Assembly (NCBI RefSeq): GCF_004563925.1
Contig: NZ_SPNJ01000005.1
Span: 1 to 64,000 of the forward strand
DNA: 64,000 nt
From: Herbaspirillum sp. 3R11
Lineage (GTDB): Bacteria > Pseudomonadota > Gammaproteobacteria > Burkholderiales > Burkholderiaceae_D
Reading direction: 5' to 3'
Each line of letters starts with the position of its first letter. The stretch's first letter is position 1. Both the position numbers and the translations under genes were made by a program. The notes below the pieces were generated by a model that ran no database searches, had not been told where the DNA came from, and saw only the letters and a list, made by a program, of their open reading frames with translations. This document shows, one piece after another, positions 1 to 64,000 of this stretch.

Positions 1-33
1 TCAGGGCGGCCTTTTTGCATTGTCGAACCGGTA

Positions 34-2190
34 TCAGTAGCGATAACCCAGCGTCAGCATTACGACGCGATCGTCGCCCAGCGCAACCGCGTTGGCCAGG
101 CCGCCGGCGTAGTACTGCGTGTTGAAGATGTTCTTGACGTTCAAGGCGGTGCGCCAGCGCGCGGCATTGTAGGCGACGCCGACATCGGTCAACACGTAGC
201 CCGGGAGCGAATAGCCGTTGGTGCGCTGACGGCTTTGGCCGTGCACGCCGCCGTTGAGCTCCCAGCCGGTCAGTTCGCCATTGAAACGGTAGCGCGCGCT
301 GGTGTTGAAGTTGTGGCGCGGCACGTTGTCCAGCCATTGGCCGACGGTGGTGACCTTCTGTCCGCCGTCGTCGCTGATCACAGCCGAGGTGTAGGAGTAA
401 CCGGCCAGCAGGCTCACGCCGTTCTGGAAGTCGCTGGTGATGCCGATTTCGCCGCCTTGTGAATGCTGTTCGCCGACCGCAATCTTGAAGGTGGTGTTAG
501 TCGGATCGGTCTGCAATACGTTGCGGCGGCGCAGATCGAATACCGCTACGTTCAGGTTGGTGCGGCCGCCATCCAGTTCGAACTTGACGCCGGCTTCCAG
601 CTGTTTGCCGGTCTCCGGCTTGAAGGTGTTGCCGCCGATGTCGGTGCCGGAGTTCGGATAGAACGAGGTGGAATAGCTGACGTACGGACGCACGCCACGC
701 AGCACTTCAACCATCAGCGCTACCGAGCCGGTGTTGGCGCTGGCGGGATTGTCCGTGTGTTTTTTGGTCCCGAGGTTATCCGAATAGGTGGAGGTATTGT
801 CGCGGCGCAGACCTGCCAGCAGTTGCCAGCGATCGCCGAACTGGATCTGATCGCGCAGGTAGACGCCCAGATCGCGCACGGTGGTCGAGGTGTTGGTGTT
901 CGGCGTGGCAGGACAGACCAGGCGTGCGCCGTAGACCGGATTGTAGACGTTCAGGGCGGCCACGGTGCAAGTGAATGAGCGGGCGTCTTCACGCGTATTC
1001 AGATAATCCGAGCCGAAGGTGACCTGGTGTTTGCCAACAGCCGTATTGAAGCTGCGCTGCAAGTTGGTGTCCATCGTGATGGTCTCGCCGTTGAAGGTCT
1101 GGTCGGTGCCTGTGCGTGTCAATGTGGTGCCGGTGGCTGCCGTGTTGGCGACCAGCTGTCCGCTCATCGCAAATTGCTGCCAGCGCAGGTTGTTGTTCAG
1201 CGTCCAACCGTCGTCAAAGCGATGCGTCAGCGAATAGCCCAGGCGGGTTTCGGTGGCGTTGTACGGCCGCGCTGCAGGTTCGCCGGTGAAGCGGCTGAGC
1301 GGGATGCTGCCGTTGACGTTGCGATTGATCGATCCCGACAGCGGCAGGCCTTGCTGGCGGATGTAACCGCGTTCCTGGAAGCTGGTCAGGATGGTGAAGT
1401 CGGTGCGCGCGCCGAGATCCAGCGACAGCGACGGTGCGATGTAGCGGTTCTTGAACCAGACGTAATCGGTGGCGTCGTTGGAGTTGGAGATCAGGCCGTT
1501 GATGCGGAAGGCCTGTTTGCCGTTTTCCGACAGCGCCTTGTTCAGGTCGATGGTCGCCTGGCGGAAGTCGTGGCTGCCGACGGTGACGTCGGCATTGGCG
1601 AAGTCGTAACCTTGCGGCCGCTTGCTGACCATGTTGACCAGGCCGCCCGGCAATACCAGTCCGTACAGCAAGGAACCCGGTCCCTTCAACACTTCGACTT
1701 GCTCCAGGCCGAACAATTGCTCGGCGACGCGATTGGAGGCCGCCGTGCGCAGGCCGTCCAGGTACAGCGAATCGGATGCCACCTGGCCGCGAATGATCAG
1801 ATCATCCCAGCCGCGTCGTCCGAATTGGCCGGAGACCACGCCGGGTGCATTCTTGAGCGCATCCGCGAGTGTCACGGCCTGCTGGCTGTCGAGCACGGCG
1901 CGCGGCACCACCGAAATGGACAGCGGTGTCTGCGACAACGGCACAGAGGATTTGTTGACCTGCGTTTTTGCCGCGTTGTAGCGGCTTTCCGCATCGCCGT
2001 CGGCGGTCACGTTCACTGCTGGCAATTGGTTCGTATCTGCGGCGGTCGTCGGGGCGGAAGATTCTGTGGTTTGCGCCAGCAGGATTGACGGTGCAAGGGT
2101 AGCCAGGCCCAGAAGGGCGGCGCGGGTGCGTTTAAGGGACATGGAGGGATGGCTGGGAGTTTTTTGGTAATGAGAACTATTTTTATTCAT
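34..2190 (-). CDS. TonB-dependent siderophore-type outer membrane receptor
   Basis: A 718-residue outer-membrane receptor that would import a ferric siderophore or another large ligand using TonB energy. A signal peptide (about residues 17-40, ending LLAQT) is followed by a plug domain (about 80-190) with the family patterns LADALKNAPGV, IIRG and VEVLKGPGSLLYG. The rest is a beta-barrel ending in an aromatic residue (LGYRY). The ATG at 2190 has a GAGACG stretch about 6 bases upstream; an internal ATG at 2142 would sit nearer the signal peptide but lacks a ribosome site. It is divergent from the PtxS-like repressor, with about 360 bases between them that hold that repressor's operator. The ligand cannot be told from sequence. 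Family call secure. Confidence 0.93.
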   Translation of the reverse strand: MNKNSSHYQKTPSHPSMSLKRTRAALLGLATLAPSILLAQTTESSAPTTAADTNQLPAVNVTADGDAESRYNAAKTQVNKSSVPLSQTPLSISVVPRAVLDSQQAVTLADALKNAPGVVSGQFGRRGWDDLIIRGQVASDSLYLDGLRTAASNRVAEQLFGLEQVEVLKGPGSLLYGLVLPGGLVNMVSKRPQGYDFANADVTVGSHDFRQATIDLNKALSENGKQAFRINGLISNSNDATDYVWFKNRYIAPSLSLDLGARTDFTILTSFQERGYIRQQGLPLSGSINRNVNGSIPLSRFTGEPAARPYNATETRLGYSLTHRFDDGWTLNNNLRWQQFAMSGQLVANTAATGTTLTRTGTDQTFNGETITMDTNLQRSFNTAVGKHQVTFGSDYLNTREDARSFTCTVAALNVYNPVYGARLVCPATPNTNTSTTVRDLGVYLRDQIQFGDRWQLLAGLRRDNTSTYSDNLGTKKHTDNPASANTGSVALMVEVLRGVRPYVSYSTSFYPNSGTDIGGNTFKPETGKQLEAGVKFELDGGRTNLNVAVFDLRRRNVLQTDPTNTTFKIAVGEQHSQGGEIGITSDFQNGVSLLAGYSYTSAVISDDGGQKVTTVGQWLDNVPRHNFNTSARYRFNGELTGWELNGGVHGQSRQRTNGYSLPGYVLTDVGVAYNAARWRTALNVKNIFNTQYYAGGLANAVALGDDRVVMLTLGYRY

Positions 2191-2405
2191 TGTATCGTCT
2201 CATACCGCGATGCAGCAAACTAATTGGAAGAATATTTGTATTTTTGTAGAAAAATTTTGAAAGCCGCAGATGTGTCGGTATCGGCAGTCGCACCAGGAGT
2301 TTCATGGTGATGACGGCATTTGGTACGTCGCCCACTCGAATTTTCCTGAGAGAAATTCAGTGCTTAGTTTCATCATTCTTCATCAAATTTTTCATGTGAA
2401 ATAGT

Positions 2406-2434
2406 TTGCCAAACAAAATTCTCACTGTTATCTT
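2406..2434 (+). promoter_or_regulatory. Candidate promoter of ptxS-like gene
   Basis: TTGCCA (2406-2411), a 17-base spacer, then TATCTT (2429-2434). The -10 element runs into the palindromic operator starting at 2433, so a bound repressor would block polymerase. That arrangement fits autorepression. Match to consensus is moderate. Confidence 0.4.
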
Positions 2435-2448
2435 GGAACCGGTTCCAA
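2433..2448. promoter_or_regulatory. LacI/PtxS-type operator O1
   Basis: Perfect palindrome TTGGAACCGGTTCCAA with the central CG typical of LacI-family operators. It closely resembles the PtxS site known in Pseudomonas (TGAAACCGGTTTCA). It overlaps the candidate -10 of the repressor gene and lies in the spacer shared with the TonB receptor gene. A second, related site is at 3637-3652. Confidence 0.75.
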
Positions 2449-2554
2449 AGATTCATCATAAAAAAGAAACCTGGGAATCCGTAGCACAAATCAATCGATG
2501 TATCGATAGATAACAATCAACGATTTGGCAGGTAGAGTGAGACAAAAATCCTAT

Positions 2555-3631
2555 ATGCAACACGCGCGCATGCAGCAGGCACACGGCGCGGGCAAGGTCA
2601 CGATTGCCCAGGTCGCACGCGAAGCGGGTGTGTCGAAGACAAGTATTTCAAGGTATCTCGGCGGCGAGCTTGACGCCCTGTCGGAGCATCTGCGCGAACA
2701 GATTCGCAGCACGATCGCCCGGCTCGGCTATCAACCGAGCCAGATGGCGCGCGGCCTCAAGGGCGGGCGCACCAAGCTGATCGGGATGCTGGTGGCGGAC
2801 ATCCTGAACCCGTATTCGGTGGCGGTGCTGCACGGCGCCGAAGCGGCTTGCCAGGAACATGGCTACACGCTGATGCTGTGCAATACCGGCAACGACGAGA
2901 AGCGCGAGAAACAATCGTTGGCGGCCCTGCATTCCTATAGCGTGGAAGGCTTGCTGTTCAATACGCAAGGGCGCAATGTGACGCCGTTGAAGGAGTTGGG
3001 GCAAGCGGCGTTTCCGGTGGTGTTGCTAGACCGGCGCGTCGAGGGCTGCGATTTCGACCTGGTCGGACTGGACAACGTCGGTGCGGCACGCATGGCGACC
3101 GAGCACCTGCTGGCCGGCGGTTACACCGATATCGGCCTGGTGGTGCAGCCGCTGCACGGCGTCAGTTCACGCCAGGGGCGGCAGGCAGGCTTCCTGCAGG
3201 CGATGGCCAAGCGGCCGGAATGCCTCGGCGAGACGCTGGAAGTGCACATCGACCAGCCGGGTCACGTCGCCACGACGCTGGATGATTTCCTGAAACGCCG
3301 GCGCAGCAGGAACAGCGGCGGCAGCGGCAGGGTGGCGATTCTGGCGGGTAACGGCATGGTGTCGCTGCAGATCGCACTGGCGCTGCAAAGCATGAAGCTG
3401 CGCTTCCCGGAAGACATCGGCCTGCTGTGTTTCGATGAATTGTCCTGGTCGCCGCTGGTGGGTAGCGGCATCAGCACCATCGAGCAGCCGACCTACGACA
3501 TCGGCTTTGCCGCGATCGAGCGCCTGCTGGCGCGCATCAACGGCGAAGGCGCACCGCGTCGGGAGATTTTGCTGGATGGCCGCCTGATTCCGCGCGGCTC
3601 CAGCACGCAAGCGAAAGACATGATTTTGTAA
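2555..3631 (+). CDS. ptxS: LacI-family repressor, PtxS-like
   Basis: A 358-residue LacI-family transcriptional regulator. The helix-turn-helix is at about residues 15-35 (VTIAQVAREAGVSKTSISRY). The hinge helix follows (YQPSQMARGLK, about 59-69), then a periplasmic-binding-protein-like sensor domain starting LIGMLVADILNPYSV. This N-terminal half reads like PtxS, the 2-ketogluconate-responsive repressor. The KguE/K/D-like genes downstream and the matching operators on both sides support that identity. The ATG at 2555 is preferred; the frame is open upstream to a TTG at 2525 and another ATG lies at 2570. Effector inferred from context, not shown. Confidence 0.82.
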   Translation: MQHARMQQAHGAGKVTIAQVAREAGVSKTSISRYLGGELDALSEHLREQIRSTIARLGYQPSQMARGLKGGRTKLIGMLVADILNPYSVAVLHGAEAACQEHGYTLMLCNTGNDEKREKQSLAALHSYSVEGLLFNTQGRNVTPLKELGQAAFPVVLLDRRVEGCDFDLVGLDNVGAARMATEHLLAGGYTDIGLVVQPLHGVSSRQGRQAGFLQAMAKRPECLGETLEVHIDQPGHVATTLDDFLKRRRSRNSGGSGRVAILAGNGMVSLQIALALQSMKLRFPEDIGLLCFDELSWSPLVGSGISTIEQPTYDIGFAAIERLLARINGEGAPRREILLDGRLIPRGSSTQAKDMIL

Positions 3632-3636
3632 GGATT

Positions 3637-3652
3637 CTGGAACCGATACCAG
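3637..3652. promoter_or_regulatory. LacI/PtxS-type operator O2 of the importer/kgu operon
   Basis: CTGGAACCGATACCAG, beginning 6 bases after the repressor stop codon. Its core TGGAACCGATACCA matches O1 at 12 of 14 positions, and both fit TGGNANCGNTNCCA. It lies about 180 bases ahead of the binding-protein gene, so it probably controls the operon at 3830-9633. A separate perfect palindrome, GTGATGCATCAC, sits at 3670-3681. Confidence 0.65.
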
Positions 3653-3829
3653 AGAAAACAAATGCACGGGTGATGCATCACTGCTCAGAAAAAAGCAACA
3701 AAAAAAGCACCAAAAGAGGCGGTAAAGAAAGACGTAGACAGTCGTACTACAGCGGGCGCAAGCCTATAACGAGGACGTTCATCCGGCTCCCTTATCCAGG
3801 GCAGGGGATGACGAAAAGGAGACTACACC

Positions 3830-4636
3830 ATGAGCATCAAGAATCTGTTGAGCACCAAATTCATCGCGCTGACCCTGGCCGCTACCTGTGCAGCCGGCGC
3901 AGCAGCCAGCGCCAGCGCACAAACCGTGGCCGACCTGATCAAGAAGGGCAAGGTCACCATCGGCGTCGTCAGCGGCACACCGCCGTTCGGCAGCGTTGAC
4001 GCCAAGGGCGAACCGATCGGTTACGACGTCGACGTCGCCAACCTGATCGGTAAATACATTGGTTTGCCGGTGGAAATCGTTCCGCTGGTGCCGCCTGCAC
4101 GTATTCCTGCACTGGAATCCGGCAAGGTCGACTTCCTGGCCGCCACTCTGGCGCCGACGCCTGAGCGCGCCAAGGCCGTCATGTTCACGATTCCTTACAG
4201 CGCTTTCGAGTTGTCCATCGTTGGTCCGGTTGGCTCCAAGTTCAAGACCCTGAACGACCTGGTCAAGAAGAAGGTCGGCGTTTCGCGCGGCAGCACCAAC
4301 GACACGGCACTGACACGTCTGGCGCCTGCCGGCACCGTGCTGGTCCGTTTTGAAGATGACTCGACCGTGACCCAGGCTCTGCTGAGCGGTCAGGTTGATG
4401 CGATCTCCATCCCGAACACCATGGCCAATGAAATCGTGAAGACCCGTGGCGCCGGCAAGATCGACGTCAAGTTCCCTTACTCCTTGCAACCGAACTCCAT
4501 GACCGTGCGCAAAGGCGCGTTCGATCTGCAGCAATGGCTCAACAACTTCATCTACTACGTCAAGCTGAACGGCGAGCTGGATGCAATCGCCCGCAAATGG
4601 TCGGGTTCGCCACTGCCAAATCTGCCAGTTTTCTAA
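3830..4636 (+). CDS. ABC transporter periplasmic binding protein, amino-acid (family 3) type
   Basis: A 268-residue periplasmic solute-binding protein. The signal peptide runs to about residue 30 (ASASAQ), followed by a family 3 binding fold with GYDVDVANLIGKYIGLPVEIV and the typical LESGKVDFLAATLAPTPER region. AAGGAG lies 8 bases before the ATG. It is the first gene of the importer set, separated from the permease genes by a long hairpin. Family 3 proteins usually bind amino acids or opines, but the enzymes downstream point to a sugar acid such as 2-ketogluconate. Family secure; substrate inferred. Confidence 0.9.
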   Translation: MSIKNLLSTKFIALTLAATCAAGAAASASAQTVADLIKKGKVTIGVVSGTPPFGSVDAKGEPIGYDVDVANLIGKYIGLPVEIVPLVPPARIPALESGKVDFLAATLAPTPERAKAVMFTIPYSAFELSIVGPVGSKFKTLNDLVKKKVGVSRGSTNDTALTRLAPAGTVLVRFEDDSTVTQALLSGQVDAISIPNTMANEIVKTRGAGKIDVKFPYSLQPNSMTVRKGAFDLQQWLNNFIYYVKLNGELDAIARKWSGSPLPNLPVF

Positions 4637-4777
4637 AACCTGCCTGGGATCCTACTGCGAGGCCATGATCCGGCGTCGGGCGGTGCTCGGAATCCTCACG
4701 TACTAAAGTACGCTCCGGTTCCTGCGCTCCGGCCGCCACCGGCTGATGGCCTCTCGCTACGGATCGCAGACAGGTTT
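4636..4777 (+). repeat. 142-base imperfect inverted repeat (intercistronic hairpin)
   Basis: Starts at the last base of the binding-protein stop codon. Outer arms are AAACCTG (4636-4642) and CAGGTTT (4771-4777). Inner arms share GCGAG..GGCCAT with small mismatches. The apex is a perfect CGTACT-AA-AGTACG (4699-4712). The arms pair over most of about 70 bases. It has the look of a dispersed intergenic palindrome. Between a binding-protein gene and its permeases such a hairpin can protect upstream mRNA or reduce readthrough; that role is inferred. Confidence 0.8.
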
Positions 4778-4861
4778 GCGTTGGGTTGATCCCTGAGTAC
4801 AGGGGTTTGGCAGGGCGGATGTGCAATCGCATCCGTCCTGCGAATTGGCAAGGAGTAGACG

Positions 4862-5560
4862 ATGTCTTATGATTTTCAGTTTGCGTTCATCTTTCAGCAC
4901 ATGGACCAGCTGCTATGGGGAGCCTTGCTCACCATCCGGCTCAGTGCGCTGTCGATGATCTGCGGTTTGGCGGTGGGTATCTTCGGGGCGATCGTGAGCA
5001 TTCACGGTTCTGCGCCGGCCCGCTTCGCGGTCACGTCCTATGTGGAGCTGATCCGCAGCACGCCTTTCCTGGTGCAGTTGTTCATTATCTTTTTCGGCTT
5101 GCCCGCAGCGGGCGTGCAGGTCGATGCCAACGTCGCCGCATTGGTGGCGATGACGGTCAATCTCGGCGCGTATTCGACTGAGATCGTGCGCGCCGGCATG
5201 ATGGCGGTCCATCCGTCGCAGGTCGAGGCGGCCCAGGCGCTGGCGATGACGCGCTGGCAGGTGATCCGCCACGTGGTGCTGACGCCGGCGCTGGAGAAGG
5301 TCTATCCGGCATTGGCCAGTCAGTTCACGCTGATGATGCTGGCTTCCAGCGTGGTCTCGGCGATTTCCGCCGAAGAGCTGACCGCGAGCGCCAACCTGCT
5401 TGATGCGGAAACCTTCCGCAGCTTCGAAATTTACCTGATCGTGATGGGCCTCTACATTCTGCTGGCGCTGCTGTTCCGCCTCGGTTTCTGGCTCATCGGT
5501 CTGGTTGTGTTCAAACGCCGCCGCCGTCTTGGCGTAGCGCGGCCAAGGGGGAACCGATGA
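4862..5560 (+). CDS. ABC transporter permease, HisM/GlnP family (first)
   Basis: A 232-residue inner-membrane permease of the polar amino acid uptake type. Several hydrophobic helices are visible, and the EAA loop is at about residues 122-142 (EAAQALAMTRWQVIRHVVL), the contact site for the ATPase. AAGGAG precedes the ATG. The stop overlaps the start of the second permease (ATGA at 5557-5560), so the two are translationally coupled and probably form a heterodimer. Confidence 0.92.
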   Translation: MSYDFQFAFIFQHMDQLLWGALLTIRLSALSMICGLAVGIFGAIVSIHGSAPARFAVTSYVELIRSTPFLVQLFIIFFGLPAAGVQVDANVAALVAMTVNLGAYSTEIVRAGMMAVHPSQVEAAQALAMTRWQVIRHVVLTPALEKVYPALASQFTLMMLASSVVSAISAEELTASANLLDAETFRSFEIYLIVMGLYILLALLFRLGFWLIGLVVFKRRRRLGVARPRGNR

Positions 5561-6207
5561 TTGCCGAATTTTCCTGGGACCAGTTCATCTTCCTTTGGGA
5601 AGCCGCACGCTGGACCGTGCTGTTGTCGGTGCTGGCGTTCATCGCCGGCGGCTCTGCCGGTTTCGTGGTCGCGCTGATGCGCACCTCGCATCTGCAGATC
5701 CTGCGCACCTTGTCGGCGGTGTACATCCAGATCATCCAGGGCACGCCGGTGCTGATCATCCTGTTCCTGTCGTTCTACGGACTGGCGATCTACGGCTTCA
5801 AGCTGCCGCCGATGGTGGCTGCGACGATCGCCATGACGATCTACACCAGCGCCTACCTCGGCGAAATCTGGCGCGGCTGTATCGAAGCCGTGCCGGTGCC
5901 GCAATGGGAAGCATCGACTGCGTTGGCGATGACACGCTGGCAGCAGCTGCGCTACGTGATCCTGCCACAGGCGATCCGTATTTCGCTGCCGCCGACGGTC
6001 GGCTTCCTGGTGCAGATCGTCAAGAACACCTCGATTGCCTCCATCATCGGTCTGGTCGAGTTGACGCAGGCGGGCAAGCTCGTCAGCAATGCGACGTTCC
6101 AGCCCTTCCTCGTTTTCCCTATTGTCGCCGCGATCTATTTCATCTTCTGCTATCCGCTGTCGCGTTTCAGTTTTGCCCTAGAAAGGAAATTCCATGCCCA
6201 TCGTTGA
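5557..6207 (+). CDS. ABC transporter permease, HisQ/GlnP family (second)
   Basis: A 216-residue inner-membrane permease with the EAA loop at about residues 118-140 (WEASTALAMTRWQQLRYVIL). It starts inside the stop of the first permease and overlaps the ATPase gene by 14 bases. A heterodimeric channel with one ATPase is the standard polar amino acid transporter make-up. Confidence 0.92.
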   Translation: MIAEFSWDQFIFLWEAARWTVLLSVLAFIAGGSAGFVVALMRTSHLQILRTLSAVYIQIIQGTPVLIILFLSFYGLAIYGFKLPPMVAATIAMTIYTSAYLGEIWRGCIEAVPVPQWEASTALAMTRWQQLRYVILPQAIRISLPPTVGFLVQIVKNTSIASIIGLVELTQAGKLVSNATFQPFLVFPIVAAIYFIFCYPLSRFSFALERKFHAHR

Positions 6208-6928
6208 GATCGAGAACATCACCAAGAGCTTTGGCAGCAACCAGGTCTTGAATGGGATATCGTTGTCCGTCGAGCGCGGACAGGTCATCGCGGTCATCGG
6301 CCGCAGCGGTTCTGGGAAAAGCACCATGCTGCGTTGCATCAATGGTCTGGAGACGATTGATGGTGGTAGCATCAACGTCGCCGGTCACAAGCTCACCGCC
6401 AAGCATGAGCACCTGATCGAGCTGCGCAAGGATGTCGGGATGGTGTTCCAGCACTACAACCTGTTCCCGCATCTGACCGTGGAGGAGAACGTCATGCTGT
6501 CGCCGCGCATCGTCAAGAAAGTGGCGACTGAAAAAGCGCGTGAAACCGCGATCAAGGTCTTGACGCAAGTCGGCCTCGAGCACAAGCGCGACGCTTATCC
6601 GGAACAATTGTCGGGCGGCCAGCAACAGCGCGTGGCGATTGCCCGTTCGCTGGCGATGGAACCGCAGGTCATGCTGTTCGATGAAGTGACCTCGGCGCTG
6701 GATCCGGAGCTGACGCAGGAAGTGCTGAAAGTCATGGAAGAACTCGCAAGGGGAGGGATGACTATGTTGCTCGTCACGCACGAAATGGAATTCGCCCGGC
6801 GCGTCGCCGATCTCACCGTGTTCATGCATCAGGGCAAGGTGTGGGAAGCGCGTCCGTCGAAGGAATTCTTCTCCGATCCGCAAACGCCGGAAGCGCGCCA
6901 GTTCGTCGGCGCCGGCAACATCAAATGA
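6194..6928 (+). CDS. ABC transporter ATP-binding protein, polar amino acid type
   Basis: A 244-residue ATPase of the GlnQ/HisP type. Walker A GRSGSGKST is at 36-44, the Q-loop Gln at 87, the signature LSGGQ at 139-143, Walker B VMLFDE at 160-164 and the switch His at 196. It overlaps the second permease gene by 14 bases, with AAAGGAA as ribosome site. Its stop overlaps the next start (ATGA at 6925-6928), which ties the importer to the sugar-acid enzymes in one operon. Confidence 0.95.
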   Translation: MPIVEIENITKSFGSNQVLNGISLSVERGQVIAVIGRSGSGKSTMLRCINGLETIDGGSINVAGHKLTAKHEHLIELRKDVGMVFQHYNLFPHLTVEENVMLSPRIVKKVATEKARETAIKVLTQVGLEHKRDAYPEQLSGGQQQRVAIARSLAMEPQVMLFDEVTSALDPELTQEVLKVMEELARGGMTMLLVTHEMEFARRVADLTVFMHQGKVWEARPSKEFFSDPQTPEARQFVGAGNIK

Positions 6929-7671
6929 AAACCCCGGTACTGGTTGCGGCCTCGGCCTACGGCGCGGATTTCGTGCGCCAGGTCGGGCACGCGCACCTGA
7001 TTCCTATCGTGGCTGCGGCCGGTGCGGCGGGCCTGGAAATCCGCCGGGAATTGTTTGTCGAGTTGCCTGATTTCGATGAGCTGCACGGGCTGCTGGTGAA
7101 GCACAAGCTGTTTTCGGTCTATTCGGCGCCGATCGAGTTGTTCCGCAAGGACGGTTCGTTGGCGCGCGATGAACTCGATCAGGTCATGGACGAGGCGCAA
7201 CAGCTGCAGTCGCGGTTCCTGAAAGTATCGCTGGGCCATTTTTCGCCGGCCAGCAACATGCTGGACTGGTCGCGTTTTGTCGCCCAGGCGCCGGTCCCTT
7301 TACTGCTGGAAAACGACCAGACCGAGCATGGCGGCAAACTGGAATCGATCGCCAATTTCCTGGCGGTCTGTTCCGGCACCGGCGTCCCGGTCGGCATGAC
7401 CTTCGACATGGGCAACTGGCGCTGGAGCGGCGTCGACGCCGAAGTGGCGGCCCGCACGCTGGCGGCGCACGTGCAATACGTGCATTGCAAGGGCGTGTGG
7501 AACGACAAGGGCAAGCTCAAGGCGATCCCGCTCGACGAAGACGACGCCGTCTGGCGCCGCCTGTTTTCACATTTCCCGCGCGGCGTGCAGCGTGCGATCG
7601 AATTCCCGATCATCGGCAAGGACCTGGAAGTGGCGACCCGCGATTACGTGGCGATGCTGGCCTCTGCTTAG
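6925..7671 (+). CDS. kguE: KguE-like sugar phosphate isomerase/epimerase (TIM barrel)
   Basis: A 248-residue xylose-isomerase-like TIM-barrel protein. Candidate metal ligands are visible in LLLENDQ (Glu), GMTFDMGNW (Asp), VHCKG (His) and AIEFPI (Glu), the usual pattern for this superfamily. The start is the ATG overlapping the ATPase stop; the frame is open further upstream only as a shadow of the ATPase gene. Its place ahead of a PfkB kinase and a 2-ketoacid reductase, under a PtxS-like repressor, matches kguE of the Pseudomonas 2-ketogluconate operon. The exact reaction of KguE is not well defined. Confidence 0.75.
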   Translation: MKTPVLVAASAYGADFVRQVGHAHLIPIVAAAGAAGLEIRRELFVELPDFDELHGLLVKHKLFSVYSAPIELFRKDGSLARDELDQVMDEAQQLQSRFLKVSLGHFSPASNMLDWSRFVAQAPVPLLLENDQTEHGGKLESIANFLAVCSGTGVPVGMTFDMGNWRWSGVDAEVAARTLAAHVQYVHCKGVWNDKGKLKAIPLDEDDAVWRRLFSHFPRGVQRAIEFPIIGKDLEVATRDYVAMLASA

Positions 7672-7709
7672 CCGGATCATCTGCCGCACCCCTTCAGAGA
7701 GAACGAGTA

Positions 7710-8654
7710 ATGCAAACACAACTGGACGTCGTTACGTACGGCGAAGCACTGGCGTTGTTTGTCGCGGACGAGGTCGGCGATTTTGCGGATGTTGAAAAAT
7801 ACACGCGCCGCCTCGCCGGCGCCGAAACCAACGTCGCCATCGGCCTGGCGCGCCTGGGCCTGAAGGTTGGCTGGGTCAGCCGCGTCGGCAATGATTCCTT
7901 CGGACGCTTCATCTGCAAGCGCGTTGCCCAGGAAGGCGTCGACGTCAGCCACGTGGCGACCGACAAGGAATTTCGTACCGCGATCCAGCTCAAGGCCAAG
8001 GCCGTGGACGGGGCAGACCCGGCCATCGAGTATTACCGCAAGGGTTCGGCCGCCAGCCATCTCTCACAAGTCGATTTCGACGAAGCCTATTTCGGCGGCG
8101 CGCGTCACTTGCACGCGACCGGCATCGCGGCCGCCTTGTCGCCGAGCACGATGGCGTTCGCGCATCACGCGCTGGACTTCATGCGTGCGCGCGGCAAGAC
8201 GATTTCCTTCGATCCGAATCTGCGGCCGATGCTGTGGCCGTCGCAGGAAGTGATGGCGCAGAAGCTCAACGAGCTGGCGTTCAAGGCCGACTGGGTATTG
8301 CCCGGCCTGAGCGAAGGCAAGATATTGACCGGCCACAGCGAGCCGTGCGACATCGCCGCGTTCTATCTTGAGCGTGGCGTCAAGCAAGTCATTATCAAGC
8401 TGGGTGCGGACGGCGCCTACTTCCGCAACGCCGACGATGAAGGCATCGTGGCCGGCGTCGCGGTCAAGGAAGTGGTCGATACGGTCGGCGCCGGCGACGG
8501 TTTCGCGGTCGGTGTGATCAGCGGTTTGCTGGAAGGCTTGTCCATGACGGAGGCAGTCATGCGCGGCAACCGCATCGGCGCGTTTGCGATCCAGGTGGTG
8601 GGCGACATGGAAGGTTTGCCGACCCGTGCGCAACTCGACGCTGCTTCCGCCTGA
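7710..8654 (+). CDS. kguK: PfkB-family kinase, 2-ketogluconate kinase-like
   Basis: A 314-residue ribokinase/PfkB-family sugar kinase. The N-terminal part has GEALALF and the substrate region GGAETNVAIGLARLG-like (residues 37-51). The C-terminal anion-hole and catalytic motif DTVGAGDGF is at 257-265, with Asp263 the expected base. It would phosphorylate 2-ketogluconate (KguK) or 2-keto-3-deoxygluconate (KdgK); sequence alone does not separate these. The neighbours favour KguK. It starts 38 bases after the KguE stop. Confidence 0.78.
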   Translation: MQTQLDVVTYGEALALFVADEVGDFADVEKYTRRLAGAETNVAIGLARLGLKVGWVSRVGNDSFGRFICKRVAQEGVDVSHVATDKEFRTAIQLKAKAVDGADPAIEYYRKGSAASHLSQVDFDEAYFGGARHLHATGIAAALSPSTMAFAHHALDFMRARGKTISFDPNLRPMLWPSQEVMAQKLNELAFKADWVLPGLSEGKILTGHSEPCDIAAFYLERGVKQVIIKLGADGAYFRNADDEGIVAGVAVKEVVDTVGAGDGFAVGVISGLLEGLSMTEAVMRGNRIGAFAIQVVGDMEGLPTRAQLDAASA

Positions 8655-8673
8655 CGCGATCCGGGAACATCCT

Positions 8674-9633
8674 ATGAAACAACATGTAGTCGTATACAAG
8701 AAATTGCCGGACGATTTGCTGCAGCGTCTGCGCGATGAATTCGATGTCACGTATTTTGAAGCGATCAACGCCGGCAACCGTGCGCAGTTTCTGGCTGCGC
8801 TGGAGACGGCGCAGGGCATGATCGGCGCCAGTTTGCCGATCGGCAATGACATGCTGGAAGTGGCTCCCCTGCTGAAGATCGCTTCGACGGTGTCGGTCGG
8901 CGTCGACAACTTCGACCTCGACTATTTCCGCAAGCGCGGCCTGATGCTGGCGCACACGCCGGGCGTGCTGAACGAGGCGACGGCGGATGCGATCTTTTCG
9001 CTGATCCTTGCCAGCGCGCGCCGCGTGGTGGAACTGGCGGAATTCGTCAAGGCCGGTAAATGGAAGGGCAGCATCGGCGAATCGCTGTTCGGAGTGAATG
9101 TGCACGGCAAGACGCTCGGCATGCTCGGCATGGGGCGTATCGGCAGTGCGGTGGCGCGACGGGCGCATCACGGTTTCGGCATGAAGATCGTGTATCACAA
9201 CACGCGACCCAATCCCGAGGCGGAAGCGTCGCTGGCGGCCACTTATGTGACACGCGACGAACTGTTTCGGCAGGCGGACTTCGTTTGTCCGATGCTGCCG
9301 CTGACGGCGCAGACCGAACGCAGCATCGGTGCACGCGAATTCGGGCTGATGAAGCCGAGTGCCATTTTCATCAATGCGTCGCGCGGACGCATCGTCGATG
9401 AAGCGGCGCTGATCCAGGCGCTGCAACGCAAGACCATTTACGGCGCGGGACTCGACGTCTTCGAGCAGGAACCATTGCCGGTCGATTCTCCTTTGCTGCA
9501 ATTGTCCAATGTGGTGGCCTTGCCGCATATCGGTTCGGCCACGCATGAAACGCGGCGCGCCATGGCTGAACTGGCCGTCGACAATCTGATCGCCGGTTTG
9601 CGCGGCGCACAACCGGCGCATCTGGCGGTGTAA
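8674..9633 (+). CDS. kguD: D-2-hydroxyacid dehydrogenase, KguD/2-ketogluconate(-6-P) reductase-like
   Basis: A 319-residue NAD(P)-dependent D-isomer 2-hydroxyacid dehydrogenase. The nucleotide-binding GMGRIG is at 152-157. The catalytic triad would be Arg237 (NASRG), Glu near 266 (FEQEP) and His285 (LPHIGSAT). The length fits GhrB/TkrA/KguD proteins. As the last gene of the operon it would reduce 2-keto-6-phosphogluconate to 6-phosphogluconate, completing the kgu route. Glyoxylate/hydroxypyruvate reductase is the alternative reading. Confidence 0.8.
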   Translation: MKQHVVVYKKLPDDLLQRLRDEFDVTYFEAINAGNRAQFLAALETAQGMIGASLPIGNDMLEVAPLLKIASTVSVGVDNFDLDYFRKRGLMLAHTPGVLNEATADAIFSLILASARRVVELAEFVKAGKWKGSIGESLFGVNVHGKTLGMLGMGRIGSAVARRAHHGFGMKIVYHNTRPNPEAEASLAATYVTRDELFRQADFVCPMLPLTAQTERSIGAREFGLMKPSAIFINASRGRIVDEAALIQALQRKTIYGAGLDVFEQEPLPVDSPLLQLSNVVALPHIGSATHETRRAMAELAVDNLIAGLRGAQPAHLAV

Positions 9634-9648
9634 TTTTCCCTGCAGAAT

Positions 9649-9668
9649 CCGGACGTGGTGACGTCCGG
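9649..9668 (+). terminator. Hairpin after kguD-like gene
   Basis: CCGGACG, 6-base loop, CGTCCGG, starting 16 bases after the stop codon. No U-run follows, so intrinsic termination is uncertain. Confidence 0.35.
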
Positions 9669-9806
9669 AAACTCTGTCCAAAATCCTTTCCAAAAAGCTG
9701 TTCCGGGGACTTTCGCTGCGGCGATTTAGTGTGTATGCTTCACACATTAAAAAGAACGATCGTGCTAAATTTAAACGATGTCCGGCTTTTGCCGCGCTTT
9801 TGCTTT

Positions 9807-9812
9807 TATAAT
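9807..9812 (+). promoter_or_regulatory. -10 element of etfBA promoter
   Basis: A perfect TATAAT, 51 bases before the etfB start. The expected -35 position holds only a weak match. It shares the context TATAATCACC with the rpsP promoter at 14210. Confidence 0.45.
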
Positions 9813-9862
9813 CACCGTTCAGTTAACGTTTACGTCAATTCGATTTTTCCAAGGACCAGGCG

Positions 9863-10618
9863 ATGAAAGTATTAGTCCCCGTCAAGCGGGTAGTAGATTA
9901 CAACGTCAAAGTACGCGTCAAATCCGACGGTAGCGGTGTGGACATCGCCAACGTCAAGATGTCGATGAACCCCTTCGACGAGATCGCCGTGGAAGAAGCC
10001 ACGCGTCTTAAAGAAGCGGGCAAAGTCACCGAGGTCATTGCAGTTTCCTGCGGCGTGACGCAATGCCAGGAAACCTTGCGCACCGCCATGGCCATCGGCG
10101 CCGACCGCGGCATCCTGGTGGAAACACCGGCCGATCTGGACCTGCAACCGCTGGCCGTGGCCAAGCTGCTCAAAGCGCTGGCCGATAAAGAACAACCGCA
10201 ACTGATCATCCTCGGCAAGCAAGCGATCGACGACGACAGCAACCAGACCGGCCAGATGCTGGCGGCGTTGCTGGGTTGGCCGCAAGCGACCTTCGCCTCC
10301 AAGGTCGTGGTGGAAGATGGCAAGGTTTCGGTCACCCGTGAAGTCGACGGCGGCCTCGAAACCCTGTCGCTGACGCTGCCAGCCATCGTGACCACCGACC
10401 TGCGCCTGAACGAACCGCGCTACGTCACGCTGCCGAACATCATGAAGGCCAAGAAGAAGACCCTGGACATCGTCAAGCCGGACGACCTCGGTGTCGACGT
10501 CGCGCCGCGCGTCAAGACGCTCAAAGTCGCCGAACCGGCCAAGCGCAGCGCAGGCGTGAAGGTGCCTGACGTCGCGACCCTGGTTGCGAAGCTCAGAAAC
10601 GAAGCCAAAGTCATTTAA
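9863..10618 (+). CDS. etfB: Electron transfer flavoprotein beta subunit
   Basis: A 251-residue EtfB, which carries AMP and with EtfA passes electrons from acyl-CoA dehydrogenases to the quinone pool through ETF dehydrogenase. The start [19 protein letters not shown], the [12 protein letters not shown] stretch and the [17 protein letters not shown] segment are all characteristic. It is followed 12 bases later by etfA, with an acyl-CoA dehydrogenase after that, the usual betaproteobacterial order. Confidence 0.97.
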
Positions 10619-10630
10619 GGAAGAGACAAC

Positions 10631-11560
10631 ATGACCGCACTCGTCATTGCAGAACACGACAATGCCAGCCTCAAGGGCAGCACACTGAACACGATTACCG
10701 CTGCAGCGCAAGCCGGCGGCGACGTCCACGTCCTCGTAGCCGGCCATAACGCCAAGGCTGCCGCTGATGCAGCCGCGCAAATCGCCGGCGTATCGAAGGT
10801 CTTGCTGGCTGATGCACCGCAATTCGCCGACGGCCTCGCAGAGAATGTCGCCGAACAAGCCTTGGCCATCGCCAAGGACTACACCCACATCCTGGCCCCA
10901 GCCACTGCCTACGGCAAGAACATCCTGCCGCGCGTGGCCGCCAAGCTGGACGTGGCGCAAATTTCCGAAATCACCAAGGTCGACAGCCCTGACACTTTCG
11001 AGCGTCCGATCTACGCCGGCAACGCGATCGCCACCGTGCAATCGACTGACGCGATCAAGGTCATCACCGTGCGCACAACCGGTTTCGACGCAGCAGCCAC
11101 AGGCGGCAGCGCCGCAGTCGAATCGCTGACGGCAGTAGCCGACTCCGGCAAGTCCAGCTTCGTCTCGCGCGAAGTGGCCAAGTCGGATCGTCCTGAACTG
11201 ACCGCCGCCAAGATCATCGTCTCGGGCGGTCGTGGCATGGGCTCGTCGGAAAGCTTCAAGATCCTCGAGCCGCTGGCCGACAAGCTCAACGCCGCCATGG
11301 GCGCTTCGCGCGCCGCTGTCGATGCAGGCTACGTGCCGAACGACTGGCAAGTCGGCCAGACCGGCAAGATCGTGGCGCCGCAGCTGTACATCGCCGTCGG
11401 TATTTCCGGCGCGATCCAGCATCTGGCGGGCATGAAGGATTCCAAGGTGATCGTGGCGATCAACAAGGATGAAGAAGCGCCGATCTTCTCGGTGGCGGAC
11501 TACGGCATCGTCGGCGACTTGTTCGAGATCGTGCCTGAGCTGGTCAAGCAACTGGGTTAA
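10631..11560 (+). CDS. etfA: Electron transfer flavoprotein alpha subunit
   Basis: A 309-residue EtfA with the FAD-binding C-terminal domain. VSGGRGMGS, the family signature [17 protein letters not shown] and the closing [17 protein letters not shown] are visible. An AAGGAAGAG ribosome site overlaps the etfB stop. Transcription probably ends at the strong terminator starting 12 bases downstream. Confidence 0.97.
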
Positions 11561-11571
11561 TCAGCAATATC

Positions 11572-11606
11572 AAATCGGCCCTCTCGCATGACAGGGCCGA
11601 TTTTTT
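11572..11606 (+). terminator. Intrinsic terminator of etfBA
   Basis: AAATCGGCCCT (11572-11582) pairs with AGGGCCGATTT (11593-11603) across a 10-base loop, followed by a run of T. The stem-loop and U-tract are both strong. Confidence 0.92.
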
Positions 11607-11692
11607 AGCAGCGCAGGTAATACAGCAAGCAGTAAAAACGAATGCGGAAGCAGCGCAACAGCAGATTGCGTACACAGGATCAGGAGTCGGAG

Positions 11693-13495
11693 ATGAGCTA
11701 CGTTGCACCATTGAAGGATATGCTGTTCGTCATGAACGAACTGGCAGGATTGTCGGAAGTCAACGCATTGCCAAACTGCGAAGACGCGACGCCGGAAACC
11801 GTGGAAGCCATTCTGGAAGAAAACGCCAAGTTCTGCGGCGAAGTGGTGGCGCCGCTCAATCATTCCGCCGACCAGGAACCGAGCTCCTGGAGCGACGGCA
11901 AGGTCACGACCAGCAAGGGCTTCAAGGAAGCCTTCAAGCAGTTCGGCGAAGCCGGCTGGCAGGGCGTGCAGCATCCGGTGGAATTCGGCGGCCAGGGTCT
12001 GCCGAAATTGGTGGCGACGCCCTGTATCGAAATGCTCAACTCCGCCAATCTCTCATTCGCGCTGTGCCCACTGCTCACCGACGGCACCATCGAAGCATTG
12101 ATGACAGCCGGCACCGAAGAGCAAAAGAATACGTACCTGACCAATTTCATCTCCGGCAAGTGGACCGGTACGATGAATCTGACCGAGCCGCAAGCCGGCT
12201 CAGACCTGGCGCTGGTGCGCACGCGCGCGGTGCCGCAGGGCGACGGTACGTTCAAGTTGTCGGGCACCAAGATTTTCATCACGTACGGCGACCATGACAT
12301 GGCCGAGAACATCGTCCATCTGGTGCTGGCGCGCACGCCGAATGCGCCGGAAGGCGTGAAAGGCATTTCGCTGTTCATCGTGCCGAAGTTCCTGGTCACG
12401 CCGGACGGTTCGCTGGGCGAGCGCAACGACGTGCATTGCGTGTCGATCGAACACAAGCTGGGCATCAAGGCCAGCCCGACTGCGGTGCTGCAATTCGGCG
12501 ACCATGGCGGCGCCGTCGGCATGCTGGTCGGCGAGGAAAATCGCGGCCTCGAATACATGTTCATCATGATGAACGCCGCGCGCTTCGCTGTCGGCATCCA
12601 GGGCATCAGCGTGGCGGAACGCGCCTATCAAAAAGCCGTGGCCTATGCCAAGGACCGCGTGCAATCGCGCGACCTGGCGGGTTCCGCCGGCGCCGTCACC
12701 ATCATTCACCAGCCGGATGTGCGCCGCATGCTGATGTCGATGCGTTCGCAAGTGGAAGCGTCGCGCGCGCTGGCATATGTTGCCGCTGCAGCGTCAGACG
12801 CAGGTCACCATCATGCCGACGAAGCCACGCGCAAGACCAACCAGGCTGTCTATGAATACCTGGTGCCCATCGTCAAGGGCTGGTCGACCGAGTTGTCCAT
12901 CGACGTCACCTCGACCGGCGTGCAGGTGCATGGCGGCATGGGCTTCATCGAAGAAACCGGCGCTGCGCAGTATTACCGCGACGCCCGCATCCTGGCGATT
13001 TACGAAGGCACCACCGCGATCCAGGCCAATGATCTGGTCGGTCGCAAGACTTCGCGCGATGGCGGCGCGGTTGCCAAGGGCATCATCGGCCAGATTCACA
13101 AGACCGAAGCGGCCCTTGCAACTGCTGCTGCGGGCGAATACGGCGACGACCTGCAGGCGATCCGCAAGCGTCTGGTGGAGGGTACGCGCGCGCTGGACGA
13201 CGTCGTCAACTACGTGGTTGCGAACATCAAGACGGACATCAAGGGTGTGTTTTCAGGCAGCGTGCCATACCTGAAGCTGGCCGGCATCGTGCTGGGCGGC
13301 TGGCAAATGGCGCGCGCCGCGCTGGTGGCCGTCGACAAGCTGAAAGCCGGTGACGGCGATGCGCAGTTCTACAAGGCCAAGATCGCGACCGCGCGTTTCT
13401 ATGCGGATCACGTGTTGACGCAGGCATCGTCGCTGCGCGCGGCGGTGGTGGAAGGCAGCGCCGGCGTGCTGGCGTTGACCGAAGAGCAATTCTGA
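11693..13495 (+). CDS. Acyl-CoA dehydrogenase, long (about 600-residue) class
   Basis: A 600-residue flavin acyl-CoA dehydrogenase, longer than the roughly 390-residue classical enzymes because of an extra C-terminal domain. The FAD and substrate regions MNLTEPQAGSDL and ITYGDHDM, and the C-terminal GGMGFIEETGAAQYYRD with ILAIYEGTTAIQAND, are family hallmarks. The start has GGAG upstream; the frame is open back to 11642 without a ribosome site. Electrons would go to EtfAB encoded just upstream. The class includes DmdC-like and medium/long-chain enzymes; substrate not determined. Confidence 0.92.
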   Translation: MSYVAPLKDMLFVMNELAGLSEVNALPNCEDATPETVEAILEENAKFCGEVVAPLNHSADQEPSSWSDGKVTTSKGFKEAFKQFGEAGWQGVQHPVEFGGQGLPKLVATPCIEMLNSANLSFALCPLLTDGTIEALMTAGTEEQKNTYLTNFISGKWTGTMNLTEPQAGSDLALVRTRAVPQGDGTFKLSGTKIFITYGDHDMAENIVHLVLARTPNAPEGVKGISLFIVPKFLVTPDGSLGERNDVHCVSIEHKLGIKASPTAVLQFGDHGGAVGMLVGEENRGLEYMFIMMNAARFAVGIQGISVAERAYQKAVAYAKDRVQSRDLAGSAGAVTIIHQPDVRRMLMSMRSQVEASRALAYVAAAASDAGHHHADEATRKTNQAVYEYLVPIVKGWSTELSIDVTSTGVQVHGGMGFIEETGAAQYYRDARILAIYEGTTAIQANDLVGRKTSRDGGAVAKGIIGQIHKTEAALATAAAGEYGDDLQAIRKRLVEGTRALDDVVNYVVANIKTDIKGVFSGSVPYLKLAGIVLGGWQMARAALVAVDKLKAGDGDAQFYKAKIATARFYADHVLTQASSLRAAVVEGSAGVLALTEEQF

Positions 13496-13502
13496 GGTGG
13501 TG

Positions 13503-13529
13503 GCGCTTGCCGGGCTAGCCGGCAAGCGC
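13503..13529. terminator. Hairpin between convergent genes
   Basis: GCGCTTGCCGG and CCGGCAAGCGC form an 11-base-pair perfect stem with a 5-base loop. It lies between the acyl-CoA dehydrogenase gene and the convergent membrane-protein gene. There is no U-run on either side, so it may act as a bidirectional barrier or with Rho. Confidence 0.5.
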
Positions 13530-13543
13530 TTCAGATATCAAGC

Positions 13544-13960
13544 TTAGCCGTAAGCGCCGCCGGTAAAGAGCAGGTCGAAGCTGCGCGCCATCAAGGCGAT
13601 CACCGACATGGCGCCGACGCCCAGCGTCAATACCAGGATCAGCGCCAAGACCCAGTGCGATTCGGATTTCTTGCCGGATCCCTGGTTACGGGTTGCATCC
13701 CATTTTTCATCCGGCGTCAGCCCGATCACGAGGGCTTCGAGGAAGCCGCACAATATCGACAGCGCAAACAGCATGCCCATGAACAGCGGCTGCGAGTTGC
13801 TGAATGTCCAGATCAGCAGCGCCGACACCGGCAGGGTAGCCAGATGCAGCCAGCCTATCGGATCTTTGCTGCCGACCATATAGAAGCGATGGATGCCGAT
13901 GCCGCCGAAAACGGCCGCCAGGAAAGTCGTGAAGGTCTTGTTCTTGTGCTGAATTGTCAT
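13544..13960 (-). CDS. TM2-like small inner-membrane protein
   Basis: A 138-residue membrane protein. The N-terminal block NKTFTTFLAAVFGGIGIHRFYM resembles the TM2 domain pattern of small GxxGxHxFY membrane proteins. Three or four hydrophobic helices are separated by a charged loop (about residues 83-102). Function unknown. It is convergent with the acyl-CoA dehydrogenase gene and divergent from rpsP, with no operon partner. Confidence 0.7.
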   Translation of the reverse strand: MTIQHKNKTFTTFLAAVFGGIGIHRFYMVGSKDPIGWLHLATLPVSALLIWTFSNSQPLFMGMLFALSILCGFLEALVIGLTPDEKWDATRNQGSGKKSESHWVLALILVLTLGVGAMSVIALMARSFDLLFTGGAYG

Positions 13961-14185
13961 GAAGCTAATTTCTCGATGGCAAAAGAAGGCGCTGGATCGG
14001 CCGGACTGCGCTCCCGAGCGCGTCGCGGTGTTGTAAAAAAACTGCGCCTAGTATAGCCGCAGGAGAGGGCGTCCCGAAGACCGTTTCGGGGCGCGCTGCC
14101 CTGAAAAGGGCAAAATCAGGCGGGAAGGTCGAAGGGAGCCGGATCTGTCCATCGGCCCGGCTCTGGCCGCTTTCCCGTATTCATC

Positions 14186-14215
14186 TTGCTGCGTGGCCGG
14201 TAATTCGGCTATAAT
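14186..14215 (+). promoter_or_regulatory. Promoter of the rpsP operon
   Basis: TTGCTG (14186-14191), an 18-base spacer, TATAAT (14210-14215), 39 bases ahead of rpsP. This is a good sigma-70-type promoter in the expected place. Confidence 0.65.
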
Positions 14216-14254
14216 CACCAGCTTTTCCGTCTTCGAACACTTTTTGGAACCATT

Positions 14255-14509
14255 ATGGTCGTTATTCGTTTAGCTCGTGGAGGCGCCAAGAAGCGCCCAT
14301 TCTTCAACATCGTGGCAACTGATTCGCGCAATCGCCGCGACGGTCGCTTCATCGAGCGTCTGGGTTTCTACAACCCGGTTGCATCCGGTAAGGAAGAATC
14401 CTTCCGTATCGCTCAAGACCGTCTGGCTCACTGGGAAGGCGTCGGCGCTCAGCTGTCCCCAACCGTTGCCCGTCTGGTCAGCGAAGCAGGCAAGAAAGCC
14501 GCTGCTTAA
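14255..14509 (+). CDS. rpsP: 30S ribosomal protein S16
   Basis: An 84-residue S16, a 30S assembly protein. The start [20 protein letters not shown] and the block [16 protein letters not shown] are diagnostic. It leads the conserved rpsP-rimM-trmD-rplS operon, with a clear promoter upstream. Confidence 0.98.
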
Positions 14510-14558
14510 TTGCAGCTGCATTCGATTCTGATTCCGCAATCGTATTGGTAAGGCAGGT

Positions 14559-15140
14559 TTGTCGCGCACAACTCAAACAGGCGTCGCAGTTCCTTCGGAT
14601 CTGTTGACGGTAGGTTACATCTCAGGTGCTTATGGTATTCAGGGATGGGTGCGGGTCAAACCTTATTCAGTAGATGCAGATGCTCTGCTGGGCGCAAAAA
14701 CCTGGTGGCTGGACAAGCCGGAGTTGCGTGATGTCGAGATGATGCAAGCCAAGTCCCACAGCGGTGATGTGGTGGCGAGGTTAATGGGAGTGGCTGGTCG
14801 TGATGCCGCTGAAGCGCTCAAGGGCGCCGCAGTGCAGATTGCGCGCAGCCACTTTCCTGCTTTATCCGACGGAGAATTTTACTGGGTCGATCTGATCGGC
14901 CTGGCAGTCGAAAACATGCAGGGAGAGTCCCTGGGCGTTGTCAGCGATCTGATGGATAACGGGGCTCACCCGATCCTGCGGGTTGCGGTTCCCACTGTCC
15001 CGGTTGAGGCTGAAGCTGAAGCCAATCGTGCAGGCAGCAAGGCTGCTGCAGAAATCCTGATTCCGTACGTCGACCAGTTCGTCAAGACCGTCAGTCTGGC
15101 GGACAAGAAAATCGTGGTCGACTGGGGCCTGGATTATTGA
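14559..15140 (+). CDS. rimM: Ribosome maturation factor RimM
   Basis: A 193-residue RimM, which assists 30S maturation by binding S19. The N-terminal domain has VGYISGAYGIQGWVRVKP and the PRC-barrel part has FYWVDLIGLAV with the closing LIPYVDQFVKTVSLADKKI. The reading frame appears to start at a TTG (14559) with AAGGCAGG just upstream; no in-frame ATG precedes the conserved part. It lies between rpsP and trmD. Confidence 0.95.
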   Translation: MSRTTQTGVAVPSDLLTVGYISGAYGIQGWVRVKPYSVDADALLGAKTWWLDKPELRDVEMMQAKSHSGDVVARLMGVAGRDAAEALKGAAVQIARSHFPALSDGEFYWVDLIGLAVENMQGESLGVVSDLMDNGAHPILRVAVPTVPVEAEAEANRAGSKAAAEILIPYVDQFVKTVSLADKKIVVDWGLDY

Positions 15141-15186
15141 TCCGGCAGCGCAATTCGTAATATTGCAAGATTAAAAAGGGTGCCGG

Positions 15187-15936
15187 ATGCAATTTGACGT
15201 CGTCACGCTTTTTCCCGAAATGTTTGCAGCGTTGACGCAGTCCGGTGTGACCCGACGTGCGTTCGAGCAAAAGAAATGGGGTTTGTCGCTGTGGAATCCG
15301 CGTGATTTCACGACCGACAATCACCGCACAGTCGACGACCGGCCTTATGGCGGCGGACCGGGCATGGTGATGCTGGCAAAACCGCTGCAGCAGACGCTGC
15401 AGGCGGCGAAGCAGCGGCAACTTGACTTGAATCTGGCGGTGCCGCGTGTGGTGTATCTATCCCCGCAAGGCAAGCCGCTGACGCATCAGCGCGTCATGCA
15501 GTTCGTTGAAGACACCGGCGTGGTGCTGCTGTGCGGTCGCTACGAGGCGATCGACCAGCGTTTGCTGGACAGCCATGTCGACGAAGAAATCAGCCTCGGC
15601 GATTTCGTGTTGTCCGGCGGCGAATTGCCGGCGATGGCGCTGATGGATGCCGTGATCCGGCAATTGCCGGGCGTGCTCAACGACGGCAGCTCCGCGGTTG
15701 AAGACAGTTTTGTCAACGGCTTGCTGGATTGTCCGCATTACACGCGTCCGGAAGAATATGAAGGCGTGGCGGTGCCGCCGGTATTGATGGGCGGCCACCA
15801 TGCAGAGATTGTGAAATGGCGACGCCAGCGGGCGCTTGAAGCGACCGCGAAGAAGCGTCCCGACCTGATCGCCAAGGCGCGCCAGGACGGTTTGCTGAGC
15901 AAGGCCGATGAGAAATTTTTAAGCAGTTTGCAGTAA
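15187..15936 (+). CDS. trmD: tRNA (guanine-37-N1)-methyltransferase
   Basis: A 249-residue SPOUT methyltransferase that makes m1G37 in tRNAs, preventing frameshifting. [26 protein letters not shown], the knot motif [11 protein letters not shown] and [15 protein letters not shown] are all visible. It is third in the rpsP operon, with rplS about 140 bases downstream. Confidence 0.98.
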
Positions 15937-16078
15937 AGCAGCAAAAGTAGCAGCAAAAGTGCGGATAAGGCCGGAAGACAACTGAAGGCGGCGTTCGTTG
16001 ATTAACCCCATCCTCTACCGGGCAGGTCGACTCAGTCGACGAAGTGAGCGCCGGCAAGATGGCATTCGGAGTATTAAA

Positions 16079-16462
16079 ATGGATCTGATCCAGCAATTAG
16101 AGCAAGAAGAGATCACGCGTCTCGCAAAGAACATCCCTGACTTCGCGCCAGGCGATACCGTCATCGTCAGCGTCAACGTGGTCGAAGGTACGCGCAAGCG
16201 CGCCCAGGCTTACGAAGGCGTCGTGATTTCGCGCCGCAACCGTGGTCTGAACTCCAACTTCATCGTCCGCAAGATTTCGTCGGGCGAAGGCGTTGAGCGT
16301 ACATTCCAGTTGTACTCGCCACTGATCGCGTCGATCGAAGTCAAGCGTCGCGGCGATGTCCGTCGCGCCAAGCTGTACTATCTGCGTGAGCGTTCCGGCA
16401 AGTCGGCACGTATCAAAGAGAAGCTGCCTAACCGCCGTGGCACTGCCAAGGCTGAAGCGTAA
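16079..16462 (+). CDS. rplS: 50S ribosomal protein L19
   Basis: A 127-residue L19 at the subunit interface. [15 protein letters not shown] begins the protein, and [33 protein letters not shown] is typical. The start ATG has GGAG upstream; the frame is open earlier without support. The 142-base spacer after trmD holds GTCGAC-TCA-GTCGAC (16026-16040), a small hairpin of unknown role. A strong terminator follows. Confidence 0.98.
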
Positions 16463-16491
16463 TCTTCGCAAAGTCTTTGATATATGCTTGA

Positions 16492-16519
16492 AAAAAGGGC
16501 GTCTTCGGACGCCCTTTTT
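16492..16519 (+). terminator. Intrinsic terminator of the rpsP operon
   Basis: AAAAAGGGCGTC and GACGCCCTTTTT pair around a TTCG tetraloop, 30 bases after the rplS stop. It ends in a T-run. Confidence 0.95.
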
Positions 16520-16550
16520 GTATTCAATCCTTAATCATTAAGGTGCTGTC

Positions 16551-17216
16551 TTGGCAATTTTTGATCCTCTCGATCTTCCGATAGAGTCCGTCGCCGGCGA
16601 GGCGAGGCTGGATGCCGAGCGCATGCAGGAGGAATGGCTGCGCCGCCGCTTTACCGAAGAGCGCCCCTGGACGCCCGAGATCAACGTCGAGCAGCAAATC
16701 CGCCAGGTTGCCGGCACGCCGCGTCCGGCTGCCGTGCTGATGCCCATCGTGTTGCGCGAGCAGGGGCCGACACTGCTGTTCACCCAGCGCACCGCCGATC
16801 TCAAGGACCATGCCGGGCAGATCAGCTTCCCCGGCGGCCGCACCGAGCTGAGCGACGTCTCGCCGGTCGACACCGCCCTGCGCGAAACGGAAGAAGAAAT
16901 CGGCCTGGCGCGCCGCCATGTCGAAGTGATCGGCTCGCTGCCCGAATATTTCACTGGCACCGGTTATCGTGTCACGCCCGTGGCCGGCCTGATCCGGCCG
17001 CCGTTTGACGTGGTGCCCGACCCGCGCGAAGTGGCCGAGATCTTCGAAGTGCCGCTGGCGTTCCTGATGGACGGCATGAACCATCAGCGCCGCACCATCG
17101 AATTGCCCAACGACCTCGGCCGCCGCACCTTCTATACCATGCCTTACGAGCGCTTCTTCATCTGGGGCGCGACTGCCGGCATGTTGCGCAACCTGTTCCA
17201 TTTCTTGCGCAGCTGA
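16551..17216 (+). CDS. Nudix hydrolase, CoA pyrophosphatase-like
   Basis: A 221-residue Nudix protein of the NudL/CoAse type, likely hydrolysing coenzyme A or similar dinucleotides. The Nudix box is visible as FPGGRTELSDVSPVDTALRE followed by TEEEIGL, and the upstream region includes QISFPGG, typical of CoA pyrophosphatases. The probable start is a TTG with AAGGTG 6 bases upstream; no in-frame ATG precedes the conserved core. It follows the rpsP-operon terminator. Confidence 0.85.
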   Translation: MAIFDPLDLPIESVAGEARLDAERMQEEWLRRRFTEERPWTPEINVEQQIRQVAGTPRPAAVLMPIVLREQGPTLLFTQRTADLKDHAGQISFPGGRTELSDVSPVDTALRETEEEIGLARRHVEVIGSLPEYFTGTGYRVTPVAGLIRPPFDVVPDPREVAEIFEVPLAFLMDGMNHQRRTIELPNDLGRRTFYTMPYERFFIWGATAGMLRNLFHFLRS

Positions 17217-17429
17217 GGGCAGAGCAGGGCAGGGGCCTGAAGGGCGCCGCTCATAGGGAAAATATCTCCCGTGGACAACATAAAACGTCAGGAATACTTG
17301 CTGCCGTTGTATCATTTACCTGTTTCCGCGAAGGTCGTGCGCTCTGTGCGAACTCATATTCGCTTGGCAAAAGTACTTCGATAAGCACACCAATAAGTAC
17401 ACAAATAAGACTCACCACAAGGCGGCTTG

Positions 17430-18386
17430 ATGACATTTCTTTCCATACTCTTTGCGCTCCTGATCGAACAACTGAAGCCGCTGCGGGCGGACAATCCGAT
17501 TTACGCCTGGATCAAATCCTTCGCGTCCCGGATTGAAAACTGGTTCAACGCCGGTCATGCGCATCATGGACGTCTGGGATGGTTTGTCATGGTCGGCGCA
17601 CTGACGGTGCCGGCCGGCCTGATCTACTGGGTGTGCCTGCGCATCAGCCCGCTGGCGGCGCTGGCCTGGAACGTGCTGATCGTCTACATGACGCTGGGCT
17701 TCCGTCACTACAGCCACTACTTCACCTCGATCCAGTTGGCGCTCAACACCGGTGACGACGTTGCCGCGCGCGCCTTGCTGGCCGAATGGACCAAGGAAGA
17801 CACGTCGGACCTTGATGTCAGCGAAATTTCCCGCATCGCCGCCGAAAAAGCGCTGGTTACCACGCATCGTCACGTATTCGGCGTGTTTTTCTGGTTCCTG
17901 ATGCCGGTCGGTCCGGCTTTGGCCGTGATGTACCGCGTGTCGGAATATCTGGCGCGCGCCTGGAACGAGCCGGATCACATGAAGCAGGAAGTCTTCGGCC
18001 GCTTCGCCGAGCGCGCGTTCTACTGGATAGACTGGATTCCGGCGCGTTTCACGGCGGCCGCGTTTGCCGTGGTCGGCAATTTCGAAGATGCGATCTACGC
18101 CTGGCGCAATTTTGCCGATCGCTGGAAGGACGAGGCCGTCGGCATCATCCTGTCGGCCGGCGGCGGGGCAATGGGCGTGCGTTTCGGCACCCCGGCCGAG
18201 TCCGCCTCGGGCGTGCTGCCGATCGATGCCGCGACGGTCGATTCGACGCTGGAAGCAGCTGACGGCTTCCCCGGCGATCCGCCTTCGCCGCGCACGCTGC
18301 AAAGCACGGTCGGCCTGGTCTGGCGCGCCATGTTGTTGTGGATGTTCCTGCTGCTGCTGTTGTCGGTCGCCGTCTGGCTGGGGTAA
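17430..18386 (+). CDS. CobD/CbiB-like integral membrane protein
   Basis: A 318-residue membrane protein with the CobD/CbiB fold pattern: an N-terminal LFALLIEQLKPLR, helices near residues 50-90 and 150-170, and a hydrophobic C-terminus (about 295-318). Its relatives in betaproteobacteria are annotated as CobD/CbiB family, although true CobD makes adenosylcobinamide. No cobalamin gene is nearby, so that function is doubtful. The ATG at 17430 directly follows an in-frame TTG at 17427; AAGG lies about 10 bases upstream. Confidence 0.78.
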   Translation: MTFLSILFALLIEQLKPLRADNPIYAWIKSFASRIENWFNAGHAHHGRLGWFVMVGALTVPAGLIYWVCLRISPLAALAWNVLIVYMTLGFRHYSHYFTSIQLALNTGDDVAARALLAEWTKEDTSDLDVSEISRIAAEKALVTTHRHVFGVFFWFLMPVGPALAVMYRVSEYLARAWNEPDHMKQEVFGRFAERAFYWIDWIPARFTAAAFAVVGNFEDAIYAWRNFADRWKDEAVGIILSAGGGAMGVRFGTPAESASGVLPIDAATVDSTLEAADGFPGDPPSPRTLQSTVGLVWRAMLLWMFLLLLLSVAVWLG

Positions 18387-18400
18387 AGGCAGGCAGGGTT

Positions 18401-18425
18401 GCCCGCAAGACAAGCTTTTGCGGGC
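18401..18425 (+). terminator. Hairpin after CobD/CbiB-like gene
   Basis: GCCCGCAA and TTGCGGGC form an 8-base stem around a 9-base loop, shortly after the stop codon. No T-run follows, so termination is only possible. Confidence 0.35.
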
Positions 18426-18471
18426 GGTCCCGGTTGTCCAGATAGTGGTGTATCTCAAGTCTTCTATAAGA

Positions 18472-18477
18472 TATAAT
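18472..18477 (+). promoter_or_regulatory. -10 element upstream of DUF3579 gene
   Basis: A perfect TATAAT about 48 bases before the proposed start. The -35 is not obvious. Confidence 0.35.
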
Positions 18478-18524
18478 ACTTGGGTTTCGTCGGCTTCCAT
18501 CCCAACAGGAAGGAAGCCATTTAT

Positions 18525-18902
18525 GTGGCAAACGCCAGAGAACGAATTGCACGCATGGCAGATCCCATCAATACCACCAACGAGCCGGCACAAGAATTCA
18601 TCATCATGGGTCTGACCCAGGATGGGAAGCAGTTCCGGCCCAGCGACTGGGCCGAACGTTTGTGCGGCGTCATGTCCTGTTTCCGCCCCGAAGGTTCGGG
18701 CGGTCGCAATGCTCACCTGCAGTATTCCCCCTACGTATTACCGACCATGATCAACGGCGTCCGCTCGGTCGTCGTCAACGAAGCGCTGCGCGCGCTTGAG
18801 CCGCTGGCTTATCATTTCGTCCTGAATTTCGCCAAAGACAACAACCTGCAGGTGATTGACGCCTGTCTGCTGCCGGACCCGGCCTCCCGCAAATCATCGT
18901 AA
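18525..18902 (+). CDS. DUF3579 family protein
   Basis: A small soluble protein of unknown function, about 125 residues from the GTG chosen here. The core FIIMGLTQDGKQFRPSDWAE, the CGVMSCFRPEG block and VVVNEALRALEPLAYHFVL match the DUF3579 family of betaproteobacteria. The GTG at 18525 has AGGAAGGA in good position; an ATG at 18555 without a ribosome site is the alternative. It lies upstream of fumC with its own -10 candidate. Confidence 0.8.
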   Translation: MANARERIARMADPINTTNEPAQEFIIMGLTQDGKQFRPSDWAERLCGVMSCFRPEGSGGRNAHLQYSPYVLPTMINGVRSVVVNEALRALEPLAYHFVLNFAKDNNLQVIDACLLPDPASRKSS

Positions 18903-19058
18903 CTGCAGGACGCATTGCATGAGTGTCCGGAAGCAATTGGCGGATACTGATGCAATACGTTCCAGTTGTCTCCTATCGCTCAAGCCGGCAGCGTGCGCCA
19001 GAGCCGTACGAGATGTAGCGGTTCCACGGAACCATATTTCCTGCGGAGAAGAAGCATC

Positions 19059-20447
19059 ATGAAACATCGAATTGAACGAGACACCTTCGGCCCCATCGAG
19101 GTGCCTGACGATCGTCTGTGGGGCGCGCAAACGCAGCGCTCGCTGCACCATTTCCATATTTCCACCGAACGCATGCCGGCCGAACTGATCGTCGCGCTGG
19201 CGGCGGTCAAGCGCGCCTGCGCGAGCGTCAACCGCGACCTCGGCAAACTCGACGCCAAGAAGGCCGAAGGCATCCTCGCGGCAGCCGATGAAGTGATCGC
19301 CGGCAAGCACCCGCTGGAATTCCCGCTGTCGGTCTGGCAGACTGGTTCCGGCACACAAAGCAACATGAACATGAACGAAGTGCTGGCCAATCGCGCTTCG
19401 GAACTGCTGGGCGGCGTGCGCGGTGAAGAGCGCAAGATCCATCCCAACGACGACGTCAACCAGAGCCAGTCGTCCAACGACATCTTCCCGACCGCCATGC
19501 ACGTGGCGGCCGCGCTGGCCATCGCCACGCACCTGGTGCCCAAGCTGCACAAGCTGCGCGCGACCCTGGAACGCAAGTCGGAAGAATTCAAGGACATCGT
19601 CAAGATCGGCCGCACCCACTTGCAGGACGCCACGCCACTGACGCTGGGCCAGGAGTTCTCGGGCTATATCGCGCAACTCACGCATGCCGAAATGGCGATC
19701 ATTTCGACGCTCAACGCCGTCAGCGAACTGGCGGCCGGCGGCACTGCGGTCGGCACCGGCCTCAACGCGCATCCGGAATTCGGTGCGCGCGTCGCCGCCG
19801 AACTGGAGAAGCACTACGGCTTCCCGTTCAAGACTGCGCCCAACAAGTTTGCCGCACTAGCCAGCCATGACGCCCTGGTGTCGGCGCACGGCGCCCTCAA
19901 GACATTGGCGGCGGCGCTCATGAAGATCGCCAACGACGTGCGCTGGCTGGCGTCCGGCCCGCGTTCCGGCCTCGGCGAAATCACCATCCCCGAAAACGAA
20001 CCGGGCAGCTCGATCATGCCGGGCAAGGTCAATCCGACCCAATGCGAAGCGCTGACCATGCTGTGTGCGCAAGTGTTCGGCAACGACGTCGCAATCAACA
20101 TCGGCGGCGCTTCCGGCAATTTCGAACTGAACGTGTTCAAGCCGGTGATCGTGCACAACTTCCTGCAAAGCGTGCGTTTGCTGGCCGACGGCATGGACAG
20201 TTTCGACGACCATTGCGCGCAGGGCATCGAAGCCAACCGCGACCGCATTGCCGATCTGATGGAGCGTTCGCTGATGCTGGTGACCGCGCTGGCGCCGCAT
20301 ATCGGTTACGACAAGGCCGCCAAGATCGCCAAGCAGGCGCATCATGACGGCACCACGCTGAAACAGGCTGCGCTGGCGCTCGGCTATGTTACCGAAGAGC
20401 AGTTTGCGCAATGGATCAAGCCGGAAGAAATGACCGGGCCGAAGTAA
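19059..20447 (+). CDS. fumC: Fumarate hydratase, class II
   Basis: A 462-residue class II fumarase converting fumarate to malate in the TCA cycle, oxygen-stable and iron-free. Three family regions are visible: [17 protein letters not shown], the [14 protein letters not shown] segment, and the signature [15 protein letters not shown]. The ATG has a GGAGAAGAA stretch upstream; the frame is open back to 18966 without support. Confidence 0.97.
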
Positions 20448-20496
20448 TTTTCAGCGGTCTTTAAGCCTGTTTTTTTATAAAATTTCCGTTTGACCG

Positions 20497-20523
20497 ACAC
20501 GCCGCTTCCTGCAAGCGGCGTGT
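20497..20523 (+). terminator. Probable terminator after fumC
   Basis: ACACGCCGCTT and AAGCGGCGTGT form an 11-base perfect stem with a 5-base loop, followed by TCGTTT. The U-tract is weak. Confidence 0.6.
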
Positions 20524-20691
20524 TCGTTTCCGATTCCCGGAAACCCGCATGTATCCGGCTTTGTAGCGCCATGTACAGGTTTCTTAAATAGGGTTACGAA
20601 TTGAAACAAAGCCGTTGAAACCTTGCCATTTTGCGTATATTGAATGAAGCGGGATGGCGCGTGCCGTCTCCACGAAATACGCGAGGCGAAG

Positions 20692-21024
20692 ATGAAAAAA
20701 GCAGCTTTGTTGGGATTGCTTGCGCTGGGTTGCATGGCGGCAAGCGGGGCAAGTTCCGCGCACACCCGTTTCGGTGTGTACATCGGCGGTCCGCTGTGGA
20801 TACCGCCGCCGGCCTACTATCCGGCCCCGGTCTATTATCCGCCGCCGGTGTATGTCCAACCCGCCGCGCCACCGGTCTACATCGAGCAGGGTCCGGCGCA
20901 GAGCAATTACTGGTACTACTGCCAGGAAGCCAAAGGCTATTACCCGTATGTCCAGAGTTGCCCGAGCAACTGGATGAAGGTTGTGCCGAACGGCCCGAAT
21001 GGCGGACAACCGCCGCCGCAATAA
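20692..21024 (+). CDS. Small exported Tyr/Pro-rich protein
   Basis: A 110-residue protein with a clear signal peptide (MKKAALLGLLALGCMAASG, cleaved near SSAHT). A Pro/Tyr-rich stretch follows (PPPAYYPAPVYYPPPVYV), then a two-cysteine C-terminal part (YYCQEAKGYYPYVQSCPSNW). Such proteins occur widely in betaproteobacteria without known function. GAGGCGAAG lies just before the ATG. It is followed 64 bases later by a glycine-zipper lipoprotein with a similar Tyr/Pro-rich tail, so the pair may act together in the envelope. Confidence 0.75.
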   Translation: MKKAALLGLLALGCMAASGASSAHTRFGVYIGGPLWIPPPAYYPAPVYYPPPVYVQPAAPPVYIEQGPAQSNYWYYCQEAKGYYPYVQSCPSNWMKVVPNGPNGGQPPPQ

Positions 21025-21088
21025 GGCTAAAGCGTGGCCGCCAACAAACTTCAGACCAGTTGCAGATAGCCTTTTCAAGGATTACATC

Positions 21089-21655
21089 GTGAAACCACTC
21101 CATAAAACAGCCGGTACGCTCGGCGCGTTGACAGCTTTGCTGGTGCTGGGCGGCTGCGTCAGCGTCCCGACCGGCCCCTCGGTCATGGCCATGCCGGGCA
21201 ACGGCAAGTCGTACGAGCAATTCCGCAGTGAACAGCAGCAGTGCCAGCAATATGCCCAGGACGCCATCGGCGGGCAGGCGCAGTCGACGCAGAACAATGC
21301 CACCAACAGCGCTGTCGCGGGCACCGCGATCGGTGCCGTAGCGGGTGCGTTGATCGGCGCAGCTTCGGGCAATGCCGGCGCAGGTGCTGCGATCGGCGCC
21401 GGCGGCGGTCTGCTGGTCGGCAGTGCGGCCGGTAGCAACGCATCGGCAGGCGGCAACTATTCGATGCAGCAACGCTACGATATGACCTATAGCCAGTGCA
21501 TGTACAGCAAGGGCAACCAGATCCAGACGCAGCAACAGGCCACCACGGTCTACAGCTATCATCCGCGGCGCTACTATTACGCACCGCCGCCTCCACCGCC
21601 CGGTTACTACGGCCCGCCGCCGGGATATTACGGTCCGCCACCGGGCGCGTATTGA
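21089..21655 (+). CDS. Glycine-zipper outer-membrane-type lipoprotein
   Basis: A 188-residue lipoprotein. The lipobox LGGC is at about residues 20-23 and a glycine-zipper segment (AGTAIGAVAGALIGAASGNA) at about 80-100 could insert in a membrane. The tail repeats GYYGPPP and ends PPPGAY. The start is a GTG with AAGGA upstream; no suitable ATG exists. Function unknown; proteins of this kind are linked to envelope integrity. A strong terminator follows. Confidence 0.78.
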   Translation: MKPLHKTAGTLGALTALLVLGGCVSVPTGPSVMAMPGNGKSYEQFRSEQQQCQQYAQDAIGGQAQSTQNNATNSAVAGTAIGAVAGALIGAASGNAGAGAAIGAGGGLLVGSAAGSNASAGGNYSMQQRYDMTYSQCMYSKGNQIQTQQQATTVYSYHPRRYYYAPPPPPPGYYGPPPGYYGPPPGAY

Positions 21656-21669
21656 CAGCCTGATCTTCC

Positions 21670-21701
21670 AAAACCGCCTCCTGCAAACGAGGCGGTTTTT
21701 T
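21670..21701 (+). terminator. Intrinsic terminator after lipoprotein gene
   Basis: AAAACCGCCTC, 8-base loop, GAGGCGGTTTTTT. A strong stem with a U-tract isolates trpS from the genes upstream. Confidence 0.93.
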
Positions 21702-21755
21702 CTTGGAAAGTCGGTCGGGCAGGGCTTTTTGCGCTGCATCATGGGCAAGGCTTGA

Positions 21756-21764
21756 TGCTATACT
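21756..21764 (+). promoter_or_regulatory. Extended -10 promoter of the trpS leader
   Basis: TGCTATACT, an extended -10 element. Transcription would be expected to begin about 7 bases on, close to the ATG of the leader peptide at 21771. No convincing -35 is seen. Confidence 0.45.
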
Positions 21765-21770
21765 TCGCCG

Positions 21771-21824
21771 ATGCAATACAGAATTCATCCCTCACTACAA
21801 CTCCAGCATTGGTGGCGCACCTGA
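21771..21824 (+). CDS. trpS leader peptide with tandem Trp codons
   Basis: A 17-codon open frame reading MQYRIHPSLQLQHWWRT and stop. Two adjacent TGG codons (21810-21815) are striking in so short a peptide. No ribosome site precedes the ATG, which lies about where transcription should begin, so it may be read as a leaderless message. It is followed by mutually exclusive RNA stems and a terminator ahead of trpS. The role as a charged-tRNA-Trp sensor is inferred. Confidence 0.65.
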   Translation: MQYRIHPSLQLQHWWRT

Positions 21825-21905
21825 TTCGGGTGGCCCGCTTTTGCACAGCTTTGTAGTACAGCTTTTGTCAATGTGATGCCGCCGGTCCGGGCGGCATTGT
21901 TTTAT
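21811..21905 (+). promoter_or_regulatory. Ribosome-mediated attenuator of trpS
   Basis: Segment 1 (21815-21821, GCGCACC) overlaps the second Trp codon and pairs with segment 2 (GGTGGC, 21829-21834), with one bulged G. Segment 2 can instead pair with GCCGCC (21878-21883) through one G-U pair. That pairing would break the terminator stem ATGCCGCC (21876-21883) / GGCGGCAT (21890-21897), which is followed by TGTTTTA. The arrangement matches a trp-type attenuator: stalling at the Trp codons would favour readthrough into trpS. Confidence 0.65.
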
Positions 21906-21945
21906 GCGGCGAGACTGGCAGCGTTCCGAAATTACCGGAGTGACC

Positions 21946-23010
21946 ATGTCCTTGAATGTTTCGCCTGCGTCTGCAGCACCTTCAACTTCCAGCGTTTCCA
22001 ACAAGCCGTCCGCGCGTCCCATTGTTTTGACCGGCGACCGTCCGACCGGTCCGCTGCATCTCGGCCATTACATCGGCTCGCTGGTGTCGCGCGTGCAGTT
22101 GCAGGACGAAGCCAGCCAGTTCCTGCTGCTGGCTGACACCCAGGCCATGACCGACAACGTCGGCCGCCATCAGAAAGTCACCGACAACGTGCTGGAAGTC
22201 GCGCTCGACTATCTGGCCGTCGGCATCGATCCGGAAAAATCCACCATCTTCATCCAGTCGCAAGTGACCGAGCTCTACGAGCTGTCAATGCACCTCCTGA
22301 ACCTGGTCAGCGTGTCGCGCCTGGAGCGCAATCCGACCATCAAGGAAGAGATCCGCCTGCGCGGTTTCGAGCGCGACATCCCGGCCGGCTTCCTGACGTA
22401 TCCGGTCAGCCAGGCCGCCGACATCAGCGCCTTCAAGGCCACGCTGGTGCCGGTCGGCAACGACCAGTTGCCGATGATCGAGCAGACCAATGAACTGGTG
22501 CGCCGCTTCAACAATGTGGTCGGCAAGGACGTGCTGGTGGAATGCAAGGAAGTGCTGTCAGAAACCGGGCGCTTGCCCGGCATCGACGGCAAGGCCAAGA
22601 TGAGCAAATCGCTGGGCAATTCAATCGCGCTGGGTGCTTCGCCGGCCGAGATCAAGCAGGCCGTGCAGCGCATGTACACCGATCCGAATCATTTGCGCGT
22701 CGACGATCCGGGCCAGGTCGAGGGCAACGTGGTGTTCGCCTTCCTTGATGCCTTCGAGCCGGATCGGGCGGCGCTGGAAGAGCTCAAGCAGCACTACCGC
22801 CGCGGCGGTCTCGGCGACAGCGTACTCAAGCGCCGCCTGGAAGGCCATCTGCAGGAATTGCTGGAGCCGATCCGCACACGCCGTGAACAATGGCAGCAGG
22901 ATCGCGGCGAAGTGATGGCGATCCTGCGTCGCGGCACCGAGCGTGCGCGTGCGGCAGCCGCACAGACCGTGTCGGAAGTGCGCGGCGCGCTCGGCCTGAA
23001 CTACTTCTAA
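21946..23010 (+). CDS. trpS: Tryptophanyl-tRNA synthetase
   Basis: A 354-residue class I aminoacyl-tRNA synthetase charging tRNA-Trp. The HIGH-type motif is HLGHY in [16 protein letters not shown], and the KMSKS loop is present. The start ATG has GGAG 5 bases upstream; the frame is open back to 21904 inside the attenuator, which is not translated in this model. The N-terminus has a Ser/Pro-rich extension of about 20 residues before the catalytic fold. Confidence 0.96.
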
Positions 23011-23038
23011 ATTACTTTCAACTGATCCGGACGGGCGC

Positions 23039-24457
23039 TCAACGCGCCCGTTTTGCCTGCTTCAGCGGCAGCGACAGCAAGACTTCCAATCCACCCTTGG
23101 CATGGTTGCGCAGATCCAGCAAGGCGCCGTGATTCTCCGCGATATTGCGCGCAATCGTCAGCCCCAGGCCGGTGCCGCCGGTGTCGCGCGAGCGCGATGT
23201 TTCAAGCCGGTAGAACGGTTCGAACACGGTTTCCAACTGGCCTTCAGGAATGCCGGGGCCGTGGTCGCGGATGCGGATTAGCACCCGGTTCGGCAGCAGG
23301 TCGTCGAGCGCGATCGATACCTCGGCGCGCTGGCCGTACTTGAAGGCGTTGTCGAGCAGATTGGTCAGGCAGCGGCGCAGTGCATTGGGTTGGGCCACGA
23401 CAAAGGCGCGCGTGCGGCCCGCCAGCTCAACCTGCTGACCGGCGTCAGACGCATCGGCGCACACGCTGTCGAGCAACGAATCGATATCCAGCCGCTGCAT
23501 CGCTTCAGACGAATCCATGCTGCGCGCCAGATCCAGCCCTTCCCGCACCATGCCTTGCATCACCGCAAGATCATCCACCAGTTTTTGCTGCAATTCCTTG
23601 TCTTCCACTTTTTCCAGGCGCAGGCGCAGGCGCGTCAGCGGCGTCTGCAAGTCATGCGTGATCGCCGCCAGCATGTGCGTACGGTGCTGGATCTGGCGCC
23701 GGATACGCATCTGCATGGCGTTGAAGGCCTTGGCAGCCTGGCGGATTTCGCTCGGACCTTTTTCGGCCAATGGCGGGTGGTCGATGTCGCGTCCCAGTTC
23801 AGTCGCCGCACTGGCCAGATGCTTGATCGGACGTGCCGCCATGCGCGCCACCACATACGCCAGCATCGCAATCAATATCAGGAACAGCAGGATGTACGGG
23901 CTGCCGTAAGGACCCACGCCGCGGCCGCGCAGCGAAGGCGGGTCGCCCGGCATGTGCAGGCGCAGACGCAGCAGCGCCTTGTCGCGCAGGCTGACATAGA
24001 TGACGCGGCAGGTTTCCATGCGCGGTCGTTCGGCGCGGGCCGGACCATCCGGAGGAGCGTTGCGCGGCTTGCGCGGCGCGCAGTCGGTCTCGCGCTGGAC
24101 CACGATCTGGCGATCCTCCCCCAGCCGCGATTTCAGCATGTCGGCCATCGGGCTGGTGCTCGGGCTCAGCGTGTCGCCGACTTCATTGACGAAGGCCGCT
24201 TCGAAGCCGAAGTTGTCGGCCGCGTGCAGGACCACGTCGCGCGCCTGCGGGGTGAGCGGATCGAGCGCCTGCACCACCTGCTCGACGCGCTCGGCGACGT
24301 GCTGGTAGCGCAGTTCGCGCATGGTGCTGCGACGCTCGTTGGAGGCCAGCCAGGTGGTCGTGACGGTCGCCACCAGGATGCCTGCCAGCAGGATCAGGAA
24401 TACGCGATTGCCGATCGAGCCGACAAACTCGCGCAAAGGGGCGAAGAGATGGTTCAT
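23039..24457 (-). CDS. Sensor histidine kinase (EnvZ/BaeS class)
   Basis: A 472-residue membrane kinase. Transmembrane helices lie at about 16-36 and 178-200. A HAMP region follows, then the dimerisation/phosphoacceptor helix with ITHDLQTPLTRLRLRL. The ATP-binding part has LLDNAFKYG, RDHGPGIPEG and GGTGLGLTIARNIAENHG. The periplasmic loop contains two cysteines in a basic Pro-rich stretch. Its ATG overlaps the stop of the response regulator gene (ATGA), so the two are coupled. The neighbours (Spy-like protein, MdtABC pump) suggest an envelope-stress role like BaeS. Confidence 0.9.
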   Translation of the reverse strand: MNHLFAPLREFVGSIGNRVFLILLAGILVATVTTTWLASNERRSTMRELRYQHVAERVEQVVQALDPLTPQARDVVLHAADNFGFEAAFVNEVGDTLSPSTSPMADMLKSRLGEDRQIVVQRETDCAPRKPRNAPPDGPARAERPRMETCRVIYVSLRDKALLRLRLHMPGDPPSLRGRGVGPYGSPYILLFLILIAMLAYVVARMAARPIKHLASAATELGRDIDHPPLAEKGPSEIRQAAKAFNAMQMRIRRQIQHRTHMLAAITHDLQTPLTRLRLRLEKVEDKELQQKLVDDLAVMQGMVREGLDLARSMDSSEAMQRLDIDSLLDSVCADASDAGQQVELAGRTRAFVVAQPNALRRCLTNLLDNAFKYGQRAEVSIALDDLLPNRVLIRIRDHGPGIPEGQLETVFEPFYRLETSRSRDTGGTGLGLTIARNIAENHGALLDLRNHAKGGLEVLLSLPLKQAKRAR

Positions 24458-25191
24458 CCGACGTCTTCCTGTGTCACGGTGGTGGCCAGCACATAACCCT
24501 CGTTGCGGATGGTCTTGATGATGGTCGGGGTACGGGCATCGTCGCCCAGTTTCTGGCGCAGGCGGCTGATCTGGATATCGACCGAGCGATCAAAGGGATC
24601 GGCTTCGCGGCCCTGGGTCAGTTCCAGCAACTGATCGCGGTTGAGGATGCGGTTGGGATGGTCGAGGAACACCTTGAGCATGCGGAATTCCGCGCCCGAC
24701 AAGGCCACCACCACGCCGTCCGGGTTGAGCAGATGGCGCGCAGTCAGGTCCAGCGTCCAGCCGGAGAAATGCATGGTCTTGGCATCCGGCCGCATCATGC
24801 TCGGCGGCAGCGCCTGGGTCCGGCGCAGCACGCTGCGTATGCGCGCGAACAGTTCACGCGGCTCGAACGGCTTGGCCAGGTAATCGTCGGCGCCCATTTC
24901 CAGTCCCAGGATGCGGTCCAGCGGTTCGCCGCGCGCGGTCAGCATGATCACCGGTACGTTCGATTGCGCGCGCAGGTTGCGGCACAGCGTCAGGCCGTCC
25001 TCGCCGGGCAGCGTCAGGTCCAGCACGATCAGGTCCACCCGCGATTCGTCGAGCACCTTGCGCATGTCGACGCCGTTGGTCGCCGTCAGTGTGCGAAAAC
25101 CATTGGCGTCGAGGTACTCCGCCAGCAAGGTGCGGATTTCGCGGTCGTCGTCGACCACCAGAATGTGAGAATTTGTATCCATGGCAGCCAT
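24454..25191 (-). CDS. OmpR-family response regulator
   Basis: A 245-residue DNA-binding response regulator. The receiver domain has VVDDD near residue 12, the phosphoacceptor Asp in IVLDLTLPGEDG, and MLTARG and KPFEPREL. The C-terminal winged helix includes FDRSVDIQISRLRQKLGDD. The frame is open well upstream, but homology starts at HILVVDDD, and the ATG at 25191 has GGAA about 9 bases before it. It is divergent from the Spy/CpxP-like gene, a plausible target. Confidence 0.9.
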   Translation of the reverse strand: MAAMDTNSHILVVDDDREIRTLLAEYLDANGFRTLTATNGVDMRKVLDESRVDLIVLDLTLPGEDGLTLCRNLRAQSNVPVIMLTARGEPLDRILGLEMGADDYLAKPFEPRELFARIRSVLRRTQALPPSMMRPDAKTMHFSGWTLDLTARHLLNPDGVVVALSGAEFRMLKVFLDHPNRILNRDQLLELTQGREADPFDRSVDIQISRLRQKLGDDARTPTIIKTIRNEGYVLATTVTQEDVG

Positions 25192-25390
25192 TATGACTAT
25201 TCCAAAAAGTGGGGTGACGCTGAATTGTATATTGGGATAACAGGCAGCCCTCCAGACATAGAGCGAAACAAAGCAGCCGTCGGCATATACAGAGAGATAC
25301 AAATCGTGCGACAAGCGAAAAACCGCGGTTACACCTGAAGAGTTAAATGTGAACTGTGCAGATAACGCACCCAACACGAAAGGAATCACC
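25192..25390. promoter_or_regulatory. Divergent promoter region, regulator / Spy-like gene
   Basis: 199 bases between oppositely transcribed genes. GTTAC and GTTAA occur in the same direction at about 25330-25350, close to the Spy-like start, and could be response-regulator contacts. This is weak: spacing does not match a defined Cpx or Bae box. Confidence 0.35.
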
Positions 25391-25960
25391 ATGTTGAATC
25401 TGAAAAAACACCTGATGATCGGCGTCGCCGCCGCAGGTATCGGTCTGACCGCCATGTCTTCGTTCGCCCAGATGCCGCCGGCAGGTCCGGGCGGCCCAGG
25501 TGGTCCAGGCGGACGTCATATGCCGACTCCCGAACAGATCGCCAAATTCGAGCAGCACCGCGCCAAACGCCAGGCAGCCTTGCACGACAAACTGAAGATC
25601 ACCGCAGCCCAGGAAGGCGCCTGGAAGACTTTCACCGACAAGACCACGCCGCAGCGCCCGGCCACGCCGCCGGCCCATCCGAGCAAGGATGAATGGAACA
25701 AGCTGACCACGCCGGAACGCCTGGACCGTCATCTGGACCGGATGAAGAAGATGGAAGCCCGCATGACGGATCGTATCGCCGCCACCAAGGAGTTCTACGC
25801 CGTCCTGTCACCTGAGCAGCAAAAGGTGTTCGACCAGGAATTCCGCAAGATGGAAGAGCATCGCTTCAAACACGGCCGCTTCGGTGACCATGGCGGTGAC
25901 CACGGCCGCGATCACGGCAAGCCGGGTGCTCCTGCAGCCGCGCCTGCTCCAGCCAAGTAA
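25391..25960 (+). CDS. Spy/CpxP-like periplasmic protein (LTXXQ type)
   Basis: A 189-residue exported protein with a signal peptide (to about SSFAQ) and a Gly/Pro-rich linker. A helical, charged body follows, with two LTxxQ-like stretches: LTTPERLDRHLDRMKKMEAR and LSPEQQKVFDQEF. The tail is His/Gly/Asp-rich (HGGDHGRDHG) and may bind metal. Spy is an ATP-independent periplasmic chaperone and CpxP a kinase inhibitor; either role is possible. AAGGA precedes the ATG. A strong terminator separates it from mdtA. Confidence 0.82.
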   Translation: MLNLKKHLMIGVAAAGIGLTAMSSFAQMPPAGPGGPGGPGGRHMPTPEQIAKFEQHRAKRQAALHDKLKITAAQEGAWKTFTDKTTPQRPATPPAHPSKDEWNKLTTPERLDRHLDRMKKMEARMTDRIAATKEFYAVLSPEQQKVFDQEFRKMEEHRFKHGRFGDHGGDHGRDHGKPGAPAAAPAPAK

Positions 25961-25977
25961 GCAACAGCGGCAATTCG

Positions 25978-26009
25978 AAACCTTGCGCAACTTTGCGCAA
26001 GGTTTTTTG
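25978..26009 (+). terminator. Intrinsic terminator after Spy-like gene
   Basis: AAACCTTGCGCAA and TTGCGCAAGGTTT pair with a minimal loop and run into TTTTTT. Confidence 0.93.
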
Positions 26010-26173
26010 TCTTTCTCTCAACGTTTTTGTTTATTTGATATGAAGATATGCGGGAACGATCATCGTTCCGTCATGCTTCTGCACCATAATAACGAGTTGG
26101 CGTGCTGCCGTGCGCCTGCGAGCGCATTTCCTGAAGACCATCCCGTCGGCCGGCCGCAAAGGCTGTCGCCGCC

Positions 26174-26213
26174 GTGCTGATCTGTGCTGATCTGTGCTGA
26201 TCTGTGCTGATCT
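26174..26213. repeat. Four exact tandem copies of a 10-base unit
   Basis: GTGCTGATCT repeated four times without change. The array ends 52 bases before the mdtA start and lies in the 304-base gap after the Spy-like gene. The unit equals about one helical turn, so copy-number change would move any upstream site along the same DNA face. Confidence 0.9.
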
Positions 26214-26264
26214 TCATGAAATGCCTTGATCCATATTGAATCGATCGATTTTCCTGCCGCCAAG

Positions 26265-27902
26265 ATGACTACAACACCAACTCCAGACAACAATCAATCG
26301 CCATCTTCCCCTTCCGGAAAATCCCCCGGCTTGCTCAAGCGCTGGTGGTTCTGGGCCTTGCTGATCATTGTGGTCGGCGGCGGTTATTACTACTGGCATC
26401 ACAAGCGCGCGGCAGCGGCCGAGCAGGCCCAGAGCGGCGGCGGGCAGTGGCAAGGTGGCGGCGGCAAAGGCAAGCGCGGCGGTCCTCCCGGCGCGGGCGG
26501 CGGCTTTGGCGGCGCAGGCCTGTCGCCGGTGGGCGTGGCGGTGGCCAAGATTTCGGATGTCAACATCTACCTGACCGGCCTCGGCGGCGTCACGCCGACC
26601 GCCACCGCCACGGTGCGCAGCCGCGTCGACGGCCAGCTCATGAAGCTGCATTTCAAGGAAGGCCAACTGGTCAAGGAAGGCGACCTGCTGGCGGAGCTCG
26701 ACGCGCGTCCTTACCAGGTCGCCGTGACCCAGGCTGAAGGCCAGCTGGCGCGCGACCAGGCTCAACTGGGCGCGGCCCAGCTCGACCTCAAACGCTACCG
26801 CACGCTGCTGTCGCAGGATTCCATCGCCGGCCAGCAGGTTGATACGCAAGCGGCGCTGGTCAAGCAACTGGAAGGCACGGTCAAGTCCGACCAGGGCAAC
26901 CTGGCCAGCGCACGCCTGCAACTGACCTATTCGCGCGTGACTGCGCCGGTCAGCGGCCGCCTCGGCCTGCGCCAGGTCGACATCGGCAACATCGTGCACT
27001 CCAGCGACACCAACGGCATCGTCATCATCACCCAGGTGCAGCCGATCACGGCGGTGTTCAGCATCCCTGAAGACAATATCCCGGCCGTCATGAAGCAACT
27101 GCAGGCCGGCAAGAAACTCGCCACCGATGCGTGGGACCGCGATCAGAAAAACAAGCTGGCCAGCGGCGTGCTGCTGACCATCGACAACCAGGTCGACGCC
27201 ACCACCGGCACCATCAAGCTCAAGGCGCAATTCCCGAATACCGACTACGCGCTGTTCCCGAACCAGTTCGTCAACATCCGCATGCTGCTCGACACCCGCA
27301 AGGACGCCATCACGATTCCGACGGCGGCGCTGCAACGCGGCTCCAAGGGCTTGTTCATCTACGTGGTCAAGTCAGACAACACCGTTACCGTACGCAACGT
27401 CAAGACCGGCCCGGCGCAGGGCGACATCACCGCGATTGAAGACGGCGTCGCCAGCGGCGAAACCGTGGTGGTCGACGGCATCGACCGCCTGCGCGAAGGC
27501 GCCAAGGTCGAGCCGGTGGTGCGCGGCGGCGCCGACGATCCGGCCAACAAGCTGACCGAGAAAGCCGGTCCGCGTCGTCATAAACGCGACGGCGCTGGTG
27601 GTGGAGCTGCGGGTGCTCCCGGCACTGCCGCTGGCGAAGGTCAAAGCGGTCAAGGCGGCCAGGACATGACGCCCGAAGAACGCCAGAAGCGCTGGGCTGC
27701 GCTCAACAAACGCATCGACGCCGGTGAGTTCGGCGAAGAGATCAAGAAGCTGCCGGAAGACCAGCGCCGCCAGCGCATGATGGAAATGCGCCGCCAGCAA
27801 CGCAGCACCACGGAAGGCACGCCGGCCGCACCGGCAGCGGCTCCTGCCGGCACTGCCGGAACTGCTGCTGGAACTTCTGCTCCCGCCAATGCAACGAAAT
27901 AA
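26265..27902 (+). CDS. mdtA: RND efflux periplasmic adaptor, MdtA-like, with long C-terminal extension
   Basis: A 545-residue membrane-fusion protein. One N-terminal transmembrane anchor lies at about residues 29-43 ([13 protein letters not shown]), followed by a Gly-rich linker. The lipoyl/hairpin part ([20 protein letters not shown]) and beta-barrel follow. MdtA of E. coli has about 415 residues; here about 110 extra residues follow the conserved part (after [14 protein letters not shown]). They comprise Gly/Ala-rich linkers around a charged helical block ([19 protein letters not shown]). The ATG at 26265 has no good ribosome site; a TTG at 26226 is open in frame. The pump genes follow. Confidence 0.9.
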
Positions 27903-27911
27903 GGCGGCAGC

Positions 27912-30900
27912 ATGAATCCATCACGCCTGTTCATCCTGCGGCCGGTGGCGACGTCGCTGCTGATGCTGGCGATCCTGCTGGCCGGCATCGTCGCCTATAA
28001 ACAGCTGCCGCTCTCGGCGCTGCCCGAAGTCGACTATCCGACCATCCAGGTCGTCACGCTGTATCCCGGCGCCAGCCCCGACGTCATGACCTCGTCGGTC
28101 ACCGCGCCGCTGGAACGCCAGTTCGGCCAGATGCCCGGCCTCAACCAGATGTCGTCGACCAGTTCGGGCGGCGCCTCGGTGATCACGCTGCAATTCAACC
28201 TCGACCTCAGCCTCGACATCGCCGAGCAGGAAGTGCAGGCCGCCATCAACGCCGGCGGCAACCTGTTGCCGTCCGACTTGCCGGCGCCGCCGATCTACAG
28301 CAAGGTCAATCCGGCCGACACCCCGATCCTGACGCTGGCGGTGACCTCCAAGACGCTGCCGCTGCCCAAGGTGCAGGACCTGATCGACACGCGCCTGGCG
28401 CAAAAGATTTCGCAGCTCTCCGGCGTCGGCCTGGTCAGCCTGTCCGGCGGCCAGCGTCCTGCCGTGCGCATGCAGCTGAATCCGCGCGCCATCGCTTCGC
28501 TGGGCATGAACCTGGACGACATCCGCACCGCCATCGGCAACGCCAACGTCAACCAGGCCAAGGGCAGTTTCGACGGCCCGGCGCGCGCCTCGACCATCGA
28601 CGCCAATGACCAGCTGAAGTCCGCCGACGAATACCGCAATCTCATCATCGGCTACAAGAACGGCGCGCCGATCCGCGTCTCGGACGTGGCCGACGTGGTC
28701 GACGCCGCCGAGAACGTGCGTCTCGGCGCCTGGGCCAACGACTCCGCCGCCGTGATCGTCAACATCCAGCGCCAGCCGGGCGCCAACGTGATCGCCGTGG
28801 TCGACAGCATCAAGAAGATCCTGCCGACCCTGCAGGCCAGCCTGCCGGGCGCGATCGACGTGCATATCCTGACCGACCGCACCACCACCATTCGTGCCTC
28901 GGTGGACGACGTCAAGTTCGAACTGCTGCTGTCGATCGTGCTGGTGGTGATGGTGATCTTCGTGTTCCTGCGCAATGTTCCCGCCACCATCATTCCAAGC
29001 GTGGCGGTGCCGCTGTCGCTGGTCGGCACCTTCGGCATCATGTACATGGCCGGCTTCTCGATCAACAACCTGACGCTGATGGCGCTGACGATCGCCACCG
29101 GCTTCGTGGTCGATGACGCCATCGTCATGATCGAAAACATTTCGCGCTACATCGAAGAAGGCATGGAGCCCTTGCAAGCCGCGCTCAAGGGCGCGCAGCA
29201 GATCGGCTTCACCATCATTTCGCTGACGTTTTCCCTGATTGCGGTGCTGATCCCGCTGCTGTTCATGGGCGATGTGGTGGGGCGGTTGTTCCATGAATTC
29301 GCCGTGACGCTGGCGGTGGCCATCCTGATCTCGGCGGTGGTGTCGCTGACGCTCACGCCGATGATGTGCGCGCGCCTGCTGCATCACGTGCCGGAAGAGA
29401 AGCAGGGCTGGTTCTATCACAAGAGCGGCGCTTTCTTCGACAACATCGTCGCACGCTACGGCGTCGCGCTGACCTGGGTGCTCGATCGCCAGCGCACCAC
29501 GCTGGTGGTGGCGCTGGGTACGCTGGTGCTGACCGTGGTGCTGTACATCTTCATTCCCAAGGGCTTCTTCCCGGTGCAGGACACCGGCGTGATCCAAGGC
29601 ATTTCGGAAGCCACGCAATCGGTCTCGTTCGGGGCAATGGCAGAGCGCCAGCAAGCGCTGGCCAAGGTGGTGCTGGAAGACCCGGCGGTGGAAAGCCTGT
29701 CGTCCTTCATCGGTGTCGACGGTATCAACGCCACCCTGAACAGCGGCCGCATGCTGATCAACCTGAAGCCGCATGAATCGCGCGACATCAGTGCCAGCGA
29801 CATCATCCGTCGCCTGCAACCCAAGCTCGCTGAAAAAGTCCCCGGCATCACGCTCTACATGCAGCCGGTGCAGGATCTGACCATCGAAGACAGCGTCAGC
29901 CGCACGCAATACCAGTTCACGCTGGAAGACGCCGACTCCGCCGAACTCAGCACCTGGGTGCCGAAGATCGTCGATCGCCTGCGTCAATTGCCGGAACTGG
30001 CCGACGTCGCCAGCAACGTGCAGGACCAGGGTTTGCAGGCCTACGTCGAGATCGACCGCGACGCCGCTTCGCGCATGGGCGTTACCACGGCCGCCATCGA
30101 CAACGCGCTGTACAACGCCTTCGGCCAACGCCTGATCTCGACCATCTACACGCAATCGAATCAGTACCGCGTGGTGATGGAGGTCAAGCCGGAATTCCAG
30201 AAGGGCCCGGAAGCGCTCAACAGCATTTTCCTGGTGGCTTCCAACGGCAACCAGATTCCACTGTCCAGCATCGCCAAGGTGACCGAGCGCACCGCGCCGC
30301 TGGTGGTCAACCATCTCGGCCAGTTCCCGGCGGCCACCGTCTCGTTCAACCTGGCGCAAGGTTCCTCGTTGGGTGAAGCGGTCAAGGCCATCATGGCGGC
30401 AGAAAAAGACATCGCCATGCCGGCCAGCATCTCGACCAACTTCCAGGGTGCCGCACTGGCATTCCAGGCATCGTTGTCGAATACGCTGTGGCTGATCCTG
30501 GCGGCGATCGTGACGATGTACATCGTGCTCGGCGTGCTGTACGAAAGCTACATCCATCCGATCACCATCCTGTCCACGCTGCCGTCGGCCGGCGTGGGCG
30601 CCTTGCTGTCGCTGATGATTTCACGCAACGACCTTGGCATCATCGGCATCATCGGCATCATCCTGCTGATCGGCATCGTCAAGAAAAACGCCATCATGAT
30701 GATCGACTTCGCCCTTGAAGCCGAACGCCACGAAGGCAAGTCGCCGCGTGAAGCGATCTACCAGGCTTGCCTGTTGCGCTTCCGCCCGATCCTGATGACC
30801 ACCATGGCGGCCTTGCTGGGCGCCTTGCCGCTCATGCTGGGCACGGGTGTCGGCTCCGAACTGCGCCAGCCGCTCGGCATCACCATGGTCGGCGGCCTGC

Positions 30901-31082
30901 TGGTGTCGCAGGTGCTGACGCTGTTCACTACGCCGGTGATCTACCTCGGTTTCGACAGCCTGGCCAAACGCATGCGCAAGCGCTTCGGCAAGGAAAAGCG
31001 TCCAGAACACCCGGATGACGACGATGCGCCTTCGGCCAACGCACCGCTGGTTCCGCCGCCTCCGGCACAGCCGCAAGTCTGA
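27912..31082 (+). CDS. mdtB: RND multidrug efflux permease, MdtB-like
   Basis: A 1056-residue inner-membrane RND pump with 12 expected helices and two large periplasmic domains. The start [20 protein letters not shown] and the [19 protein letters not shown] block in helix 4 (Asp pair for proton relay) are characteristic. It lies between adaptor and second pump genes, 9 bases after mdtA. MdtB and MdtC form a heterotrimer in E. coli, exporting bile salts, novobiocin and similar compounds; substrates here are unknown. Confidence 0.95.
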
Positions 31083-31094
31083 CGCAGGGACAGC

Positions 31095-34000
31095 ATGAAT
31101 ATTTCGCGTCCCTTCATTGAACGGCCCATCGCCACCACGCTGCTGACCATCGGCATCGCGCTGGCGGGCATGCTGGCGTTCAAGCTGTTGCCGGTGTCGC
31201 CGTTGCCGCAGGTCGACTATCCGACCATTTCGGTATCGGCGTCGATGCCCGGCGCCAGCCCGGAAACCATGGCGGCGACCATCGCCACGCCACTCGAGCG
31301 CGCGCTCGGCGCCATTGCCGGCGTCACCGAAATGACCTCGTCGAGCTCGCTCAATTCGACTCGCATCACCTTGCAGTTCGACCTCAACCGCGACATCGAC
31401 GGCGCCGCGCGCGACGTGCAGGCGGCATTGAATGCGGCGCGCAGCTTGCTGCCTTCCGGCATGCCGAGCAGTCCTTCGTACCGCAAAGTGAATCCGGCCG
31501 ACGCGCCTATCATGATCCTGGCGCTGACCTCGGACACCATGACGCAAGGCCAGATGTACGACGCCGCCGACAGCATCCTGGCGCAAAAACTGTCGCAGGT
31601 GCGCGGCATCGGCCAGGTCAGCGTGGGCGGCAGTTCGCAGCCTGCAGTGCGGATCGAGCTCAACCCGACCGCGCTCAACAAATACGGTATCGGCACGGCC
31701 GATGTGCGCACCGCAGTGGCCGCCACCAACGCCAATCGCCCCAAGGGCATCGTCGAGGACGGCGACCGCAACTGGCAGATCTACGCCAACGACCAGGTCA
31801 AGACGGCAGCCGAATACGCGCCGCTGATCGTGTCCTACCGCAACGGCGCGCCGGTACGCGTGCGCGACATTGCCGAGGTCAAGGATTCGGTGGCCGATCT
31901 GCGCAATTCCGGTTCCGCCAACGGCAAGCCGTCGGTGCTGGTGATCCTGAACCGCCAGCCCGGCGCCAACATCATCGAGACCGTCGATGCCGTGAATGCC
32001 TTGTTGCCCAACCTGAAGGCGTCGATCCCGCACGCCATCAATCTCGAAGTGATGATGGACCGCACGCCGACCATCCGCGCTTCGCTCAAGGACACCGAGA
32101 AGACCCTGCTGATGTCGATCGCGCTGGTGATCATGGTGGTGTTCCTGTTCCTGCGCAACGGCCGCGCCACGCTGATCCCGAGTGTGGCGGTGCCGGTCTC
32201 GCTGATCGGCACCTTCGGCATCATGTATCTGCTCGGCTATACCCTCGACAACCTGTCGCTGATGGCGCTGACAATTGCCACCGGTTTCGTGGTCGATGAC
32301 GCCATCGTGGTGCTGGAAAACATTTCGCGTCACATCGAGCAGGGCATGAAGCCGGTCAAGGCGGCGCTGGTCGGCGCGCGCGAAGTTGGCTTCACGGTGC
32401 TGTCGATGAGCATTTCGCTGATTGCGGTGTTCATCCCCATCCTGATGATGGGCGGCATCGTCGGCCGCCTGTTCCGCGAGTTCGCGGTGACGCTGTCGGT
32501 GGCGATCCTGGTGTCGCTGCTGGTATCGCTGACCACCACGCCGATGATGTGCGCCATGCTGCTCAAGCAAGAGAGCGAAGAAGAGCGCAAACCGGGTCGT
32601 TTCTTCACGGCTGTCGAGCGCCTGTTCGACAGCATGCTGCGCGGCTATGAGCGTTCGCTGGCGTGGGCCTTGCGGTTCTCGCCGCTGATGATCGTGATCC
32701 TGCTCGCCACGATTGCGCTCAATGTCTATCTGTACGTGATCGTGCCCAAGGGTTTCTTCCCGCAGCAGGACACCGGCCGGCTGGTCGGAGGCATCCGCGG
32801 TGACCAGTCGATCTCGTTCCAGGCCATGAAGATCAAGCTCAACGAATTCATCGAAATCGTGCGCCAGGATCCGGCGGTGGCCAATGTCACCGCCTTCACC
32901 GGCGGCGGCCGGCGCAACGGCGGCAGCATGTTCATCGCGCTCAAGCCGCTGTCGGAACGCAAGATTTCTGCCGACAAGGTGATTGCGCGGCTGCGCCTGA
33001 AGCTGGGCCACGTGGCCGGCGCCAGCCTGTTCCTGCAGGCGGTGCAGGACATCCGCGTCGGCGCGCGCCAGAGCGATTCGCAATATGAGTACACGCTGCA
33101 GTCCGATGACCTTGAACTGTTGCGCACCTGGGAGCCCAAGATCCGCATTGCGCTTTCCAACTTGCCGCAGCTGGAAGACGTCAGCACCGACCAGCAGGAC
33201 AAGGGTTTGCAGACCACGCTGACGATCGACCGCGAGACCGCCATCCGCAGCGGCGTCACGCCGCAGCTGATCGACACAAGTCTCAGTGATCTGTTCGGCC
33301 AGCGCCAGATTTCAACCATCTACAGCGGCATGAACCAGTACCACGTGGTGATGGAAGCCGCGCCGCAATACTGGCAAAGCCCGGAGATCCTCAATAGCAC
33401 CTACGTCAGCCTGGCCAACAGCACGGCCAACCTGTCGCCGACCACCTCGGCACTGGGTACGCCGCCTGCGCTGACGGCGGGCGGCAAACTCAACTCCAAC
33501 TCCTCGCTGGCGCTGACCCTGTCGACGGCGGCGTCGAAGCAGGTGCCGCTGACCTCGTTCTCCAGCTTCGCACCGACTACCACCTCGCTGAGCGTGAGCC
33601 ACGAAGGGCAGTTCATTGCCTCGACGATTTCGTTCAACCTGGCCGAAGGCGTTTCGCTGTCGCAGGCAACGCAAGTGATCAACGACACGCTGGCGCGCCT
33701 GGGCGTACCGACGGCAGTGCATGGCGCTTTTGCCGGCACCGCCAACGCCTTCCAGTCCTCGCTCGACAGCCAGCCGGTGCTGATCCTGACGGCCTTGCTG
33801 GCGGTGTATATCGTGCTCGGCATCCTCTATGAGAGCCTGGTGCATCCGATCACCATCATCTCGACGCTGCCGTCGGCCGGCGTCGGCGCGCTGCTGGCCT
33901 TGCTGGCGACCGGCACCGACTTCAGCCTGATCGCGCTGATCGGCGTGATCCTGCTGATCGGCATCGTCAAGAAGAACGCCATCATGATGATCGACTTCGC

Positions 34001-34328
34001 GCTGCAGGCCGAACGCACGCGCGGGCTGTCGCCGCGCGACGCCATCTTCGAGGCGTGCAGCTTGCGCTTCCGGCCGATCATGATGACCACCATGGCAGCG
34101 CTGCTGGGCGCGGTGCCGCTGGCGCTGGGCTCCGGCGACGGCGCCGAGTTGCGCCAGCCGCTCGGTATTTCCATCGTCGGCGGCCTGATCGTGAGCCAGA
34201 TGCTGACGCTGTACACGACGCCGGTGGTTTATCTCTACATGGAACGGTTCCGCTTGTGGAGCAAGGATCTGTTCGAGCGCACGACGGGACGAAAAACAGC
34301 GCAACAGGAAAATACGGGCGCGGCGTGA
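31095..34328 (+). CDS. mdtC: RND multidrug efflux permease, MdtC-like
   Basis: A 1077-residue RND pump closely related to the preceding one, sharing [19 protein letters not shown] and the C-terminal [19 protein letters not shown]. It has an insert of about 40 residues rich in Ser/Thr/Leu in the second periplasmic domain ([20 protein letters not shown] onward, about residues 775-815), which is longer than in the MdtB-like protein. It starts 12 bases after mdtB and is followed by the outer-membrane channel gene. Confidence 0.95.
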
Positions 34329-34354
34329 AACGCGGCGTTCAAGGAGAAATGACA

Positions 34355-35830
34355 ATGACATCCGTACTGCGCAAACGCGCTTTGATTTTGACCCCGCTGG
34401 TGCTGGCCCTGGCGGCCTGCTCGGTCGGCCCCGACTATGTCCGTCCGCAAACCGCAGCGGTGCCGACGGCCTTCAAGGAAATGAAGGACTGGAAGCCGGC
34501 CCAGCCGAATGAACTGGCCATGAACGGCAAGTGGTGGGAAATGTTCGGCGACCAGCAGCTCAATGCGCTGGTGGAGCAGATCGATATTTCCAACCAGAAT
34601 CTGGCGCAGTCGGAAGCCAATTTCCGCAAGGCCATGGCGCTGGTGCAGGGCGCGCGCGCCGACTATTCGCCGACGCTGTCGGTGGATGCCTCGCGCACGC
34701 GTTCGCGCTCGGCAACAAGCAGCAGCGGCAACAGCTCCAGTTCATCGGTGCGCGACAATTATTCCTTCTCGCTCAACGCCGACTGGGAAATCGACGTCTG
34801 GGGCCGCGTGCGCCGCAATGTCGAATCCAACGAAGCCAGCGCCCAGGCCAGCGCCGCCGATCTGGCGGCAACCCGGCTGAGCGCACAGGCGCAACTGGCG
34901 CAGAACTATCTGCAACTGCGCGTGCTCGATGCGCAACAGCAGTTGCTGGACGATACCGTTGCCGCTTACCAGCGCTCGTATCAGCTGACGCTGAATCAAT
35001 ACAACGCCGGCGTGGTCGCCAAGTCCGACGTCATCCAGGCGCAGACGCAATTGAAATCGGCGCAGGCACAGGCGCTCGACAACGGCGTACAGCGCGCGCA
35101 GCTGGAACATGCGATCGCCTTGCTGGTCGGCCAGCCGGCCTCGACCTTCTCGATCACGCCGTCGCCGTTGGCGGCTGCGGCACCGCCGATTCCGGTGGCC
35201 TTGCCGTCGATGCTGCTGGAGCGGCGTCCCGACATCGCCGGCGCCGAACGCCGCGTCGCCGCCGCCAACGCCCAGATCGGCGTGGCGCAGGCGGCGTATT
35301 ATCCGAGCCTGTCGCTGTCGGCTTCGGGTGGATTCCAGACTTCCAACGGTTTGGCCAACTGGTTCACGATGCCGAGCCGGGTATGGTCGCTGGGACCGCA
35401 GCTAAGCCAGTTGATTTTCGACGGCGGCGCCCGCCGCTCGGTCACCGACCAGGCCATCGCTACCTATGACGGCGTGGCCGCAGCGTACAGGCAGACCGTG
35501 CTGACCGCGTTCCAGGAAGTGGAAGACAATCTCGCTGCGCTGCGCATCCTTGAACAGGAAGCTGTCGTGCAGAACGAAGCGCTGCAATCGGCGCGCCAGG
35601 CCGTGACCTTGGTCACCAACCAGTACAAGTCCGGTGTCGTCAATTACACTAGCGTGATCACGGCGCAGGCCACCGCGCTCACCAGCGAACGCACTGCGCT
35701 GGATATCCTGTACCGCCGCATGGCCGCTAGCGTGTTGCTGACCAAGGCGCTGGGCGGCGGCTGGAGCGAGCAGAACATCGCCGACCTGGGCGCGCTGGCA
35801 AGTCAGTCGGAGAACAGCAAGAAGAAATAA
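34355..35830 (+). CDS. Outer-membrane efflux channel lipoprotein, NodT/OprM family
   Basis: A 491-residue TolC-like channel. The lipoprotein signal (LVLALAACSVGPDY) has its lipobox near residue 23. Two repeated helical/barrel halves follow, with NADWEIDVWGRVRRNVES in the first and LPSMLLERRPDIAGAERRV at the junction. The ATG at 34355 is placed 8 bases after AAGGAG; an ATG at 34349 lies too close to it. It completes a tripartite pump with the MdtABC-like proteins. E. coli mdtABC lacks its own channel gene and uses TolC. Confidence 0.93.
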   Translation: MTSVLRKRALILTPLVLALAACSVGPDYVRPQTAAVPTAFKEMKDWKPAQPNELAMNGKWWEMFGDQQLNALVEQIDISNQNLAQSEANFRKAMALVQGARADYSPTLSVDASRTRSRSATSSSGNSSSSSVRDNYSFSLNADWEIDVWGRVRRNVESNEASAQASAADLAATRLSAQAQLAQNYLQLRVLDAQQQLLDDTVAAYQRSYQLTLNQYNAGVVAKSDVIQAQTQLKSAQAQALDNGVQRAQLEHAIALLVGQPASTFSITPSPLAAAAPPIPVALPSMLLERRPDIAGAERRVAAANAQIGVAQAAYYPSLSLSASGGFQTSNGLANWFTMPSRVWSLGPQLSQLIFDGGARRSVTDQAIATYDGVAAAYRQTVLTAFQEVEDNLAALRILEQEAVVQNEALQSARQAVTLVTNQYKSGVVNYTSVITAQATALTSERTALDILYRRMAASVLLTKALGGGWSEQNIADLGALASQSENSKKK

Positions 35831-35855
35831 GATTGAACAAGTTTGCCGGATCGGC

Positions 35856-35887
35856 AAAAAGCGCAGCCTCGGTGCTGCGCTTTTTTT
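35856..35887 (+). terminator. Intrinsic terminator of the mdtABC operon
   Basis: AAAAAGCGCAGC and GCTGCGCTTTTT with a 6-base loop and T-run. The convergent pabBC gene ends inside it, so it may serve both strands. Confidence 0.93.
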
Positions 35888-37739
35888 ATGCGCCGATATC
35901 CCAGACTACGTCTGCACGAACCGCGCCGCGCAAGGCATTGCAGATCATCACCGCATCGGCGCGGCGCAGTTCCTCGCGCGTGATGCTGCGCTCGGTCGCG
36001 GCCCATGCGGGATCGGCGAGCAGCACCGAACGCATCACGCCGGGCAGCGCACCGGCCGCCAGCGGCGGCGTGTACCAGCGACCATCCAGTTGCACGAAGA
36101 CATTGCTGCGGCCGCCTTCAGTCAGTTCGTCACGTTCGTTGAAGAACAGCGCGTCGAAACCGCCGCGCCGCTCGGCGTCTTTCCAAGCTTCGTCGTAAGC
36201 GGTGCGCATTGACGTCTTGTGGCGCAGGAACAGATCGTCGCTGGCGCTCGGCATAGGTGAGATGAACACTTTCACAGTTGCACCTAGCGCCGACAGCGCG
36301 CCTTGCTGCAAGCGGACCGCGCTGTCGCGGAACAGGTCCAGCCGCAAGCGATGCGGCGTTGCCGGAGGCAGTTGCGCGCAGGCTTCGGTCAACGCATTGC
36401 GGATGGTCGTTTCATCGAATGTGAAATTGAAATACGCCGCCGAGTTCTGCAGCCGCCGCAGATGCAGGTCCAGGTGGCGGCAGCCGTTTTCATGGTCGGC
36501 ATGGATGGTTTCGAACAGGCTGAAGCCGCCATCGAGGCCGGTCAGGAATGCCGACTTCAAGCGGCATTCGGCAAACTCATCTGCGGCCTTGCTGTCGTAG
36601 ACAATGCCGGCGCCTACACCCATTTCACCGCGGCGCAGACTTTGTTCAGGCGCTTGCAGCGCCAGTGTGCGAATCGGCACCGACAGGCAGAAATCGCCCA
36701 CGGTACGACCTGGCTCGGCAGCGTCGAACCAGCCGATGGCGCCGGTGTACAAGCCGCGCGGCGTCGACTCGAGTTCTCGAATGATTTGCATGGTGCGGCG
36801 TTTGGGCGCGCCGGTGATCGATCCGCAAGGATAGAGAGCGGCCACCACGTCGGCGATATGCGCATCGTCGCGCAGTTGCGCCGTGACGGTCGAGGTCATC
36901 TGCAACACCTGGCCGAAGCGGCCGACTGCGAACAACTGCGGCACCTGCACCGAGCCGGCGACGGCGACGCGGCCGAGGTCGTTGCGCAGCAGGTCGACGA
37001 TCATCAGGTTCTCGGCGCGGTTCTTTTCATCGTTCGCCAGCTGAACGGCGCGGCGGCTGTTTTCGGCCGCGTCGTCATGCGCCGGTGCGGTGCCTTTCAT
37101 CGGCTGGGCGAGCAGCTTTCCCTGCGTGTGGCGGACGAACAGTTCCGGCGAAAACGACAGCACCCAACGCTCATCCGGCAGGCGGATGAGCGCGCCGTAC
37201 GGGACCGGCTGGCGCGCGCGCAGTTTGTTGTACAGGCTGAGCGGTTCGCCCCAGGCATAGAAATGCAGACGGTAGGTGTAGTTGACCTGATAGGTGTCGC
37301 CGGCTGCAATGTAGTCGCGGATGCGCGCGATGTCGGCGCTGAAACGCTGTTCGTCGACGCTGGCGCGCACGTTGGCGACGCCGGCTTCAGCAGGAATCGC
37401 ATCTTGTTGCTGTTGCAGCCAGTCATCGGTCTGCGCAGCGCTGAGACGGCGGCAGTCGGTGAACAGCAGAATTTCTGCCAGCGGACCCTCCTGGTCGGCA
37501 TGCGCTTCAATGCCGTGCAAGCATCCTCCCAGCTCATAGCTGAACAGCGCCACCGCATGCAGGCCCTTTTGTTGCGCCGCCTGCATGTCGGCGAGCATGT
37601 CCGCCATGCCGTTCGCATCTTCACAGCGCAGCGTCGCCTGATAGCCGGTGTACAGGCGCGAACGCGGTTCGTCCAGGCGTGCGTTGGCATCGCCGTGGCG
37701 GTAGCTGTCGTCGAGCAGGGCGAAGCAGGGGAGGGACAT
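35886..37739 (-). CDS. pabBC: Fused aminodeoxychorismate synthase I / aminodeoxychorismate lyase
   Basis: A 617-residue fusion for p-aminobenzoate synthesis in the folate pathway. The N-terminal two-thirds is PabB: GDTYQVNYTYRLHF, the LMIVDLLRNDLGRVA block and GSITGAPKRRTMQII line the chorismate site. The C-terminal third (from about residue 400, GGFSLFETIHADHENG) is a PLP class IV enzyme like PabC. Its Lys candidate is in LRHKTSMR and NERDELTEGGRSNVF is conserved. The ATG at 37739 lacks a strong ribosome site; a TTG at 37760 is in frame. No pabA glutaminase is nearby. Confidence 0.92.
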   Translation of the reverse strand: MSLPCFALLDDSYRHGDANARLDEPRSRLYTGYQATLRCEDANGMADMLADMQAAQQKGLHAVALFSYELGGCLHGIEAHADQEGPLAEILLFTDCRRLSAAQTDDWLQQQQDAIPAEAGVANVRASVDEQRFSADIARIRDYIAAGDTYQVNYTYRLHFYAWGEPLSLYNKLRARQPVPYGALIRLPDERWVLSFSPELFVRHTQGKLLAQPMKGTAPAHDDAAENSRRAVQLANDEKNRAENLMIVDLLRNDLGRVAVAGSVQVPQLFAVGRFGQVLQMTSTVTAQLRDDAHIADVVAALYPCGSITGAPKRRTMQIIRELESTPRGLYTGAIGWFDAAEPGRTVGDFCLSVPIRTLALQAPEQSLRRGEMGVGAGIVYDSKAADEFAECRLKSAFLTGLDGGFSLFETIHADHENGCRHLDLHLRRLQNSAAYFNFTFDETTIRNALTEACAQLPPATPHRLRLDLFRDSAVRLQQGALSALGATVKVFISPMPSASDDLFLRHKTSMRTAYDEAWKDAERRGGFDALFFNERDELTEGGRSNVFVQLDGRWYTPPLAAGALPGVMRSVLLADPAWAATERSITREELRRADAVMICNALRGAVRADVVWDIGA

Positions 37740-37912
37740 AGTCGTGCGTGGTTCGGCCAAGAGTAAACAAGGGGAGGCAAGCCGCCGGACAACGGCCGGG
37801 AGCGCCCGGCAGCATCATAGCTTAAACGGTATACTGGAGCATATTTCCGTGATGCAACGGGCTCGCTGCGCAGAGGCCCGAATCAACGCTGACTCAACCA
37901 ATTTCCCATCCC

Positions 37913-39331
37913 ATGGCTTTACAGCGCACCTTCACCATTCCCCTCATCGTCGCCTGCGCCCTGTTCATGGAACAGATGGACTCTACCGTGATTTCGACCT
38001 CGCTGCCGGTGCTGGCGATCGACATGGCGGTCGATCCGATTTCGCTCAAGCTGGCGCTGACGTCCTACCTGGTCAGCCTGGCCGTGTTCATCCCGATCAG
38101 CGGCTGGATGGCCGATCGTTTCGGTGCGCTGACGATATTTCGTTCGGCGATCTGCGTGTTCATGCTGGGGTCGATCCTGTGCGGCGTCTCGCAAAGCCTG
38201 CCGGAATTCGTTGCCGCGCGCTTCTTCCAGGGCATCGGCGGCGCCATGATGGTGCCGGTCGGACGACTCGTGATCCTGCGCAGCGTCGACAAGGCCAACC
38301 TGGTCAAGGCGCTCAGCTACCTCACCATTCCGGCCATGTTCGGGCCGGTGCTGGGGCCGCCGCTGGGTGGTTTCATCACGACGTATTTCCACTGGCGCTG
38401 GATCTTCTTCATCAATATCCCGATCAGCATCCTCGGCCTGTACCTGGCCACGCGCTTCATCGCCAACGCCAAAGCGGATAGCGTCGCGCCCCTCGACTGG
38501 ATCGGCTTCGTGCTGTCGGCGCTGGGTTGTTCGCTGGTGATGATGGGGCTGGCGACCACCGGACGCCACCTGGTGTCGGGCGACATTTCGCTGGCCTGCG
38601 TGGTGTTCGGCAGCCTGTCGCTGGCCGCTTACGTCTGGCATGCGCGCCGTACCGAACATCCGCTGATCGACCTCAAGCTGCTCAAGATCGAAACCCTGCA
38701 GGCCGGCGTCGGCGGCGGCTCTCTGTTCCGCCTCGGCATCGGCGCGATTCCCTTCCTGTTGCCGCTGATGCTGCAGCTCGGCTTCGGCTTCAGCGCCTTT
38801 CATTCCGGCCTGCTGACCTGCGCGTCGGCGGCCGGCGCGATGTTCATGAAGACCATCGCCGCCAAATTCCTCAAGCGCTATGGCTTCCGCCGGGTCATGA
38901 TCGTCAACGGTACCTGCGGCGTGCTTTCGCTGGCGGCGATGGGCCTCTTCACGCCGGCCACGCCGTATGCGGTGATGTTGATCGTGCTGCTGATCGGCGG
39001 CTGTTTCCGTTCGCTGCAGTTCACCAGCCTCAATGCGATTTCCTACGCCGATGTCGACACCAACCGCCTCAGCCAGGCCACCAGCATTGCCAGCGTGGCG
39101 CAGCAATTGTCGGTCGGCATGGGCGTGGTGCTGGGCGGCTTCGCCTTGCAGATGTCCAACCAGTTGCAGGGTCACGCTACCCTGGTCAGCCAGGACTTCT
39201 GGCCGGCCTTCCTGACGGTGGCGGTGGCCGCCTCGTTCTCGATCCCGCTGTTGATGCGCTTGCCGCCCGATGCCGGCGCCGAACTGGCCGGCCGCAATCA
39301 GGCCAAGGCCGGTTCGGCCGGAGCAACCTAA
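37913..39331 (+). CDS. MFS drug exporter, DHA2 (EmrB/QacA) family
   Basis: A 472-residue, probably 14-helix, proton antiporter. FMEQMDSTVISTSLPVLAID at the start carries the Asp of helix 1 typical of DHA2 exporters. GWMADRFGALTIF is motif A and PVLGPPLGGFITTYFHWRWI is motif C and its flank. Substrate unknown. A -10-like TATACT is at 37830-37835. The EamA gene starts 18 bases downstream, so the two are probably co-transcribed. Confidence 0.9.
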   Translation: MALQRTFTIPLIVACALFMEQMDSTVISTSLPVLAIDMAVDPISLKLALTSYLVSLAVFIPISGWMADRFGALTIFRSAICVFMLGSILCGVSQSLPEFVAARFFQGIGGAMMVPVGRLVILRSVDKANLVKALSYLTIPAMFGPVLGPPLGGFITTYFHWRWIFFINIPISILGLYLATRFIANAKADSVAPLDWIGFVLSALGCSLVMMGLATTGRHLVSGDISLACVVFGSLSLAAYVWHARRTEHPLIDLKLLKIETLQAGVGGGSLFRLGIGAIPFLLPLMLQLGFGFSAFHSGLLTCASAAGAMFMKTIAAKFLKRYGFRRVMIVNGTCGVLSLAAMGLFTPATPYAVMLIVLLIGGCFRSLQFTSLNAISYADVDTNRLSQATSIASVAQQLSVGMGVVLGGFALQMSNQLQGHATLVSQDFWPAFLTVAVAASFSIPLLMRLPPDAGAELAGRNQAKAGSAGAT

Positions 39332-39349
39332 CTATTTCACGACCGCGCC

Positions 39350-40249
39350 ATGGCTCACATGCAGCTCAAATACAGCATCTTCCCGATCAGCGCGATCCTG
39401 ATCTGGTCCGGCAACACCATCGTCAGCAAGATGGCGGCGGGCGTGATCGAGCCGGCGGCGATGTCGTTCTACCGCTGGCTGATGGCCGGCCTGCTGCTGA
39501 CGCCGTTTTGCCTGCGCGGGGTGTGGCGGCAGCGCCATCAGATCCGGCCGCATCTGTGGAAGATCGTGGCGCTGGCGCTGTTCGGCATGGTGCTGTACCA
39601 GAGCCTGGCGTATTTCGCGGCGGCCACATCTTCGGCCACCAGCATGGGCATGATCGCCTCGCTGATGCCCTTGCTGACCTTGCTGCTCAGCAGCATCCTG
39701 CTGCGCGAGCCGCCCACCTGGGGCACGTTGTTCGGTGGCATGCTGTCGCTGTTCGGCTTGATGATCCTGATCGGCAAGGGGCATCCGGCGCAGCTGTTTA
39801 CCAACGGCGTGGTGTTCGGCGACCTGCTGATGCTGGTGGCGACCATCGCGTACGCCTTTTACAGCGTGCTGCTGAAACGCTGGGCGCTGCCGATCGCCGC
39901 ATGGCATTTGTTGTACCTGCAAATCTGGGTGGCGGTGATTCTGCTGCTGCCGTTGTGCCTGGCGGCGCCGTATTCGCCGGTGACGGCCGCCAACCTACCG
40001 TTGCTGCTGTATGCCGGTATCGCCGCCTCGATCATTTCGCAGATCCTGTGGATGAACGGCATCGCCCATCTGGGGGCGACGCACTCGATCATGTTCATGA
40101 ACTTGTCGCCCATATTTACCGTCATAATTGCCATGGTGGTGCTGGACGAGGCCCTGCATTCATATCACGCAGTCGGCGGCGGCATCACGCTGGCCGGCGT
40201 GGTGCTGGCGCAGGTGATCAAGCGCAGAATCGTGCGGCACACCGTCTGA
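39350..40249 (+). CDS. EamA/DMT-family transporter
   Basis: A 299-residue membrane protein of the drug/metabolite transporter superfamily. Two repeats of five helices are expected: the first starts ILIWSGNTIVSKMAAGVI, and the second, after about residue 150, includes LLYAGIAASIISQILWMNG. The C-terminus is short and basic (IKRRIVRHTV). Start at 39350; an in-frame ATG three codons later is possible. Substrate unknown; amino-acid or metabolite export is common in the family. Confidence 0.9.
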   Translation: MAHMQLKYSIFPISAILIWSGNTIVSKMAAGVIEPAAMSFYRWLMAGLLLTPFCLRGVWRQRHQIRPHLWKIVALALFGMVLYQSLAYFAAATSSATSMGMIASLMPLLTLLLSSILLREPPTWGTLFGGMLSLFGLMILIGKGHPAQLFTNGVVFGDLLMLVATIAYAFYSVLLKRWALPIAAWHLLYLQIWVAVILLLPLCLAAPYSPVTAANLPLLLYAGIAASIISQILWMNGIAHLGATHSIMFMNLSPIFTVIIAMVVLDEALHSYHAVGGGITLAGVVLAQVIKRRIVRHTV

Positions 40250-40276
40250 CGGATAAACAGGAAAACAGGCGCAAAC

Positions 40277-41257
40277 ATGAATAATGCAAACATGGTCGTC
40301 AATTGCACGGCCTACAAGAACGGCAAGAAGCTGCGCGACATCACGATCGAGGAAATCAGCGACGTGCTGGAGGAGGACAACACCTTCGTCTGGGTCGGCC
40401 TGCTCGAACCGAGCGTCGAGCTGATGCGGCAGATCAAAGAAGAATTCAACCTCCATGAACTGGCCGTGGAAGACGCCTACGCCGCCCATCAGCGGCCCAA
40501 GATCGAGGAATACGGCGACACCTTGTTCGTGGTGCTGCAGACCGCGCAAGTGGTTGACGCGGTGGTGCAATTCGGCGAGACCCACATCTTCGTCGGTGCG
40601 CGCTTCGTGGTGTCGGTGCGGCACGGTTCGTCGAGAAGCTACGCCAAGGTGCGCGAGCATTGCGAGATGCTGCCCGAGCGCCTGGTCCGCGGTCCCAGCT
40701 ACGTGCTGTACTCGATCATGGACTTCGTGGTGGACAACTACGGCCCCATCATGGACGACCTGGAAGAGCGTTTCGACAAGTACGAAGCGGAGCTGTTCGA
40801 CCGTGTGTCGGAGCAAGTCCATTTACAGGATCTCTACCAGCTCAAGCGCCAGCTGATCAAGATCCGCTCGGCGGCGGTGCCGTTGCTGGACGTGTGTACG
40901 CAGCTGCTGCGCTTCCACGAGAACATCATCACCAAGGACGGCAAGGTCTATTTCCGCGACATCTACGATCACGTGGTGCGCCTGATCGAGACCGGCGATC
41001 GCCTGCGTGAAATGGTGGCGGCGGCGATGCAGATCGAGCTCGCGCAAGTGACCATACGCCAGAACGAAGTGGTCAAGCGCCTGGCCGGCTGGGGCGGCAT
41101 CCTGGCGATCCCGACCATGATGTTCAGCCTGTACGGCATGAACTTCAAATACATGCCCGAGCTGGAGTGGCACTGGGGTTATCCGACAGTATTGATCGCC
41201 ATTGGAGGGTCATGCAGCTGGCTGTACTACCGCTTGCGCAAGGTCGGCTGGCTATAG
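40277..41257 (+). CDS. corA: CorA-family magnesium/cobalt transporter
   Basis: A 326-residue divalent-cation channel of the inner membrane. The cytoplasmic funnel domain comes first, and the hallmark YGMNFKYMPE lies between the two C-terminal helices. It starts 27 bases after the EamA gene and ends just before a strong terminator. Mg2+ uptake is the usual role; selectivity here is not determined. Confidence 0.95.
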   Translation: MNNANMVVNCTAYKNGKKLRDITIEEISDVLEEDNTFVWVGLLEPSVELMRQIKEEFNLHELAVEDAYAAHQRPKIEEYGDTLFVVLQTAQVVDAVVQFGETHIFVGARFVVSVRHGSSRSYAKVREHCEMLPERLVRGPSYVLYSIMDFVVDNYGPIMDDLEERFDKYEAELFDRVSEQVHLQDLYQLKRQLIKIRSAAVPLLDVCTQLLRFHENIITKDGKVYFRDIYDHVVRLIETGDRLREMVAAAMQIELAQVTIRQNEVVKRLAGWGGILAIPTMMFSLYGMNFKYMPELEWHWGYPTVLIAIGGSCSWLYYRLRKVGWL

Positions 41258-41270
41258 AAAATCAGATGCA

Positions 41271-41307
41271 AAAAAAGGGCGGTGTGGCATTCCACACCGC
41301 CTTTTTT
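41271..41307. terminator. Bidirectional intrinsic terminator, corA / tamB
   Basis: AAAAAAGGGCGGTGTGG and CCACACCGCCTTTTTT pair with one bulged G. A-run and T-run flank the stem, so it works for both convergent genes. Confidence 0.92.
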
Positions 41308-41320
41308 ACGTCCCGCCCAA

Positions 41321-44300
41321 TCAGTCGAAACGCAGGTTGTACAGCACGTTGAGGCCGTTGATGGTGCCGGTGCGCGCCACCAGCGACCAGCGCCGCGACA
41401 GCTGCCAGGTGGCCTTGGCGATGCTGGCCGCGCCGGTCAGGCTTTGCTCGTAGCCGAGCGAGAGCTTTTCGGAAATCGATTTGCCGAGATTGACCACCTG
41501 CTCGTCGGACAGGCCCGATTCACTGGCGCCGATCGAGAACTGGTCGAGGCCGATGTCCTTGGCAATCTTCTTGCCGCCGTAGTTGCCGACGAAGGCCAGC
41601 GCCTGGCTGCTGGCGCTGCGTTGGCCGAGGCCGGAACTGTCGCTGCCGTGGCCGAACATCATCCACGAGAGTTTTTCATCGTCAGGCACGTTCGGTTCCG
41701 ACACCAGGCGCACGCGCGGCTGATTGGCGTTGCCGGTGACTTCGACGCCGGCTTCGACGTCCTGGTTGCGGCGCATGGCGAGAATGTTCAGGTTGGGATT
41801 GCTGATCGGTCCCTGGAAGTTGATGATGCCGCGCTCGATGTTGAGCTTGGTGCCAAAGGCTTCGTAGGTGCCTTCGCTGACCCGTACGGTGCCGGTGGCG
41901 CGCAGCGGCAGCAGCGGTTCGCTGCGCACGTTCATCTCGCCGCGCAGCTTGAGGTCGGCGCCGCTGCCGTTGAAGCGGAAGCTGTCGCCGAGGTCGACCA
42001 CGATGTTCATCACCGGCGCAAAACGTCCGGCCGGTTTCTCGGTTGCCGCAGTGAGCTTTTCCTTCGAAGTCGCGGCCGCGCCGGCCTTGGCGCGGGACTT
42101 GCCGTCCTTGTCCTTGCGCACGATCACGACGTCGTCGCCCAGCTTGGGCGCACTGCTCTTGGGCAGGTCGAACAGGGCCTTGTCGACCACGAACTTGCCA
42201 TCGATGCGCAATTGCTCGTTGACGTTGGCCAGTTTGGCCTGACCCGACAGCATCAGCTGGCGATCGGGACTGGCGAACAGTTGCAGGCGGTCGGCCACGA
42301 TGGTGGCGTTGAGGTCGGGATCGGCGTCGCCCAGCTTGACCTTGCCGGTGGCGCGCAGCGTGCCTTCGCCGCCGTGGAATTCGATCTGGCGCAGGTCGAT
42401 CACGTTGTCGTCCATGACGATGCGCACGGTGCCGTCCTTGAGCTGGATGCCCTGGTCGAACAGTGTCACGGCCAGGCTGTCGCCGTTGATGGCGCCGGAC
42501 AGGCGCGGCTTGGCCAGCGTGCCGGCGGCATTGATGTCCATCGCCAGCTTGCCGTCCAGACTGTATTGCGGACCAAGCAGGGCGCCGATGGTCTTGACCT
42601 CGGGCACGTTCAGGCGCGCGTGTGCGGTCAGCGGCGAGTCCGGCAGCAGCGTCAGTACGCCGTCCTGGCGCAGCAGACCGGCCTGGCCCTGGGCTTCAAT
42701 TGTGCCGACGCGGGCAGCTGCTACGCGGCTGTTGAACTTCGCTTCCTGACCGGCGAGATCGACCCGCAGTTGCAGCGCCGAGAGGCCCAGGGCGACTTGC
42801 GAAGCGCCGGTGTTGACCGACACGTCGCCGCTCTTGCGCAGCACCTGGAAGAAGCCGGAGGCGGTTTCCGCCAGCGAGAAATTCCAGTCGGCGTCAAGCA
42901 CCAGATCGGTCTTCGCCGGCGGCGCAGCAGCAGATGCGCCCGTCATCTCCTGCACCAGTTCCAGGATACGTCCGACATCGAGGGCCTTGGCGCTGCCTTC
43001 CGAACGGATGCGGCCTTGCTGGTAACTCAGGCTGCGCAGGTCGATCGCCATGCGGTCGACGCTGAGGCGGGTAGCGCCCGCCACCAGCGTGTCGGCGGCG
43101 AGGGTAAGGCTCAGCGGCGACGCCAGCGCGATGCGCGGCAGGCCCTGGTTGTCGAACTTGTCGATGATGCCGTTCCAGCCGTAGCCGTTCTTGTCTTCGG
43201 TAACCTTGCCGTGGGCGTTGAGCTGCAGCGCCAGCGTCTGGTTGCGCACGCGGCCGTCGGCCTGCACGGCCAGCTTGTGGTCGCCATAGGTGCCGGACAG
43301 CGTCAGTTTCAATTGTTTGAGCGTGGCGTCGGGTCCGCTGTAGCCGTCACCGTCAATGCTCAGTTGCAACTTGTTGTTGGCGGATGCTGCACCTGTGTTG
43401 AGATCGGTCTGCAGGTCGGCCTGGCCGCCGAGCCGGTTCAGGTGATGCGCACCGAACGCCAGTTGCTGGCCGCTGTAGGTCGCACGCAGGTTGGGACGCT
43501 GCATGCTGCCGGTCAACTGGCCGTCCAGCTTGAGCAGGCCGGAAATGCCGAAGCCCAGTCGCGCCAGTTGCGGTGCATCGACATGGATGTCGAGCTTGTC
43601 GGACGGTGCGCCGAATGCACCCTTGAGCTGCAGCTGATTGCCTGCTACCTGCAGATCCAGGCTGCTCGGCAACAGGCGCTTGCCGGCCAGTTGCAGCTTG
43701 CCGTTGCCGCTCATCGGCAATTGATCGTAGCTGCTGTCGTGGATGGAAAAATTCAGCTTGGCCTGCAACGCCGGCGAGAGAGAACCGGTGGTGTCGAAGT
43801 CCATGTTGATGCGCGCGGTGATCGCGTGCGCTGCGGTGTCGGCCTTGGCGTTGGCCGGCACCTTGCCGGTCTTCACCCACAGCGAAGGATCGAAGTTGGC
43901 CAGCTTGCCCTTGAACGCATATTCCATGGCGCCGACCGTGCCCAATGTACCGGCCAGTTCCAGCCGCGCTTTCTGCGCCGTCAGCAGCACTTGTTTCAGC
44001 GCGACTTGCTCGGGCGTGACGGCGGCGTCGGCCTGGATGCTGTACTGCGCATCCTGCAGCTTTAAAACGATATCCTGGCCGCCCGGCTTGAGGACGACGT
44101 TGAGCGGACCGGCCAGGCGGGTCGGCTTGAGTTCGTTGTGAATCGCATGCAGATCGAGTCCGACAACCTCGAAGTCGAAGCGGCCGGCCTTGTCAGCGGG
44201 GTGGAACTCACCCTTGCCGGTCAAGGTAGCATTCTTGAGCAGCGCAATGCGCAAGTCGCTCAGTTGCTGGCTGTCGACGCCGAGATCAACCTTGGCCTTG

Positions 44301-45307
44301 ACCGAGTTCAGCGGCAGCCGTTGCTGGTCGAGACTGCCGGGGATGGCGTTGACAATCTCGACCGGACCGGCGACGCGCAAATTCTCCGCCGTCGTGCCTG
44401 CCACCGGTTGCAAATCGGCATGCAGCTGTAAATCGGCTTTCGGCGCGCCGCTGCTGAAGGCTTGCGGGTTGACATGCTGCACGTCGACCTTGGCGCGCTT
44501 GAGCGGCACCGTGGCAAACGGCGTGGCGACAACGTCAGCCTTGCCGTTGAGCTTGTCGCCGGTGGCGGTCAGGGCGATGCCCAGCTCTTGCAGCGAGCCG
44601 GACAATTGCGCCGCGAGCTGGAATTTTTCCTGCTCATACAAACCGGCCAGTTCAATGCCGCCGTTGAGCGCGAACGGCTGTTTACCGCTCAGGTTCAGCA
44701 GCGCGGTGGCCTGGCCGAAGGCGGTGGTCAGCTTGTCCAGCACCAGCGTGTGCTGGACGCCGTCCGAGGTGCCGTGCAATTGCAGGCCGCTCAGTTCGGT
44801 GATGGACGTGCCTTGCTGAAGGATCAGTTTTTGCAGCGAGACGTCGTTCAGGTTCAGCGCGAGCCGCATAGGCAGACTGAGCGATGACGGCATCACGGTT
44901 GGCGTAGGCGGGGAAGGCTGCTTGTTGATGTCGACAGTGCCGACGTGGAGATAGCTGACCGTCAGGCGGCGCTGTCTCAGCGACAGATTCCAGGCGGCAT
45001 CGATGCGATCGATGTCGAGTTGCATCGTAGCGTCGCGATAACGCAGGTTGCGCATGTGCAGGCCATCGGCCAGACTGCCGCCGCCGTGCACGCCGGACAA
45101 TTTTCCCTGCATGCTCCAGACCGCGAAGCGCCAGGCATTGCGCGCGCCGCTGTCGGTGCCGACCACCCATGCCAGCGCCGCCGCCAGCGCCAGCAACAAG
45201 GCGGCGATCGCGAGCAATGTGTACAGCACCCGGCGACCGGCGCGTCCGCGCTTGGGCCCGGGCGCTTGCTGCTCTTCAGGATGATCGGTGGCGGTTGGAG
45301 CGGTCAT
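41321..45307 (-). CDS. tamB: Translocation and assembly module subunit TamB
   Basis: A 1328-residue AsmA-like/TamB protein. A single N-terminal anchor (about residues 28-50, LYTLLAIAALLLALAAALAW) is followed by a very long beta-rich periplasmic groove. The C-terminal DUF490 region includes GTYEAFGTKLNIERGIINF and ends LYNLRFD. TamB bridges inner and outer membranes and is linked to outer-membrane protein assembly and phospholipid transport. It lies 39 bases downstream of tamA, the standard pair. Confidence 0.95.
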   Translation of the reverse strand: MTAPTATDHPEEQQAPGPKRGRAGRRVLYTLLAIAALLLALAAALAWVVGTDSGARNAWRFAVWSMQGKLSGVHGGGSLADGLHMRNLRYRDATMQLDIDRIDAAWNLSLRQRRLTVSYLHVGTVDINKQPSPPTPTVMPSSLSLPMRLALNLNDVSLQKLILQQGTSITELSGLQLHGTSDGVQHTLVLDKLTTAFGQATALLNLSGKQPFALNGGIELAGLYEQEKFQLAAQLSGSLQELGIALTATGDKLNGKADVVATPFATVPLKRAKVDVQHVNPQAFSSGAPKADLQLHADLQPVAGTTAENLRVAGPVEIVNAIPGSLDQQRLPLNSVKAKVDLGVDSQQLSDLRIALLKNATLTGKGEFHPADKAGRFDFEVVGLDLHAIHNELKPTRLAGPLNVVLKPGGQDIVLKLQDAQYSIQADAAVTPEQVALKQVLLTAQKARLELAGTLGTVGAMEYAFKGKLANFDPSLWVKTGKVPANAKADTAAHAITARINMDFDTTGSLSPALQAKLNFSIHDSSYDQLPMSGNGKLQLAGKRLLPSSLDLQVAGNQLQLKGAFGAPSDKLDIHVDAPQLARLGFGISGLLKLDGQLTGSMQRPNLRATYSGQQLAFGAHHLNRLGGQADLQTDLNTGAASANNKLQLSIDGDGYSGPDATLKQLKLTLSGTYGDHKLAVQADGRVRNQTLALQLNAHGKVTEDKNGYGWNGIIDKFDNQGLPRIALASPLSLTLAADTLVAGATRLSVDRMAIDLRSLSYQQGRIRSEGSAKALDVGRILELVQEMTGASAAAPPAKTDLVLDADWNFSLAETASGFFQVLRKSGDVSVNTGASQVALGLSALQLRVDLAGQEAKFNSRVAAARVGTIEAQGQAGLLRQDGVLTLLPDSPLTAHARLNVPEVKTIGALLGPQYSLDGKLAMDINAAGTLAKPRLSGAINGDSLAVTLFDQGIQLKDGTVRIVMDDNVIDLRQIEFHGGEGTLRATGKVKLGDADPDLNATIVADRLQLFASPDRQLMLSGQAKLANVNEQLRIDGKFVVDKALFDLPKSSAPKLGDDVVIVRKDKDGKSRAKAGAAATSKEKLTAATEKPAGRFAPVMNIVVDLGDSFRFNGSGADLKLRGEMNVRSEPLLPLRATGTVRVSEGTYEAFGTKLNIERGIINFQGPISNPNLNILAMRRNQDVEAGVEVTGNANQPRVRLVSEPNVPDDEKLSWMMFGHGSDSSGLGQRSASSQALAFVGNYGGKKIAKDIGLDQFSIGASESGLSDEQVVNLGKSISEKLSLGYEQSLTGAASIAKATWQLSRRWSLVARTGTINGLNVLYNLRFD

Positions 45308-45346
45308 GCGTGCGTCAGATATAAGTGATTCAGGTTCAAGGATGCG

Positions 45347-47107
45347 TCAGAAAGCGATGCCCAGCGAAATGTGCGGACGGATCTGCTTCTTCTGCACGCC
45401 GTACGCGAGATCGAGGTTGAGCGAACCGACCGGGCTGCGCCAGCGCGCGCCGGCGCCGACGCCGTTATAGAAAGTCTTGTTGTTCCAGTTGTCGGCGGCG
45501 GCGCCGACATCGTAGAACACCGCCGCGCCCCATTTTTCGGTGAACCAGCGCTGGTATTCGGCGCTGCCGGTGACCAGGTATTTGGTCGGGTAGACGGTGC
45601 CGTTGACTTCATTGCCGATGCTTTGATAACTGTAGCCGCGCACCGAATCGTTGCCGCCCGCGCGGAACAGCAGCGACGCCGGCACTTCCGATGCGGAGCC
45701 TTTGGTGAACACGCCGCCGAGCTCGGTACGCAGGATGATCAGGTCGCGCTTGGCGACCGGCAGGTATTGCTTGAAGCGACCGTACAGGCGGCCGAAGGTC
45801 TGGTCGGTGATCACGCCCTTGACGGCGAAGCCGGTTTCCAGCGTCAGCAGATTGCCCTTGCGCGGGAAGATGGGATCGTCGACGTTGCGGCGTGCCCACG
45901 AGAAGCCAGGCACCAATGCCTGATGGCGGCCTTGCGAAACGACGGTGTCGGGCGGCAGGGTGGCGCCGTTTTCCTGTTGCAGCTGGTCGCGGTAATAGGT
46001 CAGCGTGTAGGCGGTATCGTAGAACTCGCCGGTGCGGGCGCGCTTGATGCCGGTCCGCAGGCTGCGCAGGTCGACGCCTTCCAGGCGGGTGCGTTCCATC
46101 GAGGCATTGACGCTGTTGACGAAGGCCTTGCTGTCGGGCGGCATGGCCAGGTTGAGGAGGCCGTACTGGCGTTTCTGTTCGAGCCGCAGCTGGCTGTCGA
46201 ACACGTATGCCTTGTTGAACACGTTGTAGTGCGAATAGCGGCCTTCGACCTGGGCGCCGGTGTCGGTGGCGTACCCGATACCGGTGCGAATGCGTTGCGT
46301 GGCGAATTCGGTGACCTGTACTTTCACGGGCGCCATGTCGGCGTTTTCCGGATCGTTGTCGATGCCGACGATGGCGTTGCTGAAGTAGGGTGTGTTCTGG
46401 ATCTGGCGTTGCAGCGACAGCAGCCGGTTGACGTCGTATTCCTCGCCGACGCTGAGCGGATTGACGTTGCGGATGATGCTTTCGGGATAGCGCTTGGTGC
46501 CGGTGATCTGCAGCGGACCCAGCGTGAAGCGCGGACCGCTGTCGTAGTGCACGGTCAGGTCGGCCTGCTGGTCGTCGGGATCGACGCTGGCCTGCGACTC
46601 GGCGATACGGGCGGCGGCGTATTTGTGCTGCTGCAATGTGTCCAGGCCCTGGTTCTTGGCCTTGTCCCAGTCTTCCTGGCGGAATGGCGCGCCGACCGGC
46701 AGCGCCCAGGTTTTCTGAATATCACTCACGCGTGCCGCGTCCTGCTCGGCGGCCGCGCCGGAGACGCTGACATCAGCCGAGTTGATCTTTGTCTGCGGAC
46801 CGGCATCGACATGCAGCTGCACCAGTTTTTCCTGCTTGTCGTCCTTGTCCAGGCGGACTTCGGTCTTCGGCGAAAAATAGCCTTCGGTCGAGGCCAGTTG
46901 CACCACCTGGTCGCTGACGGTGTCGAGCAGGAACTGCAGTTGCTCCTCGCTGAGGTCTGCACGATCCTGGTAGCGCACCAGGTCGAGGTGCTCCTTGAGG
47001 ATTTTCTTGAGCGGATCGGGGGCGGTGATCTCAACCTTGTAGGCGGCATGCGCCGCGCCGGCAGCGCAGGACAGGAGGGCAATCGCTAATCGGCAAGTCC
47101 ATTTCAT
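45347..47107 (-). CDS. tamA: Translocation and assembly module outer-membrane protein TamA
   Basis: A 586-residue Omp85-family protein. The signal peptide ends near GAAHA and is followed by POTRA-type domains (about 25-270) and a C-terminal beta-barrel (Bac_surface_Ag). The barrel includes GGNDSVRGYSYQSIGNEVNG, containing the conserved VRGY motif, and ends SLGIAF. The start is placed at the ATG before the signal peptide; the frame is open for about 1.1 kb upstream only because it is antisense to the reductase gene. No strong ribosome site is visible. Confidence 0.94.
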   Translation of the reverse strand: MKWTCRLAIALLSCAAGAAHAAYKVEITAPDPLKKILKEHLDLVRYQDRADLSEEQLQFLLDTVSDQVVQLASTEGYFSPKTEVRLDKDDKQEKLVQLHVDAGPQTKINSADVSVSGAAAEQDAARVSDIQKTWALPVGAPFRQEDWDKAKNQGLDTLQQHKYAAARIAESQASVDPDDQQADLTVHYDSGPRFTLGPLQITGTKRYPESIIRNVNPLSVGEEYDVNRLLSLQRQIQNTPYFSNAIVGIDNDPENADMAPVKVQVTEFATQRIRTGIGYATDTGAQVEGRYSHYNVFNKAYVFDSQLRLEQKRQYGLLNLAMPPDSKAFVNSVNASMERTRLEGVDLRSLRTGIKRARTGEFYDTAYTLTYYRDQLQQENGATLPPDTVVSQGRHQALVPGFSWARRNVDDPIFPRKGNLLTLETGFAVKGVITDQTFGRLYGRFKQYLPVAKRDLIILRTELGGVFTKGSASEVPASLLFRAGGNDSVRGYSYQSIGNEVNGTVYPTKYLVTGSAEYQRWFTEKWGAAVFYDVGAAADNWNNKTFYNGVGAGARWRSPVGSLNLDLAYGVQKKQIRPHISLGIAF

Positions 47108-47389
47108 CGGGTGTTCGTTGGTTCTTGGTTTTTCGTAATCATGCACTTGCCGGGGCGTTCGGGCTGAAGTGCGGTTAGGATGTTGGTTGTGGCCCTGCCG
47201 GAGGGGATTAGTTCCCCTGCAACGCACATGGCTATTGGCATGGACGGCGGCGTGAACAGCCTGCGCGACCACAGCCGCCATTGTATCCGGCAAAGTGGCA
47301 TATCGAATGAAGCAAGCCCTGTACGGGGCATTTTTGAGAGTTTTCCCAAGCGGCGATCGCCGTTGAGGATGCAGACAAGGAGCAAGGAA

Positions 47390-48181
47390 GTGAACGCGCA
47401 AATCCCGGCAACCGAAAAGGCCACACAGGAAACCCTGGTTTCCGTGCATCGCTGGACCGACAAATTGCTGACCTTCCGGACCACGCGTCCCGCAGAATAT
47501 CGTTTTACACCCGGCCAGTTCGCCCGGCTGGGCTTGCTGGTCAACGGCGAAATGGTCTGGCGCGCCTATTCGATCACTTCGGCGGAGACGGAACACGAAC
47601 TGGAGTACTACGCCATCGTGGTTCCCGACGGCCTGTTCACCACCGCGCTGAATGCCCTGAAGCCGGGCGACCCGGTGTGGGTCGAAAAGCTCAGCTACGG
47701 CTTCATGACGCCCGACCGGTTCAGCGGCGGCGACGACTTCTGGATGCTGGCGACCGGCACCGGGCTGGGGCCGTATATTTCCATCCTGCAGCAGCCGGAG
47801 GTCTGGCAGCAATTCCGCAACCTGGTGCTGGTGCACTGCGTACGCCACGAAGACGAACTGACCTACCGGGAAAAATTCCAGGCCTTGCGTGAACAGGCTG
47901 CAGCGCAAAACCTGCCAGGCCGGTTGCAGCTCATTCCCATGACCACGCGCGACGATGCCGCCGGTCATCCTGACCGCCTGCACGGACGCATCACCAGCGC
48001 CTTGCGCGACGGCAGCCTTGAGCGCAAAGCCGGGCTCAACATCAATGCCGACGCATCGCGCCTGATGGTGTGCGGCAACCCCGACATGATCACCGAGGTG
48101 CGCGACATCCTGCGCGAACGCGGACTCGGCCCATGCCGCCGGGCAGGCGGAGGGCAATTCATTACCGAAGATTATTGGTGA
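47390..48181 (+). CDS. fpr: Ferredoxin/flavodoxin-NADP+ reductase
   Basis: A 263-residue FAD enzyme moving electrons between NADPH and ferredoxin or flavodoxin. RAYSITSAE is the FAD motif (RxYS) and MLATGTGLGPYISIL the NADP-binding start. The C-terminus ends FITEDYW with the terminal aromatic typical of bacterial Fpr. The GTG at 47390 has AAGGAG 7 bases upstream; an ATG at 47369 is in frame but poorly placed. It is divergent from tamA across about 280 bases in which I see no other gene. Confidence 0.92.
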   Translation: MNAQIPATEKATQETLVSVHRWTDKLLTFRTTRPAEYRFTPGQFARLGLLVNGEMVWRAYSITSAETEHELEYYAIVVPDGLFTTALNALKPGDPVWVEKLSYGFMTPDRFSGGDDFWMLATGTGLGPYISILQQPEVWQQFRNLVLVHCVRHEDELTYREKFQALREQAAAQNLPGRLQLIPMTTRDDAAGHPDRLHGRITSALRDGSLERKAGLNINADASRLMVCGNPDMITEVRDILRERGLGPCRRAGGGQFITEDYW

Positions 48182-48273
48182 CAGTAGTGCAGGTGCGCGC
48201 ACCTCGCGCACCTCAATCGCCTTGTTGAACGGACGTGCTGCGCTGCGAAGCGAAGCCGTCCGTTTTGTTTTTC

Positions 48274-48738
48274 TCAGCGATAGTCGAAAGAAACCAGCAC
48301 CGTGCTGTGCATGGCGGCCGCATCGACGTTGGCCGCCTTGCGCAAAGTTGCCGTCAACGGAATGGACACTGCCTGCCTGCCTTTGAAGTTGTAGCTGATG
48401 CTGTCGCCCGGACCGATCAGCGTCGCGCCATGACTGATGGCAACTTCCGCACCTGCCGTACCGCCGTCAAAGGTCTTGCGGCCGGTCGCCGTGCCCATGT
48501 CCTGCATGGAAATCCGCACGGACTGGCTGTTATCGCAATACACGCTGAAGGGAATCTTGCTGCCGCCGCGCGACGTCGACAGTGTCTTCATATCGATCGC
48601 CTGGGTTTGCACCGTGCATCCCGGATCGACGATTGCACCGGAAAAGCGTATGGTTCCTCCAATGGCGAAAGCCAGCGAAGAGCATGTGCTGATGACGCCA
48701 AAGACGGCAAGGCGTTGAAAGTGGGTGATAGTGGACAT
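48274..48738 (-). CDS. Fimbrial subunit (type 1 pilin-like), divergent
   Basis: A 154-residue exported pilin-domain protein. The signal peptide ends near LAFA. A cysteine pair (DPGCTVQT and VYCDNSQ) and the C-terminal strand STVLVSFDYR with a penultimate Tyr are typical of chaperone-usher subunits. GAGGAG lies upstream of the ATG. It is transcribed away from the regulator and the main fimbrial genes, so it may be a minor subunit or an alternative pilin. Confidence 0.85.
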   Translation of the reverse strand: MSTITHFQRLAVFGVISTCSSLAFAIGGTIRFSGAIVDPGCTVQTQAIDMKTLSTSRGGSKIPFSVYCDNSQSVRISMQDMGTATGRKTFDGGTAGAEVAISHGATLIGPGDSISYNFKGRQAVSIPLTATLRKAANVDAAAMHSTVLVSFDYR

Positions 48739-49097
48739 GTGTTGATACTCCTCGAAAAATTGGCTGCTGAAACGGGCTGTGCAATTCGATGCAATATCGA
48801 ATTTTTTCGAGAGTTTGAGAGGGGCTTACTTATATCTAATTGAATTTTTTCTAGATTATATGTCGCGATAATTTTGTTTGCTGTTGCTTTTTTGCAATTC
48901 CAAAAAATCGCAAAAAAATATTTTTCGCCGCGCTTCATAGGAGAAAAAACGCTTTGCCGAGATTGGCGAAAAACAGCAGGGAACCAAGCAGGATGGCAGC
49001 CACTCCAGAGCATATATTTTTTGAGGGGCATATCGCACATGCACGAAGTGCGTATGGTTGAAGCCGCTAAGCGTGCAAATTAATGATAGGAGAATGT
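48739..49097. other. AT-rich control region between pilin and response regulator
   Basis: 359 bases, much richer in AT than the flanking genes. TATATCTA (48831-48838) and TAGATTATA (48852-48860) form an inverted repeat, and the second arm also carries a -10-like TATAAT on the minus strand. TCGAA-TTTT-TTCGA lies at 48797-48810. These are candidates for regulator or H-NS-type binding. No gene is seen. Confidence 0.5.
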
Positions 49098-49766
49098 ATG
49101 AGTTTAATTTTGAATAAGGTCCTGCAAATCGCAATTGCAGACGATCATCCCGTGGTGCTCAACGCACTCAAACACGAACTGGGCCGCCTGCCGGAATTTC
49201 GCATCGTGCTGATGGCGCACACCGGCGACGAATTGCTGGAGTCCTTGCAGCGCACGCCGTGCGAAGTGGTCATCACCGACTTCGCCATGCCGACTGACGA
49301 GAAGGACGAAGCCGACGGCTTCGTGCTGATCAAGCGCATCCGCGCCGAGTTTCCGTCGACCAAGCTGATCGTCTACACCGCGATGAGCAACAGCGCCGTG
49401 GTCAAGCGCCTGTACCGCATGGGCGTGTTCTCGGTCATCAGCAAGAAGGAGAAAGCCGATGAGCTGGTCAACGCCTGTCTGGCCACGCAATCGACCAAGC
49501 AGGTTTATTTCCCCGTATCACTGCGCGGCGAGCTGGAAATGAGCTGGGCCCAGGGCGATGCGTTCGCGCAAAACAAGGAGCTCACCATGAGCGAATTGGA
49601 AGTGGTGCGACTGTTCGTCGGCGGCTGCTCGCTTGGTGATATTTGCGATCGCCTGTCGCGCACGCCCAGCACTGTCAGCACGCACAAGAACAATGCCATG
49701 CGCAAGCTAGGCCTTGCCACTGATGCGGATCTGATCAAGTATGCGTATGCGACCGGCATGATCTGA
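49098..49766 (+). CDS. LuxR/NarL-family response regulator (orphan)
   Basis: A 222-residue regulator. The receiver domain has IADDHPVVLNALKHEL near the start, the phosphoacceptor Asp in VVITDFAMPTDEKDEADGF, and the switch/Lys region VISKKEKADE. The C-terminal LuxR-type helix-turn-helix includes LTMSELEVVRLFVGG and SRTPSTVSTHKNNAMRKL. AGGAG precedes the ATG at 49098. No kinase gene is near. Its form resembles RcsB, and its place between pilin genes suggests control of fimbriae. Confidence 0.9.
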   Translation: MSLILNKVLQIAIADDHPVVLNALKHELGRLPEFRIVLMAHTGDELLESLQRTPCEVVITDFAMPTDEKDEADGFVLIKRIRAEFPSTKLIVYTAMSNSAVVKRLYRMGVFSVISKKEKADELVNACLATQSTKQVYFPVSLRGELEMSWAQGDAFAQNKELTMSELEVVRLFVGGCSLGDICDRLSRTPSTVSTHKNNAMRKLGLATDADLIKYAYATGMI

Positions 49767-50402
49767 TTTTTAGTGGTTAATAAAAAGGGGTGGTAATCGC
49801 CGCACCTGCGGCAAAAAAAATTGATCTGCATGAATCCGCGACGGATGTCATCCGGCGCGAAGCGGAAAACAATCATCTTCGACAGAGCGCAGCAGATGGG
49901 GCGCGCTCTTTCTTCTTCTCTTCCTTTCGTCTTCCCTTCCTTCTTCTTTTTCTCTCTTCTTTCTTACTTTCGTTTCTATTTTTCCTTCTGCAGTCGACGG
50001 GGGAGACGTGCGCGTCTCTGCTATTCCTTGTCGTGAACGACATGCTGATCTGCGCGGCGCGTCATGGTGTCGGCGCAAGGAATATGCATCGGCATCCCGG
50101 TTGACGGCCTGACGTTGGGTGGTCGTGCCGGGATTTTCACCTCTCGTCTCATCGGTTTTTTGTCGGATTTTTTTCTCCAAGAGCAGTTTGAGATTTTTCT
50201 TATATTTTTAGTATCGGTGAATCCCTATGATGCGTCCTGTGATGAATGTGTCAGAACCAAAAGCGACACGCTCAACGCAACTTCACGCTATGCAAATGCA
50301 ATGTCGTCCGGCGGTATCGGGGGAATGTGTGGCGAGGTCTTTTGCAGGTTCAGGCATCTGCATGAATTGCGAAAATTTTTAAATTCAATTTGGAGTATCA
50401 CC
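49767..50402. other. Long fimbrial upstream region
   Basis: 636 bases between the regulator and the major pilin gene. It holds an 84-base polypyrimidine block and GCCGC-ACCT-GCGGC (49799-49812) followed by eight A. An AT-rich stretch with TTATATTTTTAG (about 50198-50210) is a possible promoter. Open frames here are short and dominated by the low-complexity block, so I call no gene. A long untranslated leader or multiple regulator sites would fit. Confidence 0.5.
49906..49989 (+). repeat. Polypyrimidine tract
   Basis: 84 bases of C and T with only four purines (49929, 49966, 49972, 49978). This is far outside the composition of the rest of the window. It could adopt triplex or slipped structures. 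Confidence 0.85.
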
Positions 50403-50945
50403 ATGAAAAAAATCATTCTGTCTTCTTTGCTGGCTGTCGCAGCGGCAGCGCCGATCGCTTCCCAGGCGGCTGACGGCACCATCACCTTCAACGGTAACAT
50501 CACCAGTCAGACTTGCACCATCAACGGTGGCACAGGCGACGTCACAGTGACTATGCCGAAAATCTCTACTTCGGCCCTTAACGGTGCTGGCCAAAAGGCT
50601 GGTACCGATCTTCAGTCGATCAAGCTCAATCTGACTGCTTGTAGTCCAGCAACGGGCGCCGTACGTGCTTTCTTCGAAGGCGGTTCGACAGTTAACCTGA
50701 CTACCCATCATCTGAAGAATGCGACCGGCGCTGGCCGCGCCACCTTGGTTGAAGTGGCAGTTCTCAATACTGACGGATCGGACGTCATCCTCGGCGCAGG
50801 TTTCGGCGCTCAGAACGTCGCATACGTGCCAATCAGTGCTGCGGGTACTGCGCAATTGGTGTACGGCTCCCAGTACGTGGCGACGGGTGTGGCCACACAA
50901 GGTACGGTTAATACGACGGTCCAATACAGCCTGGACTTCCAATAA
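50403..50945 (+). CDS. Major fimbrial subunit
   Basis: A 180-residue pilin. The signal peptide ends near ASQAA and is followed by DGTITFNGNITSQTC. The cysteine pair is completed in LTACSPATG, and the C-terminal donor-strand motif is TTVQYSLDFQ. GGAG lies before the ATG. It heads the pilin-chaperone-usher set and is the likely structural subunit. Confidence 0.93.
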   Translation: MKKIILSSLLAVAAAAPIASQAADGTITFNGNITSQTCTINGGTGDVTVTMPKISTSALNGAGQKAGTDLQSIKLNLTACSPATGAVRAFFEGGSTVNLTTHHLKNATGAGRATLVEVAVLNTDGSDVILGAGFGAQNVAYVPISAAGTAQLVYGSQYVATGVATQGTVNTTVQYSLDFQ

Positions 50946-51071
50946 GCCGTTTGGCGCAAAGACGACTGGTCTTTGGCTGGCTTTCTTTGATGCCATCTTT
51001 GCGCCTGAACCCGGGTGTCGGGCATCGCCCTTAATCGCCCGGGTTCATCAACAGCAAAATAAGGGATTCAT

Positions 51072-51830
51072 ATGAAATACAACATAAAAAAAACAGCCGT
51101 TGCCTTGCTGCTGGCGGCCAACGCGGCTACCAGTTGGGCGAGCGTAATCATTCACGGAACACGCGTGATTTTTCCGTCCAATGAAAAAGAAGTGTCCGTG
51201 CGTCTCAGCAACGAAGGACAAGTGCCCGGCCTGGTTCAGATGTGGATGGATGCCGGGGACATCAATGCCAAGCCGGATGAAACCAAAGTGCCGTTCATCC
51301 TGACGCCGCCGCTGTTCCGTGTCGAACCGGGAAAAGGACAGACGCTGCGCATGATCTACACGCGCGAACCTCTGCCGCAAGACAAGGAATCGGTCTTTTA
51401 CCTGAACCTGCTCGAAGTACCGCCACGGCCGGTCGATCTGGAGGCGGAAAACGTCAATTTCATGCAGATGGCTTTCCGTACGCGCATCAAGGTGTTCTAT
51501 CGCCCCAAGGCGTTGGACAGCCAGGACGCCTATTACAAGGGACCGGCGCAGTTTGCATGGACTGTCGTGCGCGAAGGTTCCGGTTATGCGCTCGAGGTCA
51601 GGAACCCGACGCCGTATTACTTCAGCCTTATCAGTGCCGGACTGGCTGCGCCAGTGGAAGGCGGAACCGATGTCATGAATAGCGAAGGCGCTATGGTCGC
51701 GCCGGGCGGCACCCAGAAATATCTGCTCAAAGATCTCAAGAGCATGCCAGCAGCAGGGCAAAAAGTGAAATTCGAATTCCTGAACGACTACGGCGGCGCC
51801 GTTACCGGAGAAGGTGTGTTATCGAAGTGA
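51072..51830 (+). CDS. Fimbrial periplasmic chaperone
   Basis: A 252-residue PapD-like chaperone. After the signal peptide (ending SWA) the first Ig-like domain has HGTRVIFPSNEKEVSVRLSN, including the subunit-binding Arg. FYLNLLEVPPRP and RIKVFYRP contain the conserved regions before the second domain. AAGGGA precedes the ATG. It hands subunits to the usher encoded about 90 bases downstream. Confidence 0.94.
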   Translation: MKYNIKKTAVALLLAANAATSWASVIIHGTRVIFPSNEKEVSVRLSNEGQVPGLVQMWMDAGDINAKPDETKVPFILTPPLFRVEPGKGQTLRMIYTREPLPQDKESVFYLNLLEVPPRPVDLEAENVNFMQMAFRTRIKVFYRPKALDSQDAYYKGPAQFAWTVVREGSGYALEVRNPTPYYFSLISAGLAAPVEGGTDVMNSEGAMVAPGGTQKYLLKDLKSMPAAGQKVKFEFLNDYGGAVTGEGVLSK

Positions 51831-51921
51831 TCGCACCGGCGGTCGAAGTTTTTTAGGTCAGGTCATCTCTCCATCATTATTGAAACGCAGCAAGTCCTCG
51901 CAAGAGGACCCAGCAGAAACC

Positions 51922-54546
51922 ATGAAACCCATTCGTCCGACACTCAAACGCAAGCCCCTGTGCAACATGATTCTGGTCATGCTTGCAGCGTTGCCTGCCT
52001 GTGCCGCCCATGCGGAGAAAAAACCGACCGCCTTGGCACAGGCGCAGTTCAACGATCAGTTCCTGCAACGCAAGGATGGCAAGTCGGTCGACCTGTCGCG
52101 TTTTCAGAACGGCAATCCGGTCCAGGCCGGTTCTTACCGCGCCGACGTCTATGTGAATGACTCGTGGATGGGGCGTTCGGATGTGGTGATGCGCAGCGTC
52201 AACGGCGATCCGACCAACGTGGTGTTTTGTGCGGATCGCGCTTTCCTGGACATGGCAGGCGTCGACTTCGCCAAACTTTCGCCTGAGACGCTGGAGATCA
52301 TCAAGCAGGCAACACCGGAGAGTTGTCTCAACATCGAAGAGTTGATTCCCAGCGCGACCGCGTCGTTCGACAATGCCGAACTGCGCCTGAACGTTAGTAT
52401 TCCGCAGATTGCGCTGCGCAGGCAGGCGCGCGGCTACGTCAGTCCGGAATTCTGGGATCGCGGCGTCAATGCGGCGATCTTAGGCTACAACTTCAATACC
52501 TATCGCACCAGCACACCTGGAGCGCCGTCCAATTCCTCCTATTATCTGGGTCTCAACGGCGGCATCAATCTGGGCGACTGGCGCTTGCGCAACTTTTCGG
52601 CGGTGACAAAGCAAAGCGGCGGTGAGACACGTTTTCAGAATACCGCGACCTATCTGCAGCGAGACCTGATCGACCTGAAAAGCCAACTGACCATCGGCGA
52701 TACATTCACACCAGGTAATTTTTTCGACAGCTTCTCATTCCGCGGGGTGCGCTTGGCATCGGACGACCGCATGCTCCCGGATTCCCTCAGCGGTTACGCG
52801 CCGGTGGTGCGCGGTGTCGCCAAGACCAACGCCAAGGTGACGGTGTCCCAGGCCGGCAACATCCTCTACGAAACCACGGTCGCTCCCGGTCAGTTCGAGA
52901 TCAATGATCTGTACGCTACCGGCTACGGCGGCGACCTGTCGGTCGTCGTTACCGAAGCCGACGGTAGCCGCAGCAGCTTCACCGTCCCGTACGCATCGGT
53001 GGCGCAATTGCTGCGCCCCGGCGTCAGCCGCTACAGCGTCACCGCCGGTCGCACACGCAACTATGGATTGTCGCAGGCCAATTTTGTTCAGGCGACGTAT
53101 GAGCGTGGCATGACCAACAGCGTGACCCTGTTCGGCGGCGCACAGGCTGCCAACGATTATCTGTCGGCGGTAGGTGGCGCGGCGCTTAACACCGAAGTTG
53201 GTGCGTTCTCGGCCAGCATGACGCAGTCGCACGCCAAGGTCTCGGAGCAGGAAACACGCTCCGGCCAGAGTTACAAGGCCGACTACAGCAAGCTGCTGAA
53301 AGACACCGGCACCAATCTGTCGCTGGCGGCGTACCGCTATTCCAGCGCCGGCTTCATGCGCCTGCAAGACCTGCTGATGGCCAAGGATCTGACCGCCAAG
53401 GGATTCTCGAATAGTCAGATCGATCGCCAACGCAGCCAGCTGCAGCTGATGGTCAATCAGTCCCTGGGCGACAAGAACGGCTCTTTCTACCTCAGCAGTT
53501 CGATGCAGAACTACTGGAACCGCGACGGCTCGACCATGCAATACCAGGCCGGCTACAACAACAGCTGGAAGATGATCAGCTACAGCGTTTACATGCAGCG
53601 CCAGAAGGATCTGACCAGCGGCGCCACTAGCACCCAGTATTACGCCAGCGCCTCCATGCCGCTCGGCCGTGAGGTGCAATCGCCGATGATGACGGCCAGC
53701 GTCAGCAAGGACAGCGCCGGCGGTACCAGCCTGCAATCGACGCTTAGCGGCGTGCTGGGAGAGGACAATGCCTTCAGCTATGGCGTGAGTGCAAGCAAGA
53801 GCCCGGGTTCTTCGAACGCGTCGGTCAATGGCCAGTACCGTGCCGCCTATGCCAATGTCGGCGGCAGCTACGGTTACACGAACGGCGGCTCGACGCAAAT
53901 GTCGGCGCAGGCATCCGGCGCCATCGTCGCGCATCCAGGTGGCATTACGCTGGCGCAATCGGTGGGTGAAACCATCGGCATCGTCGAGGCGCGCGACGCC
54001 GAAGGCGCCATGGTCAACACCGCCGGTGTGCGGGTGGACGGTCGCGGCTATGCGGTCGTGCCGTACATGACGCCATATCGTCTCAACGAAATTGCCCTCG
54101 ATCCCAAAGGCACCTCTACCGACGTCGAACTGGCGATCACCAGCCAGCGCGTTGCGCCACGGGCAGGGGCGGTGGTGATGCTGAAATACCCGACCGTGAG
54201 CGGCCGCTCCATGCTGCTTCAGGTGACGCTGCCGAACGGCGATGCGGTGCCGTTCGGCGCCGAAGCGCTGGATGACAAGGGCAATTCGATCGGTCTGGCC
54301 GGACAGGGCGGCCGCGTGTTCGTGCGCACCACCAACGAGGATGAAGGACGCCTTCAGATGCGTTGGGGACCGGCGGCAACCGAGCAATGTTCGGTACAGT
54401 ACCAGTTGCCGCCGCGCCCGAAGGACGCCAAAGGCATTGTTTTCGACACTGCGGAAGCGCGCTGCGAGTTTACAGCGCAGGTCGCGGTCAAGAAGCCGGA
54501 CCTCAATATCGTCGGCAAAGTCGCAAGCCCCGGCGTGACACGCTGA
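51922..54546 (+). CDS. Outer-membrane fimbrial usher
   Basis: An 874-residue FimD/PapC-type usher. The signal peptide ends near AAHAE, then come the N-terminal chaperone-binding domain (FNDQFLQRKDGKSVDLSRF), a 24-strand barrel interrupted by a plug, and C-terminal domains with two cysteines (EQCSVQYQ and EARCEF). The ATG at 51922 begins the signal peptide; the frame is open back to 51814 over the chaperone end. No further fimbrial gene follows; a strong terminator lies 16 bases on. Confidence 0.94.
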   Translation: MKPIRPTLKRKPLCNMILVMLAALPACAAHAEKKPTALAQAQFNDQFLQRKDGKSVDLSRFQNGNPVQAGSYRADVYVNDSWMGRSDVVMRSVNGDPTNVVFCADRAFLDMAGVDFAKLSPETLEIIKQATPESCLNIEELIPSATASFDNAELRLNVSIPQIALRRQARGYVSPEFWDRGVNAAILGYNFNTYRTSTPGAPSNSSYYLGLNGGINLGDWRLRNFSAVTKQSGGETRFQNTATYLQRDLIDLKSQLTIGDTFTPGNFFDSFSFRGVRLASDDRMLPDSLSGYAPVVRGVAKTNAKVTVSQAGNILYETTVAPGQFEINDLYATGYGGDLSVVVTEADGSRSSFTVPYASVAQLLRPGVSRYSVTAGRTRNYGLSQANFVQATYERGMTNSVTLFGGAQAANDYLSAVGGAALNTEVGAFSASMTQSHAKVSEQETRSGQSYKADYSKLLKDTGTNLSLAAYRYSSAGFMRLQDLLMAKDLTAKGFSNSQIDRQRSQLQLMVNQSLGDKNGSFYLSSSMQNYWNRDGSTMQYQAGYNNSWKMISYSVYMQRQKDLTSGATSTQYYASASMPLGREVQSPMMTASVSKDSAGGTSLQSTLSGVLGEDNAFSYGVSASKSPGSSNASVNGQYRAAYANVGGSYGYTNGGSTQMSAQASGAIVAHPGGITLAQSVGETIGIVEARDAEGAMVNTAGVRVDGRGYAVVPYMTPYRLNEIALDPKGTSTDVELAITSQRVAPRAGAVVMLKYPTVSGRSMLLQVTLPNGDAVPFGAEALDDKGNSIGLAGQGGRVFVRTTNEDEGRLQMRWGPAATEQCSVQYQLPPRPKDAKGIVFDTAEARCEFTAQVAVKKPDLNIVGKVASPGVTR

Positions 54547-54562
54547 TCACCTGTGTCGCCCG

Positions 54563-54599
54563 CATGGAAAAAGCCGTCCACTGGACGGCTTTTTCCATG
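54563..54599. terminator. Intrinsic terminator of fimbrial operon
   Basis: CATGGAAAAAGCCGTCCA and TGGACGGCTTTTTCCATG form an 18-base perfect inverted repeat. A and T runs lie inside the stem, so it can act on both strands, also ending the paa operon. Confidence 0.92.
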
Positions 54600-54641
54600 G
54601 CATGACCGCGCAACCGGCCTCGGGTCGGATAGTCACACGAT

Positions 54642-55448
54642 TCAGCGTCCGACAAACTGCGCCGTGCGCTTTTCTTTGAACGCTGCAATCCCTTCACGCC
54701 GATCCTCGCTGGCCGCCAGCAGGGAAAACGACTTGCGCTCCAGATTCAGTCCGGCTTCCAGGCCCAGCTCATACGACTTGAGCATGGCTTCCTTCGCCAG
54801 CCGCAGGGCCAGTGGCGACTTGACGGCGATGGTTTCGGCCAGCGCCAGCGTGCGCGGCAGCGTTTGCTCATCGTCGGCGACTTCAGCGATCAGGCCTGCC
54901 GTCAGTGCATCATCGGCCGACAAAAACTCGCCGCTCAGCACCATCTTCATCGCCAGCGGCTTGCCGACCGTGCGGATCAGGCGCTGCGTGCCGCCGGCGC
55001 CGGGAATGGTGCCGAGGTTGATTTCCGGTTGACCTATTTTTGCGCCGCGCCCGGCGATGGCAATGTCGGCATGCATCAGCATTTCGCAACCGGCGCCCAG
55101 CGCGTAACCATTGACGGCGGCCAGCAAGGGCTTGCTGAAACCGGCGATGGTTTTCCAATACTGCGGACGCACATCGAGCAGGGCGCTGATGGCGTCGGTC
55201 TGCGCCATCTCGTTGATGTCGGCGCCGGCGGCGAACACTTTCGCGCCGCCGGTGATGACCACGACACGGATGCTGTCGTCGGCTTCCGCCAGCTCCAGCT
55301 CGGCGGCAATTTCGCGCAGGCTGTTGTTGCGCAGCGCGTTGCGCACGTCCGGGCGGTTGAGCGTGATCAGCAGCACGTGCACGCTGCTGCGTTCAACCAG
55401 AATGTCTTGGTTCGAGGTGACGGTGGAAGTGACGGATTGCTCGCTCAT
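54642..55448 (-). CDS. paaF: 2,3-dehydroadipyl-CoA hydratase
   Basis: A 268-residue crotonase-family enzyme that hydrates 2,3-dehydroadipyl-CoA in phenylacetate breakdown. VFAAGADINEMAQ forms the oxyanion-hole loop, GYALGAGCEMLMHADIAIAG the second loop, and PEINLGTIPGAGGTQRL carries the catalytic Glu region. The ATG at 55448 is used; the longer frame overlaps paaJ. It is the last gene of the leftward paa operon. Short-chain enoyl-CoA hydratase is the fallback reading. Confidence 0.88.
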   Translation of the reverse strand: MSEQSVTSTVTSNQDILVERSSVHVLLITLNRPDVRNALRNNSLREIAAELELAEADDSIRVVVITGGAKVFAAGADINEMAQTDAISALLDVRPQYWKTIAGFSKPLLAAVNGYALGAGCEMLMHADIAIAGRGAKIGQPEINLGTIPGAGGTQRLIRTVGKPLAMKMVLSGEFLSADDALTAGLIAEVADDEQTLPRTLALAETIAVKSPLALRLAKEAMLKSYELGLEAGLNLERKSFSLLAASEDRREGIAAFKEKRTAQFVGR

Positions 55449-55462
55449 GGAGTGGCCGTCCT

Positions 55463-56665
55463 TCAGACGCGTTCGATGATCACGGCGATGCCCTGGCCGA
55501 CGCCGATGCACATGGTGCACAGCGCGTAGCGGCCGCCGGTGCGTTCCAGCTGGTTGATCGCGGTGGTGATCAGGCGTGCACCGGATGCGCCCAGCGGGTG
55601 GCCGATGGCGATGGCGCCGCCGTTCGGATTGACGTGGGCGGCATCGTCCGCCAGGCCGAGATCGCGCGTCACCGCCAGGCCTTGCGCGGCGAAGGCTTCA
55701 TTGAGTTCGATCACGTCCATCTGTTCCAGCTTCAGTCCGGTCTGCGCCAACACCTTGCGCGAAGCCGGCGAGGGGCCGAAGCCCATGATGCGCGGCGCCA
55801 GGCCGGCAGTGGCCATGCCCAGCACCTTGGCGCGCGGCTTCAGCTGGTAGCGGTCGACCGCTGCGGCCGAGGCCAGCAGCACGGCGCAGGCGCCGTCGTT
55901 GACGCCCGAGGCGTTGCCGGCGGTGACGGTGCCGTCCGGGCGAACCACGCCTTTGAGGCGGCCCAGTGCTTCGACCGTGGTGTCAGGGCGCGGATGCTCG
56001 TCGTCCTTGACGATCTTGGGATCACCCTTCTTTTGCGGGATCGTGACCGGCACGATTTCACCGGCGAAGAACCCGGCGGCATTGGCGGCGGCCCAGCGTT
56101 GCTGGCTGCGTACGGCGAAGGCGTCCTGGTCGGCGCGGTTGATCTTGAATTCGTCAGCCACGTTTTCTGCCGTCTCCGGCATGGAGTCGATGCCGTATTT
56201 GGCCTTCATCAGTGGATTGATGAAACGCCAGCCGATGGTGGTGTCTTCGATTTTTGCGGAACGGGAGAAAGCAGACTCCGCCTTGGCCATCACGAACGGC
56301 GCGCGCGTCATGCTTTCCACGCCGCCGGCGATCACCAGGTCGCATTCACCGGCCTTGATGGCGCGCGCTGCAGTGCCGACCGCATCCATGCTCGAGCCGC
56401 ACAGGCGATTCAGCGTGGTGCCCGGCACTTCAACCGGCAAGCCGGCCAGCAAGCCGGCCATGCGTGCGACGTTGCGGTTGTCTTCGCCGGCCTGGTTGGC
56501 GCAGCCGTAGATGATGTCGTCGACCTTGGTCCAGTCGACGCCGGGATTGCGCTCGATCAGCGCACGAATCGGCAAGGCGGCCAGGTCATCGGCGCGCACG
56601 CCGGACAGGGCGCCGCCGAAGCGGCCGAAAGGGGTGCGGATGGCGTCGCAGATAAAAGCTTCCAT
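55463..56665 (-). CDS. paaJ: 3-oxoadipyl-CoA / 3-oxo-5,6-dehydrosuberyl-CoA thiolase
   Basis: A 400-residue thiolase. The nucleophile Cys is in TTLNRLCGSSMDAVG, with GHPLGASGARLITTAI and the second Cys in TMCIGVGQG. It carries out the two thiolytic steps of the paa route, releasing acetyl-CoA and succinyl-CoA. MEAFICDAIRTPFGRFGG is typical of PaaJ/PcaF proteins. The operon context favours PaaJ. Confidence 0.93.
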   Translation of the reverse strand: MEAFICDAIRTPFGRFGGALSGVRADDLAALPIRALIERNPGVDWTKVDDIIYGCANQAGEDNRNVARMAGLLAGLPVEVPGTTLNRLCGSSMDAVGTAARAIKAGECDLVIAGGVESMTRAPFVMAKAESAFSRSAKIEDTTIGWRFINPLMKAKYGIDSMPETAENVADEFKINRADQDAFAVRSQQRWAAANAAGFFAGEIVPVTIPQKKGDPKIVKDDEHPRPDTTVEALGRLKGVVRPDGTVTAGNASGVNDGACAVLLASAAAVDRYQLKPRAKVLGMATAGLAPRIMGFGPSPASRKVLAQTGLKLEQMDVIELNEAFAAQGLAVTRDLGLADDAAHVNPNGGAIAIGHPLGASGARLITTAINQLERTGGRYALCTMCIGVGQGIAVIIERV

Positions 56666-56716
56666 GATGTTCCTTGTCTGTTGCCTGATGGCTGAATAGG
56701 GGTTGGTTGGTATCGC

Positions 56717-58060
56717 TCAGATCGCGCCGGTCGGCGCTTCATGCACTACCTTCGGACGCTGATCGACCACGCGCTTGGCCTTGCCCACGGCAGACCGCTC
56801 GATCTTGCCGCTGGCCACCACCTGCACTGACGTGGTCACGCCGACGTGCGTCTTGATGTGATGCTGCAGTTCGTTCGCCAGCGCATCGATGTCGCCGGAC
56901 GACAGCGCGACTTCCGGACGCAGCTCGACGGTCACGCCCAAGGTGTCGAGATGGCCGTTGCGGCCGACCACCAGTTGATACTGCGGCGCCAGTTTCGGCA
57001 TCTTCAGGATCAGTTCTTCGATCTGGGTCGGGAACACGTTCACGCCGCGGATGATCAGCATGTCGTCGGAACGGCCGGTGATCTTGCCGATGCGGCGCAT
57101 CGAGCGCGACGTCGCCGGCAGCAGGCGCGTCAGGTCGCGGGTGCGGTAGCGGATGATCGGCAGCGCTTCCTTGGTCAGCGAGGTGAACACCAGTTCGCCG
57201 TCGGAACCGTCCGGCAGCACTTCGCCGGTTTCCGGGTTGATGATTTCGGGATAGAAATGATCTTCCCAGATCACCGGGCCATCCTTGCTTTCGATGCATT
57301 CGCTGGCCACGCCCGGTCCCATGACTTCCGACAGGCCGTAGATATCGACCGCGTCAATGCCGGCGCGCGCCTGGATCTCGGCGCGCATGGCGTCGGTCCA
57401 CGGTTCGGCGCCGAAGATGCCGACCTTGAGCGAGCTGTCCACCGCATCGAGTCCCTGGCGTTGAAATTCTTCAATGATGTTGAGCATGTACGACGGCGTC
57501 ACCATGATGATGCTCGGCTTGAAGTCCTGGATCAGCTGGACTTGCTTTTCAGTCTGGCCGCCGGACATCGGGATCACCGTGCAGCCCAGCTTCTCGGCGC
57601 CGTAGTGCGCGCCCAGGCCGCCGGTGAACAGGCCGTAGCCATAGGAGATGTGCACGATGTCGCCCTTGCGACCGCCTGCTGCGCGGATCGAACGCGCCAC
57701 CACGGTGGCCCAGGTGTCGATGTCGTTCTGGGTGTAGCCGACCACGGTCGGCTTGCCGGTGGTGCCGCTGGAGGCGTGGATGCGCACGACCTGCTCGCGC
57801 GGCACTGCGAACATGTTGAACGGGTAGTTGTCGCGCAGGTCCTTCTTGCCCGTGAACGGGAATTTCGCCAGGTCGGCCAGCGTCTTCAGGTCGTCCGGAT
57901 GCACGCCGGCGGCGTCGAACGAGGCGCGGTAATGCGGCACGTTGTCGTAGGCGTGCTTGAGGGACCACTTCATGCGCTGCAATTGCAGGGCCTGCAGCTC
58001 GTCCTTGCTGGCGGTTTCGATGGCTTCCAGGTCGCCTGGTTGTGGGGTGCGTTGTGGCAT
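56717..58060 (-). CDS. paaK: Phenylacetate-CoA ligase
   Basis: A 447-residue AMP-forming ligase that activates phenylacetate to phenylacetyl-CoA, the first step of the pathway. The ATP-binding loop HASSGTTGKPTVVGYTQ is present, with YGLSEVMGPG and the C-terminal domain motif GRSDDMLIIRGVNVFPTQIE. Length and motifs fit PaaK closely. It lies between paaI and paaJ. Confidence 0.97.
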   Translation of the reverse strand: MPQRTPQPGDLEAIETASKDELQALQLQRMKWSLKHAYDNVPHYRASFDAAGVHPDDLKTLADLAKFPFTGKKDLRDNYPFNMFAVPREQVVRIHASSGTTGKPTVVGYTQNDIDTWATVVARSIRAAGGRKGDIVHISYGYGLFTGGLGAHYGAEKLGCTVIPMSGGQTEKQVQLIQDFKPSIIMVTPSYMLNIIEEFQRQGLDAVDSSLKVGIFGAEPWTDAMRAEIQARAGIDAVDIYGLSEVMGPGVASECIESKDGPVIWEDHFYPEIINPETGEVLPDGSDGELVFTSLTKEALPIIRYRTRDLTRLLPATSRSMRRIGKITGRSDDMLIIRGVNVFPTQIEELILKMPKLAPQYQLVVGRNGHLDTLGVTVELRPEVALSSGDIDALANELQHHIKTHVGVTTSVQVVASGKIERSAVGKAKRVVDQRPKVVHEAPTGAI

Positions 58061-58118
58061 GGTGGTCTCCGTGAGGGCTCTGCTCTATTGTGTAATGAAT
58101 ATTGTCGTGTCCGGCGCG

Positions 58119-58634
58119 TCAGGCTGCAGCTGCTCGCGCCAGCGCCGTGGCGTCCAGTCCGGCGATGACTTCGCCCTTGATGCGATAGGACTTGCCGCGG
58201 AACAGCGCGATGCGCTTGCCGTCCTGGTTGGTGACGGTGATGTCGTAGACGCCGGTGCGACCCGCCAGCGATTGCTCGATGGCTTCCGCCGTCAGCACGT
58301 CGTTGACCGCGCCGGGCGCCAGGTACTCGATGCTGCAGCCGGACGCGACCGTGGCCTGGTTGCGGCTGTTGCATGAGAACGCGAATGCGCTGTCGGCCAG
58401 CGCAAAGATGAAGCCGCCGTGGCAGGACGCATGGCCGTTGAGCATGTCCGAACGCACCTGCATCGACAGCCGCGCATAGCCGGGACGTACTTCGTGGATC
58501 TTGATGCCCAGCGCCTGCGTGGCGTTGTCACGCGCATACATGGACTTGGCGGTGGCTTCGGCCAGCGCCTGTGCCTCTTCAGGATTCAGTGAAACAGCGG
58601 GTACAACAGCGGCGTTGATGATTGCTTCAGCCAT
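58119..58634 (-). CDS. paaI: Hydroxyphenylacetyl-CoA thioesterase (hotdog fold)
   Basis: A 171-residue hotdog thioesterase. The active-site stretch NGHASCHGGFIFALADSAFA holds the conserved HGG and the helix acid. It removes stalled CoA esters in the phenylacetate pathway, sparing CoA. It overlaps the paaH stop by 8 bases. An N-terminal stretch of about 20 residues precedes the family start. Confidence 0.94.
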   Translation of the reverse strand: MAEAIINAAVVPAVSLNPEEAQALAEATAKSMYARDNATQALGIKIHEVRPGYARLSMQVRSDMLNGHASCHGGFIFALADSAFAFSCNSRNQATVASGCSIEYLAPGAVNDVLTAEAIEQSLAGRTGVYDITVTNQDGKRIALFRGKSYRIKGEVIAGLDATALARAAAA

Positions 58635-60177
58635 GGAACTGTCCTTTGCTCGCGGTTTTTCTCATGATCAGCGGCGACACGCGATAGCGGTCTTCGCCAT
58701 AGGCGGCGGCCAGGTGCGACAGCACCTCGGCGATGGTGTCCAGTCCAATGGCGTCGGCCCAGGCCAGCGGCCCGCGCGGATAGTTGACGCCTTTCTGCAT
58801 CGCCATGTCGGCGTCGGCGGCGCTACACACGCCCTGGTTGACGGTGTCTGCAGCTTCGTTGGCGAGCATCGCCACGGTGCGCATGACCGCCATGCCGGGC
58901 ACGTCGTCCAGACGCGAAACCGCAAAGCCGGCCGCCTGCAGCAACGCAACAATGGAGGAGTAGGCGGCATCGCTGCACTGATCGGCGCGCGTCACGGCCA
59001 CGCGTGTGGCCTTGCTGAAGTCCAGCGCCAGGTCGATCAGCACGGTATCTGCATGACGGTTGTCGGCAGTGCGCTGGGTGGCGCTGCGGCCATCGGTCAG
59101 ATAGGCGCGGGCGTTGCCGCACTGGAGCACCAGGCCGTCGGCGCCGGGCGTGCTGCTGCGCTCGATGCTGACGTTGCCCAGGCGTGCGGCAAGCGCTTCA
59201 GCCAGCTGGCTGGTGCCGGACAGCTGGACAGCTTGCGAAGCACGCTCAACCGCAGCTTCCGTAACCGGCGTCGGCACGACCGCATCCGCACCGTAGCGAT
59301 AGAAGCCGCGTCCGCTCTTGCGCCCGAGGAAGCCGGCGTTGACCAACTCCTGCTGAATCAGCGACGGCGTAAAGCGCGGATCAGTGAAGTAGGCGTTGAA
59401 TACCGACTGCGTCACTGCAAAGTTGACGTCATGACCGATCAGGTCCATCAGCTCGAAGGGCCCCATGCGGAAGCCGCCGGCTTCGCGCAGGATGGCGTCG
59501 ATGGTGGCCGGTTCGGCCGCTTGCTCATTGAGGATGCGCAGGGCTTCGGCGTAGTAGGGACGCGCCACGCGGTTGACGATGAAGCCCGGCGTCGATTTGG
59601 TGTGCACCGGATTTTTGCCCCAGGCCAGCGCGGTGTCGTACACGCACTCGGCCACGGCCGCATCGCTGGCCAGGCCGCTGATGATTTCGACCAGCGCCAT
59701 CAAGGGCACCGGGTTGAAGAAATGCATGCCCACCAGCCGTTGCGGCAAACGCAGCGCCGCGCCGATGCTGGTGATGGAAATCGACGAGGTGTTGCTGGCG
59801 AAGATGCAGTCGTCCGCGACCACGGCTTCCAGGTCGGCGAACAGTTTGCGTTTGACGTCGAGGTTCTCGACGATGGCTTCGACCACCAGGCCGGCTTCGG
59901 CCAGCTCGGACAAGGCCGCCGTCGGACGCAGACGTGCAGTCGCGGCGCGCGCTTGGTCGGCCGTCATGCGGCCCTTGCCGGCCAGCTTGTCGAACATGCC
60001 GCCGATGTCGGCGATGGCTTTCGCCACCGCTTCGGTGCGCGTGTCGAACAGCTGCACGCTGTAGCCGGCTGCCGCCGCCACCTGCGCGATGCCGGCGCCC
60101 ATGGCGCCGCTGCCGATGACGGCAACGGTACGCGAAGGTGCAAGTGCTTTGGAATGATTGCTGCCCGACATGCTCAT
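58627..60177 (-). CDS. paaH: 3-hydroxyadipyl-CoA dehydrogenase
   Basis: A 516-residue NAD-dependent 3-hydroxyacyl-CoA dehydrogenase with the extra C-terminal repeat found in PaaH. The Rossmann motif is VIGSGAMGAGIAQVAAAAG near residue 20, and HFFNPVPLMALVEI carries the catalytic His. It oxidises 3-hydroxyadipyl-CoA. Its start overlaps the paaG stop and its end overlaps paaI, so translation is tightly coupled. Confidence 0.95.
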   Translation of the reverse strand: MSMSGSNHSKALAPSRTVAVIGSGAMGAGIAQVAAAAGYSVQLFDTRTEAVAKAIADIGGMFDKLAGKGRMTADQARAATARLRPTAALSELAEAGLVVEAIVENLDVKRKLFADLEAVVADDCIFASNTSSISITSIGAALRLPQRLVGMHFFNPVPLMALVEIISGLASDAAVAECVYDTALAWGKNPVHTKSTPGFIVNRVARPYYAEALRILNEQAAEPATIDAILREAGGFRMGPFELMDLIGHDVNFAVTQSVFNAYFTDPRFTPSLIQQELVNAGFLGRKSGRGFYRYGADAVVPTPVTEAAVERASQAVQLSGTSQLAEALAARLGNVSIERSSTPGADGLVLQCGNARAYLTDGRSATQRTADNRHADTVLIDLALDFSKATRVAVTRADQCSDAAYSSIVALLQAAGFAVSRLDDVPGMAVMRTVAMLANEAADTVNQGVCSAADADMAMQKGVNYPRGPLAWADAIGLDTIAEVLSHLAAAYGEDRYRVSPLIMRKTASKGQFHG

Positions 60178-60965
60178 TCTCCGGTGAACAGCGGCGCACG
60201 CTTTTCAAGGAAGGCCGTGACGCCTTCCTTGTAGTCGCGGCTGTAGCCGAGTGCGCGCATGCTGTCGCGTTCCAGCGCCAGTTGTTCGGTCAGCGTATTG
60301 GCCGGGCTCTGATAGATCGCCGCCTTGGTGTGCGCCAGACCCTTGGTCGGCGCGCTCGCGAAATGCTGCGCCATGGCGCGCGCTTCAGTTTGCAGTTTGT
60401 CGTCGTCGACGCATTTCCAGATCAGGCCCCATTGCTCGGCTTGTTCCGCGCTCAGCTTGTTGCCCAGCATCGCCAAGCCCATCGCGCGCGCAGTGCCGAC
60501 CAGGCGCGGCAGGAAGTAGGTGCCGCCGGTGTCCGGCAGCAGGCCCAGCTTGCAGAACACTTCAACGAAACTGGCCGAACGCGCCGCCAGCACGATGTCG
60601 CACGCCAGCGGGATATTGGCTCCGGCGCCTGCCGCCACGCCGTTGACCGCACAGATCACCGGGAAGGGCAGGGCGCGCAACGTCTGCACCAGCGGGCCGT
60701 AGTATTTTTCAATCGATTCGCCCAGATCAACGGCGCCGTCGCCCGGCTTCACCGCGCGGTCGGACAAGTCTTGCCCGGCGCAGAAGCCGCGTCCGGCGCC
60801 GGTCAGCAGCAAGACGCGCACGCGCGGATCGGCGGCGATCTGGTCGAGCGCATCGCGTACTTCCAGATGCATGGCGACCGTGAAGCTGTTGAGCTTGTCG
60901 GGCCGGTTCAGCGTGATGACGGCAACGCCGTCGGTGTTTTCAAACAGGATGGATTCGTATTGCAT
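60174..60965 (-). CDS. paaG: 1,2-epoxyphenylacetyl-CoA isomerase
   Basis: A 263-residue crotonase-family isomerase turning the ring-epoxide into the seven-membered oxepin-CoA. The oxyanion loops are GRGFCAGQDLSDRAV and GVAAGAGANIPLACDIV. KLGLLPDTGGTYFLPRLVG places an Asp where hydratases have Glu, as in PaaG. It lies between paaN and paaH. Confidence 0.94.
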   Translation of the reverse strand: MQYESILFENTDGVAVITLNRPDKLNSFTVAMHLEVRDALDQIAADPRVRVLLLTGAGRGFCAGQDLSDRAVKPGDGAVDLGESIEKYYGPLVQTLRALPFPVICAVNGVAAGAGANIPLACDIVLAARSASFVEVFCKLGLLPDTGGTYFLPRLVGTARAMGLAMLGNKLSAEQAEQWGLIWKCVDDDKLQTEARAMAQHFASAPTKGLAHTKAAIYQSPANTLTEQLALERDSMRALGYSRDYKEGVTAFLEKRAPLFTGE

Positions 60966-60982
60966 GGCGGATTCCTAACTGG

Positions 60983-62641
60983 TTAGACGGGTTCGCGGGT
61001 CTGCACCACGCGGAAACGGCTGGCGACGAAGGCGGTATCGGCCAGCGCGGCGTTGGCGGCCGGATTGGCGCCGGTGCCGTGGAAGTCGCTGAAGGCCGCC
61101 GACTGATTGACGAACACGCCGCCGGTCAGGTTCAGCGACAGCGCCACGCCGGCTTCGGCGGCGGCGTCGCCCAGTGCTTCCTTGACGGCGGCGTCGGTGG
61201 TGTAGGCCGATAGCGTCAGCGCGCCATGTTCGCGCACGGTTTTCTCGGCCAGTTTGATGCTCTCGGCCGTGCTGTCGCTGGCGACCGCGAACGAGATCGG
61301 GCCGAAGAATTCTTCCGTCACGGCCTTGCCGCCGGCCGCCTTCACCAGCAGCGGTGTGCGGATACGCGCTTCGGGGAATTGCGGATGCTGCAGCGACACG
61401 CTGTCGAGCACCACCTCGCCGACCTTGCGCGCCGCCTCGATGCGGTCGAGTACGGCGGTGTTCTGGATCGCGCCCAGCAGTTCCACCGCCTTGACCGGAT
61501 CGCCGGTCAGTTTGCCGATGGCTTCACCGATCGCCGCCACCACGGCGTCAAAGCTCACGTGGCCTTCCGCCGTATCGATGCCGTCTTTCGGGATGTAGAT
61601 ATTTTGCGGCGTGGTGCACATCTGGCCGGAGTACAGCACCAGCGAGAAAGCGATGTTGCGCGCCATGCCCTTGAAGTCGGCGGTCGAGTCGATGACGATC
61701 TGGTTGACGCCGGATTTTTCGGTGAAGACCTGCGCCTGCACCGCATTGCGCTCCAGCCAGTTGCCGTTGGCGGAACTGCCGGTGAAGTCGATCAGCTTGA
61801 TCTCGGGGCGCAGCGCCAGTTCGGTGGCGACCTTGTCGCCGGCCTCATGCGCGACCAGCGTGACGACGTCTGGATTGAAGCCGGCTTCGGCGATGACCGC
61901 GCGTGCGATCTCGACCGTGATCGCCAGCGGCAGGATCGCGCCGGGGTGCGGCTTGACGATCACGGTGTTGCCGGTCGCCAGGTCGGCGAACATGCCGGGA
62001 TAGCTGTTCCAGGTCGGGAAGGTGCAGCAGCCGATCACCAGACCGATGCCGCGCGGCACGATGCGGAAGCTCTTCTGCATCTTCAGCGGATCATGTTTGC
62101 CTTGCGGTTTTTCCCAGTGCGCGCCGGCCGGGATGCGGCTGGTTTCCTGCCAGGCATAGGCGATCGCTTCGACGGCGCGATCCTGCGCATGCGGGCCGCC
62201 GGCCTGGAAGGACATCATGTAGGCCTGGCCGGTGGTGTGCATGACGGCGTGGGCGATTTCAAAGCTGCGGGCATTCAGGCGCGCGACGATTTCCAGCGCG
62301 ACGCCGGCCCAGACTTGCGGTCCGGCCTTGCGCCAGGCGACGCCGGCGGCGGCCACGCCTTGCAGCAACTGGTCGATGTCGGCCTTCGGATACGTGATGC
62401 CGAGGGCCGGGCCGTAAGGTGAGACTTCATTGCCGGTGCGACCAGTGGTGCCGGTCTGGTCGATCTCGAACGGACGGTTCAGGCGCGCATCATAAGCGGC
62501 CTTGCCCTCGTCGGCGGCGGTTTCGCCATAGACGCGCGGGCTCGGGCTTTCGCTGTACGGGCTCCAGTAGCCGCGTTCGCCGATGGTTTGTACCGCTTTA
62601 TCCAGCGTGGCGCGGTGGCGTTCAAAGAAGGTGGTCGACAT
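60983..62641 (-). CDS. paaN: PaaN, aldehyde dehydrogenase-type ring-cleavage enzyme
   Basis: A 552-residue aldehyde-dehydrogenase-fold protein of the PaaN type. The catalytic Cys is in YSGQMCTTPQNIYIPKDG, and the NAD-binding and phosphate regions are in the first half (GNTVIVKPHPGAILPLA). It would oxidise the semialdehyde released on oxepin-CoA ring opening. Unlike the two-domain PaaZ of E. coli (about 680 residues), it lacks the C-terminal MaoC-like hydratase that opens the ring. That activity must be elsewhere. Confidence 0.93.
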   Translation of the reverse strand: MSTTFFERHRATLDKAVQTIGERGYWSPYSESPSPRVYGETAADEGKAAYDARLNRPFEIDQTGTTGRTGNEVSPYGPALGITYPKADIDQLLQGVAAAGVAWRKAGPQVWAGVALEIVARLNARSFEIAHAVMHTTGQAYMMSFQAGGPHAQDRAVEAIAYAWQETSRIPAGAHWEKPQGKHDPLKMQKSFRIVPRGIGLVIGCCTFPTWNSYPGMFADLATGNTVIVKPHPGAILPLAITVEIARAVIAEAGFNPDVVTLVAHEAGDKVATELALRPEIKLIDFTGSSANGNWLERNAVQAQVFTEKSGVNQIVIDSTADFKGMARNIAFSLVLYSGQMCTTPQNIYIPKDGIDTAEGHVSFDAVVAAIGEAIGKLTGDPVKAVELLGAIQNTAVLDRIEAARKVGEVVLDSVSLQHPQFPEARIRTPLLVKAAGGKAVTEEFFGPISFAVASDSTAESIKLAEKTVREHGALTLSAYTTDAAVKEALGDAAAEAGVALSLNLTGGVFVNQSAAFSDFHGTGANPAANAALADTAFVASRFRVVQTREPV

Positions 62642-62718
62642 GTAGTCTCCTGAATGATTGTGTAGTGGTCGACTTTGGATCAGCTGGGGTCAGCGCGGAT
62701 TAGCGCGGATCAGCGAGT

Positions 62719-63792
62719 TCAATTATCCTGATCGAAGTCGATCAACAGCTTGTCGGTGACCGGGAAGCTCTGGCAGCTCAGGACAAAGCCGCGCGCGATT
62801 TCATAGTCTTCCAGGCAGTAGTTGGCGTCCATGTCGACCTTGCCTTCGACGATCTTGCAGCGGCAGGTGGCGCAGACGCCACCCTTGCATGAGTAGCGCA
62901 TGTCGATGCCGTTCTTGAGCCCGGCGTCGAGCAGAGATTCCTTTTCCTTCTCCATCGTGAAGACGGTGTGGTAGCCGTCGACGATCACGGTGACTTCGCA
63001 TTCCTGCTTGCCGACCACCGGGCGCGCTGCCACGGCCTTGTGCTTCGGGATGCTGGCGGCGAACAGTTCGACCTTGATGGCGGACTTGTCCAGTCCATTG
63101 GCTTGCAGCGATGCGCTGACGGCGTTGAGCATCTCTTCCGGGCCGCAGATGAAGGCGGCGTCGATGTCGTCGAGGGCTATCCAGGACTTGAAGAACTGGT
63201 CGCACTTCTCGCGCGTGATGCGGCCGTTGAACAACTCCACGTCCTGCTGTTCGCGGCTCATCACGTAGACCACGTTGAGGCGTTCGAGGTAGATGTCCTT
63301 CAGGTCGGTCAGCTCTTCCTTGAAGATCACCGACGACGACGCGCGGTTGCCGTACACCAGCGTGAAGCGGCTGCCCGGTTCGGCCAGCAGCGTGGTCTTG
63401 ATGATCGACAGCATCGGCGTGATGCCGCTGCCGGCGGCGAAGGCCAGGTAATGTTTCTGGTTGGCGGCGTCCAGCGGCAGGTTGAAGTGACCCATCGGCG
63501 GCATCACCTGCAGGCTCTGGCCCGGCTTGAGCGTGTCGTTGGCCCAGGTCGAAAAGACGCCGCCTTGCGTGCGCTTGATCGCCACGCGCAACTGGTCGTC
63601 CTGCACCGCCGAGCAGATCGAGTAGGAGCGGCGCAGGTCTTCGCCGTTGATCTCGGAGCGCAGCGTCAGGTGCTGGCCCTGAGTGTACTGGAAGGTCTCT
63701 TTGAGTTCGGCCGGCACGTCGAACGACACGACGATGGTGTCGCGGGTTTCGTTCTTCACGTTGCCGACGGTCAGAGGATAAAATTTGCTCAT
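62719..63792 (-). CDS. paaE: Phenylacetyl-CoA epoxidase reductase subunit
   Basis: A 357-residue flavin and iron-sulfur reductase that feeds electrons from NADPH to the PaaABC epoxidase. RRSYSICSA is the FAD motif and AFAAGSGITPMLSII the nucleotide region. The C-terminal plant-type 2Fe-2S domain has SCKGGVCATC (Cys-x4-Cys-x2-Cys) and the last ligand in LSCQS. It lies between paaD and paaN. Confidence 0.96.
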   Translation of the reverse strand: MSKFYPLTVGNVKNETRDTIVVSFDVPAELKETFQYTQGQHLTLRSEINGEDLRRSYSICSAVQDDQLRVAIKRTQGGVFSTWANDTLKPGQSLQVMPPMGHFNLPLDAANQKHYLAFAAGSGITPMLSIIKTTLLAEPGSRFTLVYGNRASSSVIFKEELTDLKDIYLERLNVVYVMSREQQDVELFNGRITREKCDQFFKSWIALDDIDAAFICGPEEMLNAVSASLQANGLDKSAIKVELFAASIPKHKAVAARPVVGKQECEVTVIVDGYHTVFTMEKEKESLLDAGLKNGIDMRYSCKGGVCATCRCKIVEGKVDMDANYCLEDYEIARGFVLSCQSFPVTDKLLIDFDQDN

Positions 63793-63843
63793 GATGGGTG
63801 TCTGCCTGATGTGCTTGGGACGCCTATTGAAGAATCAATGGGC

Positions 63844-64000
63844 TCAATGGGCTTTGAAATAGTCGAACGGCTCCAGGCAATCCTTGCACTGGTACAGGGA
63901 TTTGCAGGAGGTTGAACCGAACTGGCTGACGACCACGGTGTGCATCGAGCCGCAATGCGGGCAGGCCACCTTGGGCGCCTGCAAGCGCTTGCGACTGATG
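63844..64000 (-). CDS. paaD: PaaD, C-terminal part (cut by window edge)
   Basis: Only the last 52 codons are present; the start lies beyond the window. The visible part carries a zinc-ribbon-like end: ACPHCGSMHTVVV, SQFGSTSCKSLYQCKDC and EPFDYFKAH. This is the Cys-rich tail of PaaD, the factor that matures iron-sulfur/metal centres of the PaaABCE epoxidase. The paaE start is 51 bases downstream, in the expected order. Confidence 0.92.
   Translation of the reverse strand, partial: ISRKRLQAPKVACPHCGSMHTVVVSQFGSTSCKSLYQCKDCLEPFDYFKAH

Follow-up and report, generated by a model that had tools for sequence, protein, structure and literature searches.

The trpS gene of Herbaspirillum sp. 3R11 is very probably controlled by a trp-type ribosome-mediated transcription attenuator, as judged from the leader region and its conservation in relatives; the gene encodes a tryptophanyl-tRNA synthetase of the TrpRS II type, which is auxiliary in this genome. 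The attenuator possibly has a second, translational output. The candidate element would work like a trp attenuator and has the features of one that can be tested on sequence, falls below the Rfam threshold, and adds a fifth pairing segment to the usual layout; it is lifted above chance by comparative conservation and not by the folding of the single sequence. A first-pass annotation of this DNA had proposed that trpS is attenuated by a Trp-Trp leader peptide, and to the extent that sequence allows a judgement, its main proposals are borne out. It understated the case, to which the TrpRS II type of the enzyme, the apparent spread over three classes and plasmid-labelled records, and the putative fifth segment are now added.

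The trpS locus and its leader region

The window, that is, the whole stretch of 64,000 nucleotides analysed here (contig NZ_SPNJ01000005.1, positions 1 to 64,000), contains trpS at 21946..23010, and direct reading bears out the coordinates 21756-21945 given earlier for the element; all of its parts are on the forward strand. An extended -10, TGC-TATACT, is read directly at 21756..21764, and the six bases TCGCCG separate it from the ATG at 21771, where the transcription start is predicted from the -10 spacing. The ATG opens a 17-codon leader peptide ORF, MQYRIHPSLQLQHWWRT (21771..21824), which has no Shine-Dalgarno sequence and is predicted to be leaderless. Its tandem Trp codons TGGTGG, the putative sensor, are at 21810..21815, and its stop codon is read directly at 21822-21824. 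Segment 1 (21806..21823) folds with segment 2 (21827..21844) into the 1:2 hairpin of -19.2 kcal/mol, and positions 21829-21834 of segment 2 are predicted to pair with 21878-21883 of segment 3 when the ribosome stalls. Folding places segment 3 together with the terminator loop (21884-21889) at 21875..21889, and segment 4 together with the terminator U tract at 21890..21903; the 3:4 terminator hairpin (21875-21883 with 21890-21898) has -16.8 kcal/mol and is followed by GTTTT (21899-21903), which leaves 42 bases before the trpS start at 21946. The three pairings 1:2, 2:3 and 3:4 are mutually exclusive. They are the ones named in the first-pass annotation, and the terminator that it placed before trpS is likewise found there as a prediction.

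The gene appears to stand alone, since an upstream glycine-rich frame ends at 21655 and a histidine-kinase-like frame downstream of it is on the other strand (both names are read from the translations). Automatic promoter and terminator scans gave no hit at this site, where the -35 is poor and a G interrupts the U tract. A comparison of the whole window with Rfam returned a single match, away from this site, to sX9, a Xanthomonas sRNA (RF02228; 4698-4771, forward strand), with 45 bits at a gathering score of 44.

Two types of tryptophanyl-tRNA synthetase

The genome encodes two tryptophanyl-tRNA synthetases, the second being the 354-aa product of this trpS, and the other, of 399 aa, being encoded on another contig. 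The 399-aa protein belongs to NCBIfam NF008922 (770 bits, cut-off 572), and in NCBIfam the 354-aa protein passes the cut-off of the general TIGR00233 only. Among solved structures its closest matches are 1yi8 (E 6e-121) and 2a4m (E 4e-120), the next structure following at 5e-68. Both of these are TrpRS II of Deinococcus radiodurans, an enzyme with a nitric oxide synthase partner, and by these closest solved TrpRS structures the trpS product is of the TrpRS II type.

The family sample comprises 195 genomes, of which 105 encode the short type and 145 encode the long type at E 1e-100 or better. Both types occur in 57 of the 105, and the other 48 have no long-type match at E 1e-100, a threshold that leaves room for a more divergent further TrpRS. 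The short-type trpS is thus not always auxiliary, as it is in the genome studied here, and may be the sole TrpRS in many relatives. Whether a leader precedes a given one of the 105 family orthologues did not depend on the absence of a long TrpRS. Retention of the attenuator solely in genomes with a second TrpRS was considered as well, and independent pairs did not support it.

Leader peptide and predicted leaderless start

By a best-match scan, 85 of 101 leaders (53/61 from the family and 32/40 others) have a -10-like hexamer that ends 6-7 nt upstream of their ATG; some genomes are counted twice in the 101, and the 40 others include nine same-family loci, some of them from genomes among the 61, and a few misassigned leaders. 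An SD-like site was found before the leader in only 2 of the 101 and before trpS in 77. This placement of the -10 is the pattern expected for transcription from the A of the leader ATG, and together with the scarcity of SD-like sites it makes leaderless translation of the leader likely. The position of the -10 relative to the leader ATG, from which the first-pass annotation had deduced the start, is accordingly not peculiar to one genome. In one clade, TTGACA is seen by eye 17 bases upstream of the -10.

Counted from the first base of the first Trp codon, the leader stop begins after 12 bases in 43 of 49 family sequences, after 15 in five and after 36 in one, and the N-terminal part of the peptide varies among relatives. 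In the window and its nearest relative, an A-U pair of the 1:2 hairpin takes the place of the G-C found elsewhere in the genus, and this swap changes the last residue of the leader peptide from A to T. One alternative is that the terminated leader RNA or the peptide acts in trans, like rnTrpL/peTrpL of Sinorhizobium, and that this keeps the sequence conserved. The predicted leaderless RNA of about 130 nt would have the same general make-up, and the available part of PMC7298713 offers a precedent for trans action; however, it is the Trp codons and their spacing from the stop that are retained, with an N-terminus of the peptide that varies, and a trans role would add to attenuation, not replace it. 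We regard this reading as quite improbable.

Conservation and spread of the element

A short ATG frame with tandem Trp codons is located upstream of 61 of the 105 family orthologues, and seven more orthologues have a frame with one Trp; 44 have no tandem-WW leader, 37 of them having no recognised leader at all. Tandem-Trp leaders were also found at 18 of 22 further loci of the order (this sample covers 22 of the 34 further genomes with a match) and at 15 of 18 new loci in a 398-genome sample of the phylum. Among 80 named loci (the best 80 of 584 confirmed relatives, some of them from genomes already in the family set), 33 have such leaders and 47 lack WW. The carriers among these 80 include Herbaspirillum, Massilia, Paraburkholderia, Burkholderia and Cupriavidus cauae, an Aeromonadaceae assembly, Mesorhizobium, Salipiger and Reyranella, so that named carriers span the alpha-, beta- and gammaproteobacteria, and the leader of Chromobacterium has three Trp codons. 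A WW leader is missing, within the same 80, from all 19 Acinetobacter loci, all five of Undibacterium, both of Herminiimonas, both of Pandoraea, and five of the seven of Cupriavidus. Single-Trp leaders are those of loci L030, L037, L067, L074, L097, L065 and L021; in L021 an ATG replaces the second TGG, and one clade ends in WRRS followed by the stop.

TrpRS II-type genes (E 1e-100 or better) are present on 71 plasmid-labelled records, some of them chromosome-sized; 23 are from Staphylococcus, and the others include E. coli, Shigella and Klebsiella. Eight of the 71 were opened, and seven of them carry the leader (Escherichia coli pB379_2, Variovorax, Vibrio, Photobacterium, Methylocystis, Burkholderia and Aeromonas), the copy without it being that of Rhizobium leguminosarum. 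On E. coli pB379_2 the leader is complete, and the neighbourhood is flanked by IS26 upstream and IS1 downstream.

Conservation of the Trp codons was also approached with a model, R1, which comprises the stretch after these codons and is therefore blind to them. Run on 100 of the 105 family loci, it matched 67 at 30 bits or more. In 60 of these 67, the six bases immediately upstream are TGGTGG, against a background of 0.0006 per position, a figure that is partly circular, since 43 of these sequences built R1 and were chosen for having WW. The remaining seven have one TGG in the leader, and no element without any TGG was found among the 67. The Trp-Trp leader peptide of the first-pass annotation, a 17-codon frame with TGGTGG, is by these counts a conserved feature, and alignment of relatives, proposed there as a check, finds its Trp codons retained. 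Within its own genome the site is the best of 12 matches of R1, with 47.5 bits. The pattern TGGTGGCGCNCC is by itself not specific, occurring at 27 places in this genome. The final structure of R1 is a single 10-pair helix, the terminator, which in our opinion reflects the different register of 1:2 in two clades.

Alternative pairings and the position of the ribosome

The pairings were compared in two clade alignments of the family with 49 sequences together, set A, which holds the window, and set B; 12 sequences of the Janthinobacterium-type genus g6, which were run apart, and seven single-Trp sequences were left out. For 1:2, the covariation is matched by only 12 of 20000 permutations in set A and 13 of 20000 in a thinned set, and it is absent in set B (10818/20000). 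The 2:3 pairing is nearly invariant and gives no covariation signal, and for 3:4 the counts are 7059/20000 in set A and 604/20000 in set B. Compensatory changes, suggested in the first-pass annotation as a further check, are thus found for the 1:2 hairpin in set A and the thinned set, and fail to appear in set B.

At equilibrium, RNA ending at the terminator forms 3:4 irrespective of which of the three ribosome states is imposed; this holds for 48 of the 49 sequences (the exception is L047), so the folding was redone on RNA that just reaches segment 3; as equilibrium gives 3:4 whatever the position of the ribosome, the switch would have to be kinetic. In the shorter RNA, the mean probability of 2:3 is 1.00 with the ribosome stalled on the Trp codons versus 0.23 with the ribosome at the stop, and the direction of this simulated switch, which concerns geometry only, is the same in 49/49 sequences. 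When the linker from the covered part to segment 3 is shuffled, the switch drops from 0.77 to 0.02, the observed value being the larger in 49/49. Without a ribosome, set A favours 2:3 (mean probability 0.80) and set B favours 1:2 (0.27 for 2:3), the window having 0.40.

These simulations bear on another alternative, in which the short frame is there by chance and the terminator is just that of the gene upstream. Folded plainly, the 140-nt leader is unremarkable, being no better than shuffled sequences (z -0.79; 40 of 200 reach it), and the automatic scans saw neither promoter nor terminator. However, the parts are conserved across orders and classes, the shuffled-linker control abolishes the switch, and the upstream frame has, by eye, a terminator-like hairpin of its own at 21673-21701; coincidence is hardly credible as an explanation.

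Under the attenuation model that we prefer, RNA polymerase would start at the leader ATG, and a ribosome would read the leaderless frame. When Trp-tRNA is scarce, the ribosome would stall on the Trp codons and cover segment 1, 2:3 would form, the terminator would fail, and trpS would be made. When Trp-tRNA is plentiful, the ribosome would reach the stop and cover segment 2, and 3:4 would end transcription.

A fifth segment between the terminator and trpS

The stretch between the U tract and the trpS start is complementary to segment 3 and the terminator loop, so the window holds a fourth pairing, 3:5, that is missing from the description in the first-pass annotation. Segment 5 (21910..21924) is complementary to 21876-21889 (-19.3 kcal/mol), and segment 5b (21922..21928) is complementary to segment 6, the Shine-Dalgarno region of trpS, CGGAGTG, read directly at 21936..21942 (-7.5 kcal/mol). 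Positions 21922-21924 are common to the 3:5 pairing and segment 5b.

The best 3:5 duplex has at least seven pairs in all 49 family sequences except L042, which has six. Covariation was assessed by pairing the loop bases or segment 3 with the unselected downstream stretch and comparing cognate with permuted partners, a permutation that removes relatedness only partly. In no set did any of 20000 permutations reach the cognate pairing: z was -8.1 over 46 haplotype pairs of the family and -7.0 once these were thinned to 27, -9.2 for 24 haplotypes that by their names lie outside the family, and -5.3 for 15 loci of the phylum sample, so that the three sets agree on 3:5. In the phylum set, fixed windows clipped some members (by reading, L235, L239 and L243), weakening those rows. 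The 24 haplotypes remained after nine same-family loci and repeated haplotypes were dropped from 40 loci; automatic detection of leader and terminator had misassigned some of the loci, for example, L138, L145, L150 and L213, of which L138 and L213 were kept as misses in the count, and L145 and L150 were dropped with the same-family rows. Against dinucleotide shuffles, 20 of the 24 lie below z -2, the exceptions being L138, L153, L213 and L221, and the cognate is the single best 3:5 partner in eight of the 24. As far as these comparisons go, the covarying fifth segment is a new addition to the layout of trp-type attenuators.

The 5:6 pairing covaries in the 24 haplotypes (1/20000, z -4.8, with seven of the 24 below z -2 against dinucleotide shuffles) and in the phylum set (78/20000, z -2.6). 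For set B the counts are 36/20000 with the chosen segment and 2002/20000 with the unselected stretch, and in set A, to which the window belongs, 5:6 covariation is absent (z 0.1 and 1.8). The best 3:5 and 5:6 duplexes overlap in 20/21 and 24/28 family sequences and in 15/15 phylum loci. By mean duplex energy, 3:5 exceeds 2:3 in both sets (-18.7 vs -12.4 in set A, -16.2 vs -10.9 in set B). In full-length RNA without a ribosome, 3:5 has a mean of 0.39 in set A and 0.06 in set B, and 0.01 in the window.

Loss of the U tract and a possible translational output

The comparative set contains natural variants of two kinds, the single-Trp leaders and leaders that have 3:5 without a U tract. Of 68 family leaders, 54 have at least five T in the nine bases at the end of the right arm; the other 14 have a poor U tract, and 12 of these belong to one Janthinobacterium-type genus. 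In genus g6, 12/12 leaders have kept the Trp codons and 3:5 and have lost both the stop close by and the U tract; the 3:5 duplexes of g6 have -19.7 to -22.4 kcal/mol, energies that 0 to 4 of 200 shuffles attain. The 12 g6 genomes that have short-type trpS gave no long-type match. Overall, the U tract has been lost in 13 genomes without the long type and in one whose long type is truncated (G139), which amounts to only three changes on the tree. The g6 leaders (L044, L049, L172 and others) are a natural candidate for translational-only control. In L213, L215 and L220, which are from alphaproteobacteria or so titled, a Trp leader and segment 5 look present by eye with a poor U tract, and these might also be translational-only versions.

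These leaders raise the question of whether control is mainly translational throughout, with the leader ribosome deciding access to the trpS start and 3:4 being a weak or non-functional terminator. The poor U tracts of the three alphaproteobacterial relatives, and of 14 of the 68 family leaders, 12 of them from the genus where 3:5 is kept, are what such control would lead one to expect. However, the other 54 retain their run of T, and formation of 2:3 would let 5b close the SD, which is the opposite of what induction by starvation needs unless segment 5 displaces segment 2. For the element as a whole we consider this unlikely.

The last point applies to transcriptional attenuation with a translational output as well: by simple parity, the chain works the wrong way round, since 2:3, once formed, would free segment 5 to close the SD. 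Segment 5 could nevertheless displace segment 2 and not segment 4, because 3:5 is stronger than 2:3 and starts in loop bases that are unpaired in 2:3, whereas in the finished 3:4 hairpin these bases sit in a tight loop. The read-through RNA made in starvation would then have 3:5 and an open SD, and leaked RNA would have 3:4 and 5:6 and a closed SD. In this less certain part of the mechanism, segment 5 of read-through RNA would invade segment 3 via the unpaired terminator-loop bases, and 3:5 would keep 5b off the SD, so that translation of trpS is on; where 3:4 has formed first, 5b would pair with the SD, and the transcripts that leak through would be closed. We are less sure of this role of segment 5 as a translational switch, for at equilibrium the openness of the trpS start does not depend on the position of the ribosome (p 0.24).

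The main rival to such a switch is a plain mRNA-shaping role, in which 3:5 is a 5' hairpin that stabilises or shapes the read-through trpS mRNA or blocks an RNase site, and the pairing with the SD is secondary; the attenuator part would stand unchanged. In its favour, segment 4 and the U tract lie inside 3:5, which comes too late to sway the decision on termination, the ribosome-binding site does not respond to ribosome position at equilibrium, set A has no 5:6 covariation, and all 12 g6 leaders keep 3:5 without a U tract. On the other hand, 3:5 and 5:6 overlap in most sequences, which a hairpin alone does not call for, and covariation of 5:6, for which a mere hairpin has no need, is seen in two of the sets from beyond the family. 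We consider the shaping role a strong contender, its probability being somewhat below even. The fuller reading, which we put forward tentatively and as less likely than not, is that of a widespread, portable attenuator with two outputs. The chain 1:2, 2:3, 3:4, 3:5 and 5:6 would pass one reading of Trp-tRNA charging to the terminator and then to the trpS ribosome-binding site, keeping leaked transcripts untranslated, and the unit from the leaderless promoter to TrpRS II would move among alpha-, beta- and gammaproteobacteria, also on plasmids, and serve as a spare synthetase that regulates itself and is on when the resident TrpRS fails.

Relation to known systems

The window aligns to model positions 1-100 of 100 of Rfam Trp_leader (RF00513) with 22 bits (E 0.026) at a gathering score of 41, a score reached in none of 20 loci (19 relatives and the window). 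With a low threshold, Rfam gives for 21700-21990 this weak Trp_leader match and two unrelated ones, and no T-box is among these three matches up to E 10; for nine loci searched at E up to 0.5, there was no Trp_leader and one unrelated weak match. Judging by the Rfam result alone, many genomes probably carry the element without an annotation.

In Proteobacteria, the amino-acid attenuators known so far belong chiefly to biosynthesis operons, the E. coli trpL/trpE attenuator being an example, with tandem Trp codons followed by Arg, the 1:2/2:3/3:4 geometry and a terminator before the gene. The candidate element resembles it in all of these respects. Unlike trpL/trpE, it would control a synthetase and not biosynthesis, its leader has no SD, and it has the fifth segment and the pairing with the SD. 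Proteobacterial attenuators were reportedly surveyed by Vitreschak and others in 2004, and Vecchione and Sello are said to have described in 2010 attenuation of the gene for an auxiliary, antibiotic-resistant TrpRS. To our knowledge, no segment 5 is known in Sinorhizobium rnTrpL. Searches of the open-licence literature turned up no description of a trpS attenuator in Proteobacteria.

The available text of a study of Rfam-motif regulons likewise has amino-acid attenuators serving mostly biosynthesis genes (PMC3766115). A candidate attenuator on the auxiliary trpS2 of Streptomyces (avermitilis) is given in PMC1262725; that system is actinobacterial, and the part of the paper available to us mentions neither a leaderless start nor a fifth segment. 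In S. meliloti, the attenuator RNA rnTrpL has its 5' end at the leader ATG and is a possible leaderless mRNA, according to the available part of PMC7298713, and the transcript described here is likewise predicted to begin at the leader ATG; unlike this element, peTrpL/rnTrpL controls trpE(G) and has roles in trans. TrpRS II of D. radiodurans, the same enzyme type as the trpS product, is a second TrpRS induced by radiation damage, and an attenuator is not mentioned in the accessible portion of PMC9437257. Paralogues of hisS in bacilli provide a duplicated synthetase gene under a His leader-peptide attenuator, as far as excerpts of PMC2965389 tell; this case, unlike ours, concerns histidine and Firmicutes, and in the main text of that paper neither trpS nor "tryptoph" occurs.

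Here the putative attenuator precedes the gene of an auxiliary tRNA synthetase, and does so in three proteobacterial classes, which suggests that a spare TrpRS would be made when charged tRNA-Trp runs short, for example, when the main enzyme is inhibited. The fifth segment offers a testable case of transcriptional and translational control from one leader decision.

Two minor observations concern other tryptophan-related frames. At 36549-37397 on the reverse strand of the window, a 642-aa frame has a trpE-like (chorismate-binding) match below the cut-off and is by reading likely pabB. The trpE of the same genome (match C7:5356) has another leader frame upstream, MFLNKKLNANKSAAPEAWLWRRWQSWAN, with four Trp codons (L116:1174-1260). 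After this frame come a GCTGGC/GCCAGC hairpin and a run of T, so that the genome may have a second Trp attenuator here.
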